The translations under genes and the position numbers were made by a program. Below, piece after piece: positions 1 through 64,000 of a DNA stretch of 64,000 bases. Origin of the DNA: Aquipuribacter nitratireducens (GTDB taxonomy: Bacteria; Actinomycetota; Actinomycetes; Actinomycetales; JBBAYJ01). Every line of letters begins with the position of its first letter. The first letter of the stretch is position 1. Location: NCBI RefSeq assembly GCF_037860835.1, contig NZ_JBBEOG010000001.1, forward strand, positions 434,001-498,000, written 5' to 3'. The notes beneath the pieces are model-generated. The model was given only the letters and a program-made list of their open reading frames with translations. It had not been told where the DNA came from and did no database searches.

Positions 1-513
1 CGGCAGGGCGTAGCCGGTGTACAGCGCCCGACCCGGCGCGACCGCGACGACCCCGCCCACGAGGAGGGCGGCGCGGGGACCGGCGCCGAGCCGACGCGAC
101 ACCGCCGCCCACACGACGACCGCGACCGTCGCGAGCACGACGTTGACGGCGACCGAGAGGTGCAGGAACGTCACCGGGCTGTCCGCCACCGACCACAGCG
201 GCGACACGAGCAGCCCCCAGCCCGCGGAGTACCCGCCGGCGTGCGGCGGCATGATGAGGTCGGCGCCGCCGCCCCCGCCGAGCAGGCGCGCGGCCATGAG
301 GTAGCCGATCTCGTCCTTCGTCTGGACCGGTGCCGTGGCGTCGAGGCTCAGCGCCGTCTGCACCGCCGCCACGGCCGCGAGCACGAGCACCCACTGCCAC
401 GGGCGGGCGCCGGGCCGGGTGGTGCGCGGGGCCCGCGCGGGCGCGGTCGCACGGACCGGCGTCGCCGCGGTCGTGACCGGGGTCGGCCCGGCGGCGTCGA
501 TCGAGGTGTCCAT
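1..513 (-). CDS. Polytopic membrane protein, GT-C glycosyltransferase-like (N-terminal part)
   Basis: The reading frame starts at ATG 513 (reverse strand) behind a GGAG ribosome site and stays open to the window edge, so only about 171 N-terminal residues are visible. A proline/alanine/threonine-rich cytoplasmic tail of about 38 residues is followed by a hydrophobic segment (about 39-57), then an extracytoplasmic loop with an acidic KDEIGY motif (D67-E68) and further hydrophobic segments near 118-135 and 148-165. One membrane helix followed by a loop carrying DE and a Y is typical of GT-C (GT39/GT87-like) polyprenol-phosphate sugar transferases. The family assignment is an inference; the C-terminus lies outside the window. 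Confidence 0.6.
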   Translation of the reverse strand, partial: MDTSIDAAGPTPVTTAATPVRATAPARAPRTTRPGARPWQWVLVLAAVAAVQTALSLDATAPVQTKDEIGYLMAARLLGGGGGADLIMPPHAGGYSAGWGLLVSPLWSVADSPVTFLHLSVAVNVVLATVAVVVWAAVSRRLGAGPRAALLVGGVVAVAPGRALYTGYALP

Positions 514-620
514 CGTCTCCGAGTGTCGCGTACGGGGACGGGTGCCGCGTGACGGCGGCGTTGCAGCGCGGTCACGGATCGGGCACGATCCGGCGGGCGC
601 GAGCACGGTCCGGGGTCCTG

Positions 621-626
621 TACCCT
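621..626 (+). promoter_or_regulatory. Putative -10 box for the tRNA pair
   Basis: TACCCT lies 11 bases before the mature tRNA-Thr end. The same hexamer forms the -10 element of the stronger rplJ and rpsL promoters in this window. No convincing -35 element is visible. Confidence 0.35.
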
Positions 627-637
627 CGTTCCTCGTC

Positions 638-710
638 GCCCCGATAGCTCAGTCGGCAGAGCGTCTCCATGGTAAGGAGAAGGTCTAGGGTTCGATTCCC
701 TATCGGGGCT
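638..710 (+). tRNA. tRNA-Thr (anticodon GGT)
   Basis: This is a 73-nt cloverleaf. The acceptor stem pairs 638-644 (GCCCCGA) with 703-709 (TCGGGGC) and the discriminator is U at 710. The D-stem is GCTC/GAGC. The anticodon stem pairs TCTCC with GGAGA around loop ATGGTAA, with anticodon GGT at 671-673. The T-loop is TTCGATT. CCA is not encoded, as is common in actinobacteria. Confidence 0.97.
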
Positions 711-741
711 CTGACGGGTGCCTGGCGACAGGCACCCACCA

Positions 742-814
742 GGCGGTGTAGCTCAGCTGGTAGAGCAAGCGGCTCATAATCGCTGTGTCGTCGGTTCGAG
801 TCCGGCCACCGCTA
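742..814 (+). tRNA. tRNA-Met (anticodon CAT), elongator type
   Basis: The acceptor stem 742-748 (GGCGGTG) pairs with 807-813, closing with one G-U pair, and the discriminator is A. The anticodon stem AGCGG/TCGCT surrounds loop CTCATAA with anticodon CAT. The first acceptor pair is formed, so this is not the initiator tRNA, which carries a C-A mismatch there. CCA is not encoded. It lies 31 nt after tRNA-Thr and just upstream of rpmG, an order common in actinobacteria. Confidence 0.95.
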
Positions 815-853
815 CCGATCCTCCTCGACACCTGCAACGGAAGGTCTGGTCCC

Positions 854-1024
854 ATGGCCGCCAAGAGCGCTGACGTCCGCCCCAAGATCACCATGGCGTG
901 CACCGAGTGCAAGGAGCGGAACTACATCACGAAGAAGAACCGGCGGAACGACCCCGACCGGCTCGACCTCGCGAAGTTCTGCCCGCGCTGCGGCAAGCAC
1001 ACCACGCACCGCGAGACCCGCTGA
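854..1024 (+). CDS. rpmG: 50S ribosomal protein L33
   Basis: The 56-residue product matches bacterial L33, a small protein of the large ribosomal subunit near the E site. Two CxxC pairs (C16/C19 and C43/C46) form the zinc knuckle, so this is the zinc-binding (C+) form. ATG 854 gives the normal family length. It follows tRNA-Met and precedes hadA by 7 bp; rpmG-hadA-hadB is the usual actinobacterial order, also seen in mycobacteria. No cysteine-free paralogue is present in this window. Confidence 0.97.
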
Positions 1025-1031
1025 CGCGGGC

Positions 1032-1481
1032 GTGAGCCTCGACCCAGGGCTCGTCGGCCGGGAGTACCGGTCCGACGAGCCCTTCGTCGTCGGGCGCGAG
1101 GCCGTCCGCGAGTTCGCGCGTGCCGTCCGGGCGGTGCACCCGTGGCACCACGACACCGCTGCCGCCCGGGACGCCGGCCACCCCGACGTCGTCGCGCCGC
1201 CGACCTTCGCGGTCGTCGTCGCGCAGGGCGCGACGCAGCGCCTCGTCGACGACCCCGAGGTCGGGATCGAGTACTCCCGGGTCGTCCACGGCGAGCAGGG
1301 CTTCGTCGCGCACTCGCCGATCGTCGCGGGCGACGAGCTCGTCACGACGACGACCCTCGCCGGCCTGCGCCAGGCGGCGGGCGTCGACATGCTGACGCTG
1401 CGCACCGAGGTCACGACGAGCGCAGGCGAGCCCCGCAGCACCGTCACCGCGATGCTCGTGCACCGGGGCGCCGACTCGTGA
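1032..1481 (+). CDS. hadA: (3R)-hydroxyacyl-ACP dehydratase-like subunit HadA (MaoC N-terminal-type)
   Basis: The 149-residue protein belongs to the FAS1-like dehydratase/MaoC N-terminal family. In mycobacteria HadA pairs with HadB to dehydrate (3R)-hydroxyacyl-ACP in type II fatty acid elongation. The N-terminus (LVGREY, then a VGREAVREF-type stretch) is characteristic of HadA. As in that subunit, the hot-dog fold lacks the catalytic D-x4-H motif, which is in the partner hadB. The start is GTG 1032 with a poor ribosome site, only 7 bp after rpmG. Its stop overlaps the hadB start (GTGA), so the subunits are probably made in equal amounts. The substrate in a non-mycolate organism is not established. 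Confidence 0.85.
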   Translation: MSLDPGLVGREYRSDEPFVVGREAVREFARAVRAVHPWHHDTAAARDAGHPDVVAPPTFAVVVAQGATQRLVDDPEVGIEYSRVVHGEQGFVAHSPIVAGDELVTTTTLAGLRQAAGVDMLTLRTEVTTSAGEPRSTVTAMLVHRGADS

Positions 1482-1903
1482 GCCTGCGAGGGTTCGACAC
1501 GGTCGCGGTCGGAGACACGCTGCCCGTGCTCACCGTGGAGCTCGACCGGGCCGCGCTCGTCGCGTACGCCGCCGCCTCCGGCGACCACAACGCGATCCAC
1601 TGGAGCGACCGTGTCGCCCAGGAGGTCGGCCTGCCCGGCGTCATCGCCCACGGCATGCTGACGATGGGCGTGGCGTCCCGGACGCTCACCGAGTGGGCGG
1701 GGGAGCCGACCGCGGTCGTCGCGTACTCCACGCGCTTCACCCGCCCCGTCGTGGTCCCGGACCCGGGTGTGGTGGTCCTCGAGGTCTCCGGGTCCGTCCG
1801 GAGCACCGACGCCGACGCGCGCGAGGTCGTCGTCGACCTGACGGTGGGCGTCGGCGGCGAGACCGTCCTCACGAAGACGCGGGCGACGCTCCGCCTCGCC
1901 TGA
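1478..1903 (+). CDS. hadB: (3R)-hydroxyacyl-ACP dehydratase-like subunit HadB (MaoC family)
   Basis: The 141-residue MaoC-type hot-dog protein carries the hydratase-2 motif ASGDHNAIH with D36 and H41 as the expected catalytic pair, followed by LPGVIAHGML. It is the catalytic half of the HadAB heterodimer. Its GTG start at 1478 overlaps the hadA stop by 4 bp. It ends 26 bp before the convergent LacI gene; no clear terminator lies between them. In many actinobacteria murB follows directly, but here a LacI/MFS pair is inserted between hadB and murB. Confidence 0.88.
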   Translation: MSLRGFDTVAVGDTLPVLTVELDRAALVAYAAASGDHNAIHWSDRVAQEVGLPGVIAHGMLTMGVASRTLTEWAGEPTAVVAYSTRFTRPVVVPDPGVVVLEVSGSVRSTDADAREVVVDLTVGVGGETVLTKTRATLRLA

Positions 1904-1929
1904 GCGCGTGCACGAGGTCCGGGCGCCGT

Positions 1930-3105
1930 TCAGCCCGGCGGCGGCCCGGTCGTCGCACCGACCCGCAGCCGCACCGGCAGGGTGACGTCGCTCGCCGGGC
2001 CTCCCGCCAGCCGGGCGAGGACCGCGTCGGCGGTCGCGCGGGCCTTCTCGGTGACAGGCTGCACGAGGGTCGTCAGCTGCAGCGGCAGCCACGGGATCTC
2101 GACCCCGTCGAACCCGACGACGCTCACGTCCCCCGGGACGTCGAGGCCGAGGTCGCGGCACCCCTGCACGACGCCCGCCGCCAGCACGTCGCTCTGCGCG
2201 ACCACGGCCGTCGGCCGTTCCCCGACGTCGTCCCCGAGCAGCCGCACGGCCGCGTCGCGGCCGGCCTCGACCGTGTTCGTCGGGCACTCCACGACGGCCA
2301 CCGGCGCGAGCACGTCCTCGACGCCGGCCAGCCGCGCGGTGGAGTCGGCGAAACCCGCGAGGGCGCGCCGCGACGCGGTGAGCGCCCCGCTGCTGCCGTC
2401 GAGGCGCCACGGCATCGTCACGACACCCACGCGTGCGTGGCCGAGCCCGGCGAGCAGCCGGGCCGCGTGCCGGGAGCCGTCCCGGTCGTCGATCCGGACG
2501 AGGCTGGCTCCCGGGGCCTCAGGACCCTCGATCGCGACGACCGGCACCCCGCGGCCGAGGACCACGGGCAGGCTCGGGTCGTCCGGCAGCCCGCCCGTCG
2601 CGTAGACGACGGCGTCCATCGGCGCCGTGCGGTACTGCTCCGCCGGCTGGCCGCCGACGTCGTGGACCATCGGGAGCAGGAGGATCGCGAGGCCCTCGCC
2701 CGCGAGCGCGTCGACGAGGCCGTCGAGCAGCGTCGCGACGTAGGGGTCGCGGAAGGCGTCACGGATGCGCTCGCCGACGACGACCCCGACGACGCCGGAG
2801 CGGCCGCGACGCAGCGACGCCGCCGTGGGGTCGGGGCCCGCGTAGCCGAGGGACTGCGCCGCGTCGAGCACCCGCCGCCGCGTCGCCTCCGCGACCGGTC
2901 CGGCGCCGCTGAAGGCGAGGGACGCCGTCGAGGCCGACACCCCGGCCGCGGCGGCGACGTCCTGCAGCGTCGGGCGGCGGGGCCGGGCGGGCCGCGACGG
3001 GCGGTCGATGGTCGGCTCCTTCCGGCCGCTCGGTCGTGCGGCGGCTCGTCTCGACGGGTTGGCGTCCGCCCCAGTCTGCCGTACGATCGAATCGATTCGA
3101 TCCAT
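1930..3105 (-). CDS. LacI-family transcriptional regulator
   Basis: An N-terminal helix-turn-helix (PTLQDVAAAAGVSASTAS) is followed by the periplasmic-binding-protein-like effector domain to the C-terminus, including the PGDVSVVGFDG motif near the end. It is divergent from an MFS transporter and probably represses it. The start is uncertain. The only in-frame ATG before the HTH is at 3105 (391 aa), but it has no ribosome site and lies beyond the operator palindrome at 3085-3102. A good AAGGAG site (3021-3016) sits 6 nt before an ATC codon at 3009, 13 codons upstream of the HTH, which would give a normal-length LacI protein. The long coordinate is listed because ATC starts are rare. Confidence 0.85.
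   Translation of the reverse strand: MDRIDSIVRQTGADANPSRRAAARPSGRKEPTIDRPSRPARPRRPTLQDVAAAAGVSASTASLAFSGAGPVAEATRRRVLDAAQSLGYAGPDPTAASLRRGRSGVVGVVVGERIRDAFRDPYVATLLDGLVDALAGEGLAILLLPMVHDVGGQPAEQYRTAPMDAVVYATGGLPDDPSLPVVLGRGVPVVAIEGPEAPGASLVRIDDRDGSRHAARLLAGLGHARVGVVTMPWRLDGSSGALTASRRALAGFADSTARLAGVEDVLAPVAVVECPTNTVEAGRDAAVRLLGDDVGERPTAVVAQSDVLAAGVVQGCRDLGLDVPGDVSVVGFDGVEIPWLPLQLTTLVQPVTEKARATADAVLARLAGGPASDVTLPVRLRVGATTGPPPG
3085..3102. promoter_or_regulatory. Perfect 18-bp palindromic operator for the LacI regulator
   Basis: GATCGAATCGATTCGATC is its own reverse complement. It lies in the divergent space between the LacI gene and the MFS gene, 36 bp before the MFS start. LacI-family operators are typically 14-20 bp palindromes with a central CG, as here. 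It is probably the binding site through which the regulator controls the transporter and perhaps itself. Confidence 0.8.
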
Positions 3106-3138
3106 CCCCGGCGCAGCCGAGCACCACCAGGAGAAGCG

Positions 3139-4503
3139 TTGTCCCTGCCCGCCCCCGCGGACGGCCGTCCCGTGCCGCCCGCCGACGCCCGTCCGTCCCT
3201 CGCCCCCGACGAGGTCGCCCGCGCCGTGCGCGCGGCGACGTGGTCGGTCTACGCGGTCTTCGCCGCCAACGGCGTCCTCATCTCCACGCTGCTCGCACGG
3301 CTGCCCGCGGTCCGCGACGACCTCGGGCTCTCCCCGCAGCAGCTCGGGCTCCTCCTGCTCGCCGGGTCGGTCGGGTCCCTGCTGGCGCTGCCGACCGCGG
3401 GCGCCCTCGTCCAGAAGCTCGGTGTCCGTCCCGTCGTCCTCGCGGGCGCCGTGCTCGCGACCACGGGCGTCGCGTTCGTCGGGGTGGCGCCGGACCGGAC
3501 GTTCCTGGCGGCGGGCCTGTTCGTCTGGGGCTTCGCCAACGGGGCGTGGGACGTCGCGATGAACGTCGAGGCGGCGGACGTGGAGCGGCGCCTCGGCGTC
3601 ACGATCATGCCGCGCTTCCACGGCCTGTGGTCCGTCGGGACCGTCGTGGGCGCCGGCATCGCCGCGGGGGTCGCCTTCCTGACGATCGGCCGCGGGCCCC
3701 ACCTCGTCGTCATGGCGGGCGTCGTGCTCGTCCTCGCGGTGCTTTCGGTCCGCTCGTTCCTGCCGGCCGCGCTCGGCTCCCGCGGAGCTGCGGCGGAGCA
3801 CGCGGAGACCGAGGCCGCGCGGGTCGCCGCGGGCGGGGAGCGGGCGCGCACCTACTCCCTCCTCGACGCGTGGCGCGAGCCCCGCACCCTTCTCGTCGGG
3901 CTCACGATGCTCGGCTTCGCCCTCGCCGAGGGCATCGCCGGTGACTGGCTCGCCATCGCCGTGGTCGACTCGCGCGACGCCGCCGAGTACGTGGGCGTCG
4001 CGATGTACTGGGTGTTCCTCGTCAGCGTCATGGTGGGGCGTTTCGTCGGCCCGGTCGTCCTCGACCGCTACGGGCGCTACCGGCCCCTGCTCGTCATGGC
4101 GGGCATGGTCGTGGCCGGCGTGCTCACCGTCGTCCTGGTCCCGGGGGTCGTCGGTGCCGCGATCGGTGCCCTGCTGTGGGGGATCGGCGCGAGCCTCGGG
4201 TTCCCCGTCGGGATGACGGCCGCCGCGGACGACCCGGTGCGGGCGGCCGTGCGGGTGTCCGTCGTCGCCTCGATCGCCTACACGGCGTTCCTCGCCGGCC
4301 CGCCGCTCGTCGGGCTCCTCGGGGAGCGGTTCGGCACCGACCTCGCGCTGCTCACCGCGGTGGGCGCGGCGCTGCTCGCCGCTGCGTGCGCCGTCGGGAT
4401 GCGGCCCGTGCCGCCGTCGCTCGGTGGCGCCTCGGACGGTGCCGGGGCGCCGGGGGACCCCGGGCTCGACGTCGCGGCGGGGGAGCCGGCCGTCCGCGGC
4501 TAG
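3139..4503 (+). CDS. MFS transporter
   Basis: The 454-residue protein has about 12 hydrophobic segments and a central cytoplasmic loop, the layout of the major facilitator superfamily. After a hydrophilic leader of about 30 residues, the segment WSVYAVFAANGVLISTLLAR and the following ARLPAVRDDLGLS loop resemble the YbjJ-type branch of MFS carriers. TTG 3139 is chosen because AGGAGA lies just upstream at 6 nt spacing and because upstream sequence is the operator. The divergent LacI gene and shared palindrome suggest an inducible carrier, possibly for a sugar or nucleoside, but the substrate cannot be read. It ends 9 bp before murB. Confidence 0.82.
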   Translation: MSLPAPADGRPVPPADARPSLAPDEVARAVRAATWSVYAVFAANGVLISTLLARLPAVRDDLGLSPQQLGLLLLAGSVGSLLALPTAGALVQKLGVRPVVLAGAVLATTGVAFVGVAPDRTFLAAGLFVWGFANGAWDVAMNVEAADVERRLGVTIMPRFHGLWSVGTVVGAGIAAGVAFLTIGRGPHLVVMAGVVLVLAVLSVRSFLPAALGSRGAAAEHAETEAARVAAGGERARTYSLLDAWREPRTLLVGLTMLGFALAEGIAGDWLAIAVVDSRDAAEYVGVAMYWVFLVSVMVGRFVGPVVLDRYGRYRPLLVMAGMVVAGVLTVVLVPGVVGAAIGALLWGIGASLGFPVGMTAAADDPVRAAVRVSVVASIAYTAFLAGPPLVGLLGERFGTDLALLTAVGAALLAAACAVGMRPVPPSLGGASDGAGAPGDPGLDVAAGEPAVRG

Positions 4504-4512
4504 CCTGAGCCG

Positions 4513-5649
4513 GTGCCGACCACGCTCGCCGACCTCACGACGCTGCGGGTCGGCGGCCCGGCCGGCCGGCTCGTGACCGCCGGCTCGCCCGACGAGCTCC
4601 TCGCCGCCGTCCAGGACGTCGACGCCCGTGGCGACCGCCTCCTCCTCGTCGCGGGCGGGTCGAACCTCGTCGTCTCCGACGAGGGGTTCCCCGGCACGGT
4701 CGTCCACGTCCGCCCGCCCGCAGCCGACGCCGCGTCCGGCGACCTGCCCGGACGGGCGGACCGGGCCCACCCGCTCGCGGGCGTCACGGTCCCCGACGTC
4801 GGCTACTGCGGCGGCGCCGACGTCCTCGTCGAGGCCGGCGTCGTGTGGGACGACCTCGTCGCGCTCGCGGTGGCGAAGGGGTGGTCCGGTCTCGAGGCGC
4901 TGTCCGGGATCCCCGGCAGCGTCGGCGCCACCCCGGTGCAGAACGTCGGCGCCTACGGGGCGGAGGTCGCCGACACCGTCGCCTCCGTCCAGGTGTGGGA
5001 CCGGGTGGAGCAGCGCACGCGCACGCTGTTCAACCGCGACTGCGCGTTCTCCTACCGCGACTCCCTCCTCAAGCGCGCGGCCCGGGAGGGCCCGGACGGT
5101 GGCGACCGCTACGTCGTCCTGCGCGTCCGTTTCCAGCTGCCCGTGGCTGACCTCTCGGCCCCCGTGCGCTACGCCGAGCTCGCCCGCCGCCTCGGCGTCG
5201 GGGTGGGGGAGCGGGCGCCGCTCGGCGCCGTCCGGGAGGCCGTCCTCGCGCTGCGGGCCGGCAAGGGCATGGTGCTCGACCGGCCCGAGGCGCCCGACCC
5301 CGACACGTGGAGCGTCGGCTCGTTCTTCACCAACCCGGTGGTCCCGGCCGCGGCCCTGCCGGGCTCCCTCGACGGGGCCCCACGCTGGCCGGCCGGGACG
5401 GGTGAGGACGGCGCGGAGCTCGTCAAGCTCCCGGCGGCGTGGCTCATCGAGCACGCCGGCATCGCGAAGGGGCACGGCCTGCCGGGCCCGGCCGCCGTGT
5501 CGACGAAGCACACCCTCGCCCTCACCAACCGGGGCGGTGCCCGCGCCGCCGACGTCGTCGACCTCGCGCGCGAGGTGCGCGACGCCGTGCGCCAGGCGTT
5601 CGGGGTCGTCCTCGTGCCCGAGCCGCGCCTGGTCGGCGTCAGCCTCTGA
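4513..5649 (+). CDS. murB: UDP-N-acetylmuramate dehydrogenase
   Basis: MurB is the cytoplasmic flavoenzyme that reduces UDP-GlcNAc-enolpyruvate to UDP-MurNAc with NADPH, the second committed step of peptidoglycan synthesis. The 378-residue protein has the FAD-binding half with LRVGGPAGRL and GGSNLVVSDEG, the motif GSVGATPVQNVGAYG (from G135), the SYRDS motif, and the catalytic serine in VGSFFTNP (S270). Near the C-terminus E370 of PEPRLVG matches the conserved active-site glutamate. It is a type I-like enzyme somewhat longer than the E. coli protein. GTG 4513 begins directly at the conserved N-terminus. Its 3' end overlaps the convergent adenosine deaminase by 11 bp. Confidence 0.95.
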   Translation: MPTTLADLTTLRVGGPAGRLVTAGSPDELLAAVQDVDARGDRLLLVAGGSNLVVSDEGFPGTVVHVRPPAADAASGDLPGRADRAHPLAGVTVPDVGYCGGADVLVEAGVVWDDLVALAVAKGWSGLEALSGIPGSVGATPVQNVGAYGAEVADTVASVQVWDRVEQRTRTLFNRDCAFSYRDSLLKRAAREGPDGGDRYVVLRVRFQLPVADLSAPVRYAELARRLGVGVGERAPLGAVREAVLALRAGKGMVLDRPEAPDPDTWSVGSFFTNPVVPAAALPGSLDGAPRWPAGTGEDGAELVKLPAAWLIEHAGIAKGHGLPGPAAVSTKHTLALTNRGGARAADVVDLAREVRDAVRQAFGVVLVPEPRLVGVSL

Positions 5650-6706
5650 CGACTGCGGGCTCCGCGGGGGCCGGGGTGGCGAGCCACGCGTCGACCTCGC
5701 CGAGCCAGCGGCGCCTGTCGGGCTCCTCGACGCGCGCGAGGCGCAGGCTCGCGCGCGCGAGGTCCGCGAGGGCCGCGTCGTCCAGCCCCCACACGTCGCG
5801 GGCGGTCGCGTACTGCGCGACGAGCCGGGAACCGAAGAGGAGCGGGTCGTCCGCCCCGAGCGCGACGGAGGCGCCGGCCCGCAGCAGCGCCGGACCGGGG
5901 ACCGCGCCCGCGTCGGCGTACACGCCGAGCCCGACGTTGCTCGCCGGGCACACCTCGAAGCCGACGCCGGCGTCGACGAGCCGGCGCAGCAGCCCGGGGT
6001 CCTCGCTGCTGCGGACGCCGTGACCGAGGCGGTCCGGCCGCAGGACGTCGACGACCTCCGCGACGTGGTCGGCCCCCAGCAGCTCCCCGCCGTGCGGGAC
6101 CGCCGCGAGGCCGGCCCGCCGCGCGATGTCGAACGCGCGGGCGAACTCGGCCGTGTCGCCGCGCCGCTCGTCGTTGCTCAGCCCGAAGCCGACCACCTCG
6201 CCGGGCCCCGTGCCGGCGTAGCGGGCGGCGAGACGGGCGAGCGCCCGCGCGTCGAGCGGGTGGCGCAGGCGGCTCGCGGCCACGACGACGGCGACGTGGC
6301 AGCCCGTGGTGCGGCTCGCGTCGCGGGCGGCGTCGAGCACGACCTCGAGGGCGGAGGTGAGGCCCCCGACGAGAGGCGCGTACGACGTCGGGTCGATCTG
6401 GAGCTCCAGGTGCCGGGAGCCCTCGGCGGCGTCGTCGGCCGCGGCCTCGAGGACGAGCCGGCGCATGTCGTCGGCGGTACGGACGCAGGCCCGCGCCGCC
6501 TCGTACAGGCGCTGGAAGCGGAACCAGCCCCGCTCGTCCGGGGGCAGCCGCAGGAGGTGGTGCTCGCGCAGCACCGCCGGCAGACGCAGGTCGTGCCGCT
6601 CCGCGAGGTCGCTGAGCGTGCCCGGCCGCATCGACCCGGTGAAGTGGAGGTGGAGGTGCGCCTTCGGCAGTGTCGCGAGGTCGCGGCGGCCGGGCGGCGG
6701 AGGCAT
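5639..6706 (-). CDS. add: Adenosine deaminase family protein
   Basis: The 355-residue amidohydrolase probably deaminates adenosine or deoxyadenosine to inosine in purine salvage. The zinc-binding HxH motif is at H19/H21 (AHLHLHFTGS), PHGGELLGAD replaces the usual HAGE, RLGHGV carries the next histidine, CPASNVGLG the conserved SN, and LGADDPLLFG the paired aspartates. All catalytic elements are present. Relatives with other substrates (adenine or 6-aminofutalosine) share this fold, so the substrate is inferred. It starts 9 bp after the response regulator stop and is therefore probably the last gene of that operon. Confidence 0.85.
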   Translation of the reverse strand: MPPPPGRRDLATLPKAHLHLHFTGSMRPGTLSDLAERHDLRLPAVLREHHLLRLPPDERGWFRFQRLYEAARACVRTADDMRRLVLEAAADDAAEGSRHLELQIDPTSYAPLVGGLTSALEVVLDAARDASRTTGCHVAVVVAASRLRHPLDARALARLAARYAGTGPGEVVGFGLSNDERRGDTAEFARAFDIARRAGLAAVPHGGELLGADHVAEVVDVLRPDRLGHGVRSSEDPGLLRRLVDAGVGFEVCPASNVGLGVYADAGAVPGPALLRAGASVALGADDPLLFGSRLVAQYATARDVWGLDDAALADLARASLRLARVEEPDRRRWLGEVDAWLATPAPAEPAVVRG

Positions 6707-6715
6707 CGCGGCAGA

Positions 6716-7372
6716 CTAGGACAGGGGGTCGCCGGACCTCCCGCCGAGCAGTCCGCGCTCCTGCGCGACGAGCACGGCCCGGGTGCGGTCGTCGACGTCG
6801 AGCTTGGTGAAGACCCGCAGCAGGTGCGTCTTCACCGTCGCCTCGCCGATGTGGAGGTGCCGTCCGATCTCCGCGTTGCTCCACCCCTGGGCGACCCCGC
6901 GCAGGACGTCGGCCTCCCGGGCGGTGAGGGCCGGGCCGGGGGCGCGGACACGCTGGACGAGGCGCGCGGCGACCGACGGGGCGAGGACCGTCTCGCCGCG
7001 AGCGGCGGCGCGCACACCCTCGACGAGCACGTCGGCGGGGGAGTCCTTGAGGAGGTAGCCGCGCGCACCGGCCTCGACCGCGCGGAGGATGTCGGCGTCC
7101 GTGTCGTACGTCGTGAGGACGAGGACCGCCGCCGCCGGGTCGAGCGCGAGCACGCGCTCCGTCGCACCGGCGCCGTCGAGGCGCGGCATCCGCAGGTCGG
7201 TGAGCAGCACGTCGGGCCGCAGCCGCTCGTGCAGGGCGACGGCCTCCTCCCCGTCGCCCGCCTCCCCGACGACCTCGACGTCGGCCTCGCCGGCGAGCAG
7301 CCCGACGATGCCGGCGCGCACGACGGGGTGGTCGTCGGCGACGAGCACCCGCACCGGACCGCCGCCGGTCAC
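6716..7372 (-). CDS. NarL/LuxR-family response regulator
   Basis: The 218-residue protein has an N-terminal receiver domain (acidic pair D13/D14, phospho-acceptor D59 in LLTDLRMP, conserved lysine in LLKDSP) and a C-terminal LuxR helix-turn-helix (LTAREADVLRGVAQGWSNAE, then ATVKTHLLRVFTKL). Its ATG overlaps the stop of the upstream histidine kinase by 4 bp, so the two are a cognate pair. It probably regulates the ABC transporter operon of which it is part. Confidence 0.93.
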   Translation of the reverse strand: MTGGGPVRVLVADDHPVVRAGIVGLLAGEADVEVVGEAGDGEEAVALHERLRPDVLLTDLRMPRLDGAGATERVLALDPAAAVLVLTTYDTDADILRAVEAGARGYLLKDSPADVLVEGVRAAARGETVLAPSVAARLVQRVRAPGPALTAREADVLRGVAQGWSNAEIGRHLHIGEATVKTHLLRVFTKLDVDDRTRAVLVAQERGLLGGRSGDPLS

Positions 7373-8589
7373 GGCTCCGGCACCTCGACCGCGAGGCGCG
7401 TCCCGCCGCCCGGGGCGGTCGCGACGTCGACCCGACCGCCGACGTCACCGGCACGGTCGCGGAGACCCCGGAGACCGAACCCGGTGGGGCCGTCGACATC
7501 GGGGTGGAGGCCGCGGCCGTCGTCCTCCACCACGAGCCGGACGGTGCCGCCGGAGCGGTCGAGACCGAGCCGGACCGAGGTCGCGGCCGCGTGCTTCCGC
7601 ACGTTGGCGAGGCCCTCCTGCGCGGTGCGGAGCAGCACGACGGCGAGGTCCTGGTGGAGGTCGGTGTCGAGCCCGTCGAGGGCCGTCTCGTCGACGTCGA
7701 CGGCGACCCGCACACCGGTCTCCGCCGCGAAGCGGTCCCCGAGCCGCCGCAGCGCCCCCACGAGGTCGCGGCCGTGGACCTCGACGGGGGAGAAGGCCGC
7801 CACGAGCGCCCTCGCCTCCGCGAGGTTGGTGCGGGCGACGTCCTCCATCGCGGCGAGGCGCCCGCGGGCCTGGTCGGCGTCGCCGGCGTCCACGTCGCGA
7901 CGGGCGACCTGCGCGAGCATGACGATGCTCGTGAAGCCCTGCGCGAGGGTGTCGTGGATGTCGCGGGCGACCCGGGCGCGGGCCTCGGCGGCGCCGGCCG
8001 AACGCTCCGCGGCGGCGAGCTCGGCACGGGTGGCGCGCAGCTGGGCGACGAGGTCGGCCCGTTCGGCGGACTGGTCGATGATCGAGCTGATCCACAGGCC
8101 GAGGGCGAGGCTGAAGAGGAAGCTCGCGGCCACCGCCGTGCCGTAGCTGCGCAGGGCCGTCGGTCCGAAGCCGAAGGCCAGCCCGAAGCCGACGAGACCG
8201 GCGACCGACACGACGGCGGTCATGGCGACGGCGCGGGCGCGTCCCTCGACGAGAAGCCACACCTGCGGGTAGGCGAGGAACAGGAGGAACGAGGTCCCGG
8301 CGTCCAGCCACAGCAGCACGACGAGGGCCACCACGAGGACCGCGAGGTAGGCGAAGGCCCGCGGTTGCGACCGCGTCCGGGCGGCCGGGCCCCCGAGGAG
8401 CAGGTAGGCCACCGCGAGGACGCCGATCACGGAGAACGCCGTCACGAGCTGCTCGGGCGGGTTGTCGCCCTCGGCGACGAGGGAGACCGCGAGGAGGGCC
8501 AGGACCACCCAGAACGCGGCGTCCCACCCCACGACCCCCCGGTCCCACGCGTGGACCGGCCGGGTCGCGCGTCGGGTCCGCTCGCTCAC
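7369..8589 (-). CDS. Sensor histidine kinase, NarX/DesK-type (HisKA_3)
   Basis: The 406-residue membrane kinase has five or six hydrophobic segments in its first 165 residues, a HisKA_3 dimerisation/phospho-acceptor helix with H212 in ARDIHDTLAQG, and a C-terminal HATPase domain with the N-box (EGLANVRKHAAA) and G-boxes (VEDDGRGL, GFGLRGLRDRA). There is no large extracellular sensing domain, so like other intramembrane-sensing kinases it may monitor the membrane or its partner transporter. GTG 8589 overlaps the ABC permease stop as GTGA; an upstream ATG at 8688 would run into the permease. It pairs with the next gene. Confidence 0.92.
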   Translation of the reverse strand: MSERTRRATRPVHAWDRGVVGWDAAFWVVLALLAVSLVAEGDNPPEQLVTAFSVIGVLAVAYLLLGGPAARTRSQPRAFAYLAVLVVALVVLLWLDAGTSFLLFLAYPQVWLLVEGRARAVAMTAVVSVAGLVGFGLAFGFGPTALRSYGTAVAASFLFSLALGLWISSIIDQSAERADLVAQLRATRAELAAAERSAGAAEARARVARDIHDTLAQGFTSIVMLAQVARRDVDAGDADQARGRLAAMEDVARTNLAEARALVAAFSPVEVHGRDLVGALRRLGDRFAAETGVRVAVDVDETALDGLDTDLHQDLAVVLLRTAQEGLANVRKHAAATSVRLGLDRSGGTVRLVVEDDGRGLHPDVDGPTGFGLRGLRDRAGDVGGRVDVATAPGGGTRLAVEVPEP

Positions 8590-9380
8590 CCGTGGCGCCG
8601 CGGCAGCCACCGGAACGTCAGCCGGGCCAGCACGAGCCCGGCGACGAGCCACACGACGAGCACGACCGCCGTCTCGGTCGTCTGCCACGACCCCGAGGGT
8701 TCCACCTGCAGCCAGCCCGTGTCATCGAGGAACACCGAGCGCATGCCCTGCGCCATCCACTTGAGCGGGAACAGCGACGCGACGTCGAGCATCCAGTCGG
8801 GCAGGTCGCTGACGACGAAGTACACGCCGCTGATGAACTGCAGGACGATCATCGGTGGTGTGACCACCGCGCTCGCGGAGCGGGCGTTCGGCGGCACGGA
8901 GCTGAACGCGATGCCGAGGACCGTGCCCGCGGCGGTGCCGAGCACGACGATCCACGCGAAGCGCGCCCACAGGTCCGCGCCGCTCGGCAGCGTGACGTCG
9001 AAGAAGAGCACGGCGACGGTGAGCAGGAGGACCAGCTGCAGCGCGGTCGTCGCGAGGACCTGGCCGATCTTCCCGAGGAAGAAGGCGACGGGCGGCATGG
9101 GTGTGGTGCGGAGTCGCTTGAGCGTGCCGTTGTCGCGCTCGATGCACAGCTCGATCGCCATCGCCTGGAAGCTCGTGAGCAGGACCCCGGCCGCAGCGAT
9201 GCCGGCGACGAAGTACTGCGTGAAGGGCACCCCGCCCGGCAGCTCGGCGTCGAAGACGCTGCCGAAGATGACGAGGAGGATGACGGGGAACAGCAGGTTG
9301 AAGATGACGGCGTCGCGCTCGCGGAAGAACTGCAGGAGCTCCACGCGGGTGCGGGCGGCGCCGACGGCGAGCGTGCTCAT
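8586..9380 (-). CDS. ABC-2 type transporter permease
   Basis: The 264-residue protein has about six hydrophobic segments typical of ABC-2 exporters of drugs or lipids, starting with VIFNLLFPVILLVIFGSVF. The cytoplasmic IERDNGTLKRLRTTPMP motif between the second and third helices is a signature of DrrB/YvfS-like permeases. It follows the ATPase gene with a 4-bp overlap and runs into the histidine kinase with another. Transporter plus two-component system in one operon resembles self-regulated antibiotic or lipid exporters of Gram-positive bacteria. The substrate is unknown. Confidence 0.92.
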   Translation of the reverse strand: MSTLAVGAARTRVELLQFFRERDAVIFNLLFPVILLVIFGSVFDAELPGGVPFTQYFVAGIAAAGVLLTSFQAMAIELCIERDNGTLKRLRTTPMPPVAFFLGKIGQVLATTALQLVLLLTVAVLFFDVTLPSGADLWARFAWIVVLGTAAGTVLGIAFSSVPPNARSASAVVTPPMIVLQFISGVYFVVSDLPDWMLDVASLFPLKWMAQGMRSVFLDDTGWLQVEPSGSWQTTETAVVLVVWLVAGLVLARLTFRWLPRRHG

Positions 9381-10327
9381 CGCACGGCCTCCTCGAGGTC
9401 GTCGGTGGGGGTCGCGGGGTCCGCGACCCGGGCGTCGTCGGCGGCGCCGCCGATGAGGTGGAGGTAGACGTCCTCCAGGGACAGGCGGGCGACCTGCAGG
9501 TCGGTGACCTCGCCGTCGGGTCCGGTCGGCAGCGAGCGGACGAGGCGGGTGGGGGTGCGGGTGGCGTGGGCGTGCGCGAGCCCGTCCGCGTCGCGCCACG
9601 TGACGGTCGACTCCTCGCGCAGCGCGCCGCCGAGGGTCTCCGGCGGGTCGCAGGCGACGAGCCGGCCGCCGGCGATGACGGCGACCCGGTCGGCCAGCCG
9701 CGCGGCCTCGTCGAGGTAGTGCGTCGTGAGGAGGATCGTCGTGCCCTCCTCGCGCAGCCCCTCGACGAAGTCCCAGAAGGCGCGGCGGGCGGCGGGGTCG
9801 AAGCCGGTCGTCGGCTCGTCGAGGAACAGCAGCTCGGGGCGGCCGACGACGGCGAGCGCGACGTCGAGCCGGCGCCGCTGCCCGCCGGACAGCGACGGCA
9901 CCCGCGCCCGGGCCTTCTCGGTGAGCCCGACGAGGTCGATGACCTCGTCGGCGTCGCGGGGGTGGGGGGACAGGCGCGTCCAGTGGTGGACGAGCTCGGC
10001 GACGGTGAGGTCGACCGGCTCGGACGTGTCCTGGAGGACGACGCCGACCCGGGCTCGCCACGACAGCGGCGCCTGCCAGGGGTCGCGGCCGAGGACGTCG
10101 ACCTCGCCGGCGTCGCGGTGGCGGATGCCCTCGAGGACCTCCGTCGTCGTCGACTTGCCGGCGCCGTTCGGGCCGAGCAGGGCGAGGATCTCGCCGCGGG
10201 CGACGTCGAGGTCGACGCCCGCGACGGCGTCCCGCACCGTCGCGCGGCCGACGCGGTAGGACTTGCGGAGCCCGCGGACGCGGACCGCGAGGTCCGTGCC
10301 GGCGGGGAGTGTGGCGTCCGGTGTCAT
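9377..10327 (-). CDS. ABC transporter ATP-binding protein (DrrA-like)
   Basis: The 316-residue nucleotide-binding subunit has Walker A GPNGAGKST (52-60), a Q-loop in VVLQDTSEP, the signature LSGGQRRRLDVALA, Walker B LLFLDEPTTGFD and an H-loop in LLTTHYLDEA. The C-terminal 80 residues form the extra regulatory region seen in DrrA-type exporters. It is the first gene of a five-gene minus-strand operon (ATPase, permease, kinase, regulator, add). Its start is 53 bp beyond a strong hairpin that ends the upstream aminotransferase transcript. Confidence 0.94.
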   Translation of the reverse strand: MTPDATLPAGTDLAVRVRGLRKSYRVGRATVRDAVAGVDLDVARGEILALLGPNGAGKSTTTEVLEGIRHRDAGEVDVLGRDPWQAPLSWRARVGVVLQDTSEPVDLTVAELVHHWTRLSPHPRDADEVIDLVGLTEKARARVPSLSGGQRRRLDVALAVVGRPELLFLDEPTTGFDPAARRAFWDFVEGLREEGTTILLTTHYLDEAARLADRVAVIAGGRLVACDPPETLGGALREESTVTWRDADGLAHAHATRTPTRLVRSLPTGPDGEVTDLQVARLSLEDVYLHLIGGAADDARVADPATPTDDLEEAVR

Positions 10328-10380
10328 GCCCCCAGGCTGGTCGCACGCGCCCTGGCGCCGCGAGAACCGCCCGGCTGGAC

Positions 10381-10408
10381 TCCGGGTCCACCGGTCGGTG
10401 GACCCGGA
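10381..10408 (-). terminator. Terminator hairpin after the aminotransferase
   Basis: A perfect 12-bp stem (TCCGGGTCCACC / GGTGGACCCGGA) has a 4-nt loop. It lies 15 bp beyond the aminotransferase stop on the minus strand and before the ABC operon. There is no U-tract, as usual for actinobacterial terminators. Confidence 0.75.
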
Positions 10409-10423
10409 CCTCCTCCCGAGCGC

Positions 10424-11647
10424 TCAGACCGTGCCGAGCAGGCGCTGGAGGCGTCCCACGCCCTCCACGAGGTCGTCGTCGCCGAGGGCGTAGCTGAGTC
10501 GCAGGTAGCCGCTCGGCCCGAACGCCTCGCCCGGCACCACCGCCACCTCCGCCTCCTCGAGGACGATCTCGGCGAGCTCCGCCGACGTCGTCGGCGTGCG
10601 GCCGGCGACCTCGCGGCCGAGGACGCCCCGCACGTCCGGGTAGGCGTAGAACGCACCCTGCGGGACCGGGCAGCTGACGCCGTCGATCTCCTCGAGCATC
10701 CGGACCATCGTCCGGCGGCGCCGGTCGAACGCCTCGCGCATGGCGTGGGCGGCGTCGAGCGGTCCGCTGACCGCGGCGAGCGCCGCGCGCTGGGAGACGT
10801 TGGCGACGTTGCTCGACAGGTGCGACTGGAGGTTCGTCGCGGCCTTCACGACGTCGGCCGGACCGAGGAGCCAGCCGACGCGCCAGCCCGTCATCGCGTA
10901 CGTCTTGGCAACGCCGTTGAGGACGACGCACGTGTCGGCGAGCTCGGGGACGACGACCGGCATCGAGGCCGCCTCGACGCCGTCGTACGTCAGGTGCTCG
11001 TAGATCTCGTCCGTCACGACCCACACGCCGTGCTCGAGCGCCCAGCGGCCGATCGCCTCGACGTGCTCGCGCGGGTACACCGCGCCGGTGGGGTTCGACG
11101 GCGAGCAGAACAGGAGGATCTTGGTCCGGGCGGTGCGGGCGCGCTCGAGCTGGTCGACGTTCACGAGGTAGCCCTGCTCCGGCCCGGCGAAGACCTCGAC
11201 GGGCACCCCGCCCGCGAGCCGGACCGCCTCGGGGTACGTCGTCCAGTACGGCGCCGGCAGCAGCACCTCGTCGCCGGGGTCGAGGAGGGTCGCGAAGGCC
11301 TCGTACACGGCCTGCTTGCCGCCGTTGGTGACGAGCACCTGCGAGGCCTTCACCTCGTAGCCGGAGTCGCGGGCGGTCTTCGCCGCGATCGCCTCCTTGA
11401 GCGCGGGCAGCCCCCCGGCGGGCGTGTAGCGGTGCATGGCGGGCTCGTGCGCGGCGGCGACCGCGGCCTCGACGACCTCGGGCGGGGTGGGGAAGTCCGG
11501 CTCGCCGGCGCCGAAGCCGATGACCGGGCGGCCCTGCGCCTTCAGCGCCTTCGCCTTGGCGTCGACCGCGAGTGTCGCGGACTCGCTGATGCCCCCGACG
11601 CGGGCGGAGACGCGGGCGGGGGCGGCGGTCGTGTCGGTCGCGCTCAT
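10424..11647 (-). CDS. aspC: Aspartate aminotransferase, class I PLP enzyme
   Basis: The 407-residue protein is a fold-type I aminotransferase of the Igamma/AAT_like branch, transferring the amino group of aspartate (or a related amino acid) to 2-oxoglutarate. Visible features are [11 protein letters not shown] at the N-terminus, the substrate-clamping SNPTGAVY, the [11 protein letters not shown] loop, the PLP lysine K248 in [16 protein letters not shown], and LRLSYA with the carboxylate-binding arginine. ATG 11647 is preferred over ATG 11656 because AGGATG gives it a ribosome site. It is a single gene transcribed away from tRNA-Trp. Its exact substrate range is inferred. Confidence 0.9.
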
Positions 11648-11727
11648 GCGGCCCATCCTGCCGCGCCCGCCGGGGGCCGCACGGCGTCGTCCGCCCAGCG
11701 GGTTCGACCCACGGGCCCCGGGACCCG

Positions 11728-11733
11728 TATGCT
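11728..11733 (+). promoter_or_regulatory. Putative -10 box for tRNA-Trp
   Basis: TATGCT lies 76 bases before the tRNA. TTCGAC at 11703-11708 could be its -35 at 19 bp spacing. It may also drive secE-nusG downstream. Support is by motif only. Confidence 0.35.
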
Positions 11734-11809
11734 CGAGCGACGGCGTGCACCGGTGCGTCCGCGCGCGCCCCTGGGGACAGGGGAGCGGGGGCTGCCGGGG
11801 GAGCGTCGA

Positions 11810-11882
11810 AGGGCAGTGGCGCAATTGGTAGCGCACCGGTCTCCAAAACCGGCGGTTGTGGGTTCGAGTCCCTCCTGCCCTG
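11810..11882 (+). tRNA. tRNA-Trp (anticodon CCA)
   Basis: The acceptor stem 11810-11816 (AGGGCAG) pairs with 11875-11881 and the discriminator is G. The anticodon stem CCGGT/ACCGG encloses loop CTCCAAA with anticodon CCA. The T-loop is TTCGAGT. CCA is not encoded. tRNA-Trp directly before secE-nusG is a conserved actinobacterial arrangement. Confidence 0.97.
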
Positions 11883-11976
11883 CGCGACAGGCACCGGCGC
11901 GACGCCGGCCCGGCCGGGTCCGCCCGCCGGGGGCGAGAGGCGTCACCACGGACGCACGAGGGAAGAAGGCAGCACG

Positions 11977-12210
11977 GTGACGGACACCCGCGAGGGGAAG
12001 ACGAGCCCGACGGACGAGCGTCCCCGCGGGGGCTTCGTGCTCTTCCTGCGTCAGGTCGTCGCCGAGCTGCGCAAGGTCGTCCGGCCCACGCGCGACGAGC
12101 TCATCGCCTACACCAGCGTCGTCCTCGTCTTCGTCATCGCCGTCATGATCTACGTCGGGCTGCTCGACTTCGGGTTCGGGCGGCTCGTGCTGTGGGCCTT
12201 CGGCGGCTGA
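11977..12210 (+). CDS. secE: Preprotein translocase subunit SecE
   Basis: The 77-residue protein is the small essential subunit of the SecYEG channel. A hydrophilic N-terminus leads into the amphipathic helix [20 protein letters not shown], which carries the conserved WP-like VVRPT hinge, followed by a single membrane helix (about 45-66). GTG 11977 is the only reasonable start; the surrounding GGAAGAAGGCAGCACG gives ribosome-site purines. It is followed by nusG after 58 bp, the standard pair. Confidence 0.96.
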
Positions 12211-12268
12211 GCGCCGCCGCGGGCCCCGCGCCCGTCCGCCCACCCCTCTGAGGAAGCAGGTTCACCGC

Positions 12269-13114
12269 ATGTCCGACCAGCCCGACGTCGAGCGCGACGC
12301 CCCGGGTCCCGTCGACCCCTTCGCCGCCCCCGCGGCCGAGACCACCGACGCGGACGGCACGGCCGACGTGGACCTGGCCGACGACACCGCCGAGCAGGAC
12401 GTGCTCGGGGACGAGCTCGTCGACGCCTCGGACGACGCCTCGGACGACGCCTCGGACGAGGAGACCGTCGAGGAGCCCGTCGCCGCCGACGACGACGACG
12501 TCGCCGACCCGGTCGAGGAGCTGCGCTCCGAGCTCCGCCGCGTGCCCGGTGACTGGTACGTCGTCCACAGCTACGCGGGCTACGAGAACCGCGTGAAGAG
12601 CAACCTCGAGGCGCGGATCACCTCGCTCAACATGGAGGACTACATCCACCAGGTGGAGGTCCCCATGGAGGAGGTGACCGAGATCAAGAACGGGCAGAAG
12701 AAGCAGGTCCGCCGCGTGCGGATCCCGTCCTACGTCCTCGTGCGGATGGACCTCACCGACGAGTCGTGGGGCGCCGTCCGGCACACGCCGGGCGTCACCG
12801 GCTTCCTCGGCTCGGCGCACCACCCGGTCCCGCTCACCATCGACGAGGTCGTCGGCATGCTCGCCCCGACGGTCGCCCAGCCCGCCGCGGCCGGTGCCGG
12901 CGCGGGCGGCGGCAAGGCCGCCGGCCAGGCGGCGACCGCAACGGTCGACTACGAGGTCGGCGAGTCCGTCACGGTCATGGACGGCCCGTTCCAGACCCTC
13001 CCGGCGACGATCTCCGAGATCAACGTCGACTCCCAGAAGCTCAAGGTGCTCGTGTCGATCTTCGGTCGCGAGACCCCCGTCGAGCTGTCGTTCAACCAGG
13101 TCGCCAAGCTCTGA
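12269..13114 (+). CDS. nusG: Transcription termination/antitermination factor NusG
   Basis: NusG binds RNA polymerase and links it to Rho and to ribosomal S10. The 281-residue protein has an acidic, poorly conserved extension of about 85 residues, an NGN domain beginning near [17 protein letters not shown], a glycine/alanine linker and a KOW domain ([16 protein letters not shown] to the C-terminus). The long acidic N-terminus is typical of actinobacteria. It contains a DNA-level tandem repeat (12-bp unit GACGACGCCTCG, 12422-12454) encoding DDAS copies. ATG 12269 lies behind GAGGAAGCAGG. Confidence 0.97.
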
Positions 13115-13140
13115 GACAATCCGTCGGTCGACCTGGCGGT

Positions 13141-13164
13141 CGGCGGGCACGCCCATGCCCGCCG
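13141..13164 (+). other. Hairpin between nusG and rplK
   Basis: CGGCGGGCA and TGCCCGCCG form a perfect 9-bp stem with a 6-nt loop, 34 bp before rplK. It is in the untranslated leader of rplK, where the L11 operon of bacteria is commonly autoregulated by L1. Whether this hairpin takes part is not shown. GACAAT at 13115 with TTCAAC 18 bp before it could be a weak promoter. Confidence 0.45.
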
Positions 13165-13197
13165 CCACCACCCCTCTGAACCAGAAGGACCCGAGAC

Positions 13198-13632
13198 GTG
13201 CCCCCCAAGAAGAAGAAGGTCACCGGAGTCATCAAGCTCCAGATCAAGGCCGGTGCCGCGAACCCCGCGCCGCCGATCGGCCCCGCCCTCGGTGCCGCCG
13301 GCGTCAACATCATGGAGTTCTGCAAGGCCTACAACGCGGCGACCGAGTCGCAGCGCGGCAACATCGTGCCGGTCGAGATCACCGTGTTCGAGGACCGCTC
13401 GTTCACGTTCATCACGAAGACCCCGCCCGCCGCCGAGCTCATCAAGAAGGCCGCCGGCATCGACAAGGGCTCCGGCACCCCGCACACCGTCAAGGTCGCC
13501 ACCATCAGCCGAGACCAGGTGCGCTCCATCGCCGAGACGAAGATGGCCGACCTCAACGCCACCGACGTCGACCAGGCCGCCAAGATCATCGCCGGCACCG
13601 CCCGGAGCATGGGCGTCACCGTCTCCGACTGA
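13198..13632 (+). CDS. rplK: 50S ribosomal protein L11
   Basis: The 144-residue protein binds 23S rRNA at the GTPase-associated centre and the target region of thiostrepton. The N-terminal domain contains the proline-rich [11 protein letters not shown] motif and the C-terminal domain the rRNA-binding [12 protein letters not shown] and [17 protein letters not shown] helices. The GTG start at 13198 gives the normal length; the N-terminal KKKKV is typical of actinobacterial L11. It is followed by rplA. Confidence 0.98.
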
Positions 13633-13727
13633 GACGCCGGGGCGACCAGCACCCCGAGCACGACGTGGGAGGGCCGAGCGCGGCCCGCCGACCACGACTC
13701 CGCACCACCGAACCCGCAGGAGCAGAC

Positions 13728-14438
13728 ATGAAGCGCAGCAAGGCCTACCGCGCCGCCGCCGAGAAGATCGACGCCGAGCGCCTCTACACCCCCGGCGAGG
13801 CGGTCCGCCTCGTCCAGCAGACCGCCACGACGACGTACGACGCGACCGTCGAGGTCGCCCTGCGGCTGGGCGTCGACCCCCGCAAGGCCGACCAGATGGT
13901 CCGCGGCACCGTCAACCTGCCGCACGGCACGGGCAAGACCGCCCGGGTCCTGGTCTTCGCCACCGGTGACCGTGCGCAGCAGGCCCTCGACGCCGGCGCC
14001 GACCACGTCGGCTCGGACGACATGATCGAGAAGGTGCAGGGCGGCTGGCTCGACTTCGACGCCGTCGTCGCCACCCCCGACCTCATGGGCAAGGTCGGCC
14101 GTCTCGGCAAGGTGCTGGGCCCCCGCGGTCTCATGCCGAACCCGAAGACCGGCACGGTGACGATGGACGTCGCGAAGGCCGTCTCCGACATCAAGGGCGG
14201 CAAGATCGAGTTCCGCGTCGACAAGCACGCGAACCTCCACTTCATCATCGGCAAGGCGTCCTTCGACGCCGAGAAGCTGGCGGAGAACTACGCCGCGGCC
14301 ATGGACGAGGTCATGCGCCTCAAGCCGAGTGCGGCCAAGGGCCGCTACGTGAAGAAGGCGACCATGGCCTCCTCCATGGGGCCGGGCGTCCCGCTCGACC
14401 CCAGCGCGACGAGCGCCACCGAGGCCGCGACCGCCTGA
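13728..14438 (+). CDS. rplA: 50S ribosomal protein L1
   Basis: The 236-residue L1 forms the mobile stalk at the E site and in many bacteria represses the rplKA operon. It shows the two-domain L1 fold with the [19 protein letters not shown] signature and [18 protein letters not shown] 13728 is preceded by CAGGAG. A GC-rich hairpin 22 bp after the stop ends the operon before the rplJL unit. Confidence 0.98.
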
Positions 14439-14460
14439 GTCGCCGCAGCACGACGTCCGG

Positions 14461-14489
14461 AGCCCGGGCCGCCACGCGCGGCCCGGGCT
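14461..14489 (+). terminator. Terminator after rplA
   Basis: AGCCCGGGCC and GGCCCGGGCT form a perfect 10-bp stem with a 9-nt loop, 22 bp after the rplA stop. No U-tract follows. Confidence 0.75.
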
Positions 14490-14537
14490 CCGTCGCGTCC
14501 GTGCCCTGCGCCGCCCCCGCCCCGCCCGCCCGCCCGG

Positions 14538-14630
14538 ACTGGGACGTTCGCGCCGCGACTGGGACGTTCTCGGGCTCTGCGGGCGTGCCGGAGCCCGATG
14601 ACGTCCCACTCGTGCGCGCAACGTCCCACT
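14538..14630. repeat. 93-bp imperfect palindrome with four GGGACGT motifs (REP-like)
   Basis: Two direct copies of ACTGGGACGTT (14538-14548, 14558-14568) are mirrored by inverted copies (GACGTCCCACT 14600-14610, AACGTCCCACT 14620-14630). A perfect inner 8-bp stem TCGGGCTC/GAGCCCGA (14570-14577, 14591-14598) lies between them. All three pairs share one axis at position 14584, and motif spacing is exactly 20 bp on each arm. The element lies between the rplA terminator and the rplJ promoter and encodes nothing. It resembles an extragenic palindromic element or a two-armed protein-binding site. Confidence 0.7.
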
Positions 14631-14661
14631 CGCGGGGTCGACGGGCCCGCGCACAGGCGAT

Positions 14662-14691
14662 TTGGTCGGGGGAGCGGGGGACCCGTACCCT
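14662..14691 (+). promoter_or_regulatory. Promoter of rplJ-rplL
   Basis: TTGGTC (14662-14667) and TACCCT (14686-14691) are separated by 18 bp, fitting a housekeeping-sigma promoter of actinobacteria. The same -10 hexamer is used before rpsL. It precedes a leader of about 200 nt. Confidence 0.65.
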
Positions 14692-14699
14692 GAGCGAGC

Positions 14700-14890
14700 C
14701 GAAGACCGCTGGTCGCCGCCCTCCGGGGTGGTCGAAGGCCCCGGGACACCCCGGACGGCCCGCGCAGGTGATACGGAGCACGACCCCCGAGGTCCCACGC
14801 CCCGTGCGCCTGCGCACGGGGCGTCCGTCGTCTCCGGGCCCGGTTCGGCCGGCGCCGCGCCAGCGGTGCCGTGGACCCACGGGCCGGACG
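14700..14890 (+). promoter_or_regulatory. L10 leader (rplJ autoregulatory RNA)
   Basis: The roughly 200-nt untranslated leader between the promoter and rplJ holds GAAGACCGCTGGTCG near its start and CGCGCAGGTGATACGGAG near its middle. Both resemble the conserved L10-binding leader of actinobacterial rplJL operons, in which the L10-L7/L12 complex binds the leader and lowers its own synthesis. Family membership is judged from recalled features, not from a covariance search. Confidence 0.55.
14798..14823 (+). terminator. Attenuator-like hairpin inside the rplJ leader
   Basis: CGCCCCGTGCGC and GCGCACGGGGCG are perfectly complementary over 12 bp, with a minimal loop. It lies about 80 nt before rplJ and is followed by TCCGTCGTCTCC. 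Its place in the leader suggests transcription attenuation or the alternative structure of the L10 leader. Confidence 0.55.
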
Positions 14891-14901
14891 GAAGGACCCA
14901 C

Positions 14902-15438
14902 ATGCCCACCCAGGAGAAGGCCGACGCGGTCGCCGAGCTCGCGGACCTGTTCCGTGCCTCGAACGCCGCCGTCCTCACCGAGTACCGCGGGCTCACCGTC
15001 TCCCAGCTGACCGCCCTGCGTCGCGCCCTCGGCGCGAACGCGACCTACGCCGTCGTGAAGAACACCCTCACGAAGATCGCCGCCGAGAAGGCGGGCTTCG
15101 AGGGCCTCGACGCCGACGCGCTCAAGGGCCCCACGGCCATCGCCTTCGTCACCGGTGACCCGGTCGAGGCGGCCAAGGGCCTGCGCGACTTCGGCAAGGA
15201 CGCTCCCGCCCTCGTCATCAAGGGCGGCGTCCTCGAGGGCCGTGCGATCGACGCCGACGGGCTCCGGAAGCTGGCCGACCTCGAGCCGCGCGAGGTGCTC
15301 CTCGCCAAGCTCGCCGGCGCCATGAAGGCCCCGCTCTCCAAGGCGGTCTACATGGCCAACGCCCCGCTCGCCCAGGCCGCCCGTGCGGTCGACGCGCTGC
15401 GGGCCAAGCGCGAGCAGGAGGGCGACGCGGCCGCCTGA
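14902..15438 (+). CDS. rplJ: 50S ribosomal protein L10
   Basis: The 178-residue L10 forms the base of the L7/L12 stalk. The N-terminal domain binds 23S rRNA ([25 protein letters not shown]) and the C-terminal helix holds L7/L12 dimers. ATG 14902 follows GGAAGGACCCAC. The gene has its own promoter and a long leader, and rplL follows after 90 bp. Confidence 0.98.
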
Positions 15439-15528
15439 GCCCAGGCACCGCGCCGCGCCGCTGCCGCGCCGGCACGACCCACCCGCAGCACCACCCCGCA
15501 CGAGAACACCCGAGATCAGGAGACAACC

Positions 15529-15921
15529 ATGGCGAAGCTCAGCGCCGACGAGCTGCTCGAGCAGTTCAAGGACATGACCCTCATCGAGCTCAGCGAGTTC
15601 GTGAAGAAGTTCGAGGAGACCTTCGAGGTCACCGCCGCCGCCCCGGTCGCCGTCGCGGCCGCCGGTGGTGCCGCCGCCGGTGGCGGCGAGGCCGCCGCCG
15701 CGGAGGAGCAGGACGAGTTCGACGTCGTCCTCGAGGCCGCCGGCGACAAGAAGATCCAGGTCATCAAGGAGGTGCGCGCGCTCACGAGCCTCGGCCTCAA
15801 GGAGGCCAAGGACCTCGTCGACGGCGCCCCCAAGGCCGTCCTGGAGAAGGTCGACAAGGACGCCGCCAACGCGGCCAAGGAGAAGCTCGAGGCGGCCGGC
15901 GCCACCGTCACCGTCAAGTGA
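15529..15921 (+). CDS. rplL: 50S ribosomal protein L7/L12
   Basis: The 130-residue stalk protein recruits translational GTPases. It has an N-terminal dimerisation helix ([17 protein letters not shown]), an alanine/glycine-rich hinge (about 40-62) and the C-terminal factor-binding domain ([35 protein letters not shown]). The ribosome site AGGAGA precedes ATG 15529. A very stable terminator follows. Confidence 0.98.
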
Positions 15922-15943
15922 CGAGCTGATCCCCAGCACCACC

Positions 15944-15985
15944 CGCACCGGCCCCCGCGCGGCACCTCGCGCGGGGGCCGGTGCG
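15944..15985 (+). terminator. Terminator after rplL
   Basis: A perfect 18-bp stem runs from CGCACCGGCCCCCGCGCG (15944-15961) to its complement (15968-15985), with a 6-nt loop GCACCT. It lies 22 bp after rplL and is the most stable hairpin noted in the window. It separates rplJL from rpoBC, which has its own promoter just downstream. Confidence 0.85.
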
Positions 15986-15998
15986 CGTGCCGGCGGAT

Positions 15999-16027
15999 TT
16001 GCCCTGCCGGCGTATAGCACGTATCGT
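15999..16027 (+). promoter_or_regulatory. Promoter of rpoB-rpoC
   Basis: TTGCCC (15999-16004) and TATCGT (16022-16027) are 17 bp apart. They lie just after the rplL terminator and about 95 bp before the rpoB start. Confidence 0.55.
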
Positions 16028-16121
16028 CGTCCTTTGCTGCCCATCCTCTGACCCCGTGGGATTTGACCACGGGTGTCAGGCGTGCAAAAAAACCATCAGC
16101 AGGCCCGTGGAAGGACCCGTC

Positions 16122-19100
16122 TTGGTCGCCTCGCGCACCGCGCCCGCTCCCCGTGTTCAGCCCGTCCCGGTGAACCCCCGCCCCTCCTTCGCCAAGATCC
16201 GTGAACCGCTCGAGGTCCCCGACCTCCTCGCGCTCCAGACCGAGAGCTTCGACTGGCTCCTCGGCAACGAGAGCTGGCGCGCCCGCTGCGCCGAGCTCGG
16301 CGAGGAGCCCGGTCTCTCCGGCCTCGCGGAGATCTTCGAGGAGATCAGCCCCATCGAGGACTTCTCGGAGACGATGTCCCTGTCGTTCAGGGACCACCGC
16401 TTCGAGCCCCCCAAGTACTCCGTCGAGGAGTGCCGCGACAAGGACATGACGTACGCGGCGCCGCTCTTCGTCACCGCCGAGTTCATGAACATGACGACCG
16501 GCGAGATCAAGAGCCAGACGGTCTTCATGGGCGACTTCCCGCTCATGACCGACCGCGGCACGTTCGTCATCAACGGCACCGAGCGCGTCGTCGTCTCCCA
16601 GCTCGTCCGCTCGCCCGGCGCGTACTTCGAGCGCGTCCGCGACAAGACGAGCGACAAGGACGTCTACACCGCCAAGCTCATCCCGAGCCGCGGTGCGTGG
16701 CTGGAGTTCGAGATCGACAAGCGCGACGCCGTCGGCGTGCGCGTCGACCGCAAGCGCAAGCAGTCGGTCACGGTCTTCCTCAAGGCCCTCGGCATGACCG
16801 AGCAGGAGATCCGCGAGGAGTTCGCCGGCTTCGACTCGATGCTCGGCACGCTCGACAAGGACACGACGGCCGACTCCGACGCCGCCCTCCTCGACCTGTA
16901 CCGCAAGCTGCGTCCGGGCGAGCCCCCGACGCGCGAGGCGGCGCAGACGCTGCTCGACAACCTCTACTTCAACCCCAAGCGCTACGACCTCGCGAAGGTC
17001 GGTCGCTACAAGCTCAACCGGAAGCTCGGCGTCGACAAGGCGCTGAAGGACTCGGTGCTGAGCCTCGACGACATCGTCGCGACGCTGAAGTTCCTCGTCA
17101 CGCTCCACCACAACGAGAACGCCCAGCTCACCGGCGGCGAGCAGCGCTCCCTGCACGGCAGCCGCGACGGCGAGCAGGTCGACCTGCGCGTCGAGGTCGA
17201 CGACATCGACCACTTCGGCAACCGCCGCCTGCGCAGCGTCGGCGAGCTCATCCAGAACCAGGTCCGCACCGGCCTGTCCCGGATGGAGCGCGTCGTCCGC
17301 GAGCGCATGACGACCTCCGACGTCGAGGCGATCACGCCGCAGAGCCTCATCAACATCCGCCCGGTCGTCGCTGCGATCAAGGAGTTCTTCGGGACCTCCC
17401 AGCTGTCGCAGTTCATGGACCAGAACAACCCGCTCGCCGGGCTCACCCACAAGCGCCGCCTGTCGGCGCTCGGCCCGGGTGGTCTCTCGCGCGACCGCGC
17501 GGGCTTCGAGGTCCGTGACGTCCACCCGTCGCACTACGGCCGCATGTGCCCGATCGAGACGCCCGAGGGCCCGAACATCGGTCTCATCGGCTCGCTCGCG
17601 ACGTACGCGCGGATCAACTCGTTCGGCTTCGTCGAGACGCCGTACCGCCGGGTCACCGACGGCACGGTCACCGACCACGTCGACTACCTCACCGCCGACG
17701 AGGAGGACAACTTCGTCGTCGCGCAGGCGAACGCCCCGCTCGACGAGGAGAACCGCTTCGCCGAGGACCGCGTCCTCGTCCGCACCCGCGGCGGTGAGGT
17801 CGACTACGTCCACGGCGACGAGGTCGACTACATGGACGTCTCCGCCCGGCAGATCTCCTCGGTCGCCACGGCGATGATCCCGTTCCTCGAGCACGACGAC
17901 TCCAACCGCGCGCTCATGGGCTCGAACATGCAGCGCCAGGCCGTGCCGCTCGTCCGCGCCGAGGCGCCGTACGTCGGCACCGGCATGGAGCTGCGCGCGG
18001 CGGTCGACGGCGGCGACGTCGTCGTCGCGGACGCGCCCGGCGTCGTGCAGGAGGTCGCGGCGGACGCCGTGACGATCCAGCAGGACGACGGTGTCACCCG
18101 CACGTACCGGGTCCACAAGTTCCGTCGCTCGAACCAGGGCACGAGCTACAACCAGCGCGTGCTCGTCGACGCCGGCCAGCGGGTCGAGGCCGGCAGCATC
18201 CTCGCCGACGGCCCCTCGACCGACGGCGGCGAGATGGCGCTGGGTCGCAACCTCCTCGTGGCGTTCATGCCGTGGGAGGGCCTCAACTACGAGGACGCGA
18301 TCATCCTCAGCCAGCGCCTCGTCCAGGACGACGTCCTCTCCTCGATCCACATCGAGGAGCACGAGGTCGACGCCCGCGACACGAAGCTGGGCCCCGAGGA
18401 GATCACCCGGGACATCCCGAACGTCGGCGAGGAGGTCCTCGCGGACCTCGACGAGCGCGGCATCATCCGCATCGGCGCCGAGGTCGTCCCCGGCGACATC
18501 CTCGTCGGCAAGGTGACGCCCAAGGGCGAGACCGAGCTGACCCCGGAGGAGCGGCTGCTCCGCGCGATCTTCGGCGAGAAGGCGCGCGAGGTCCGCGACA
18601 CGAGCCTCAAGGTCCCGCACGGCGAGACGGGCACCGTCATCGGCGTCCGGCTCTTCGACCGCGACGAGGGCGACGAGCTCCCGCCGGGCGTCAACCAGCT
18701 GGTCCGGGTGTACGTCGCCCAGAAGCGCAAGATCACCGACGGCGACAAGCTCGCCGGCCGTCACGGCAACAAGGGCGTCATCTCGAAGATCCTGCCCGTC
18801 GAGGACATGCCGTTCCTCGAGGACGGGACCCCGGTCGACGTCGTCCTCAACCCGCTCGGCGTGCCCGGCCGCATGAACATCGGCCAGATCCTCGAGCTCC
18901 ACCTCGGCTGGATCGCCAGCCAGGGCTGGAAGATCGAGGGGACGCCGGAGTGGGCGGGCCGTCTGCCCGACACGGTCAACGAGGCGCCCCCCGGCACCAA
19001 GGTCGCGAGCCCCGTCTTCGACGGGGCGACCGAGGACGAGGTCACGGGCCTGCTGACCGCGACGCTGCCGAACCGCGACGGCGACCGCCTGGTCGACGCC

Positions 19101-19619
19101 GACGGCAAGGCGCGCCTGCTCGACGGCCGCTCCGGCGAGCCGTTCCCGGACCCCGTGTCCGTCGGCTACATGTACATCCTCAAGCTCCACCACCTGGTCG
19201 ACGACAAGATCCACGCCCGCTCGACCGGCCCCTACTCGATGATCACGCAGCAGCCCCTGGGCGGTAAGGCCCAGTTCGGCGGCCAGCGGTTCGGCGAGAT
19301 GGAGGTGTGGGCGCTCGAGGCGTACGGCGCCAGCTACGCGCTGCAGGAGCTGCTCACCATCAAGTCCGACGACGTCCTCGGCCGGGTCAAGGTCTACGAG
19401 GCGATCGTCAAGGGCGACAACATCCCCGAGCCCGGGATCCCCGAGTCGTTCAAGGTCCTCATCAAGGAGATGCAGTCCCTGTGTCTCAACGTCGAGGTGC
19501 TGTCGAGCGACGGCACGTCGATCGAGATGCGCGACTCCGACGACGACGTGTTCCGCGCTGCGGAGGAGCTCGGCATCGACCTGTCCCGGCGCGAGCCGAG
19601 CAGCGTCGAAGAGGTCTGA
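16122..19619 (+). CDS. rpoB: DNA-directed RNA polymerase subunit beta
   Basis: The 1165-residue beta subunit forms one jaw of the polymerase and part of the active site. The rifampicin region reads [20 protein letters not shown] then RLSALGPGG, with wild-type residues at the positions known as D516, H526 and S531 in E. coli, so sensitivity is predicted. Other landmarks are [23 protein letters not shown] near residue 890 and the C-terminal [21 protein letters not shown] 16122 is chosen because GGAAGGA precedes it and the protein then starts LVASRT, as in other actinobacteria; earlier in-frame codons lie in the leader. Confidence 0.97.
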
Positions 19620-19625
19620 CGGTCC

Positions 19626-19652
19626 GGCGCGGGAGGCCTCGCCTCCCGCGCC
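19626..19652 (+). other. Hairpin between rpoB and rpoC
   Basis: GGCGCGGGAGGC and GCCTCCCGCGCC form a perfect 12-bp stem with a 3-nt loop, 6 bp after the rpoB stop. rpoC has no promoter in the remaining 50 bp, so this is more likely an mRNA processing or stability element than a full terminator. Confidence 0.6.
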
Positions 19653-19705
19653 GCCGCCGGCCATCGGTCTGACCCGTCACCCTCGAAACTGAGAGAAGGA
19701 ACTAC

Positions 19706-23581
<3,876 letters not shown>

Positions 23582-23654
23582 GCAGCTCCTCCCGCACCAC
23601 CCGGCGCAGCCGGCGGCGACCCTCGTGTCGCCCCGGCCGCGCCGGTCCCGGGGG

Positions 23655-23681
23655 GCCCCGACGGCTCCCTCGGGGCGTTTT
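23655..23681 (+). terminator. Terminator after rpoC
   Basis: GCCCCGA and TCGGGGC form a 7-bp stem followed directly by GTTTT, a rare U-tailed hairpin in this GC-rich sequence. The T run overlaps the -35 element of the rpsL promoter. Confidence 0.7.
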
Positions 23682-23709
23682 GACCCGTCACGCTCGGGCC
23701 GGTTACCCT
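23680..23709 (+). promoter_or_regulatory. Promoter of the rpsL-rpsG-fusA operon
   Basis: TTGACC (23680-23685) and TACCCT (23704-23709) are separated by 18 bp, the clearest housekeeping promoter in the window. The leader to rpsL is about 180 nt and holds no obvious strong hairpin. Confidence 0.75.
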
Positions 23710-23894
23710 CTCCCGAGCTGCCCGGTCCGACCGGGTCATCGCGCGTGCCGCAGCACCACCGCGGCGCCGGGCCACCCCCCACCCGCCGTCCGAGCAGGCG
23801 CGGGGGATCCCAGGGCAGCGCGACACGCCCGACCTCGGGGGTCACGCCCCCCGACCAGGCACAACCACGACACGAAGTAGGGAGTACCGCCGAG

Positions 23895-24269
23895 GTGCCC
23901 ACGATCCAGCAGCTGGTGCGCAAGGGCCGCCAGGACAAGCCGGTCAAGAACTCGACGCCCGCGCTCAAGGGCTCGCCCCAGCGCCGCGGCGTCTGCACGC
24001 GCGTCTACACGACCACGCCCAAGAAGCCGAACTCGGCGCTGCGCAAGGTCGCCCGCGTCCGGCTGTCCAACGGCATCGAGGTCACGGCGTACATCCCCGG
24101 CGTCGGCCACAACCTCCAGGAGCACTCGATGGTGCTCGTGCGCGGCGGCCGCGTGAAGGACCTCCCGGGCGTGCGCTACAAGATCGTCCGCGGCTCGCTC
24201 GACACCCAGGGCGTGAAGAACCGCAAGCAGGCACGCTCCCGTTACGGCGCGAAGAAGGAGAAGGGCTGA
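23895..24269 (+). CDS. rpsL: 30S ribosomal protein S12
   Basis: The 124-residue S12 sits at the decoding centre. The motifs [16 protein letters not shown] and [14 protein letters not shown] contain lysines at the positions whose changes give streptomycin resistance (K43 and K88 in E. coli numbering), here wild type. GTG 23895 is the conserved start ([11 protein letters not shown]). The stop overlaps the rpsG start as TGATG. Confidence 0.98.
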
Positions 24270-24739
24270 TGCCTCGTAAGGGCCCCGCCCCCAAGCGGCC
24301 GCTGGTCGTCGACCCGGTCTACAGCTCCCCGCTGGTCACCCAGCTGGTCAACAAGGTGCTGCTCGACGGCAAGAAGTCCGTCGCCGAGCGCACGGTGTAC
24401 GGCGCCCTCGAGGGTGCCCGCGCCAAGACCGGCAACGACCCGGTCATCATCCTCAAGCGCGCGCTCGACAACGTGAAGCCCGCGCTCGAGGTCCGCTCGC
24501 GCCGCGTCGGCGGGTCCACCTACCAGGTGCCGGTCGACGTGCGCCCCGCGCGCTCGACGACGCTGGCGCTGCGCTGGCTCGTCTCCTTCGCCCGCGCCCG
24601 CCGCGAGAAGACGATGACCGAGCGCCTCATGAACGAGATCCTCGACGCGAGCAACGGCCTCGGCGCCTCCGTGAAGCGCCGCGAGGACATGCACAAGATG
24701 GCGGAGTCGAACAAGGCGTTCGCCCACTACCGCTGGTGA
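24269..24739 (+). CDS. rpsG: 30S ribosomal protein S7
   Basis: The 156-residue S7 nucleates assembly of the 30S head and lines the E site. It begins with the typical [10 protein letters not shown] and contains the beta-hairpin region ([13 protein letters not shown]). The ATG overlaps the rpsL stop by 1 bp. A wobble-containing 12-bp hairpin follows before fusA. Confidence 0.98.
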
Positions 24740-24745
24740 CGCGTC

Positions 24746-24774
24746 GGCCGGTGCCCCCTCGCGGGGCGCCGGCC
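24746..24774 (+). other. Hairpin between rpsG and fusA
   Basis: GGCCGGTGCCCC and GGGGCGCCGGCC pair over 12 bp with one G-U pair and a 5-nt loop, 6 bp after rpsG. It may lower read-through into fusA or protect the rpsLG message. Confidence 0.5.
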
Positions 24775-24821
24775 CTCGTCCGTCCCGCACCCGCCCGCCC
24801 CACGACCCAGGAAGGCCCACC

Positions 24822-26927
<2,106 letters not shown>

Positions 26928-26932
26928 CACCC

Positions 26933-26959
26933 CCGGGGGCGGTCTAGGCTTGCCCCCGG
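26933..26959 (+). other. Hairpin between fusA and tuf
   Basis: CCGGGGGC and GCCCCCGG form an 8-bp stem around an 11-nt loop that contains TAGGCT, a possible -10 for tuf. It could separate fusA from tuf expression; tuf usually needs higher expression and often has its own promoter. Confidence 0.4.
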
Positions 26960-27050
26960 TCCGGGCGGTCACCACCGCCCACCCAGAACCACCCCACGAC
27001 CACCGTCGGGCGAACCGGCCCACGGAGAACAGCCCGAGGAGGAGCCCCCA

Positions 27051-28244
<1,194 letters not shown>

Positions 28245-28250
28245 TCTGAG

Positions 28251-28289
28251 CGGCGGCGACGCCCCGGTTCCCCCGGGGCGTCGCCGCCG
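28251..28289 (+). terminator. Terminator after tuf
   Basis: A perfect 17-bp stem (28251-28267 with 28273-28289) has a 5-nt loop TTCCC. It ends the str operon 6 bp after the tuf stop. Confidence 0.85.
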
Positions 28290-28356
28290 TCGCACGTCCG
28301 GGGGAGGGGTCCTCCGGACGGCGCAGGCCGGCCCGGCCGGGGCCCGGGCGGTCGAT

Positions 28357-28386
28357 TTGGGCGAGGGCCACCTCGTCTGTCAGACT
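28357..28386 (+). promoter_or_regulatory. Putative promoter of the S10 operon
   Basis: TTGGGC (28357-28362) and CAGACT (28381-28386) are 18 bp apart. They lie 68 bp after the tuf terminator and about 245 bp before rpsJ. The rest of this gene-free stretch (28290-28630) holds one short hairpin (28519-28535, 7-bp stem) and no recognisable gene. Confidence 0.4.
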
Positions 28387-28630
28387 GTCGCGGTTGCCCG
28401 GCGCAGGTCTGCGCCCACCAACGGCTCAGAGCTCAGCGCCCCGCACCGCGGGGGGCCGCGCCGGCCGGGGGAGGCACCCACCCCGTACCACCGAACGACA
28501 CCGACCCGGACCCTCGTGGGGCGTGCGACACGCCCGAGCGCGGGGGTCGGCGGTACAGACCGAGCACGACCACCGGATGGCGGCCCTGACGGCCGGGAAC
28601 CGGTACCGAGAAGAGAGAGTGGACGACGGC

Positions 28631-28939
28631 ATGGCGGGACAGAAGATCCGCATCAGGCTCAAGGCCTACGACCACGAGGTCATCGACTCGTCGGCGCGCA
28701 AGATCGTCGAGACGGTCACCCGCACGGGTGCCTCCGTCGCCGGTCCCGTGCCGCTGCCGACGGAGAAGAACGTCTACTGCGTCATCCGCTCGCCCCACAA
28801 GTACAAGGACAGCCGCGAGCACTTCGAGATGCGCACCCACAAGCGGCTCATCGACATCCTCGACCCGACGCCCAAGACGGTGGACTCGCTCATGCGGCTC
28901 GACCTCCCCGCGGGCGTCGACATCGAGATCAAGCTCTGA
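28631..28939 (+). CDS. rpsJ: 30S ribosomal protein S10
   Basis: The 102-residue S10 is part of the 30S head and a partner of NusG/NusB in antitermination. The sequence [19 protein letters not shown] is the standard actinobacterial N-terminus, so ATG 28631 is preferred over GTG 28619, which would add four residues. It opens the S10 ribosomal protein cluster after a leader of about 245 nt. Confidence 0.97.
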
Positions 28940-28949
28940 GGGACCGATC

Positions 28950-29597
28950 GTGACCATCGAGAGAGACGTGAAGGCGCTGCTGGGCCGCAAGCTCGGCATG
29001 ACGCAGGTCTGGGACGAGAACAACGTCCTCGTGCCCGTCACGGTCGTCGAGGCGGCCGGCAACGTCGTGACCGACGTGCTGACGGCCGACAAGGACGGCT
29101 ACGCCGCGGTGCAGCTCGGGTTCGGGCGCATCGACCCGCGCAAGGTGAACCAGCCGATGTCCGGCCACTTCGAGCGCGCGGGCGTGCCGCCGCGGCGCCA
29201 CCTCGTCGAGGTGCGCACCGCCGGCTCCTTCGAGCTCGGCCAGGAGGTCGGCCTCGACACGTTCGCGGGCGGTGACGTCGTCGACGTCGTCGGCACCACG
29301 AAGGGCAAGGGGCACGCGGGCGTCATGAAGCGCCACGGCTTCGCCGGCGTCAGCGCCTCGCACGGTGCCCACCGCAACCACCGCAAGCCCGGCTCCATCG
29401 GCGCCTGCGCGACCCCCGGTCGCGTGTTCAAGGGCGTCCGGATGGCCGGTCGCATGGGTGGCGCGCGCCAGACCACGCAGAACCTCACGGTCCATGCCGT
29501 CGACGCCGAGCGCGGCCTCGTGCTCGTCAAGGGCGCTATCCCGGGCCCGCGCGGTGGGGTCGTCCTGCTGAAGACCGCCAGCAAGAAGGGGGCCTGA
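28950..29597 (+). CDS. rplC: 50S ribosomal protein L3
   Basis: The 215-residue L3 reaches the peptidyl transferase centre. It has the start [14 protein letters not shown], the extended loop around [20 protein letters not shown] and [16 protein letters not shown] 28950 lies 6 nt after GAGGGA and 10 bp after rpsJ. Confidence 0.98.
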
Positions 29598-29599
29598 CC

Positions 29600-30298
29600 A
29601 TGGCTACCGCCACGAAGGGTGCCGAGGGCACCGAGGGCCTCACGGTCCCGGTGACCACGGCCGACGGCTCGAGCAGCCGCTCCGTGGAGCTGCCCGCCGA
29701 GCTCTTCGGCGCGCAGACCAACGTGCCGCTCATCCACCAGGTGGTCGTCGCCCAGCTCGCGGCCGCGCGCCAGGGCACGCACAAGGTGAAGACCCGCGGC
29801 GAGGTCTCCGGCGGCGGCAAGAAGCCGTACCGCCAGAAGGGCACCGGCCGCGCCCGCCAGGGCTCGACCCGCGCCCCGCAGTTCGCCGGCGGCGGCACCG
29901 TCCACGGTCCCGTGCCGCGCGACTACTCGCAGCGCACCCCCAAGAAGATGAAGGCGGCCGCCCTGCGCGGTGCGCTGTCCGACCGGGCCCGCCACGGCCG
30001 GGTGCACGTCCTCGAGGGCGTCGTGTCCGGCGAGGTGCCGAGCACCAAGCAGGCCGCCGCGGCGCTCGCGGGTGTCAGCGAGCGGCGCAACCTGCTCGTG
30101 CTCGTGAGCCGCGACGACGAGCTCACGTGGAAGAGCGTGCGCAACCTCGCCGGCCTCCACGTGCTCGCCGTCGACCAGATCAACACCTACGACGTGCTCT
30201 GCGCCGACGACATCGTGTTCGTCGGCGGGGCGTACGACGAGTTCGTCCAGGCGCGTCAGCGCGGCGCGGCCGCTACCGACGAGGAGGCGACGGCGTGA
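29600..30298 (+). CDS. rplD: 50S ribosomal protein L4
   Basis: The 232-residue L4 lines the exit tunnel with its long loop ([19 protein letters not shown]). It has an N-terminal extension of about 15 residues rich in Thr/Glu/Gly compared with E. coli L4, as in other actinobacteria. It starts 2 bp after rplC and overlaps rplW by 4 bp. Confidence 0.98.
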
Positions 30299-30609
30299 GC
30301 GACTTCAGCACCGTCGGCAAGGACCCCCGCGACATCCTGCTCGCCCCCGTCGTGAGCGAGAAGTCGTACAGCCTGCAGGAGGAGGGGAAGTACACCTTCC
30401 TCGTCGACCCGCGCGCCACGAAGACCGAGATCAAGATCGCGGTCGAGAAGGTGTTCGGCGTCAAGGTGGCGACCAAGGGCGTCAACATCATCAACCGGCA
30501 GGGCAAGGCGCGTCGCACGCGCTACGGCCTGGGCCGCCGCAAGGACACGAAGCGCGCGATCGTCACCCTCCGCGAGGGCTCGATCGACATCTTCGGTCCG
30601 GTCGGCTGA
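30295..30609 (+). CDS. rplW: 50S ribosomal protein L23
   Basis: The 104-residue L23 sits at the tunnel exit, the docking site of trigger factor and SRP. It shows the motifs [13 protein letters not shown] and [18 protein letters not shown] and the basic [19 protein letters not shown] loop. GTG 30295 overlaps the rplD stop (GTGA). Confidence 0.98.
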
Positions 30610-30640
30610 GGCACGGACGACGTAGAGGACTGACTGACCA

Positions 30641-31477
30641 ATGGCCATCCGCAAGTACAAGCCGACGACCCCGGGTCGCCGCGGCTCCTCGGTCGCCGAC
30701 TTCGTCGAGGTGACGCGTAGCGAGCCCGAGAAGTCGCTCGTCAAGCCCCTCCCGAAGAAGGGCGGCCGCAACAACTCCGGCCGCATCACGACGCGTCACC
30801 AGGGCGGCGGCCACAAGCGCGCCTACCGCGTCATCGACTTCCGGCGCAACGACAAGGACGGCGTGACCGCGAAGGTCGCCCACATCGAGTACGACCCCAA
30901 CCGCACCGCGCGCATCGCGCTGCTGCACTACGCCGACGGCGAGAAGCGCTACATCCTCGCGCCGTACCGGCTCTCGCAGGGCGACGTCGTGGAGAACGGG
31001 CCGGGCGCCGACATCAAGCCGGGCAACAACCTGCCGCTGCGCAACATCCCCGTCGGCACCGTCGTCCACGCGATCGAGCTCCGTCCCGGTGGCGGCGCGA
31101 AGATCGCCCGCTCCGCCGGTGCGAGCGTCCAGCTCGTCGCCCGCGAGGGCACCCACGCGCAGCTGCGCATGCCCTCCGGCGAGATCCGCAACGTCGACGT
31201 CCGCTGCCGCGCGACGATCGGCGAGGTCGGCAACGCCGAGCAGTCGAACATCAGCTGGGGCAAGGCGGGCCGCATGCGCTGGAAGGGCAAGCGCCCGACC
31301 GTCCGCGGTGTCGTCATGAACCCGGTCGACCACCCGCACGGCGGTGGTGAGGGCAAGACCTCCGGTGGCCGTCACCCCGTCAGCCCCTGGGGCAAGCCCG
31401 AGGGCCGTACCCGCCGGCCGAACAAGGCCAGCGACAAGCAGATCGTCCGCCGCCGCAAGACCGGCAAGAAGCGCTGA
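30641..31477 (+). CDS. rplB: 50S ribosomal protein L2
   Basis: The 278-residue L2 is needed for subunit joining and peptidyl transfer. It contains the conserved [20 protein letters not shown] and, near the C-terminus, [15 protein letters not shown] with the essential histidine. ATG 30641 follows rplW by 31 bp. Confidence 0.98.
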
Positions 31478-31491
31478 GAGGAGTTGCGACG

Positions 31492-31773
31492 ATGCCACGC
31501 AGCCTGAAGAAGGGCCCCTTCGTCGACGACCACCTCGCGAAGAAGGTGGACGCGCAGAACGAGGCCGGCACGAAGAACGTCATCAAGACCTGGTCGCGCC
31601 GCTCGATGATCGTGCCCGACATGCTCGGCCACACCATCGCGGTGCACGACGGCCGCAAGCACGTCCCGGTGTTCGTCACCGAGTCGATGGTCGGCCACAA
31701 GCTGGGCGAGTTCGCCCCCACCCGCACCTTCCGCGGGCACGAGAAGGACGACCGGAAGGGCCGCCGCCGCTGA
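31492..31773 (+). CDS. rpsS: 30S ribosomal protein S19
   Basis: The 93-residue S19 is in the 30S head near the A-site finger. It begins [15 protein letters not shown] and contains the conserved [16 protein letters not shown] and [18 protein letters not shown] 31492 is preceded by GAGAGGAG and lies 14 bp after rplB. Confidence 0.98.
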
Positions 31774-31810
31774 GGCGGGGCGTCCTCCCGAGACAGGTCA
31801 GGAGCTGACT

Positions 31811-32221
31811 ATGGAAGCCACGGCGAAGGCGCGCCACGTGCGCGTCACGCCCATGAAGGCCCGTCGCGTCGTCGACCTCGTGCGCGGCAAGCGCGCCACG
31901 GAGGCGGTGCAGGTGCTGCGGTTCAGCCCGCAGTCCGCCGCGGAGCCGGTGCGCAAGCTCGTCGAGAGCGCGATCGCGAACGCCCGGGTGCAGGCCGACC
32001 AGTTCGGTGAGCGCTTCGTCGCGGACGACCTCGTCGTCACGACGGCGTTCGTCGACGAGGGGCCGACCCTCAAGCGGTTCCAGCCGCGGGCCCAGGGCCG
32101 CGCGTTCCGCATCCGCAAGCGCACGAGCCACATCACCGTCGTCGTGTCGTCGCCCGAGGTCGAGGCCGCCGGCACCGCTCCGGCGGGCCGCACGACGCGC
32201 AGCACGAAGGGAGCCCGCTGA
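31811..32221 (+). CDS. rplV: 50S ribosomal protein L22
   Basis: The 136-residue L22 lines the exit tunnel and binds all 23S rRNA domains; its beta-hairpin ([20 protein letters not shown]) is a macrolide-resistance site and is wild type here. A short basic and Thr-rich C-terminal tail follows. The stop overlaps the rpsC ATG by 1 bp. Confidence 0.98.
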
Positions 32222-33102
32222 TGGGTCAGAAGGTCAACCCGCACGGGTTCCGCCTCGGCATCACCACCGAGCACAAGTCGCGGTGGTTCGCCGACTCGAC
32301 GACGTCGGGCCAGCGCTACCGCGACTACGTGGGCGAGGACGTCAAGATCCGCAAGCTCATGACGGACGGCCTCGAGCGCGCCGGCATCGCGAAGGTCGAG
32401 ATCGAGCGCACGCGCGACCGCGTCCGCGTCGACCTCCACACCGCCCGCCCCGGCATCGTCATCGGCCGCCGTGGCGCCGAGGCCGACCGCCTGCGCGGCG
32501 AGCTGGAGAAGCTCACGGGCAAGCAGGTGCAGCTCAACATCCTCGAGGTGAAGAACCCCGAGGGCGACGCCCAGCTCGTCGCCGTCGGCATCGCGGAGCA
32601 GCTGAGCAGCCGCGTGTCCTTCCGCCGCGCCATGCGCAAGGGCATGCAGTCCGCGCAGCGCGCCGGCGCCAAGGGCGTGCGCGTGCAGGTGTCCGGCCGC
32701 CTCGGCGGAGCGGAGATGAGCCGCACGGAGTTCTACCGCGAGGGCCGGGTCCCGCTGCACACGCTGCGCGCGAACGTCGACTACGGGTTCTTCGAGGCCC
32801 GCACGACGTTCGGCCGCATCGGCGTCAAGGTGTGGATCTACAACGGCGACAAGACGGCCAAGGAGCTCGCCCGCGAGCAGGCCGCCGCCGCCCCGCGCGG
32901 TCGCGGTCGCGACCGTGGCGAGCGCCCCGGCCGCCGTGGCGACCGCCCCGAGCGCGCGCCGCGCAGCGAGGCGCCGGTCGCCGAGCCGGCGGCCGCCGCC
33001 GGCCAGGACGCCGCCCCCGTCACCGAGACGGTCTCGAACCCGACCGCCGTCGCCGAGCCCACCGGGGCGGGGACGTCGCAGCAGACCGGACAGGAGGCCT
33101 GA
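32221..33102 (+). CDS. rpsC: 30S ribosomal protein S3
   Basis: The 293-residue S3 forms the mRNA entry channel and helicase. It has the N-terminal [20 protein letters not shown], the KH domain GXXG-type loop ([15 protein letters not shown]) and the C-terminal domain ([25 protein letters not shown]). A tail of about 75 residues rich in Arg, Gly, Ala and Pro extends beyond the E. coli length, common in actinobacteria. It lies 5 bp before rplP. Confidence 0.98.
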
Positions 33103-33107
33103 GGACG

Positions 33108-33527
33108 ATGCTCATCCCGCGTCGCGTCAAGCACCGCAAGCAGCACCACCCGCACCGCGGTGGGGCTGCCAAGGGCGGCACGCAGGTGACGTTCGGCGAG
33201 TGGGGCCTGCAGGCCCTCGAGCCCGCCTACGTCACCAACCGGCAGATCGAGTCGGCGCGTATCGCCATGACCCGCCACATCAAGCGTGGCGGCAAGGTCT
33301 GGATCAACATCTACCCGGACCGCCCGATCACGAAGAAGCCCGCCGAGACCCGCATGGGCTCCGGCAAGGGCTCGCCCGAGTGGTGGGTGGCCAACGTCAA
33401 GCCGGGCCGCGTGATGTTCGAGCTCAGCTACCCGAGCGAGGACGTCGCCCGCGAGGCGCTCACCCGCGCCATGCACAAGCTGCCCATGAAGTGCCGGATC
33501 GTCCAGCGTGAGGGTGGTGACATCTGA
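33108..33527 (+). CDS. rplP: 50S ribosomal protein L16
   Basis: The 139-residue L16 organises the A-site region of the large subunit. It begins [14 protein letters not shown] and carries [19 protein letters not shown] and [17 protein letters not shown] 33108 follows rpsC by 5 bp; the stop overlaps rpmC by 1 bp. Confidence 0.98.
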
Positions 33528-33763
33528 TGAGCGTCGGGAGCAAGGACCTCGCGCCCGCCAACCTGCGGACCTTCGACGACGAGCGACTCGTCGAGGAGCT
33601 CCGCAAGGCGAAGGAGGAGCTGTTCAACCTCCGCTTCGCCTCCGCCACGGGTCAGCTGGAGAGCCACGGCCGCCTCAAGGCCGTCAAGCGGGACATCGCC
33701 CGGATCTACACCGTGATGCGCGAGCGGGAGCTCGGCATCACCACCCAGGAGGTGGCCTCATGA
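33527..33763 (+). CDS. rpmC: 50S ribosomal protein L29
   Basis: The 78-residue helical-hairpin protein lies next to L23 at the tunnel exit. The core [20 protein letters not shown] is typical of the family. It overlaps rplP by 1 bp and rpsQ by 4 bp, which suggests tight translational coupling. Confidence 0.97.
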
Positions 33764-34026
33764 GCACGGAGACCGAGCGCGGCAACCGCAAGGTGCGCCG
33801 CGGGTACGTCGTCAGCGACAAGATGGACAAGACCGTCGTCGTCGCCGTCGAGGACCGCGTCAAGCACCCGCTGTACGGCAAGGTCCTGCGCCGCACCAGC
33901 AAGGTGAAGGCGCACGACGAGCAGAACGGCGCCGGCATCGGCGACCTCGTGCTGCTGATGGAGACCCGGCCGCTGTCCGCGACCAAGCGCTGGCGCGTGG
34001 TCGAGGTCCTCGAGAAGGCGAAGTGA
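33760..34026 (+). CDS. rpsQ: 30S ribosomal protein S17
   Basis: The 88-residue OB-fold protein binds 16S rRNA helices 7 and 11. It has [33 protein letters not shown] and the C-terminal [15 protein letters not shown] 33760 overlaps the rpmC stop (ATGA). Confidence 0.98.
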
Positions 34027-34033
34027 GGCACCA

Positions 34034-34402
34034 GTGATCCAGCAGGAGTCCCGGCTCAAGGTCGCCGACAACACCGGTGCGAAGGAGATCCTCTGCATCC
34101 GCGTGCTCGGTGGCTCCGGCCGTCGCTACGCCGGCATCGGCGACACGATCGTCGCGACCGTCAAGGACGCCATCCCCGGCGGGAACGTCAAGCGCGGTGA
34201 CGTCGTCAAGGCCGTCGTCGTGCGCACCGTCAAGGAGCGCCGCCGGCCCGACGGCAGCTACATCCGCTTCGACGAGAACGCCGCGGTGATCCTCCGCAAC
34301 GACGGCGACCCGCGCGGCACGCGCATCTTCGGGCCCGTCGGTCGCGAGCTGCGCGACAAGAAGTTCATGAAGATCATCTCGCTGGCACCGGAGGTGCTGT
34401 GA
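34034..34402 (+). CDS. rplN: 50S ribosomal protein L14
   Basis: The 122-residue L14 forms intersubunit bridge B5 and is the docking site of RsfS. It begins with the invariant [17 protein letters not shown] and ends with [17 protein letters not shown] 34034 is 7 bp after rpsQ. It overlaps rplX by 1 bp. Confidence 0.98.
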
Positions 34403-34776
34403 TGAGCGCGGGCAAGTTCCGCATCAAGAAGGGCGACACCGTCAAGGTGATCGCCGGGGCACGCCAGTCCCGCGGCGGCGACCGCGGCAAGACCGGCAAG
34501 GTGCTCGCCGTCTACCACGACACCAACCGGGTGCTCGTGGAGGGCGTCAACCGGGTGACGAAGCACGTGCGCGCCGGCCAGACCGGCCGGGGCTCGCGCA
34601 CGGGCGGTCTCGTCCACACCGAGGCGCCGATCCACGTCTCCAACGTCGCCCTCGTCGACCCCGAGTCCGGCGAGGCCACCCGCGTGGGCATCCGCGTCGA
34701 GACCCAGGAGCGCGGCGGCCGGGAGCGCGTCGTGCGCGTCCGCGTCGCCAAGCGTTCCGGCAAGGACATCGCATGA
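34402..34776 (+). CDS. rplX: 50S ribosomal protein L24
   Basis: The 124-residue KOW protein is an early assembly initiator of the large subunit ([25 protein letters not shown]). ATG 34402 is chosen because GGAGGT lies 6 nt upstream; an overlapping GTG at 34399 is too close to that site. The C-terminus is about 20 residues longer than E. coli L24. Confidence 0.97.
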
Positions 34777-35366
34777 CCGACACCACCACCGCCCCGGAGA
34801 CCGCGGCGGCCGACGAGCGGCCGCAGCCGCGGCTCAAGCTGCGCTACCGCGAGGAGATCCTCCCCGCGCTGCGCGAGGAGTTCGGCCACGCCAACGTCAT
34901 GCAGGTGCCGGGCGTCGTCAAGGTCGTCGTCAACATGGGCGTCGGGGACGCGGCGCGCGACTCCAAGCTCATCGACGGCGCCGTCCGCGACCTCACGGCC
35001 ATCACCGGCCAGAAGCCGCAGGTGACGAAGGCCCGCAAGTCCATCGCGCAGTTCAAGCTCCGCGAGGGCATGCCGATCGGCGCGCACGTCACGCTGCGCG
35101 GCGACCGCATGTGGGAGTTCCTCGACCGCCTGCTGAGCGTCGCCCTGCCCCGCATCCGCGACTTCCGCGGGCTGTCGGACCGGCAGTTCGACGGGCGCGG
35201 CAACTACACGTTCGGTCTCACGGAGCAGGCGATGTTCCACGAGATCGACCAGGACAAGGTCGACCGCGTCCGCGGCATGGACATCACCGTCGTGACGTCC
35301 GCGACCTCCGACGACGAGGGCCGCAGCCTGCTCCGCAGGCTCGGGTTCCCCTTCAAGGCCAGCTGA
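34773..35366 (+). CDS. rplE: 50S ribosomal protein L5
   Basis: The 197-residue L5 binds 5S rRNA and contacts P-site tRNA. It carries [40 protein letters not shown] and [12 protein letters not shown]. The first 15 residues are an acidic, Thr-rich extension. It overlaps rplX by 4 bp. Confidence 0.98.
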
Positions 35367-35382
35367 GGGGAGGAGTACCCAC

Positions 35383-35568
35383 ATGGCGAAGACCGCCCTC
35401 ATCAACAAGGCCGCCCGCAAGCCGAAGTTCAAGGTGCGCGCCTACACCCGCTGCCAGAAGTGCGGCCGCCCGCACTCGGTGTACCGCAAGTTCGGCCTGT
35501 GCCGCGTGTGCCTGCGCGAGATGGCGCACGCCGGCGAGCTGCCGGGCGTCACCAAGAGCTCCTGGTAA
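35383..35568 (+). CDS. rpsZ: 30S ribosomal protein S14, type Z (zinc-binding)
   Basis: The 61-residue protein is the short zinc-ribbon form of S14. Two CxxC pairs (CQKCGRPH and CRVC) bind zinc, and the conserved [11 protein letters not shown] and VYRKFGLCR are present. It occupies the normal rpsN place between rplE and rpsH, 16 bp after rplE. Confidence 0.97.
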
Positions 35569-35644
35569 GTCCCACCCCCCGCACGACCCACTGACGCGCC
35601 GCAGGTCCCACCCGGAAACCACGGCGAGGAAGGGCAGAAGCCCG

Positions 35645-36043
35645 ATGACGATGACCGACCCGATCGCGGACATGCTGACGCGTCTGCGGAACGCCAACTC
35701 GGCGTACCACGACGACGTCTCCATGCCCTACAGCAAGCTCAAGGCGAACGTCGCCGACATCCTCAAGCAGGAGGGCTACATCGCCGGCTGGAGCGTGGCG
35801 GAGGCCGAGGTCGGCCGCACGCTCACCATCCAGCTGAAGTTCGGCCCCCAGCGCGAGCGCTCGATCGCCGGCCTGCGCCGCGTGTCGAAGCCGGGGCTGC
35901 GCGTGTACGCCAAGTCCACCAACCTGCCGCGCGTCCTCGGGGGCCTCGGCGTGGCGATCCTGTCCACGTCGTCGGGGCTGCTGACCGACAAGCAGGCGAA
36001 GACCAAGGGCGTGGGCGGGGAAGTCCTCGCCTACGTCTGGTGA
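35645..36043 (+). CDS. rpsH: 30S ribosomal protein S8
   Basis: The 132-residue S8 organises the 16S central domain and in E. coli represses the spc operon. It shows [31 protein letters not shown] and the C-terminal [16 protein letters not shown] 35645 is favoured by AGGAAGGG upstream; an in-frame ATG two codons later is possible. Confidence 0.97.
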
Positions 36044-36073
36044 CGGGCGAGCCGAGGACCTGAGGAGGCAGAC

Positions 36074-36613
36074 ATGTCGCGCATCGGCAAGAACCCGGTG
36101 ACCGTGCCGTCCGGCGTCACGGTCGCCCTGGACGGTCGCACCGTCAACGTCAAGGGCCCCAAGGGCGAGCTGAGCCACACCGTGGCCGAGCCCATCACCG
36201 TGTCGCAGGAGGACGGCTCGCTCGTCGTCGCCCGTCCGGACGACGAGCGCCGCTCGAAGTCCCTGCACGGCCTGACCCGCACCCTCATCGCCAACATGGT
36301 GACGGGCGTGACGGACGGCTACACGCGCAAGATGGAGATCCACGGCACGGGCTACCGCGTCCAGGCCAAGGGCAGCAACCTCGAGTTCGCCCTCGGCTAC
36401 AGCCACTCCATCACCATCGAGCCGCCGGCGGGCATCAGCTTCGCCGTCGAGAACCCGACCCGCTTCTCGGTGTCGGGTATCGACAAGCAGCTCGTGGGCG
36501 AGGTGGCCGCCAACATCCACAAGCTCCGCAAGCCCGACCCGTACAAGGGCAAGGGCATCCGCTACGAGGGCGAGCAGATCCGCCGCAAGGTCGGGAAGGC
36601 TGGGAAGAAGTAA
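36074..36613 (+). CDS. rplF: 50S ribosomal protein L6
   Basis: The 179-residue L6 sits near the sarcin-ricin loop. It has the start [31 protein letters not shown] and the C-terminal [16 protein letters not shown] signature. It uses TAA as stop, which overlaps the rplR ATG by 1 bp. Confidence 0.98.
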
Positions 36614-37002
36614 TGCCCACTGTCGTCGAGCGCAGCACGCGCCACGGAGGCCGGGGCCGCGTCGCGGCCCGCAGCCGTCGTCACCAGCGCGTCCGCAAGT
36701 ACGTCGTCGGGACCGCCGAGCGTCCCCGCCTCGTCGTCACCCGCTCCCTGCGCCACGTCGTGGCGCAGGTCGTGGACGACGGGTCCGGTCGGACGATCGC
36801 GTCGGCCTCGACCCTCGAGGTCGACCTGCGCGCCGCCGAGGGCGACAAGACGGCCAAGGCGAAGGCCGTCGGCGAGCTCGTCGCCGAGCGCGCGAAGGCC
36901 GCCGGCGTCACCGCCGTCGTCTTCGACCGCTCCGGCAACAAGTACCACGGCCGGGTCGCGGCCGTGGCGGACGGCGCCCGCGAGAAGGGGCTGCAGCTGT
37001 GA
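36613..37002 (+). CDS. rplR: 50S ribosomal protein L18
   Basis: The 129-residue L18 binds 5S rRNA. The core [20 protein letters not shown] and [21 protein letters not shown] are typical. ATG 36613 overlaps the rplF stop. Confidence 0.97.
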
Positions 37003-37048
37003 CGCGGCTCCCGCACGACCTCACGCACCCGAAGGAAGGAAACCTCTG

Positions 37049-37684
37049 ATGGCTGGACCGCAGCAGCGCCGCGGTGGCACCGCCGGCGGCGGTGGCCCCG
37101 AGGGCGGCCGCGACGGTCGCCGTGACCGCCGTGACCGCCGCGACGACCGCGGTGGGCGTGGCGGCGAGGACCGCAACCAGTACGTGGAGCGGGTCGTCGC
37201 GATCAACCGCGTCGCCAAGGTCGTGAAGGGTGGTCGGCGCTTCAGCTTCACCGCCCTCGTGGTCGTGGGCGACGGCGACGGCATGGTCGGCGTCGGCTAC
37301 GGCAAGGCGAAGGAGGTGCCCGCGGCGATCAGCAAGGGCGTCGAGGAGGCGAAGAAGAACTTCTTCCGCGTCCCCCGCATCGCCGGCACCGTCCCGCACC
37401 CGGTCCAGGGGGAGAAGGCGGCCGGTGTCGTCATGCTCCGCCCGGCCGCGCCCGGTACCGGGGTCATCGCCGGCGGGCCCGTCCGCGCCGTCCTCGAGGC
37501 GGCCGGCATCCACGACGTGCTGAGCAAGTCGCTCGGCTCCGACAACGCGATCAACATCGTGCACGCGACGGTCGCGGCCCTCAAGGGCCTGGAGCCGCCG
37601 GAGTCGGTCGCCGCCCGTCGCGGCCTGCCTCTGGAGGACGTGGCCCCGGCCGCGCTGCTGCGTGCCCGGCAGGAGGCGTCCTGA
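37049..37684 (+). CDS. rpsE: 30S ribosomal protein S5
   Basis: The 211-residue S5 lies at the mRNA entry site and affects decoding fidelity. An Arg/Gly/Asp-rich N-terminal extension of about 40 residues precedes the double-stranded RNA-binding fold ([20 protein letters not shown]) and the C-terminal S5 domain ([18 protein letters not shown]). The long basic N-terminus is normal in actinobacteria. rpmD starts 2 bp after it. Confidence 0.97.
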
Positions 37685-37686
37685 TC

Positions 37687-37893
37687 ATGGCTGCCAGCAC
37701 GAAGGCCTCGAGCAAGCGGCTCAAGGTCACCCAGGTCAAGAGCGTCATCGGCGGCACCCACGGGCAGCGGAACACCGTCCGCTCGCTGGGTCTCAAGCGC
37801 ATCGGTGACGTCGTCGTGAAGGAGGACCGTCCCGAGATCCGCGGGATGGTCGCCACCGTGGCGCACCTCGTCGCGGTCGAGGAGGTCGAGTGA
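37687..37893 (+). CDS. rpmD: 50S ribosomal protein L30
   Basis: The 68-residue small subunit protein of the 50S has the family core [20 protein letters not shown] and [15 protein letters not shown]. It starts 2 bp after rpsE and its stop lies next to the rplO start region. Confidence 0.96.
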
Positions 37894-37895
37894 CG

Positions 37896-38363
37896 ATGGC
37901 GAAGCAGGACAGGCCCGCCGAGCACGCGCTGAAGGTCCACCACCTGCGCCCCGCGCCGGGCGCGCACACCGCCAAGACGCGCGTCGGTCGCGGTGAGGCG
38001 AGCAAGGGCAAGACCGCCGGGCGCGGCACCAAGGGCACGAAGGCCCGCTACCAGGTCCCGGAGCGCTTCGAGGGCGGGCAGACCCCGCTCCACATGCGCC
38101 TGCCGAAGCTGCGCGGGTTCACCAACCGGTTCCGCACGGAGTACCAGGTCGTCAACCTGGACCGCCTGCAGGAGCTCTACCCCGAGGGCGGCACGGTGAC
38201 CCCGGTCGACCTCGTGAAGCGGGGTGCCGTCCGCGACGGCGCGCCCGTCAAGGTGCTCGGCACCGGCGACGTCACCGTCGCCCTCCAGGTGTCGGCGCAC
38301 AAGTTCTCGGCGTCCGCCGCGAGCAAGATCGAGGCGGCAGGCGGGACCACCACCACCGTCTGA
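37896..38363 (+). CDS. rplO: 50S ribosomal protein L15
   Basis: The 155-residue late-assembly protein has [20 protein letters not shown] then [16 protein letters not shown] and [17 protein letters not shown] 37896 is preferred because GGAGGT (37881-37886) is 9 nt before it; GTG 37890, overlapping the rpmD stop, would be only 3 nt away. The stop codon lies in a 12-bp tandem repeat, so TGA occurs three times in frame. Confidence 0.97.
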
Positions 38364-38387
38364 CACACCGTCTGACACACCGTCTGA
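38354..38387 (+). repeat. 12-bp tandem repeat carrying three in-frame stop codons of rplO
   Basis: CACCGTCTGACA is repeated from 38354 to 38365 and 38366 to 38377, with a third copy to 38387. The unit length is a multiple of three, so TGA recurs in the rplO frame at 38361, 38373 and 38385. The duplication is likely by replication slippage. Confidence 0.9.
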
Positions 38388-38444
38388 TCGGCGTGACCGC
38401 CCGTCGAGGGCGGGTCGCGGCCGCCCGCGCGGCCGGCTGACCAC

Positions 38445-38480
38445 CACCAGGACCGGGGCCTCGGCCCCGGTCCTGGTGTT
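38445..38480 (+). terminator. Terminator after rplO
   Basis: CACCAGGACCGGGGCC and its complement form a 15-16 bp stem closed by a CTCG turn, followed by TTAG. It lies 82 bp after rplO and ends the spc ribosomal-protein run before secY. Confidence 0.8.
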
Positions 38481-38485
38481 AGGGT
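38477..38485 (+). promoter_or_regulatory. Possible extended -10 promoter for secY
   Basis: TGTTAGGGT fits an extended -10 (TG, one base, TAGGGT). It overlaps the foot of the rplO terminator and lies 83 bp before the secY start. No -35 box is recognisable. Confidence 0.4.
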
Positions 38486-38567
38486 CGCGGGCACGAGGCG
38501 GGTCGCTGCGGTGCACCGGCCAGCCGTCCGTGCCCCTCTCGGGGGCCTAGCAGGAGGTACATCCGTC

Positions 38568-39878
38568 GTGGTCAGCCTCGGCGCGTTCATCAGCGCGTTC
38601 AAGACCCCCGACCTGCGCGCGAAGATCCTGTTCACGCTCGGGATCATGGCGATCTTCCGGCTCGGGTCGTTCATCCCGACCCCCGGTGTCGACTTCGGCA
38701 ACGTCCGGGAGTGCCTCGCGCTCGCCGAGACCCAGGGCGGCGTCTTCGGCCTCATCAACCTCTTCAGCGGGGGCGCGCTGCTGCAGCTGTCGATCTTCGC
38801 GCTGGGGATCCTCCCCTACATCACGGCGAGCATCATCGTGCAGCTGCTCACGGTCGTGATCCCGCGCTTCGAGGAGCTGAAGAAGGAGGGGCAGACGGGC
38901 ACGGCGAAGCTCACGCAGTACACCCGCTACCTCACCATCGGCCTCGCGATCCTCCAGTCCACGACGTTCGTCACCCTGGCCCGCACCAACGCCATCTTCG
39001 GCGGCGCGTGCGACCCGGCCGCGTTCCCCACCATCCCGGACCAGAGCGTGCCGGTGCTGCTCCTCATGATCCTCACGATGACGGCCGGCACCGGGCTCAT
39101 CATGTGGCTCGGCGAGCTCATCACCGCCCGTGGCGTCGGCAACGGCATGTCGCTGCTGATCTTCACCTCCATCGCCGCGACCTTCCCCAGCTCGCTGTGG
39201 AACATCGCCCAGCAGCAGTCCTTCGAGACGATGCTGCTCGTCATCGCGATCGGCCTCGTCATCGTCGCCGCGGTCGTCTTCGTCGAGCAGAGCCAGCGCC
39301 GCATCCCCGTGCAGTACGCGAAGCGGATGGTGGGCCAGCGGGCCTACGGCGGCACGAGCACCTACATCCCGCTCAAGGTCAACATGGCCGGCGTCATCCC
39401 GGTCATCTTCGCGAGCTCGCTGCTGTACCTCCCGGCGCTCATCGCGCAGTTCTCGCCGGAGTCGACGTGGGCGGGCTGGATCAACACGTACTTCGCGACC
39501 GGCGACCACCCCATCTACATGGCGGTCTACTTCGGGCTCATCATCTTCTTCGCGTTCTTCTACGTCGCCATCACGTTCAACCCCGACGACGTGGCGGAGA
39601 ACATGCGCAAGTACGGCGGGTTCATCCCGGGGATCCGCGCCGGGCGGCCGACGGCGGAGTACCTCGACTACGTCATCACGCGCATCACGTTCCCCGGGGC
39701 GATCTACCTCGGCGTGGTCGCCCTCATCCCGCTGGTCGCGATCGTCCTCGTCGACGCCAACCAGAACTTCCCCTTCGGTGGCGCGTCGATCCTCATCGTC
39801 GTCGGCGTCGGGCTCGAGACGGTCAAGCAGATCCAGTCCCAGCTCCAGCAGCGCAACTACGAAGGGTTCCTTCGATGA
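38568..39878 (+). CDS. secY: Preprotein translocase subunit SecY
   Basis: The 436-residue channel subunit of SecYEG has ten membrane segments. The plug/TM2 region (GLINLFSGGALLQLSIFALG), TASIIVQLLTVVIPRFEELK, the TM4-5 loop QTGTAKLTQYTRYLT and the conserved cytoplasmic QSQRRIPVQYAKRMVGQR are all present. GTG 38568 is chosen from AGGAGGT 9 nt upstream. Its stop overlaps adk by 4 bp. Confidence 0.97.
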   Translation: MVSLGAFISAFKTPDLRAKILFTLGIMAIFRLGSFIPTPGVDFGNVRECLALAETQGGVFGLINLFSGGALLQLSIFALGILPYITASIIVQLLTVVIPRFEELKKEGQTGTAKLTQYTRYLTIGLAILQSTTFVTLARTNAIFGGACDPAAFPTIPDQSVPVLLLMILTMTAGTGLIMWLGELITARGVGNGMSLLIFTSIAATFPSSLWNIAQQQSFETMLLVIAIGLVIVAAVVFVEQSQRRIPVQYAKRMVGQRAYGGTSTYIPLKVNMAGVIPVIFASSLLYLPALIAQFSPESTWAGWINTYFATGDHPIYMAVYFGLIIFFAFFYVAITFNPDDVAENMRKYGGFIPGIRAGRPTAEYLDYVITRITFPGAIYLGVVALIPLVAIVLVDANQNFPFGGASILIVVGVGLETVKQIQSQLQQRNYEGFLR

Positions 39879-40447
39879 CGCGACTCGTCCTCCTCGGACC
39901 GCCCGGCGCGGGCAAGGGCACGCAGGCGGCCCGGCTGGCCGCCACGCTCGGGGTGCCGGCCATCTCGACCGGCGACATCTTCCGGCGCAACGTCGCCGAC
40001 GGCACCGAGCTCGGTGTCACTGCGAAGCGGTACATGGACGCGGGGGAGTACGTCCCCGACTCGGTGACGAACGCGATGGTCGCCGACCGGCTCGCCGAGC
40101 CCGACGCCTCCGACGGGTTCCTGCTCGACGGCTACCCGCGTACCGCCGAGCAGGTCGAGGAGCTCGACCGCATGCTCGCAGCGCAGGACGCTCGGCTCGA
40201 CCACGTCGTCGAGCTGACCGCCGACACCGACGAGGTCGTCCAGCGGCTGCTCAAGCGGGCCCAGGAGCAGGGCCGCAGCGACGACACCGAGGACGTCGTC
40301 CGCCGGCGGCTGGAGGTCTACGCCGAGCAGACGGCACCGCTCGCCGCCGTCTACGAGCGGCGCGACCTGCTCGTCCGCGTCGACGGCATGGGCGAGGTGG
40401 ACGAGGTCACCGCCCGCCTGCTCGACGCCATCGGCGTCTCCGTCTGA
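39875..40447 (+). CDS. adk: Adenylate kinase
   Basis: The 190-residue enzyme interconverts ATP + AMP and 2 ADP. It has the P-loop GPPGAGKGTQAARLA (8-22), AMP-binding STGDIFRRN, DGYPRT and the nucleotide-binding RRRLEVY. The LID is of the short type without zinc cysteines, which is usual in actinobacteria. ATG 39875 overlaps the secY stop (ATGA). Confidence 0.97.
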   Translation: MTRLVLLGPPGAGKGTQAARLAATLGVPAISTGDIFRRNVADGTELGVTAKRYMDAGEYVPDSVTNAMVADRLAEPDASDGFLLDGYPRTAEQVEELDRMLAAQDARLDHVVELTADTDEVVQRLLKRAQEQGRSDDTEDVVRRRLEVYAEQTAPLAAVYERRDLLVRVDGMGEVDEVTARLLDAIGVSV

Positions 40448-40461
40448 CCCGCCCCTCGCTC

Positions 40462-41319
40462 GTGTTCGGCCGGGAGCGCATCGAGTACAAGACCGTCGCG
40501 CAGGTCCGCACCATGCGCCGCGCGGGTCTCGTGGTCGCCGCGGCGCTCGACGCGGTCCGTGCAGCGGTGCGTCCCGGTGTGACGACGGCGGAGCTCGACG
40601 AGGTCGCGGCGCGGGTCATCGCCGACGCCGGGGCGACGTCGAACTTCCTCGGCTACCACGGCTACCCCCGGACGGTGTGCTCGTCCGTCGACGACGAGGT
40701 GGTCCACGGCATCCCGGGGGACCGGGTGCTGCGGCCCGGGCAGCTGGTGAGCGTCGACTGCGGCGCGGTGGTCGACGGCTGGCACGGTGACGCGGCGTTC
40801 TCCGTGCTCGTGCCCGACGTCGACGGTTCCGACGTCTCGTCCGCCGCGGACCGCGCCCTCGTCGCCGCCACCGAGGAGTCCCTGTGGCGGGGGATCGCCG
40901 CGCTGCGCGTGGGGGAGCCCGTCGCGCGCGTCGGGGAGGCGGTCGACGACTTCGTCACCCACGAGTGCGACGGGCGCTACGGGCTCGTGGAGGAGTACAC
41001 AGGACACGGCATCGGCACCGCCATGCACCAGCCGCCGGAGGTGCTCAACTACCGCGCCGGTGGTCGCTCGCCGCGCGTGAGGGCCGGGCTGTGCGTCGCC
41101 GTCGAGCCGATGCTGACGGCCGGCTCGGCCGCGACCCGACTGCTCGACGACGGCTGGACCGTCGTGACGGCCGACGGGTCCAGGGCGGCGCACGTGGAGC
41201 ACTCCGTCGCGGTGCTGGCGGACGGTCTCTTCGTGCTCACCGCCCCCGACGGAGGGCGTGCCCGGCTGGAGGCGATGGGCGTGCGGGTCTCCGACGCCGT
41301 GGAGCCGGCCGCCGCCTGA
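40462..41319 (+). CDS. map: Methionine aminopeptidase, type I
   Basis: The 285-residue M24 metallopeptidase removes the initiator methionine. The metal ligands are visible: the aspartates in VDCGAVVDGWHGDAAF, the histidine in YTGHGIGTAMH, and the glutamates in VAVEPMLTAG and AHVEHSVAV. The NFLGYHGYPRTVCSSVDDEV region lines the substrate pocket. GTG 40462 starts 14 bp after adk without a clear ribosome site; the protein then begins VFGRERIEYKT, matching relatives. Confidence 0.95.
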   Translation: MFGRERIEYKTVAQVRTMRRAGLVVAAALDAVRAAVRPGVTTAELDEVAARVIADAGATSNFLGYHGYPRTVCSSVDDEVVHGIPGDRVLRPGQLVSVDCGAVVDGWHGDAAFSVLVPDVDGSDVSSAADRALVAATEESLWRGIAALRVGEPVARVGEAVDDFVTHECDGRYGLVEEYTGHGIGTAMHQPPEVLNYRAGGRSPRVRAGLCVAVEPMLTAGSAATRLLDDGWTVVTADGSRAAHVEHSVAVLADGLFVLTAPDGGRARLEAMGVRVSDAVEPAAA

Positions 41320-41655
41320 CGTCGGCACAAGCGCTGTCACCTGGACGGCGCAACCGCGCAGAATCACCCGAAGGGCACAGCGGTGGCTGTGCGTATCGCC
41401 AGGGATGCGTCGAGTGTCCGGAAGGTGACGCGCCGTCGTGGCCTCGCCGTCGGTTCATGACAGGGCGACGTCCTGTGACTACCGGGGGTGTGACCGCTCA
41501 CCCGACCGGCGCAGCCGGCGTGACGACGTGGCAGGTGAGAGCCGTGAGGACTCGTGGTCACAGGGCGGTCGCCCGTATTGACACCTCGGGGCCGTGCTGG
41601 TGCGCTGTGCCCGACGCGACCGCGTCGTCCCTGCGCCCATCCCGGAGGTCCCGCC
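41320..41655 (+). promoter_or_regulatory. Gene-free 336-bp leader region of the repeat protein gene
   Basis: No credible ORF or known riboswitch was found. A 7-bp perfect hairpin (GCACAGC/GCTGTGC, 41375-41392) may end the map transcript. TTGACA at 41578-41583 is a perfect -35 element, 72 bp before the ribosome site, but the sequence 17-18 bp later (TGCGCT) is a poor -10. TGTGAC occurs at 41474 and 41489, 15 bp apart, with GTCACA near 41557; these could bind a regulator. Confidence 0.4.
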
Positions 41656-42057
41656 GTGCTGTTCCGACTGCGCTCCCGCGTCCTGACACTGTCCGCCGTC
41701 CTGCTCGCCGCCCTGCTCGGTGGTGTCCTCACCACGACCGCGTCCGCCTCCGCGGCCACCGGCGCCGCGCCCGCCGTCGCGGCGAAGTCGTGGCTGCCGT
41801 ACAAGAGCTGGCTGCCGTACGAGTCGGGTGTGGCGGCGAAGTCGTGGCTGCCGTACGAGTCGGGTGTGGCGGCGAAGTCGTGGCTGCCGTACAAGAGCTG
41901 GCTGCCGTACGAGTCGGGTGTGGCGGCGAAGTCGTGGCTGCCGTACAAGAGCTGGCTGCCGTACGAGTCCGGTGTCGCCGCGAAGTCGTGGCTGCCGTAC
42001 AAGAGCTGGCTCCCGTACTCGACGACGAGCAGCAGCAAGTACGTGCGCGCCGTCTGA
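41656..42057 (+). CDS. Secreted protein of tandem KSWLPY / ESGVAA hexapeptides, no family recognised
   Basis: The 133-residue protein starts at GTG 41656, 6 nt after a perfect GGAGGT. A Sec signal peptide is clear: basic start (RLRSR), hydrophobic core (about 9-25) and cleavage after ASA at residue 33. After a short Ala-rich linker, residues 44-121 consist of exactly 13 hexapeptides: nine KSWLPY and four ESGVAA, arranged KK-E, K-E, KK-E, KK-E, KK. A 12-residue Ser/Thr-rich tail with KYVRAV follows. There is no cysteine, membrane anchor, LPXTG or dibasic cleavage site. The mature part is basic and aromatic, suggesting cell-wall or membrane binding, self-assembly or a precursor of small peptides; none is shown. 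It is monocistronic, with a terminator 11 bp after the stop. Confidence 0.85.
   Translation: MLFRLRSRVLTLSAVLLAALLGGVLTTTASASAATGAAPAVAAKSWLPYKSWLPYESGVAAKSWLPYESGVAAKSWLPYKSWLPYESGVAAKSWLPYKSWLPYESGVAAKSWLPYKSWLPYSTTSSSKYVRAV
41785..42018 (+). repeat. In-frame 18-bp / 54-bp coding tandem repeat
   Basis: Thirteen 18-bp units lie end to end. In paired KSWLPY units the first uses TCG for serine and the second AGC, so the basic block is 54 bp (KSWLPY-TCG, KSWLPY-AGC, ESGVAA). The second block (41839-41874) lacks the AGC unit. Synonymous changes are seen only in the last ESGVAA (41965-41982) and the last KSWLPY (42001-42018), so the inner copies look recently duplicated. Confidence 0.95.
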
Positions 42058-42068
42058 CGTCCCCGGTG

Positions 42069-42104
42069 ACGGTGCCCCCGCCCTGCCAGGGACGGGGGCG
42101 CCGT
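42069..42104 (+). terminator. Terminator after the repeat protein gene
   Basis: ACGGTGCCCCCG (42069-42080) pairs with CGGGGGCGCCGT (42093-42104) over 12 bp with one G-U pair; the loop has extra CCCT/AGGG pairing. It lies 11 bp after the stop. Confidence 0.75.
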
Positions 42105-42173
42105 CCTGTTCGAGCACCTCCGGTGCAGTCGTCGTGGTCGTGATCGGCGCCGACCTGGCCGGTCCCGGCTGAT

Positions 42174-42202
42174 TTCGGCATCCGGGCGCTATGCCGTAGG
42201 AT
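42174..42202 (+). promoter_or_regulatory. Promoter of infA-rpmJ-rpsMKD
   Basis: TTCGGC (42174-42179) and TAGGAT (42197-42202) are 17 bp apart, about 150 bp before infA. Confidence 0.5.
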
Positions 42203-42284
42203 CGCCGTTTGGCACACGGCTTCAACGTCCCGTTCGCCCCCGCGGCTGGTCTGGGTGGACGGGACTCGTCACGCGTGGGCTCGG

Positions 42285-42303
42285 TGCGCACCGCCGGTGC
42301 GCA
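42285..42303 (+). other. Hairpin in the infA leader
   Basis: TGCGCACC and GGTGCGCA form a perfect 8-bp stem with a 3-nt loop, 48 bp before infA in the untranslated leader. Function is unknown. Confidence 0.4.
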
Positions 42304-42351
42304 GCAACTGTCGGAGGCTCCCCCGAGGAGCGCGTAGGGATAGCGGAGGAC

Positions 42352-42573
42352 ATGCCGAAGAAGGACGGGGTCATCGAGATCGAGGGCAGCGTGGTCGAAG
42401 CCCTCCCCAACGCCATGTTCCGCGTCGAGCTGGAGAACGGGCACAAGGTGCTCGCGCACATCTCCGGGAAGATGCGGCAGCACTACATCCGGATCCTCCC
42501 GGAGGACCGCGTGGTGGTGGAGCTCAGCCCGTACGACCTGTCCCGCGGACGCATCGTCTACCGCTACAAGTGA
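42352..42573 (+). CDS. infA: Translation initiation factor IF-1
   Basis: The 73-residue OB-fold protein occupies the A site during initiation. The sequence [20 protein letters not shown] and [20 protein letters not shown] match the family closely. ATG 42352 follows GCGGAGGAC. Confidence 0.98.
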
Positions 42574-42616
42574 CGGCACGCCTCTGCGAGGGGCTGTGTC
42601 GCCAGGGAGTCCATCG

Positions 42617-42730
42617 ATGAAGGTCAAGCCCAGCGTCAAGAAGATCTGCGACAACTGCAAGGTGATCCGCCGTCACGGCCGGGTCATGGTCATCTGCACC
42701 AACCTGCGCCACAAGCAGCGCCAGGGCTGA
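42617..42730 (+). CDS. rpmJ: 50S ribosomal protein L36
   Basis: The 37-residue protein reads [20 protein letters not shown] and continues [17 protein letters not shown]. The three cysteines and the histidine of NLRH form the zinc site of the C+ form. It lies 43 bp after infA, its standard place. Confidence 0.97.
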
Positions 42731-42895
42731 GCAGCTCCGACCACCTGCACCACCACCCCTGCGGTGCCCGACCCCGGGACGGCGTGAGCACGCCGGACCG
42801 GACGACACCCCCGGACGAGGGCCGGGGACCCGCGAGAGACGCTCGCGGGACAGGCAGCCGCGCAGACCCTCGTGCACCGAGAGGCACCACCACCC

Positions 42896-43276
42896 ATGGC
42901 ACGTCTTGTCGGCGTCGACCTGCCCCGTGAGAAGCGGGTCGAGATCGCCCTCACCTACGTCTTCGGCATCGGGCGCACCCGGTCGACGGAGACCCTCGCG
43001 GCCACCGGCATCGGGTCGGACGTCCGCGTGAAGGACCTCACCGAGGAGCAGCTCGTCGCGCTCCGCGACCACATCGAGGCCAACTACCGCGTCGAGGGCG
43101 ACCTGCGGCGCGAGGTGGCCGCCGACATCCGCCGCAAGGTCGAGATCGGCAGCTACGAGGGGCTGCGCCACCGCCGCCACCTCCCGGTCCGCGGCCAGCG
43201 CACCAAGACCAACGCCCGCACCCGCAAGGGTCCGAAGCGGACCGTCGCCGGCAAGAAGAAGGTCGGCAAGAAGTGA
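42896..43276 (+). CDS. rpsM: 30S ribosomal protein S13
   Basis: The 126-residue S13 forms intersubunit bridges in the 30S head. It begins [20 protein letters not shown] and has [20 protein letters not shown] and a lysine-rich tail reaching the P site. ATG 42896 lies 165 bp after rpmJ; that gap holds no gene. Confidence 0.98.
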
Positions 43277-43332
43277 GCCGGCGCGCTCACGACACCGCCA
43301 TCCGGACCGTCTGACCAGGAGAGACCAGCCGC

Positions 43333-43740
43333 ATGCCCCCCAAGACCCGAGCCGCGTCCGCGGCGCGCAAGCCGCGCCGCAAGGAGCGGAAGAACGTCGC
43401 CGCCGGCGTCGCGCACATCAAGAGCACCTTCAACAACACCATCGTGTCGATCACCGACCCGGGCGGCGCCGTCATCGCGTGGGCGTCCGCCGGCCAGGTC
43501 GGCTACAAGGGCTCCCGCAAGTCGACGCCCTTCGCCGCGCAGCTCGCCGCCGAGGCCGCCGCGCGCCGTGCCCAGGAGCACGGCATGAAGAAGGTCGACG
43601 TCCTCGTCAAGGGTCCCGGCTCCGGCCGCGAGACCGCCATCCGCTCCCTGACCGCCGCGGGGCTGGAGATCGGTTCGATCTCCGACGTGACGCCGCAGCC
43701 GCACAACGGCTGCCGTCCGCCCAAGCGTCGTCGCGTCTGA
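43333..43740 (+). CDS. rpsK: 30S ribosomal protein S11
   Basis: The 135-residue platform protein has [38 protein letters not shown] and the C-terminal [21 protein letters not shown] 43333 is 56 bp after rpsM. Confidence 0.98.
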
Positions 43741-43770
43741 GCGCCCGAGCCGAGAAGGAGAGACCGACAC

Positions 43771-44397
43771 ATGGCTCGTTACACCGGCGCTGACTGCAAG
43801 CGCTGCCGCCGCGAGAAGACCAAGCTCTTCCTCAAGGGCGCCAAGTGCGACTCGCCGAAGTGCCCCATCGAGATCCGGCCCTACCCCCCGGGCGAGCACG
43901 GCCGTGCCCGCACCAAGGAGTCGGAGTACCTCCTGCAGATGCGGGAGAAGCAGAAGATGGCGCGCATCTACGGCGTCCTCGAGAAGCAGTTCCGCAACTA
44001 CTACGAGGAGGCGAACCGCCAGTCGGGCAAGACGGGTGACAACCTGCTGCGCCTGCTGGAGGCCCGCCTCGACAACGTCGTGTACCGGGCCGGCTTCGCC
44101 AAGTCCCGCGACATGGCCCGTCAGCTCGTCAAGCACGGCCACTTCACGGTGAACGGCCGCAAGGTCGACATCCCGTCGTTCCAGGTGAGCGAGAACGACA
44201 TCATCGAGGTCCGCAAGACGTCGGTGGAGCTCACCCCGTTCGTCGTGGCGCGCGCCGAGGCCGGCGAGAAGACCGTTCCGGCGTGGCTCGAGGCCATCCC
44301 GAACAAGATGCAGGTCCTCGTCCACGGCCTGCCCCAGCGGCAGGTCATCGACACCCAGGTGCAGGAGCAGCTGGTCGTCGAGCTGTACTCGAAGTGA
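43771..44397 (+). CDS. rpsD: 30S ribosomal protein S4
   Basis: The 208-residue S4 is a primary 16S binder. The N-terminus contains four cysteines (CKRC and CDSPKC, residues 9, 12, 26 and 31), so it is the zinc-binding form. The S4 RNA-binding domain lies in RLDNVVYRAGFAKSRDMARQ and VKHGHFTVNGRKVDIPS. A strong terminator follows 5 bp after the stop. Confidence 0.98.
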   Translation: MARYTGADCKRCRREKTKLFLKGAKCDSPKCPIEIRPYPPGEHGRARTKESEYLLQMREKQKMARIYGVLEKQFRNYYEEANRQSGKTGDNLLRLLEARLDNVVYRAGFAKSRDMARQLVKHGHFTVNGRKVDIPSFQVSENDIIEVRKTSVELTPFVVARAEAGEKTVPAWLEAIPNKMQVLVHGLPQRQVIDTQVQEQLVVELYSK

Positions 44398-44402
44398 CGC
44401 AC

Positions 44403-44436
44403 CGGGACCGTGCCGCCCTCGGGCGGCACGGTCCCG
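44403..44436 (+). terminator. Terminator after rpsD
   Basis: CGGGACCGTGCCGCCC and its complement form a 15-16 bp perfect stem closed by CTCG. It partly separates infA-rpsD from rpoA-rplQ. Confidence 0.8.
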
Positions 44437-44564
44437 ACGCACGTCGGCCGTCGCGGGCAGGGCACCCCGCGGCACCAGGCCCGTCGACCCGGTGGACGGA
44501 TACCGGGACGACCTGCCCGTCGCGAGGCGTCAAATAGCGGTCGCCCGCGGGAAGGACACCTGAA

Positions 44565-45620
44565 GTGCTCATCGCACAGCGCCCCACCCTCACCGAGGAG
44601 AGCGTCGACACCGCCCGGTCCCGGTTCGTCATCGAGCCGCTGGAGCCCGGCTTCGGCTACACCCTCGGCAACAGCCTCCGCCGGACCCTGCTGTCGTCCA
44701 TCCCCGGCGCGGCGGTCACCAGCATCCGCATCGACGGCGTGCTCCACGAGTTCTCGACGGTCGCGGGCGTCAAGGAGGACGTCACCGAGATCATCCTCAA
44801 CCTCAAGGAGCTCGTCGTCTCGAGCGAGTTCGACGAGCCGGTCGTCATGTACCTGCGCAAGCAGGGCCCCGGTCTCGTCACCGCGGCAGACATCGCGCCG
44901 CCCGCGGGCGTCGAGGTCCACAACCCGGAACTCGTCATCGCGACCCTCAACGAGAAGGGGAAGCTCGAGATCGAGTTCACGGTCGAGCGCGGCCGCGGCT
45001 ACGTCTCCGCCTCGCAGAACAAGAGCGGCGACTCCGAGATCGGCCGCATCCCGGTCGACTCCATCTACTCGCCGGTGCGGCGCGTGACGTACAAGGTCGA
45101 GGCGACCCGCGTCGAGCAGCGCACCGACTTCGACCGCCTCGTGGTCGACGTCGAGACGAAGAGCTCGATCAGCCCCCGCGACGCCATGGCGAGCGCGGGC
45201 CGGACTCTCACCGAGCTGTTCGGTCTCGCCCGGGAGCTCAACGTCGAGGCCGAGGGCATCGACATCGGTCCCAGCCCGAACGACGCGGCGCTCGCCGCGG
45301 ACCTCGCGCTGCCGATCGAGGAGCTCGACCTCACGGTCCGCTCGTACAACTGCCTCAAGCGCGAGGGCATCCACTCGGTGGGTGAGCTCGTCGGCCGCAG
45401 CGAGGCCGACCTCCTCGACATCCGCAACTTCGGCGCGAAGTCGATCGACGAGGTCAAGGCCAAGCTCGCCGGGCTCGGTCTGCAGCTGAAGGACAGCCCG
45501 CCCGGGTTCGACCCGGCCGTGGCGCTGGCCAGCTACAGCGAGGACGGCGTGAACGACGACCCGTTCTCGACCGCCGGCTACGACGACGACCGTTCTGCCG
45601 TCGAGGACGAGCAGCTCTGA
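44565..45620 (+). CDS. rpoA: DNA-directed RNA polymerase subunit alpha
   Basis: The 351-residue subunit has the dimerising N-terminal domain ([36 protein letters not shown]) and the C-terminal domain that contacts UP elements and activators ([10 protein letters not shown]-like stretch, [20 protein letters not shown]). An acidic 35-residue tail follows. GTG 44565 lies behind GGGAAGGACACC. The leader since the rpsD terminator is about 130 nt with no clear promoter. Confidence 0.97.
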
Positions 45621-45686
45621 CCCAGCGCCCGGGGCGCACCGACCCCGCGCCGGGGTGACCGGCGCGAGAACCACGAGGAGAACGAC

Positions 45687-46352
45687 ATGCCCACGCCCAC
45701 CAAGGGCCCGCGTCTCGGCGGCGGACCGGCGCACGAGCGGCTGATGCTCGCCGGCCTGGCGACGTCGCTGTTCGAGCACCGCCGGATCACCACGACCGAG
45801 GCCAAGGCCAAGCGGCTGCGCCCGCTCGCCGAGCGCATGGTGACCTTCGCCAAGCGGGGGGACCTCCACGCCCGGCGCCGGGTCATGACGGTCATCCGCG
45901 ACAAGAGCGTCGTGCACGCCCTCTTCACCGAGATCGCCCCGCTCGTCGCGGAGCGTCCCGGCGGCTACACGCGCATCACGAAGGTCGGTCCGCGCAAGGG
46001 CGACAACGCCCCCATGGCGGTCATCGAGCTCGTCCTGGAGCCGTACAGCCCGAAGGTCGCGACGGTGAAGGAGGCGGAGGCCGCCACGAAGCGGTCCGCC
46101 GCCACTGCGCCGGCCGCGGCGCAGAGCGAGCCGGCCGCGGAGGCCGAGGCCGCCGCCACCGACGCGGTCGAGGCCGCGGCCGAGGGCGACGCGGACGCGG
46201 CGGTCGAGGCCGCCGCCGAGGCCGAGGGTGCCGCGGAGAAGGCCGAGGCCGAGGGTGCCGTCGACGCCGACGAGGCGAAGGCGGACGCCGAGGTCGCCGA
46301 CGAGATGGCGCAGGACGCCGTCGACGAGAAGGCCGCCGACGAGAAGGCCTGA
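45687..46352 (+). CDS. rplQ: 50S ribosomal protein L17 with Ala/Glu-rich C-terminal extension
   Basis: The core of about 120 residues matches L17 at the tunnel exit ([60 protein letters not shown]). About 100 further residues are almost only Ala, Glu, Asp, Val and Lys and appear unstructured. Such tails occur in actinobacteria, though this one is long. ATG 45687 follows CGAGGAG. A hairpin follows the stop. Confidence 0.96.
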
Positions 46353-46365
46353 CCGGTCGTTCAGC

Positions 46366-46401
46366 CGCTGCCCGTCGCCGCATCTGCGGGGGCGGGCAGC
46401 G
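46366..46401 (+). terminator. Terminator after rplQ
   Basis: CGCTGCCCG pairs with CGGGCAGCG (9 bp) around an inner CCGC/GCGG hairpin, followed by CTGTCTTCT. It isolates the ribosomal block from the ATPase gene. Confidence 0.75.
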
Positions 46402-46443
46402 CTGTCTTCTCGCCCAGGCAACATGCGATGCGGCGCCCGGGCG

Positions 46444-46449
46444 TAGCCT
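46444..46449 (+). promoter_or_regulatory. Putative -10 of a leaderless ATPase gene
   Basis: TAGCCT ends 6 bp before the GTG start at 46456, the spacing expected if transcription begins at the start codon. No ribosome site is present. No -35 is evident. Confidence 0.4.
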
Positions 46450-46455
46450 TTGACG

Positions 46456-47643
46456 GTGACGCCGACCAAGTTCGCCATCAGGCGGGTGCGCCTCACCCAC
46501 TACCGCAGCATCAAGAGCTGCGACGTCGGTCTGGGCGATCTCATGGTTCTTGTAGGACCGAATGGCTCGGGCAAAAGCAACTTTTTGGACGCACTGAGGT
46601 TCACTGCTCAGTCACTCCGAGATAACCTCGACAACGCGCTGCGCGAGCGTGGCGGTGTAACCGAGGTGCGACGCCGGAGCACTGGTCACCCGACGCATTT
46701 CACTATCCACCTCGACTTCGAGTGGGGGTCCGGGGCCGGGCACTACAGCTTCTCAGTGGGTGCGCGCAGGAACGGCGGATACGAAGTCACGAGGGAAAGT
46801 TGTCACGTCTCGACGGCGGCCTTCGGGTCGGACAAGTCATACTTTGAATTGAAGCGACGCGGGGCGGACGTCGAAATCGCGTCGTCAGAGTACCGCATCC
46901 CTGCCGTCACCGCTGATCGTCTGTTGCTCGTGGCCCTCTCGGGCTCTGAGCCCTTCTCCACCGTCTTTCACGGCCTAGCAGGGGTCAATGTTTTCAACAT
47001 CAATCCCGACGCGATCCGTACCCCCCAGAAGCCGGGGCCCGGCGACCTGCTGCTTCGTGACGGAGCCAATCTGGCGAGCGTCCTTGACCAGCTATCGAGG
47101 GAGGAACCGCGGCGCAAGGCTGTGATCGAGCAGTACCTCTCCACCGTGGTCGACGGGATCGTCTCAGCGGACCGTCGGACGATCGATGCCTGGGAGACGG
47201 TCGAATTCCGTCAGAGAGTGCGGGGGTCTGCAGCACCTTGGGACTTCACGGCATCATCGATGAGCGATGGAACTTTGCGAGTCCTCGGTATCTTGACCGC
47301 TGTCCTCGGTGCTTCGTCCCGCCTGACCAGCCCCGTCGGCGTTGAAGAGCCAGAGACTGCCCTTCACCCTCGCGCGGCGGGTCTATTGCTTGACGCAATG
47401 AGGGAGGCCGCCGACACCCGGCAGGTGCTTGTCACCACCCACAGCCCGGAGCTCATCGATGGGCTCGACAATCCCGATCACCTGCTAGCAGTGCGATCTT
47501 TGCACGGGGATACCACGATCGGGCGCGTGGACGCAGCAGGCACGAAGGCGCTCGTCGAGCGCCTCTTCACCGCCGGTGAGCTGTTGCGGTCGGACCAGTT
47601 GCAGCCTGAGGGTGCGGACGAGGCGCTTCGGTTGTTCGTGTGA
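46456..47643 (+). CDS. AAA15/SMC-like ATPase, candidate defence protein
   Basis: The 395-residue protein has RLTHYRSIKSCDVGL before a Walker A motif GPNGSGKS (34-41), a late Walker B in VGVEEPETALHPRA and TTHSPELID as the switch histidine. This is the ABC-like head layout of the AAA_15/AAA_21 and OLD families, with no coiled-coil arms as long as SMC or RecF. It has clearly lower GC than its neighbours (31 of 60 bases at 46561-46620 against 47 of 60 in truA at 48361-48420), suggesting recent transfer. The stop overlaps the next gene (GTGA), a TOPRIM-like protein. ATPase plus separate TOPRIM-like protein resembles phage-defence pairs. No ribosome site is seen at GTG 46456; TTG 46450 is a less likely start. 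Confidence 0.8.
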   Translation: MTPTKFAIRRVRLTHYRSIKSCDVGLGDLMVLVGPNGSGKSNFLDALRFTAQSLRDNLDNALRERGGVTEVRRRSTGHPTHFTIHLDFEWGSGAGHYSFSVGARRNGGYEVTRESCHVSTAAFGSDKSYFELKRRGADVEIASSEYRIPAVTADRLLLVALSGSEPFSTVFHGLAGVNVFNINPDAIRTPQKPGPGDLLLRDGANLASVLDQLSREEPRRKAVIEQYLSTVVDGIVSADRRTIDAWETVEFRQRVRGSAAPWDFTASSMSDGTLRVLGILTAVLGASSRLTSPVGVEEPETALHPRAAGLLLDAMREAADTRQVLVTTHSPELIDGLDNPDHLLAVRSLHGDTTIGRVDAAGTKALVERLFTAGELLRSDQLQPEGADEALRLFV

Positions 47644-48200
47644 CGGCGCAGGACGACATCTGCACAGTCGCCTCGATTGTGGAGGGCTTCGGTGAGGTGC
47701 AGGCGCTACCTAAGCTGTTGCACCGCCTCTGGCCCACGTTGGGCGCGCCGGGTTGGTTGCACACGCCAGTACCTCACCGCCTGCCGCGAGGCCAGATCGT
47801 CAAGCCTGAGCGCCTCGAGGCCGCCGTGAGGGTGCAGAGTGCGCGTGTACAGGGACGAGGTGGGATCCTCGTGGTGGTCGATGCGGACGACGACGACCCT
47901 GCGGAGCTCGAGGCCCGTTTGGCGGCAGCGGAAGCGACCAAGGGAGTACGCCTCCGGGTGGTGGCTGCGGTTCCTGAGTATGAGGCGTGGCTGCTCGCCG
48001 GTGGGGCAGCGGACGACGTCGACCCGGAGGCGCACCGGGACGCCAAGAGCCTGGTGAGTTCTCTCCTTCTCGATGAGCCCTACAGAGAGACCAGGCATCA
48101 GGCGCTATTGAGCCAGCGCCTCGACGTAGGTCGGGCGCTGTCGAGGTCACCTTCATTTCGGCGCCTGGTGCATGGTCTCCGTGAGCTCTGCAGTCCATGA
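47640..48200 (+). CDS. DUF4276/TOPRIM-like protein, partner of the ATPase
   Basis: The 186-residue protein shows the three acidic elements of a TOPRIM-like nuclease fold: VEGFGE (E15, E19) at the N-terminus, VVVDADDDD (D81, D83) in the middle, and PEYEAWLLAG, the EAWLL motif seen in DUF4276/RloB-like proteins. GTG 47640 overlaps the ATPase stop and its own stop overlaps truA by 4 bp, so it is translationally linked on both sides. It is less GC-rich than truA. Probable role: nuclease or RNase effector controlled by the ATPase; not demonstrated. Confidence 0.75.
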   Translation: MTAQDDICTVASIVEGFGEVQALPKLLHRLWPTLGAPGWLHTPVPHRLPRGQIVKPERLEAAVRVQSARVQGRGGILVVVDADDDDPAELEARLAAAEATKGVRLRVVAAVPEYEAWLLAGGAADDVDPEAHRDAKSLVSSLLLDEPYRETRHQALLSQRLDVGRALSRSPSFRRLVHGLRELCSP

Positions 48201-49024
48201 GTGGGCTCGTGCGTCTGCGGCTCGACCTCGGCTACGACGGGACCGGCTTCCACGGCTGGGCCGTGCAGCCGGGGCTCCGAACCGTCGCCGGGGTGCTCGT
48301 CGACGCCCTCGGCACCGTCCTGCGGACGCCCGCCGAGGAGGTCCTCGCCGCGACGGTCGTCGCGGGACGCACCGACGCCGGGGTCCACGCGAGCGGGCAG
48401 GTGGCCCACGTCGACGTCGACCCCGGCGCCCTCGCGGGAGCCGGCGGCGGCGACGGGATCCGCCGGCGGCTGCGCGGCCTCCTTCCTGCGGACGTGCGCG
48501 TCGTCGCGGTGGCGCCGGCCCCGACCGGGTTCGACGCCCGGTTCTCCGCCCTGCGCCGCCACTACCGCTACCGGGTCTGCGACGACCCGAGCGGTGTCGA
48601 CCCGCTGCGTCGGCACGACACGCTCGCCCACCCCCGCCTCCTCGACGAGGCCCGGATGGACGCGGCGGCAGGGCGGCTCCTCGGCCTCCACGACTTCGCC
48701 GCGTTCTGCCGCCGTCGCGAGGGGGCCACGACCACTCGGACGCTCCTGCGCTACACGTGGGCGCGGGACGCCGACGGCACGGTCGTCGCCCGCGTGAGCG
48801 CGGACGCGTTCTGCCACTCGATGGTCCGCGCGCTCGTCGGAGCGCTCCTGCCCGTGGGCGACGGCAGACGCGACGTCACGTGGCCGCAGGAGGTGCTCCG
48901 GGGCCGGGTCCGCGACCCGGCCGTCGGGGTCGTGGCCGCGCACGGCCTCACGCTCGTCGGCGTCGACTACCCGCCCGACGAGGACCTCGCGGCACGGGCG
49001 AGCGAGGCCCGCGCGCGCCGGTGA
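48197..49024 (+). CDS. truA: tRNA pseudouridine(38-40) synthase
   Basis: The 275-residue enzyme isomerises U38-U40 in the tRNA anticodon arm. It contains LGYDGTGFHGWAVQPG, the catalytic aspartate in GRTDAGVHASGQ, FDARFSALRRHYRYR and FCHSMVRALVGALL. In actinobacteria truA normally follows rplQ directly; here the ATPase/TOPRIM pair is inserted between them and overlaps truA by 4 bp, so truA may now depend on the pair's transcript. Confidence 0.96.
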   Translation: MSGLVRLRLDLGYDGTGFHGWAVQPGLRTVAGVLVDALGTVLRTPAEEVLAATVVAGRTDAGVHASGQVAHVDVDPGALAGAGGGDGIRRRLRGLLPADVRVVAVAPAPTGFDARFSALRRHYRYRVCDDPSGVDPLRRHDTLAHPRLLDEARMDAAAGRLLGLHDFAAFCRRREGATTTRTLLRYTWARDADGTVVARVSADAFCHSMVRALVGALLPVGDGRRDVTWPQEVLRGRVRDPAVGVVAAHGLTLVGVDYPPDEDLAARASEARARR

Positions 49025-49059
49025 CCCGGCAGGGCGGCGGCAGCGGGCACGATGCCCGC

Positions 49060-50286
49060 GTGGACCCCACCACCGCCCCGGCCGCCGCACTCGACGCCGC
49101 CGACCCGCTCGCGGGGTTCCGCGACCGCTTCGCCGTCGACGACGTGCCCGGTGCGCCGCTGGCCTACCTCGACGGCAACTCGCTCGGGCGTCCGCCGCGG
49201 CGCACGCTCGAGCGGCTGCGGCACCTGCACGAGACCGGGTGGGCGGTCGACCTCATCCGCGGCTGGGACCGCTGGCAGCACCTGCCCACCGAGGTCGGCG
49301 ACGCGCTGGGTGCCGCCGTGCTCGGTGCTGCTCCCGGGCAGGTGGTCGTCGCGGACTCCACGAGCGTCCTGCTCTTCAAGGCGCTGCACGCCGCCCTCGC
49401 CCTCCGCCCGGGCCGCACGCGCCTCGTCGCGTCCGCCGGTGACTTCCCGACCGACCGCTACCTCGTCGAGGCCGTGGCCGCGCGGTCCGGCGGCGAGGTC
49501 CGCTGGCTGCGGCCCGACCCGGCGGAGGGGCTCGGTGCGGACGAGGTCGTCGCGGCGGTCGACGAGCGGACGGCGGCCGTGCTGCTCAGCCACGTCGACT
49601 ACCGCTCGGCGGCGCTCGCCGACCTGCGAGCCGTCACCGCGGGGGCACACGCTGCGGGGGCCGTCGTCGTGTGGGACCTGTCGCACTCCGCGGGCGCCGT
49701 CCCCCTCGCCCTCGACGCCGACGGCGTCGACCTCGCCGTCGGGTGCACGTACAAGTACCTGTGCGCCGGTCCGGGCGCGCCGGCGTTCCTCTTCGCGGCG
49801 GCCCGGCACCACGAGCAGCTGGACAACGTCGTGCCCGGCTGGTTCGGCGCCGACGACGTGTTCGCGATGGCCGGTGAGTGGGTGCCGGCGGCGGGGATCC
49901 GGCGGATGGTCTCGGGCACGCCGCCGGTGCCGGGCCTCGTCGCCGTCGACGAGGGCGTCCGGCTGGTCGGCGAGGCCGGCACCGACCGGATACGGGAGAA
50001 GTCCGTCGCGCTGACGTCCCGGGCCGTCGCTCGGCTCGACACCGTCGCCCGCCCCCACGGCTGGCGGCTGGCGAGCCCGCGGGACGCCGACCGCCGGGGG
50101 TCCCACGTCGTCGTGGGCGGGCCCGGTGCCCGGGAGGTGGAGCAGCGCATGCGCGCCCGGGGGGTCCTCGCCGACTTCCGGCACCCCGACCTCGTGCGGC
50201 TCGGCCTGTCCCCGCTCACGACGTCCTTCGCCGAGCTGGACGCCGCTCTCGACGTGGTCGAGGCGGCACTCGGCGGGAGCGGCTGA
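49060..50286 (+). CDS. kynU: Kynureninase
   Basis: The 408-residue PLP enzyme cleaves kynurenine to anthranilate and alanine in tryptophan breakdown. It shows YLDGNSLGRPP, the PLP phosphate region DSTSVLLFK, SHVDYRSAAL, the aspartate in VVWDLSHSAGAVPL, and the Schiff-base lysine in GCTYKYLCAGPGAPAF. GTG 49060 gives the typical length; GTG 49021, which overlaps the truA stop, would add 13 residues. No other kyn gene is in the window. It ends 2 bp before the convergent FHA gene. Confidence 0.93.
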   Translation: MDPTTAPAAALDAADPLAGFRDRFAVDDVPGAPLAYLDGNSLGRPPRRTLERLRHLHETGWAVDLIRGWDRWQHLPTEVGDALGAAVLGAAPGQVVVADSTSVLLFKALHAALALRPGRTRLVASAGDFPTDRYLVEAVAARSGGEVRWLRPDPAEGLGADEVVAAVDERTAAVLLSHVDYRSAALADLRAVTAGAHAAGAVVVWDLSHSAGAVPLALDADGVDLAVGCTYKYLCAGPGAPAFLFAAARHHEQLDNVVPGWFGADDVFAMAGEWVPAAGIRRMVSGTPPVPGLVAVDEGVRLVGEAGTDRIREKSVALTSRAVARLDTVARPHGWRLASPRDADRRGSHVVVGGPGAREVEQRMRARGVLADFRHPDLVRLGLSPLTTSFAELDAALDVVEAALGGSG

Positions 50287-50288
50287 CG

Positions 50289-50972
50289 TCAGCCGTGCTG
50301 CGCCTTCTCCGCGTCGGTCGCCGCGCGCAGCACCAGCCGGGTCCACGCGCCGACGTAGATGCGGTCCCCCTCGGAGACCTCCGTCCGCTGCCCGGGGGGC
50401 AGCGGGGACCTCGGGAGCGGACCGCTGGCCGGGCCGGTGAACGTGCCGTTCGAGGACCGGAGGTCCTCGATCCACCACCGGGTCCCGTCGGTCGTCAGCT
50501 GGGCGTGGCGACGGCTCACGGCCGTGTCGGGCGTGCAGTCGATGTCGGGGCCGATGTTGCGCGAGGCGGACGGACGGCCGATGAGGAGGCTCCGGGCGAC
50601 CAGCGGCACCACGACGGGCAGCCCGGGGGACGGGCAGGGAGCGGGGCTGTCCTGGCTCGCGTGCCACTCGGGGTCGACCCAGCGCTCGAGCACCCACTCC
50701 AGCGGCACCGCGGGCGCGAGCGGCTCACCGGGCGCCGGTGACGCCGCGGCCCGAGGCGCCGCACCCGTCGTGAAGTCGTACCCGCAGCCCTCGCAGAACA
50801 GCGCCGCAGGGACGTTGTCGAGCCCGCAGTGCGGGCACGGCCGCGGCGCCGCCGGGGCGGCGGGGGCGGACGGGCCCGGTCCGGGGACGGCGGACGCGCC
50901 CATGGGGGCCCCGCACGTGTCGCAGTAGTCGTCCGCGGTGCTGGTGTGCCCGTTGGGACACGTCCCGGTCAC
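50289..50972 (-). CDS. FHA-domain protein with two zinc ribbons (GarA/OdhI-like candidate)
   Basis: The 227-residue protein has two N-terminal zinc ribbons (C5, C17, C20 and C46, C49, C60, C63), a Pro/Ala linker, and a C-terminal FHA domain with LLIGRPSASRN, VSRRHAQL and RSSNGTF, the residues that bind phosphothreonine. In mycobacteria and corynebacteria PknG phosphorylates the small FHA protein GarA/OdhI. This gene is the last of the pknG operon and could be such a partner, but it lacks the N-terminal ETTS motif of GarA. GTG 50972 overlaps the vWA stop. Confidence 0.85.
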   Translation of the reverse strand: MTGTCPNGHTSTADDYCDTCGAPMGASAVPGPGPSAPAAPAAPRPCPHCGLDNVPAALFCEGCGYDFTTGAAPRAAASPAPGEPLAPAVPLEWVLERWVDPEWHASQDSPAPCPSPGLPVVVPLVARSLLIGRPSASRNIGPDIDCTPDTAVSRRHAQLTTDGTRWWIEDLRSSNGTFTGPASGPLPRSPLPPGQRTEVSEGDRIYVGAWTRLVLRAATDAEKAQHG

Positions 50973-52255
50973 CGGCGCACCCGGCTGGTCTTCGTCGAGG
51001 CGGTGTCGAGGGCCATCTCGTCGAGACGCTCGACGGCCTGCTTGAGCCGTACCTTCCCCGTCGCCGCCTCGTCGATGTCGACGACCTTCCGCAGCCGTGC
51101 CGTCGCCTCGTCGTTGCCGGTCGCCGCGGCCAGCTGCACCGCGCGGCCGAGCTTCGCGGTGGCAGTCCCCTCGTCGCCGGCGGCCTTGGCCGCCAGGCCG
51201 TCCTGGATCGCCGCGGCCAGCTCCGTCTGCCCCGTGTAGTGGGCGACCTCCGGGCTGATGCGGGCGCTGAGCGCGTCGTCGTCGGTCCACATCGCCTTCA
51301 CCAGGCCCTGTGCCCGGACCTCGCCCCCGACGGCGAGCTGGACGCGGGCCGCCAGCTGCTCCGAGCCGACCTCGCGCGCCGCCGCGAGCCGCACGGCGAC
51401 GTGGTACTCGCGGGTCTCGTCGCCCCAGCTGCCGGTCGGGTAGCCCCCCGTCAGCGGGTTGACGTCGGTGCGGCGGGCCGTGAGGTCCTCGACCTCGGGC
51501 GCCACCTGGCGGACGAACAGCACCTGGGCGCCCTGCGGCGTCCACACCCGCAGCTCCGCCGCGGCGACGCCCCGCGCCATGGCCGCCCTCATGAGCCGCT
51601 CGAACTCCGCCGGCATCTCCGCCGGTGTCGGGATGAGGTCGACGGTGCCGAGCAGGGCCTGGGCGATGCGTCGGACCTCGCCGACCTCCCAGTCGGCGCC
51701 GATGCCGCGGCAGTCGCACTGGAACGCCCCGGTGACCGTGGCGAGGCGGGCGTCGAGCTCGGACCGCGTCTCGTGCTCGTTGCGGCCGTCGGTGAGGAGG
51801 ATGGCGTGTCGCTGGGCCGCCGAGGGGACCGTGGCGAACACTCGTCCGGTGAGCTCGAGCCACGTCCCCATGGCCGTGCCGCCGGCCGGCTCGAGCCGGC
51901 GGACGGCCGCGACGGCCTCCGCCCGCGTGGTCGGGGACATCCGCGACATCCACGACTCGAGGGGCCGCACGGGGTACGCGAGGTAGGCCTGGTGGTTGCC
52001 CGCGACGACGGCGAACCACGTGCCGTCCAGGATCTGCTCGAGGGCCGCGACGGCGGCGTCCTGCGCGGCGCGCATCCGCCCCGGCACCTGCATCGACCCG
52101 GAGATGTCGACGACCACGACCTCGGCTGCGTCACCGGCACCGGAGTGCCCGGCCCGCCCCGCGCCGGAGCACGTGACGCCGACGATCGCGTGCGCGTCCG
52201 TCGCCCCCACCGGCAGGAACTCGTTCTGGAACACCGTCGCGGAGAACTCGGTCAC
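50969..52255 (-). CDS. von Willebrand factor A domain protein
   Basis: The 428-residue cytoplasmic protein has a vWA domain with an intact MIDAS (DISGSM near residue 50, a threonine in PAGGTAMG and LLTDGRNE). The rest includes a beta-rich region (about 230-330) and a helical C-terminus similar to vWA proteins linked to serine/threonine kinases. GTG 52255 overlaps the PP2C stop (GTGA); its own stop overlaps the FHA gene. It may act as a metal-dependent scaffold within the PknG system. Confidence 0.85.
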   Translation of the reverse strand: MTEFSATVFQNEFLPVGATDAHAIVGVTCSGAGRAGHSGAGDAAEVVVVDISGSMQVPGRMRAAQDAAVAALEQILDGTWFAVVAGNHQAYLAYPVRPLESWMSRMSPTTRAEAVAAVRRLEPAGGTAMGTWLELTGRVFATVPSAAQRHAILLTDGRNEHETRSELDARLATVTGAFQCDCRGIGADWEVGEVRRIAQALLGTVDLIPTPAEMPAEFERLMRAAMARGVAAAELRVWTPQGAQVLFVRQVAPEVEDLTARRTDVNPLTGGYPTGSWGDETREYHVAVRLAAAREVGSEQLAARVQLAVGGEVRAQGLVKAMWTDDDALSARISPEVAHYTGQTELAAAIQDGLAAKAAGDEGTATAKLGRAVQLAAATGNDEATARLRKVVDIDEAATGKVRLKQAVERLDEMALDTASTKTSRVRR

Positions 52256-53334
52256 GTCGTGCCTCCTGATCCCACCCTGGCCAGGGCCACCGTGATGTTG
52301 TCACGTCCGCCCTGCGCGTTGGCCCACGCCACGAGGGCCTCGGCGAGGCGCGTCGCGTCCGCGTCCGCGCGGTGCTCGTCCACCACGCGGCGGACGTCTG
52401 CCGGGGTGGGCGCGTAGTTCCACAGCCCGTCCGAGCACGCCAGCACCCAGCCGGGGCCGTCGAGGGCGAGGGAGGACAGCCTCGGGGAGGGGTCCGGGCT
52501 GTCGGCGCCGAGCCAGCGGGTGATGGCGTGCGCGTGCGGCGAGGCCTCGACGAGCGCCCGGTCCGCGCCGGCCTCCAGCTGCTCCGCCGCCCACGAGTCG
52601 TCGCGGGTGAGCTGGACCGCGGGTCCGCGGTCGGGCAGCCAGTAGACGCGGCTGTCGCCGACCGACGCCGCCACGACCTCCCCGGGGCCGACGACCGCTG
52701 CGGCCAGGGTGCACGACGGCGGTCCGTCGGCCGTCCCTGGTGCGCCCTCCGCCGTGGCCGCAACGGCGTGGTCGGCCGCGGTCACGGCGGCGACGAGCGC
52801 GTCCTCCGTGGCCTCCCGGGCCCACGCGCCGGCGGCGAGGTGCTCGACGGCGGTCCGCACCGCCGCCTCCGCCGCCGCGAGGCTCGCGACGTCGGAGTCC
52901 GGCGACGTCGACACCCCGTCGCACACGACGAGGACCGTAGGCGCTCCCGCCGTGTCCCCGGTGCCCGTGTGCAGGGCGACGGCGTCCTCGTTGCGGTGGT
53001 GCCGCCGGCCCCGGTCGCTGACACCGCCGACGCCGTCGCCGGCGTCCACGACCACGTGGTCCCGGGGCCGCGGTGCCGCGGCGCCGCACACCGTGCACCA
53101 GCCGTCCGCGTCGACGACGCCCCCGCACTCGCGGCACGTCCGCACCGAGGTCCCGACGGGTGCGACGGTCCCGACACGTGCCGCTGGCGCCGCGGCCTCG
53201 GCGGACCCGGCGGCCGTGGCCTCGAGGGCCATCCCGCACGCCTCGCACCACGAGGCCCGCGCCGGCACGATCTCCCCGCACGACGGGCAGGCGGCGCCCG
53301 TGGCCGCGCCCGGGGTGGTAGGGGCCCCGGTCAC
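52252..53334 (-). CDS. PP2C-family serine/threonine phosphatase with two zinc ribbons
   Basis: The 360-residue protein begins with two zinc ribbons (C16, C19, C30, C33 and a CRECG/CTVCG pair), then a complete PP2C domain: DRGRRHHRNEDAV, VVCDGVSTS, SVGDSRVYW, CSDGLWNY and GGRDNITVALARV carry the metal-binding aspartates. It probably reverses PknG phosphorylation. GTG 53334 is preferred as it overlaps the pknG stop as GTGA, like other junctions here; GTG 53340 would add two residues. Confidence 0.9.
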   Translation of the reverse strand: MTGAPTTPGAATGAACPSCGEIVPARASWCEACGMALEATAAGSAEAAAPAARVGTVAPVGTSVRTCRECGGVVDADGWCTVCGAAAPRPRDHVVVDAGDGVGGVSDRGRRHHRNEDAVALHTGTGDTAGAPTVLVVCDGVSTSPDSDVASLAAAEAAVRTAVEHLAAGAWAREATEDALVAAVTAADHAVAATAEGAPGTADGPPSCTLAAAVVGPGEVVAASVGDSRVYWLPDRGPAVQLTRDDSWAAEQLEAGADRALVEASPHAHAITRWLGADSPDPSPRLSSLALDGPGWVLACSDGLWNYAPTPADVRRVVDEHRADADATRLAEALVAWANAQGGRDNITVALARVGSGGTT

Positions 53335-55655
53335 AGCCACGTCCAGCGCCGGACGCGGTTGGCCTCGTCGACGAGGCGGACGCGTTCCGCCGGCGAGTCG
53401 CTCGTCGTCGCGAGGTCCCGGATCGCGGACTCCAGCCCGTCCCGCAGCGACCGCTCGGTCGCGGCGTGGCCCGCCACGAGGAGAGCCGGTTGCGGCCCGC
53501 TCGTGCGGACCTGCTCCAGTGCCGCACGCAGCACCGTCACGGTGAGCCGGGTGCGGTCACGCGGGTCCATGGCGACGCCCTCGACGCCGGAGACGGCCGC
53601 GGCGAGCGACGGCAGCCCCGCCCCGGGCCCGGCGAGGAGGGAGGCCCGCATGGCCCGCGCGTCGACGTAGGCACGGCTCGTGCTGGGCACGAGCTCGAGC
53701 GCGGCGACCGCGTCGTCCGTGGCGCCCCGCGCCCCGCGGATGCGTGCCAGACCGAAGGCGGCGGGGGGTGTGTAGGCGGCGTCGGTGCGCGCGCAGACGG
53801 CGTAGAGGCCCTCGGCGATCTCGGGCTCGCCGCTGCGCTCGCACGCGAGCGCGAGCGCGAGCTTGGGGGCCAGCTCGCCCGGGACCTGCCCGTAGACGGC
53901 GTTGAACGCGCCGCGCGCCGCCCGCCCGTCGTCGGCTGCCAGTGCGGCGAGGCCCTGCAGCCACACGGCGCGCCAGTCCCACGGGTCGAGCCGCAGCAGC
54001 TCGCGGGCGGCGGTCTCCACCTCGTCGGCGTGCCCCGCGTGCAGGGCCGCGATCCCCGTCTGCACGAGCACCTCGGGGGAGCTCGACGGAGCGGCCAGGA
54101 GCGCCTCGAGCCGTTCCGCGGGTCCGTCGACGCTGACGGTGGCGAGCCAGCCGGCCTGCGGGTCGGAGGGGTCGGGCAGCAGCCCCGGCAGGTCCGACCA
54201 CTCCAGCGTGTCCCCGGCGACCCGCGGCACCTCGAAGTGCAGGGACGGAGCCGCGTGCACGACGGGACCGGCGGGGCCGGCGGAGCCGGCGGCCTCCTGC
54301 TGCTGCTGCGCGACGACCTCGCGCAGGACACCGAGGAGCTGCACGCGCATCTCCGCGGCGGAGGCGAACCGGTCGGCGGGCTCGGGGGCGCACGCCTTCA
54401 CCACGAGCCGGTAGAACGACTCGTACCGCTGGAACAGGGGCGTGGCGGACAGCGGCGGCAGGCTCGTGGCGTACGTCGTCTGGTAGCCGCGGAACTCCGT
54501 CGACATGACGACGAGGGCCCGACCCAGCGTGTAGATGTCCGAGGCCACGGACGGGCCCGCCGACGGCACCTCCGGCGCCTGGTACCCGACCGTGCCGTAG
54601 ATGACGGACTCGTGGTCGTCGGCCCGCCGGACGCCCCCGAGGTCGATGAGGCGCACCTCGTCGCCCACCTGGATGATGTTGTCGGGCTTGAAGTCGCAGT
54701 AGAGCAGGCCGAGGTCGTGGAGGTAGCCGAACGCCGGCAGCACCTCGAGCACGTAGGCGATCGCCTGGTCCAGCGGCAGGGGGTCGTAGTGCCCTGCCCG
54801 TCGCATCCGGTCCTTGAGGAGGGCCTTCAGCGAGGTCCCCCCGACGTACTCCATGACGATGTAGCCGGACCCGTCGTGGCTCACGAAGTTGTAGATCTCG
54901 ACGATGAGCGGGTGCTCGACGCGGGCGAGGAACTGCCGCTCCGCCAGGGCCGCGCCCAGCGCGTCGGCGTCCTGGGAGTTGAGGAGGCCCTTGAGCACGA
55001 CCCAGCGGTCCGACACGTTGCGGTCGCGCGCGAGGTAGATCCAGCCGAGCCCGCCGTGCGCGAGCGGGCCCGCGACCTCGTACTGACCGGCGACGAGGTC
55101 CCCGGCCCGCAGCTTGGGGCTGAAGGAGAACGGGCTGCGGCACTGCGGGCAGAAGCCCTCCGTGCGTCCCGGCCGGCCCTCGACGGAGCGGCCCACCGGC
55201 GAGCCGCACGACGGGCAGAAGCGCTTGCTCTCGGCGAGGACGGGGTCCCGCATCAGCGCCTTCTCCGCGTCGACCGCGGGCAGCGGGGGGACCCGGGTGA
55301 GGCCGGCCCCCAGCCGGGCGGCCCGCAGCCGGGTGGAGGAGCTGCCGGCGCGGCGTGGTGTCAGCACCGTCTCGCTGCCCCGCGCGGTCCCCAGCGCGGT
55401 TCCCAGCGCGGCCGACGCGAGCCGCATCGACGTGCTGGCCCCGGCACCCGGGGTCGCGACCGTGAGGTCGGCCGACGACGGGTCGGACGGCACCGTCGCC
55501 GAGCCGGCGCCGCCGAGCGCGGTGGCCGCCGAGGCGACCGCCGCCTCGAACGCCCCGGCGCGGGTCGGTCCGGGAACGCCGCAGACGTCGCAGTAGCCGT
55601 CGACGACGTCGCCGGTGCACCCCGGCTCCCGGCACGGCTCCGGCGCCGCGCTCAC
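53331..55655 (-). CDS. pknG: Serine/threonine protein kinase PknG
   Basis: The 774-residue protein has the PknG layout: a Cys-rich N-terminus (C8, C13, C22, C25), a rubredoxin-like domain (CPSCG ... CPQC near 135-165), a kinase domain from about 175 (GQYEVAGPLAHGGLGWIYLA, VVLKG) and a TPR-type C-terminus. The catalytic loop reads LLYCDFKPDNII and the metal motif DLGG, both specific to PknG. In mycobacteria PknG phosphorylates GarA to control 2-oxoglutarate use. GTG 55655 (GTGA overlap with the upstream gene) is preferred over GTG 55670. Confidence 0.95.
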   Translation of the reverse strand: MSAAPEPCREPGCTGDVVDGYCDVCGVPGPTRAGAFEAAVASAATALGGAGSATVPSDPSSADLTVATPGAGASTSMRLASAALGTALGTARGSETVLTPRRAGSSSTRLRAARLGAGLTRVPPLPAVDAEKALMRDPVLAESKRFCPSCGSPVGRSVEGRPGRTEGFCPQCRSPFSFSPKLRAGDLVAGQYEVAGPLAHGGLGWIYLARDRNVSDRWVVLKGLLNSQDADALGAALAERQFLARVEHPLIVEIYNFVSHDGSGYIVMEYVGGTSLKALLKDRMRRAGHYDPLPLDQAIAYVLEVLPAFGYLHDLGLLYCDFKPDNIIQVGDEVRLIDLGGVRRADDHESVIYGTVGYQAPEVPSAGPSVASDIYTLGRALVVMSTEFRGYQTTYATSLPPLSATPLFQRYESFYRLVVKACAPEPADRFASAAEMRVQLLGVLREVVAQQQQEAAGSAGPAGPVVHAAPSLHFEVPRVAGDTLEWSDLPGLLPDPSDPQAGWLATVSVDGPAERLEALLAAPSSSPEVLVQTGIAALHAGHADEVETAARELLRLDPWDWRAVWLQGLAALAADDGRAARGAFNAVYGQVPGELAPKLALALACERSGEPEIAEGLYAVCARTDAAYTPPAAFGLARIRGARGATDDAVAALELVPSTSRAYVDARAMRASLLAGPGAGLPSLAAAVSGVEGVAMDPRDRTRLTVTVLRAALEQVRTSGPQPALLVAGHAATERSLRDGLESAIRDLATTSDSPAERVRLVDEANRVRRWTWL

Positions 55656-56797
55656 CGGTCGCCGCCCCACGTCGCGGCGGTCTCCGGCGATCCGGACACG
55701 AGCGTCCTGTAGGCGGCGAAGGCCGTCCGGGCCCGGGCGAGGTCGACGGGCACGTCGTCGAGCAGCGACCGCGTCGCGGCCACGAGGCCGCGGACCTCCG
55801 CCCGTTCGGAGACGCCGGTGGCGCGGGCCTTGACGCCGTACGCCTCCAGGCCGTCGCGCAGGGCGGCGAGCTCCGCCAGCGGCGCGGCGTACGCGGCCTC
55901 GACGCGCTCGAGCGCCTCGGCGACGGTCTCGAGGCGCACGAGGTAGGTGTCGACGTCCCGTGCGTCCGACGGCACCGGACCCAGCTGCTCGACCCGGGGC
56001 ACGGCGAGGCGCGGTGCGTCCCGCACGGCAGCGACGCAGCGGCGCTCGAGGTCGGCCGCCCGGCGCGACCGGGACAGCAGCTCCGCCCGCAGCGTCACCG
56101 CGCGGGCGGCGTCGCGCTCGTCGTCGCGCCTCGCCGCCGCCGCGACGATGCTGTCGCGCTCGGCGCGCGCGAGGTCGCTCCCCAGCTGGGGGAGGAGACC
56201 GCCGACGTCCGCGCCGCGTCCCGCGCGGGCGGTGACGTCAGCCAGCCGGGACTCCAGCGAGGCCAGGGCCCGGACCTGCGCGGGGTCGTCGGTGCCCGTG
56301 AGGTCGCGGACGCGCTCGAGCCCCGCCCGCAGCTCGCGGAGCCGGATCGCGACATCAGTGGCGCCGACGGAGGACAGCCGCAGCCGCAGCTGCCCCGCGA
56401 GCGCGTCGGACAGGCGGCACGCCTCCGGCAGGGACACCACGAGCCCCCCGCCGGGGACGTCGCCGCCCGCCGAGCGCCGCCCCCACACGATCCCCGCCAG
56501 CCGCGTGCGCTCGACGGGCCCGACGCGCCCGCCGTCCCACACGCGCACGAGCTCGTCGTGCCGCTCGGCCACCGCCTGCCACAGCGTCATCGACAGCGTG
56601 ACGTCCGCCGTGACGTCCGCCGCCGTGCCGAGGGGGCCGTCCCCGGTCCCGAGCGCCTGCGCGTCGAGGCTCTCGAGCTCGGCCCGCCGGTGCTCCCGCC
56701 AGTCCCGCAGCTCGGCGAGGTAGCGCTCCATGGCCGCGGGCTCCACCGCCTCTCCGAGGCGACCGGGCGCCTGCGGCGCCGTGACCGTGCCCGTCAT
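55652..56797 (-). CDS. Coiled-coil protein of the pknG operon, unknown function
   Basis: The 381-residue protein is almost wholly helical and very rich in Ala, Arg, Leu and Glu, with repeated heptad-like stretches and no membrane segment or catalytic motif. A coiled-coil gene between glnH and pknG recurs in actinobacterial pknG operons to my knowledge, but it has no assigned role. The ATG overlaps the glnH stop (TGATG) and its stop overlaps pknG. It could link the GlnX/GlnH receptor to PknG. Confidence 0.75.
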   Translation of the reverse strand: MTGTVTAPQAPGRLGEAVEPAAMERYLAELRDWREHRRAELESLDAQALGTGDGPLGTAADVTADVTLSMTLWQAVAERHDELVRVWDGGRVGPVERTRLAGIVWGRRSAGGDVPGGGLVVSLPEACRLSDALAGQLRLRLSSVGATDVAIRLRELRAGLERVRDLTGTDDPAQVRALASLESRLADVTARAGRGADVGGLLPQLGSDLARAERDSIVAAAARRDDERDAARAVTLRAELLSRSRRAADLERRCVAAVRDAPRLAVPRVEQLGPVPSDARDVDTYLVRLETVAEALERVEAAYAAPLAELAALRDGLEAYGVKARATGVSERAEVRGLVAATRSLLDDVPVDLARARTAFAAYRTLVSGSPETAATWGGDR

Positions 56798-57774
56798 CAG
56801 CCGCGCCCGTAGTCGGGTACCGGAGGGGTCGGCGCAGCTCCCAGCGAGTCGGCGAGCCACCGGTCGTAGGAGGCCCGCCACCGGCCGTCGGCGACGGCGT
56901 CGGCGAGAACGGCGTTGACGAAGCGCACGAGGTCGACGTCGTCGGCGTTGACGCCGAGCCCGTACGGCTCGTCGGTGAAGGCCTCGCCGACGACCACGGC
57001 GTACGGGTCCTGCGCGGCCATGCCCGCCAGGACGGTGTCGTCGCCGGTGATGGCGTCGACCGTCCCCTGCTGGAAGCGCACGAGGCAGTCGGTGTGGGTC
57101 GCGGCGCCGACGGCCTCGACGTCCGGGTGGTCCCGCTGCAGCGTCGCGAGGCTCGTCGAGCCCGTCGGCGCGCACACGCGCGCCCCCGCGAGGTCGTCGA
57201 GGGAGGCCGCATCGGAGCCGAGCGGCACGAGGACCTTCTGCCCCGAGCGGTAGTACTCCGCGCTGAAGGCGATCTCCTCCCAGCGCTCGCACGTGATCGT
57301 CATGTTGCGGGCCACGAGGTCGACGCTGCCGTCCTGCAGCAGCGGGATCCGCTCGGCAGCGGTGATCACGCGGAGCTCGACGGCGTCGGGGTCGCCGAGG
57401 AGGGCCTCGGCGACCATGCGCGCCAGGTCGATGTCGAAGCCCTCGATCCGCCCGCTCACGGGGTCGCGCGCGCCCAGGAGCAGCGAGTCGGCCGAGACGC
57501 CGACGACGAGCCGGCCCCGGTCGCGGATCTGCGCCATCGTCGATCCCGCCGGAAGCGAGTCGGGCGACGGCAGGGGGTCCAGCGGCGCGTACGACGCCAG
57601 CGGGTCCTCGCACCCCGCCGCCGGTGACGGACCGGGGCTCGGACCGGTGGGGGTCTCGACCTCCGCCGGCACGGACGGGCTCGGCAGGGCGGTCTCCTCG
57701 TAGGGGGCGCTCGCGCAACCGGCGAGCAGCAGCGCGGGGAGCAGCGCCGCGGCGAGCGCGACCCGCGCCCTCAC
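56797..57774 (-). CDS. glnH: Amino-acid-binding lipoprotein GlnH
   Basis: The 325-residue lipoprotein has a signal peptide with lipobox LLAGC (C20), a Pro/Ser/Thr-rich linker, and a solute-binding domain (RDRGRLVVGVSADSLLLGAR, GFDIDLARMVAEALLG, VDLVARNMTITCERWEEI). No ABC permease or ATPase for an importer is adjacent; instead glnX precedes it. In mycobacteria GlnH binds aspartate/glutamate-type ligands and signals through GlnX to PknG. GTG 57774 overlaps the glnX stop. Confidence 0.93.
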   Translation of the reverse strand: MRARVALAAALLPALLLAGCASAPYEETALPSPSVPAEVETPTGPSPGPSPAAGCEDPLASYAPLDPLPSPDSLPAGSTMAQIRDRGRLVVGVSADSLLLGARDPVSGRIEGFDIDLARMVAEALLGDPDAVELRVITAAERIPLLQDGSVDLVARNMTITCERWEEIAFSAEYYRSGQKVLVPLGSDAASLDDLAGARVCAPTGSTSLATLQRDHPDVEAVGAATHTDCLVRFQQGTVDAITGDDTVLAGMAAQDPYAVVVGEAFTDEPYGLGVNADDVDLVRFVNAVLADAVADGRWRASYDRWLADSLGAAPTPPVPDYGRG

Positions 57775-59081
57775 CGGTACTCCTCGTAGCGCAGCCGCAG
57801 GCCCCACTGGGCGAGCGCCGCGGCCGCCACGCCCGCGAGCAGGCACAGCCACACCGCGACGCCGATGCCGCGCCCGGCCTCCTCCAGCGCCGCGGCGGTC
57901 CGCGCGTCGAGGTCGGCGAGCGCGGCGGCGGAGCGCTCGTCGAAGGCGTCGAACGCCGCGTTCGGGCTGTCGGGCTCGCGGCTCGTCGCCAGCGCCACCG
58001 CCTGCTCCCAGTCGCCCCCGTCGTCGAGCGCCCGCACCTCGCGGTGGCGGTCGGCGTAGTCGGTCCAGGCAGCGGCGAGACCGTCGGCCGCCGAGTCGGC
58101 GGCCGCGGCGTCGGCCAGGCGCGCCTCCGTGGTGTCGGACGCCGCGACCCACGCCTCCTCGAAGGCCGCCCCGGAGCCACGCGACACGAGCGTGAGGCTC
58201 TCGTTCGCCTTCGCGTCGAACGCGGCCGTCCGTGCCTCCGCGAGGTCCCGCTCGGCCGCGTAGGAGGTCTCCCGGACGTCCGCCACCGTGCGGGCCGCGG
58301 TCCCGAGCACCACCGCGGCGCCCACCGTGACGGCGACCAGGACGACGCCGGAGGCGACGAGCGGCAGGTTGAGCCGGCGGTGGGTGCGCCGCGCGAGCCA
58401 GGACGAGGCGAGGACGACGGCGACGAGACCGAGCAGACCCACGACGACCGGTGGCACCCATGCCGTGCGCACCCGCGTCAGCTCCGCCTCCGTCCGTTCG
58501 CTGTTGGCGTCGCGGACCACGGCGAGGACGGGGAGCGCGTCGGCGCGCAGGTCGGACCCGGCGACCCGCAGGTACTGGGCGCCGACGGGCAGCCCCTGCC
58601 GGTTGTTGGCGCGGGCGAGCGCCACGGTGCCGACGTAGTCCTGCACGGCGGTCGTGAGGGTGGCGAGCGCCTCGCCGTCGGCGGGCTGGGCCCTGGCGGC
58701 GAGGGTGATGCCGCGCCCCGCCGTCCCGACGGCCTCGTCGTAGTCCTCCCGCAGCGCGGCGGGCTCGAGGCCGCCGACGAGGAACGCGTTGGTGGCGTCC
58801 GCGTCCGCGCGGACGAGTGCCGTCTGGACGGCCTGGACCCGGACCAGCTGTGCGGCGTTCTCGCCCGCGCGCTCGAGGGCGGTCCCGGCGGTCCGGAACG
58901 ACTGCGCCGCCACCAGCCCGGTCACGAGCCCCACGACGACGAGGCCGACGGCCAGCCACCGCATGAGGGTCGGGGTGTCGCGGCGGAACGGCGCCGCGCG
59001 GGCGGTGGTGCGAGCCGTGGCTACCGGCGCGGCTCCCGGCGTGGTTCCCGGCGCGGCTCTGGGCGTGGTGGAGGCGCTCAC
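57771..59081 (-). CDS. glnX: Transmembrane signalling protein GlnX
   Basis: The 436-residue protein has a cytoplasmic Thr/Pro/Ala-rich start, a membrane helix near 41-60, an extracellular helical domain, two helices near 208-260, a second extracellular domain and a final helix at 410-430: a four-helix chemoreceptor-like layout. It precedes glnH and, one gene on, pknG, as in mycobacteria, where GlnX transmits amino-acid binding to PknG. GTG 59081 overlaps the AAA gene stop. Confidence 0.88.
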   Translation of the reverse strand: MSASTTPRAAPGTTPGAAPVATARTTARAAPFRRDTPTLMRWLAVGLVVVGLVTGLVAAQSFRTAGTALERAGENAAQLVRVQAVQTALVRADADATNAFLVGGLEPAALREDYDEAVGTAGRGITLAARAQPADGEALATLTTAVQDYVGTVALARANNRQGLPVGAQYLRVAGSDLRADALPVLAVVRDANSERTEAELTRVRTAWVPPVVVGLLGLVAVVLASSWLARRTHRRLNLPLVASGVVLVAVTVGAAVVLGTAARTVADVRETSYAAERDLAEARTAAFDAKANESLTLVSRGSGAAFEEAWVAASDTTEARLADAAAADSAADGLAAAWTDYADRHREVRALDDGGDWEQAVALATSREPDSPNAAFDAFDERSAAALADLDARTAAALEEAGRGIGVAVWLCLLAGVAAAALAQWGLRLRYEEYR

Positions 59082-60535
59082 GGGGCGCCTCCGGCGGCCG
59101 CGACCACGGTCCCCTCGGCGCCCTCGGACGCGTCGGTCACCGGGTCGGGGGAGTCCTCGAGGTCCTCCGGCAGGAGCGCCCGGAGCTCGTCACGGGACGG
59201 CTCGGTGACGTCGCGCAGCCGCCACGCGTGACGCCCGATGGCCCCTTCCAGGCAGTTGCGCGCGAAGCGGCCGTTGCCGAAGCCCGGGCCGCGGGGCGTC
59301 TCGGCGAGCAGGCGGCGGAACCGCGCGAGGCACGCGTCCGTCGGCTCGAAGTCGGCCTTGTCCGCGAGCAGCCGGAAGATCTCGACGAGCTCGTCGTCCG
59401 TGTAGTCGTCGAAGTGGACCGTCGTCCGGAACCGGCTGTCGAGGCCGGGGTTGGACCGGATGAGCTCGGCCATCGGCACGGGGTAGCCCGCCACGACCAC
59501 GACGAGCGACTCGCGGTGGTCCTCCATGAGCTTCACGAGGGCGTCGACGGCCTCCTCGCCGTAGTCGTCGCCGGCGAGGGAGTACGCCTCGTCGACGAAG
59601 AGGACGCCGTCGAGGGCGGTGCGCGTGACCTCGGCGGTGCGCGCGGCGGTCTGGCCGAGGTAGCCCGCGACGAGGTCGGACCGGTCGACCTCGACCAGGT
59701 GGCCCCGCTCGAGCAGCCCGAGCGCCCGGTAGATGCGGGCGACGAGCCGGGCGACCGTCGTCTTGCCCGTCCCCGGGTTGCCGGTGAAGACGAGGTGGCG
59801 CGTGATGGTCGGGTTCGCGAGCCCCTGCTCGGCGCGCAGCCGCTGCACGCGCAGCACCGCTGCCTGCCGGTGGACCTCCCGCTTCACGGCGGTGAGCCCC
59901 ACGAGCGCGTCGAGCTCGGCGAGCAGGTCCTCGACGCTGTCGTGCCCCTCGACCTCGACCTCGACCTCGACCTCGACCTCGCCCTCGTCCTCGCCCTTGG
60001 CGACCGGAGCAGGGGACGGGCCCGTCGTGGCGGGTACGACGGGTGTGGTGGTCGCGCTCGTCGTGTCCGGTGCGCTCGTCGTGTCCGGTGCGCCCGGCCG
60101 TCCCGGCGCCTGACGCGGGGGGACGGCCGGTGCCGCCGCCGGGCCCCGCGCCGCGGCGAGCTGCGCGGCGGCGGCCACCGAGGCGTTGCCGAGCGCCCGC
60201 AGCATCGGCTCGCCGAGCCCGCACGCCGCCGAGGCCACCCGCGACAGCGCCGCCGCGTAGTCGCCCGCACCCTGGGAGCGCTCGACCACGAGGCGGTCGA
60301 GCAGGTGGGTGGGGGAGGCCCGCCAGCGCCCGCCCCTGGCGACGGCCGCCTCCCACCCGCCGGCGCCGCCCACGGCGCTCGCCCAGTCCGCCGCCGCCCC
60401 GGGGGAGTCGGCGGCGACGCCCGCGGCGAGGGCCGCGCCCTCGTCCCGCGCGGCTGCGACGTCCACGCCCACCGCGGTGGCGACGGCCGCCAGACCGTCG
60501 AGCGCGGCGGCGAGCTCGTGCGGTCCCCGGCTCAC
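59078..60535 (-). CDS. CbbX/SpoVK-type AAA ATPase
   Basis: The 485-residue protein has a helical N-terminal region of about 130 residues, a low-complexity linker with an APDTTS repeat and a strictly alternating EVEVEVEVEVE tract, and a C-terminal AAA+ domain: GNPGTGKTTVARLVARIY (Walker A), GVLFVDEAYSLAG (Walker B) and SRFRTTVHFDDY (arginine finger region). AAA proteins of this type are remodelling ATPases (CbbX, EccA). It is co-translated with glnX and the small hypothetical gene. Its target is unknown. Confidence 0.85.
   Translation of the reverse strand: MSRGPHELAAALDGLAAVATAVGVDVAAARDEGAALAAGVAADSPGAAADWASAVGGAGGWEAAVARGGRWRASPTHLLDRLVVERSQGAGDYAAALSRVASAACGLGEPMLRALGNASVAAAAQLAAARGPAAAPAVPPRQAPGRPGAPDTTSAPDTTSATTTPVVPATTGPSPAPVAKGEDEGEVEVEVEVEVEGHDSVEDLLAELDALVGLTAVKREVHRQAAVLRVQRLRAEQGLANPTITRHLVFTGNPGTGKTTVARLVARIYRALGLLERGHLVEVDRSDLVAGYLGQTAARTAEVTRTALDGVLFVDEAYSLAGDDYGEEAVDALVKLMEDHRESLVVVVAGYPVPMAELIRSNPGLDSRFRTTVHFDDYTDDELVEIFRLLADKADFEPTDACLARFRRLLAETPRGPGFGNGRFARNCLEGAIGRHAWRLRDVTEPSRDELRALLPEDLEDSPDPVTDASEGAEGTVVAAAGGAP
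59948..59982 (-). repeat. Hexanucleotide microsatellite encoding (EV)n in the AAA gene
   Basis: CTCGAC is repeated five times plus a partial copy. Read on the minus strand it gives alternating Glu-Val. Unit length keeps the frame, so length changes would alter only the linker. Confidence 0.9.
60054..60089 (-). repeat. 18-bp tandem duplication in the AAA gene linker
   Basis: GCGCTCGTCGTGTCCGGT occurs twice in tandem and encodes APDTTS twice on the minus strand, directly next to the (EV)n tract. Confidence 0.9.
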
Positions 60536-61116
60536 GGCTCCACCCCCGGCGGCGGGGCCAGCCGTGAGCCGCCCGTGACGCCGGGCGCAGGGCGCGGGGC
60601 GTCCCCACCGAGCGCGAGGCCGCCGCCGACCGCCTCGTGGCCGAAGCGTGCCCGCAGGAACTCCCCGTGCGCGACGAGCGCCGCCGCGTCGCGCCGGTTC
60701 ACGGCGTCGAGGACCCCGTCCATCGTGCGGCCGAGGAGGTCGAGCTGGTCGATGAGGACCATGAGCGAGGTACGTCCGGCGTCCACCGGTCGGCTGTTCG
60801 CCCAGTCCCTCGGCAGACGCAGGTACCCGGCCACGGCGTCCGGCAGGTAGTCCGTGGCGGTCGCGACGACCGAGTACGCCTCGAGGCTGCCGGCGCCGAG
60901 GCGGTCGAGGCGGGGCACCGTGTCGCGGACGGTCCGCGTCACCCGCGCCACCCGCGAGGCGACGGCGGCGGGCACGCCGGCGTCGGCGACCATCGACTCC
61001 ACGCGGTCGACCGCGGCGAGCAGGTCCTCGGCCGTCGGGGCGGCGGGCAGCGCCGGTCCGGGGTCGGGCTCGCGACGGCGCCGACCCCTCAGCAGGTCGA
61101 GCAGGCCCGGGGGCAC
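60532..61116 (-). CDS. Hypothetical protein downstream of telA
   Basis: The 194-residue protein is soluble and mostly helical, with a basic N-terminus (LLDLLRGRRRREP), a central helical region and a Gly/Pro-rich tail. It resembles the small helical proteins usually encoded next to telA, but no family is recognised with certainty. GTG 61116 lies 33 bp after telA; the stop overlaps the AAA gene as GTGA. Confidence 0.7.
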   Translation of the reverse strand: MPPGLLDLLRGRRRREPDPGPALPAAPTAEDLLAAVDRVESMVADAGVPAAVASRVARVTRTVRDTVPRLDRLGAGSLEAYSVVATATDYLPDAVAGYLRLPRDWANSRPVDAGRTSLMVLIDQLDLLGRTMDGVLDAVNRRDAAALVAHGEFLRARFGHEAVGGGLALGGDAPRPAPGVTGGSRLAPPPGVEP

Positions 61117-61149
61117 GCAGACCTCACCGACCCGTCGTCGGCCCGGCCG

Positions 61150-62400
61150 TCACCGGGTGCCGCCCAGGTCGAGGGACCCGAGGCCGACGCGCTCGTCGTG
61201 CCGCTGCGCCCGCTCGAGGTACGTGCGCGACTTGTCGACCTCGCTCTGCAGCGCCCCCACGGTGGCGGCCATGCTGTCGAGGGCCTCGACCTTGAACGCG
61301 TCGATGGCGTCCATGGTGGCGTAGATGTTGGCGAAGGCGGCCTCGAGCTGCGGCAGCCCGATCGTGGCCGAGGCGGCCTGCCGCTGGATCTCGACGGAGT
61401 TGTCGAGGAGCAGCTTCGAGGTGCGCTCGATGAGGTCCGACGTCGTCGTGTTGAGCGCCGAGATCTGGTCGAGCACGAGCTTCTGGTTGGTGAGGGCCTG
61501 TGCGACGACGACGGCCGTCCGCAGCGCCGACACCGTCGTCGTCGAGGCCCGGTCGACCCCCTTGACGAGCTCGAGGTTGTTCTTGATGACGACGTCGATG
61601 GCGAGGTAGTTCTGGATCGAGACCGCGAGCTGGACGAGCAGGTCCTGGTGCTTCTGGCGCACGTAGAACAGGACGTCCTCGCGCAGCGCGCGGGCCCGCT
61701 CCGGGTCGGTCGCCTCGAGCGCGGCGACGCGCTCGGCGAGCTGCGCGTCGAGCCGCTCCGCGATGTACACGTACTGGTTGAGGCGGGTCATCGCCTCCCA
61801 CAGCGCCACCTTCTCGAGGTTGAGGGCGGCGTTGTCCTTCATGAGCTCGTCCTGGCCCTCGCGGAGCGCGTGGAGGATGGCGTCGAGGTGGGACTGCGCG
61901 CTCTGGTAGCGACGGAAGTAGTCGGTGAGCCGCTCGCCGAACGGGATGAGCCCGAGCAGCCGGCGTGCGCCGGTCGCCTGGGAGGGGTCGAGGTCCTCGA
62001 CCGTCCGGCGCAGCTCCACCAGCGTCGTGCCGACCTTCGAGCCGGACGACAGCCCGCCCTCCCGGATGGCCCGGACCGGTGTCTGCAGCAGCCGGTTGGA
62101 GCTCTCCGCGGCGCCGCGGATGTCGGCGTCGCCCATGCCGCGGACCTCGGCGGCCTTCGCCGCGAACTCGGGGGAGCGGCTCTCGGCGGCGAGCAGCGCG
62201 TCGAGGTAGTCCGCCACCTTCGCGTCGAGCGCGGGCAGCACGTCCGGCGCGACGGCCGGGGCCGTGGCGGGCGCCTGCGTCGTCGGGACGGCCGCCACGG
62301 GCGCGGGTGCGGTGAGGGCGAGGACCGGTTCCGCGGGCCCGGGCGGGGACAGCGGCGACGCCGCGCCCGGGGCACCGCCCTCGGGGTGCTGAGCGCTCAC
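61150..62400 (-). CDS. telA: Toxic anion resistance protein TelA
   Basis: The 416-residue protein matches the TelA/PF05816 family: an Ala/Pro-rich start (about 60 residues), then an all-helical core with KDNAALNLEKVALWEAMTRL, YIAERLDAQL, VSIQNYLAIDVVIKNNLELV and TLTNQK-like TTTVSALRTAVVVAQALTNQ. Despite the name the family is mostly linked to envelope stress and signalling. GTG 62400 is chosen because GGGGAGGAG ends 6 nt before it; ATG 62427 would lack a site. It is the first gene of the ten-gene pknG operon. Confidence 0.9.
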   Translation of the reverse strand: MSAQHPEGGAPGAASPLSPPGPAEPVLALTAPAPVAAVPTTQAPATAPAVAPDVLPALDAKVADYLDALLAAESRSPEFAAKAAEVRGMGDADIRGAAESSNRLLQTPVRAIREGGLSSGSKVGTTLVELRRTVEDLDPSQATGARRLLGLIPFGERLTDYFRRYQSAQSHLDAILHALREGQDELMKDNAALNLEKVALWEAMTRLNQYVYIAERLDAQLAERVAALEATDPERARALREDVLFYVRQKHQDLLVQLAVSIQNYLAIDVVIKNNLELVKGVDRASTTTVSALRTAVVVAQALTNQKLVLDQISALNTTTSDLIERTSKLLLDNSVEIQRQAASATIGLPQLEAAFANIYATMDAIDAFKVEALDSMAATVGALQSEVDKSRTYLERAQRHDERVGLGSLDLGGTR

Positions 62401-62446
62401 GTCCGTCTCCTCCCCGGGCGCCGTCATCCGCGCCGACGCCCCGCTA

Positions 62447-62495
62447 CCGACGCCTCGGACGATACGCGTCGCGTCCCCGTCGCGGGAGGCGTCGG
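62447..62495. promoter_or_regulatory. Inverted repeat in the telA promoter region
   Basis: CCGACGCCTC (62447-62456) and GAGGCGTCGG (62486-62495) are perfect 10-bp arms 29 bp apart. On the minus strand they flank TATCGT, a possible -10 for the operon. They could be an operator or the terminator of the upstream aldo/keto reductase, which ends 21 bp away. Confidence 0.4.
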
Positions 62496-62516
62496 AGCAG
62501 ACACCCCCGGACGGGC

Positions 62517-63524
62517 TCAGGAGCGCTCGGGGTCCGCCGTGACCGTCGCGTACGGGTAGGGCAGGGGGCGGTCGCTGGCGGCGTCGAGCCGGGCGCGCTG
62601 CTCGTCGCCCAGCTCCCACCCGACGGCGCCCAGGTTCGCCTCGAGGTGCTCGGGGGTGCGCACGCCGATGATGGGGGAGGTGACCCCCGGGCGGTCCTTC
62701 ACCCACGCGAGCGCGACCTGCGCGACGGTGCGACCCGTCTCCTCGGCGACCGCGTCGAGCGCGTCGACGACGCCCCACGTGCGGTCGTTGGCGTAGACGT
62801 CCCACGCCTCGCCCCAGCCCTGCTTGGCCGCCTCGTCGATGCGGGTGTCCGCGGGCGGTCCGGACATCCCCCGCCGGTAGCGGCCGGTGAGCCAGCCGCC
62901 GCGCAGGGGGCTCCACGGCAGGATGCCGAGCCCCTCGGTCACCGAGACCGGGACGAGCTCCCACTCGAGCTCGCGGTCGAGGAGGTTGTACAGCGCCTGG
63001 AGGCTGACGAAGCCCTCCCAGCCGTTCGCGGCGGCGAGGTCCACCGCCTTCTGCAGCTGGTAGCCGGCGTAGTTCGAGGCGCCGAGGTACCGCACCTTCC
63101 CCTCGCGGACGAGCGCGTCGAGCGTCGACAGCGTCTCCTCCAGCGCGGTCGCACCGTCCCACGCGTGCACCTGGTACAGGTCGATGTGGTCGGTCCGCAG
63201 CCGCCGCAGCGACGCCTCGACCTGCCGGCGGATGTGGCCCCGCGAGAGCCCCTGGTCGTTGGGGCCCTCGCCCATGGGGAAGCGGACCTTCGTCGCGATC
63301 GTGACGGCGTCGCGGTCGGTGGTCGCGAGCCAGCGCCCGAGGATCTCCTCGCTCGTCCCCTGCCCGTAGACGTTCGCGGTGTCGATGAACGTGCCGCCCG
63401 CGTCGAGGAACGTGTCGCACATGCGGTGCGACGTCGCCTCGTCGGTCTCGCGACCGAACGTCATCGCGCCGAGGCACAGCTCGGAGACCTTGAGACCACT
63501 GCGACCGAGGAAGCGCTGCTGCAC
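62517..63524 (-). CDS. Aldo/keto reductase
   Basis: The 335-residue NAD(P)H-dependent oxidoreductase has the TIM-barrel tetrad: aspartate and tyrosine in [11 protein letters not shown], lysine in ATKVRF and histidine in YQVHAWDG, plus the cofactor region [16 protein letters not shown]. It resembles the YhdN/AKR11-like group. GTG 63524 fits relatives ([20 protein letters not shown]); TAGCGT ends 9 bp before it and could be the -10 of a leaderless message. Substrate unknown. Confidence 0.92.
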
Positions 63525-63593
63525 GATCGACGACGCTAGACGCCGCGAAACGGCGTTGCACGCCGGGGCGCGCGCCCCGCATGCTGCGGCCTC

Positions 63594-64000
63594 GTGGGTC
63601 ACGTGGACGTCGTCGGGGTCGGGTTCACGCTGCCCGACGGCCGCCCGCTGCTCCGGGACGTCTCGTTCCGCGTCCCCGACGGCTCGGCCACCGCGCTCGT
63701 CGGCCCCAACGGCGTGGGCAAGACGACGCTGCTGCGGACGGTGACCGGCGACGTCGACCCCGACGAGGGCCACGTCGCGCGCTCCGGCGGGCTCGGGGTC
63801 ATGCGCCAGCACGTCGCCGCCGTCGACCCGGACGCCGACGGCGTCGTCACCGTCGCGCTGCTGCTGCGCAGCGTCGCCCCGCCGCGCGTGCGGGCGGCCG
63901 CGGCCGCCGTCGACGCCTGCGAGCTCGCGCTGATGGAGGACGACAGCGAGCCGGTGCAGATGCGCTACGCCCAGGCGCTCGCCGACTACGGCGATGCGGG
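63594..64000 (+). CDS. ABC-F family ATP-binding protein (N-terminal part)
   Basis: The frame opens at GTG 63594 (GTG 63603 is possible) and runs beyond the window. The visible 135 residues hold an ABC domain start: [20 protein letters not shown] with Walker [17 protein letters not shown] (Q-loop) and ALADYGDAG, typical of ABC-F proteins before the signature. No membrane domain is seen. ABC-F proteins act on ribosomes. It is divergent from the aldo/keto reductase. Confidence 0.85.

Follow-up and report, generated by a model that had tools for sequence, protein, structure and literature searches.

Between map and infA, the genome of Aquipuribacter nitratireducens carries a gene whose product is a predicted signal peptide followed by thirteen exact hexapeptides. 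Judged by comparison, this is a real, working gene, since both other species of the genus examined carry it directly after map, its promoter is kept and its signal-peptide region is constrained about as strongly as map itself. On the genomes examined it is, by the same kind of evidence, a genus-core and genus-restricted orphan, as it occupies the same place in three of three species and no homologue was found outside the genus. As a type the protein is ordinary, a secreted repetitive orphan, and its composition is unusually pure. Of the three functions offered in a preliminary description of this DNA (a peptide precursor, a wall- or membrane-binding polymer and a self-assembling surface material), we tentatively rank the material first.

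The gene, its product and its control region

The window, meaning the whole stretch of 64,000 nucleotides analysed here, carries the gene at positions 41656..42057 of the forward strand, on which the other features of the gene region also lie. It begins with GTG, encodes 133 amino acids, is present as a single copy and has homologues in all three genomes of the genus, hereafter G000 (the window genome), G001 and G002. The GTG at 41656 is likely the start codon, because the open frame of G002 holds no earlier ATG, GTG or TTG and a conserved promoter lies just upstream. The first 33 codons (41656..41754) specify a putative signal peptide, recognised by eye and conserved in the three species, with a positively charged n-region, a hydrophobic core and a probable cleavage site after ASA (residue 33); a short linker then leads to the array. 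These features argue for an exported protein, and the secretion proposed in the preliminary description is borne out at that level, along with its coordinates, reading frame, unit counts and by-eye signal peptide.

The array (41785..42018) consists of nine KSWLPY (K) and four ESGVAA (E) units, following one another without a break as K K E K E K K E K K E K K. It accounts for the top three scores (336, 287 and 278) in a tandem-repeat scan of the window, and when its 78 residues were shuffled 10,000 times no hexapeptide was counted more than twice, against nine observed. Behind it stands a tail, STTSSSKYVRAV (42019..42054); in every species the tail combines a Ser/Ala/Thr-rich linker with a terminal aromatic-x-R-A-[VR]. 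The mature chain is free of cysteine, as had been claimed, and so are those of the two homologues. By eye, none of the three proteins has a sortase-type C-terminal hydrophobic segment with a sorting motif, and a lipobox cysteine is also absent.

Upstream of the gene, the three species keep a common arrangement: the invariant box GGTCACAG (41556..41563 in the window), 13 nt, ATTGACA, 17 nt and TGC[GC]CT, with the start codon 49, 51 or 42 nt further. In the window, the presumed promoter thus reads TTGACA, a 17-nt spacer and TGCGCT (41578..41606), and a Shine-Dalgarno sequence, GGAGGT, stands at 41644..41649. A consensus scan of 41320-42360 returned no sigma-70 promoter and no terminator, the presumed promoter being missed because its second hexamer is unlike TATAAT. 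Across the three genomes, the pattern GGTCACA-N12-16-TTGACA occurs at this promoter only, plus one other site in G001, and the backward control of the same pattern gave zero matches. The conserved promoter and the ribosome site agree with the earlier view that the gene is probably expressed. The terminator reported with it stands in part: a strong G+C-rich hairpin follows the stop codon (42064..42108; -44.5 kcal/mol and z -2.8 for 42040-42120), but it lacks a T-run and the terminator scan was silent, which leaves it a possible terminator.

The box may point to a regulator. Together with a GGT three nucleotides further on (GGTCACAG-NNN-GGT), it has, by eye and in the three species, an 11-bp period like that of MtrA direct repeats, its second half fitting weakly; these repeats are given as cG[TA]nA[CT]c with an 11-bp period in PMC6265350, and GTCACAgcg is cited in PMC2945938. 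Regulation by an MtrA-type factor for envelope or division may be considered, as a weak lead. It is kept as a lead only because NlpC/P60 and Rpf genes show no enrichment of exact GGTCACA in their vicinity: it was found in 4 of 20 such loci of the genus, which may not cover every promoter of those genes, and this is roughly the number expected from the window rate of 0.078 per kb. Further upstream, at 41474-41496, TGTGACTACCGGGGGTGTGACCG contains two GTGAC boxes 15 bp apart; it is common to the window and G001 and absent from G002.

Conservation within the genus and searches beyond it

Among 59 genomes searched, strong matches were confined to the own genome, G001 (E 3e-45) and G002 (E 3e-36); with the limit set at E 1, 39 of the 59 gave a match of some kind, the best outside the genus reaching 0.002. 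A search with the signal-peptide consensus recovered exactly one gene in each of the three genus genomes. The G001 protein holds 18 SWLPY cores, 17 preceded by K and one by R, and 10 EAGVAE spacers, and the C-terminal edge of its array is degenerate (AGGLPY, SWLSA). The G002 protein holds 29 SYLPY cores, with 15 KSYLPY in an unbroken run, and three EAGTAA spacers. What is conserved is therefore an S-aromatic-L-P-Y core, mostly with Lys between cores, while the spacers differ among small and acidic residues. The number of cores varies about three-fold (9, 18 and 29) with the frame kept, and the core aromatic is uniform within each species, being W in 9/9 and 18/18 cores of G000 and G001 and Y in 29/29 of G002.

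The array could be a chance repeat frame or a decaying simple-sequence expansion without function. A variable array length, one decayed edge in G001, the restriction to a single genus and an array pN/pS of 0.61 (G000-G001) could all be read in this way. Against it, frame, signal peptide, promoter and tail are kept in 3/3 species, and the signal-peptide region has a pN/pS close to that of map: 0.29 versus 0.30 between G000 and G001, and 0.42-0.45 versus 0.35-0.40 in the comparisons with G002. The preliminary description had named frameshifted repeats in homologues as one sign of a chance frame; none was seen, both homologues keeping their frames. We regard a functionless repeat as very improbable.

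The array itself says less about constraint on the protein. Its pS between G000 and G001 is 0.18 over 33.8 sites, against 0.46 for the signal-peptide region and 0.40 for map, so homogenisation or codon preference acts on it, and the ratio of 0.61 by itself is no sign of strong protein constraint. Exact interior units with one decayed edge are the pattern expected from unequal crossing-over. Codon variants within the arrays show a synonymous excess over expectation in four of six sets at P < 0.05 (P = 0.039, 0.026, 0.36, 0.0003, 0.019 and 0.079), which is weak evidence, as the search pattern let only the first residue of a core unit vary and passed over the degenerate edge units of G001. That three species have retained the complete layout is the stronger argument for a working gene.

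In a draw of 396 genomes from the order, an array profile had matches with an E-value of 1e-4 or lower in 7, namely the three of the genus and four weak ones. The latter, read in all frames, were rejected as six-periodic repeats of another kind, since no frame of at least 40 residues held as many as three LPY or S[WY]L. In a draw of 394 genomes from the class, which overlaps with the former, the own genome was the sole match. None of the pattern stretches found in a collection of genome contigs (596 by protein scan, 30 by array-alignment scan) or in viral contigs (14) was confirmed, and these collections may omit near relatives of the window. Matches in three phage and 12 plasmid records, at 30-46% identity, were taken as unrelated six-periodic repeats, the region having been inspected in one of these 15 records (H12, a Streptomyces plasmid).

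Searches of curated families agree with the earlier statement that no family could be recognised. Pfam gave nothing above curated cut-offs for the three proteins (E up to 10, and 1), the best match being Drf_FH1 for G002 at E 2.2e-5; NCBIfam (two of the three proteins) and PDB sequences gave no matches, and neither PADLOC nor PHROGs matched the window protein. The relatives did match PHROGs families of unknown function, G001 with phrog_1995 (E 1.3e-5) and phrog_31248 (4.2e-4), and G002 with phrog_31248 (2.6e-7), matches that we suspect stem from repeat composition. In the literature searched, the word KSWLPY was absent and no title or abstract opened on such a protein.

The map-infA interval

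In the window, infA is the next gene, 294 nt past the repeat gene, and the preliminary description saw the latter as sitting alone in a conserved block and hence as an accessory insertion. The presence of the gene at the same place in 3/3 species of the genus speaks against an accessory insertion. Its solitude is true of the window, but in both relatives an acidic open reading frame and a TPR-CHAT gene follow. In G001, the acidic frame (48 aa; locus L046, 8649-8795) and a TPR-CHAT protein of 793 residues (L046, 8876-11257), which matches Pfam PF12770, stand in this order between the repeat gene and infA. This CHAT protein also has a faint match, far under the cut-off, to type III-E Csx29. In G002, the acidic frame (42 aa; L047, 9639-9767) lies 3' of the repeat gene, a CHAT gene starts at L047 10214 and runs to the contig end, and the end of a second contig (L083) carries the rest of a CHAT protein ahead of infA, which fits the G001 order if the two contigs adjoin. 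Neither acidic frame has a Pfam match. About five direct repeats of 51-52 bp, apparently non-coding, occupy L047 9889-10175 between the acidic frame and the CHAT gene.

The acidic frame and the CHAT gene are absent from this place in the window species, whose nearest CHAT protein is encoded on another contig with 36% identity. A diverged CHAT-type protein was noted at the end of contig C8 of this genome (L082, 4750-6405), with an MmpL-type transporter-like neighbour recognised by eye. The repeats, together with a map identity of 80.5% between G000 and G001 versus 78.0% and 77.0% for the other pairs, weakly suggest that G000 and G001 are sisters; if so, the pair of genes would have been lost in the window species. 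Apart from its position, we see no reason to link the CHAT gene product with the exported repeats.

The interval was compared more widely by means of infA, found in 39/39 genomes; the comparison used 30 loci, of which 27 belong to other genera, and nine infA matches had no locus to include. Among the 27, the distance from the end of map to infA was 127-499 nt in 17 and 1309 nt in one, and map was not found within 1.5 kb of infA in nine. The KSWLPY-type pattern that the preliminary description had proposed to look for in the map-infA intervals of relatives did not turn up: S[WYF]LPY occurs in the 1.5 kb upstream of infA at 0/27 of these loci. A protein with four LGYPV repeats, encoded upstream of infA in a genome from another family of the order (L065 in G024), is, by eye, of the LGFP-repeat kind and was set aside as unrelated.

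Two other repetitive features were seen in the window. A gene at 45687-46352, by eye that of the L17 ribosomal protein, has a long, repetitive Ala/Glu/Asp-rich C-terminal extension (repeat at 46140-46349), and a 6-bp unit, CCTCGA, is present in 8.5 copies at 59947-59997.

Possible functions of the repeat protein

The mature chains are exceptionally aromatic. They contain 19 aromatic residues out of 99 in G000, 39 out of 216 in G001 and 60 out of 219 in G002 (18-27%), whereas 31 other putative coding frames of the window have a median of 4.5% and reach 10.3% at most. In the same order, the net charges are +7, -3 and +22; charge is thus not kept, which makes a simple polycation glue unlikely. 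AlphaFold2, run on the single sequence without alignment, predicted no fold (mean pLDDT 48.9, pTM 0.10), an outcome that fits a disordered chain but is also frequent for sequences run without an alignment.

The reading that we prefer, while granting it somewhat less than even confidence, is that of an exported, disordered sticker-and-spacer polymer acting as a cohesive coat or matrix protein. After Sec export and cleavage of the signal peptide, the chain would remain unfolded. Its aromatic residues and lysines would act as stickers through aromatic and cation-pi contacts, and the E[SA]G[VT]A[AE] blocks would provide flexible spacing. Condensation on or between cells would then give the envelope or matrix a cohesive coat or a cement. 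The polymer would work like mussel foot protein 1, with DOPA not implied.

We hold this reading the most likely because the species keep their aromatic, Pro and Leu residues at constant intervals, as a sticker-and-spacer polymer would, and because mussel foot protein 1 offers a precedent: according to PMC7018715, recombinant mfp-1 with 12 or 22 repeats of the AKPSYPPTYK type undergoes phase separation through pi-cation contacts. The change from W to Y in all cores would likewise preserve the sticker chemistry. The high aromatic content, spacers that change only among small and acidic residues, the lack of a predicted fold, variation of array length without loss of frame and the conserved promoter were also counted in favour of the polymer. 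With the mussel-type DOPA adhesive proteins, the repeat protein shares secretion (here by sequence) and short tandem units in which Lys, Tyr, Ser and Pro abound; it differs in its six-residue unit with Leu and Trp, its shorter length and its bacterial origin, and there is no sign of shared ancestry. Against the polymer, the interior units are exact, which is stricter than expected of a pure material protein, and no wall anchor can be recognised. The genus genomes yielded neither a tyrosinase (PF00264, 0/3; its control was also silent in 14 genomes) nor a lysyl oxidase (0/3; its control search was also silent).

The same exactness could reflect a multi-copy precursor, cut at lysines, tyrosines or spacers to release S(W/Y)LPY signal or antimicrobial peptides. 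SYLPY may resemble proline-rich antimicrobial peptides. In G002, K is missing before each of the four cores placed at the start or behind a spacer, so that the protein reads SYLPY-K-SYLPY-K and K may serve to join units without belonging to them; moreover, the cores switch in concert per species, with W in two and Y in one. However, cores after a spacer do carry K in G000 and G001 (R once), G002 has 15 contiguous KSYLPY without a spacer, and exact units can also be obtained by unequal crossing-over, the C-terminal edge of the G001 array being degenerate. By eye, no dedicated protease or modifying enzyme was recognised among the open reading frames of window 38000-46000, and the neighbour map encodes a housekeeping methionine aminopeptidase. 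A bacterial RiPP with modifying enzymes alongside was set aside after this reading by eye. A multi-copy precursor, the main rival of the polymer, seems rather unlikely to us.

Its closest parallel would be the fungal Kex2-processed repeat proteins (KEPs), among them ustiloxin-type precursors and alpha-mating factors, where, according to PMC7329392, a signal peptide precedes many near-identical short units that are processed by Kex2. The layout is shared with our protein, which differs in being bacterial and in having only single Lys between units, the dibasic KR, RR or KK sites being absent from all three proteins. A bacterial counterpart of KEPs, namely a Sec-exported precursor with a species-specific W/Y code for an intercellular signal or an antimicrobial peptide, is graded as improbable. 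PMC7329392 also describes Rep1 of Ustilago maydis, a repetitive secreted precursor of water-repellent peptides with a role as surface material; the likeness to our protein is one of description, and Kex2 cleavage belongs to Rep1.

Each S[WY]LPY could alternatively be a ligand motif for a wall glycan, a teichoic acid, a lipid headgroup or a partner domain, the array providing avidity. The five-residue core is indeed what the species keep, and the aromatic-x-R-A tail is kept behind variable linkers. The unit is nevertheless without a match to solved structures or curated families and, by eye, no partner gene was recognised beside the repeat gene in the window; we consider such wall or membrane binding unlikely. 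The six-residue period also recalls hexapeptide-repeat left-handed beta-helix proteins, from which the present protein departs by the Pro in every core, at odds with the consensus of that family, and by the lack of a Pfam Hexapep match for any of the three proteins.

Should the precursor reading be true, these genes would represent a bacterial secreted multi-unit peptide system, with a layout that PMC7329392 describes from fungi. As a sticker-and-spacer polymer, the protein would be a natural, minimal and genetically encoded example of this class in a bacterium. The three species, whose proteins vary in length and charge, in how often spacers occur and in whether Trp or Tyr is the sticker, would then form a comparative series for the workings of such polymers.
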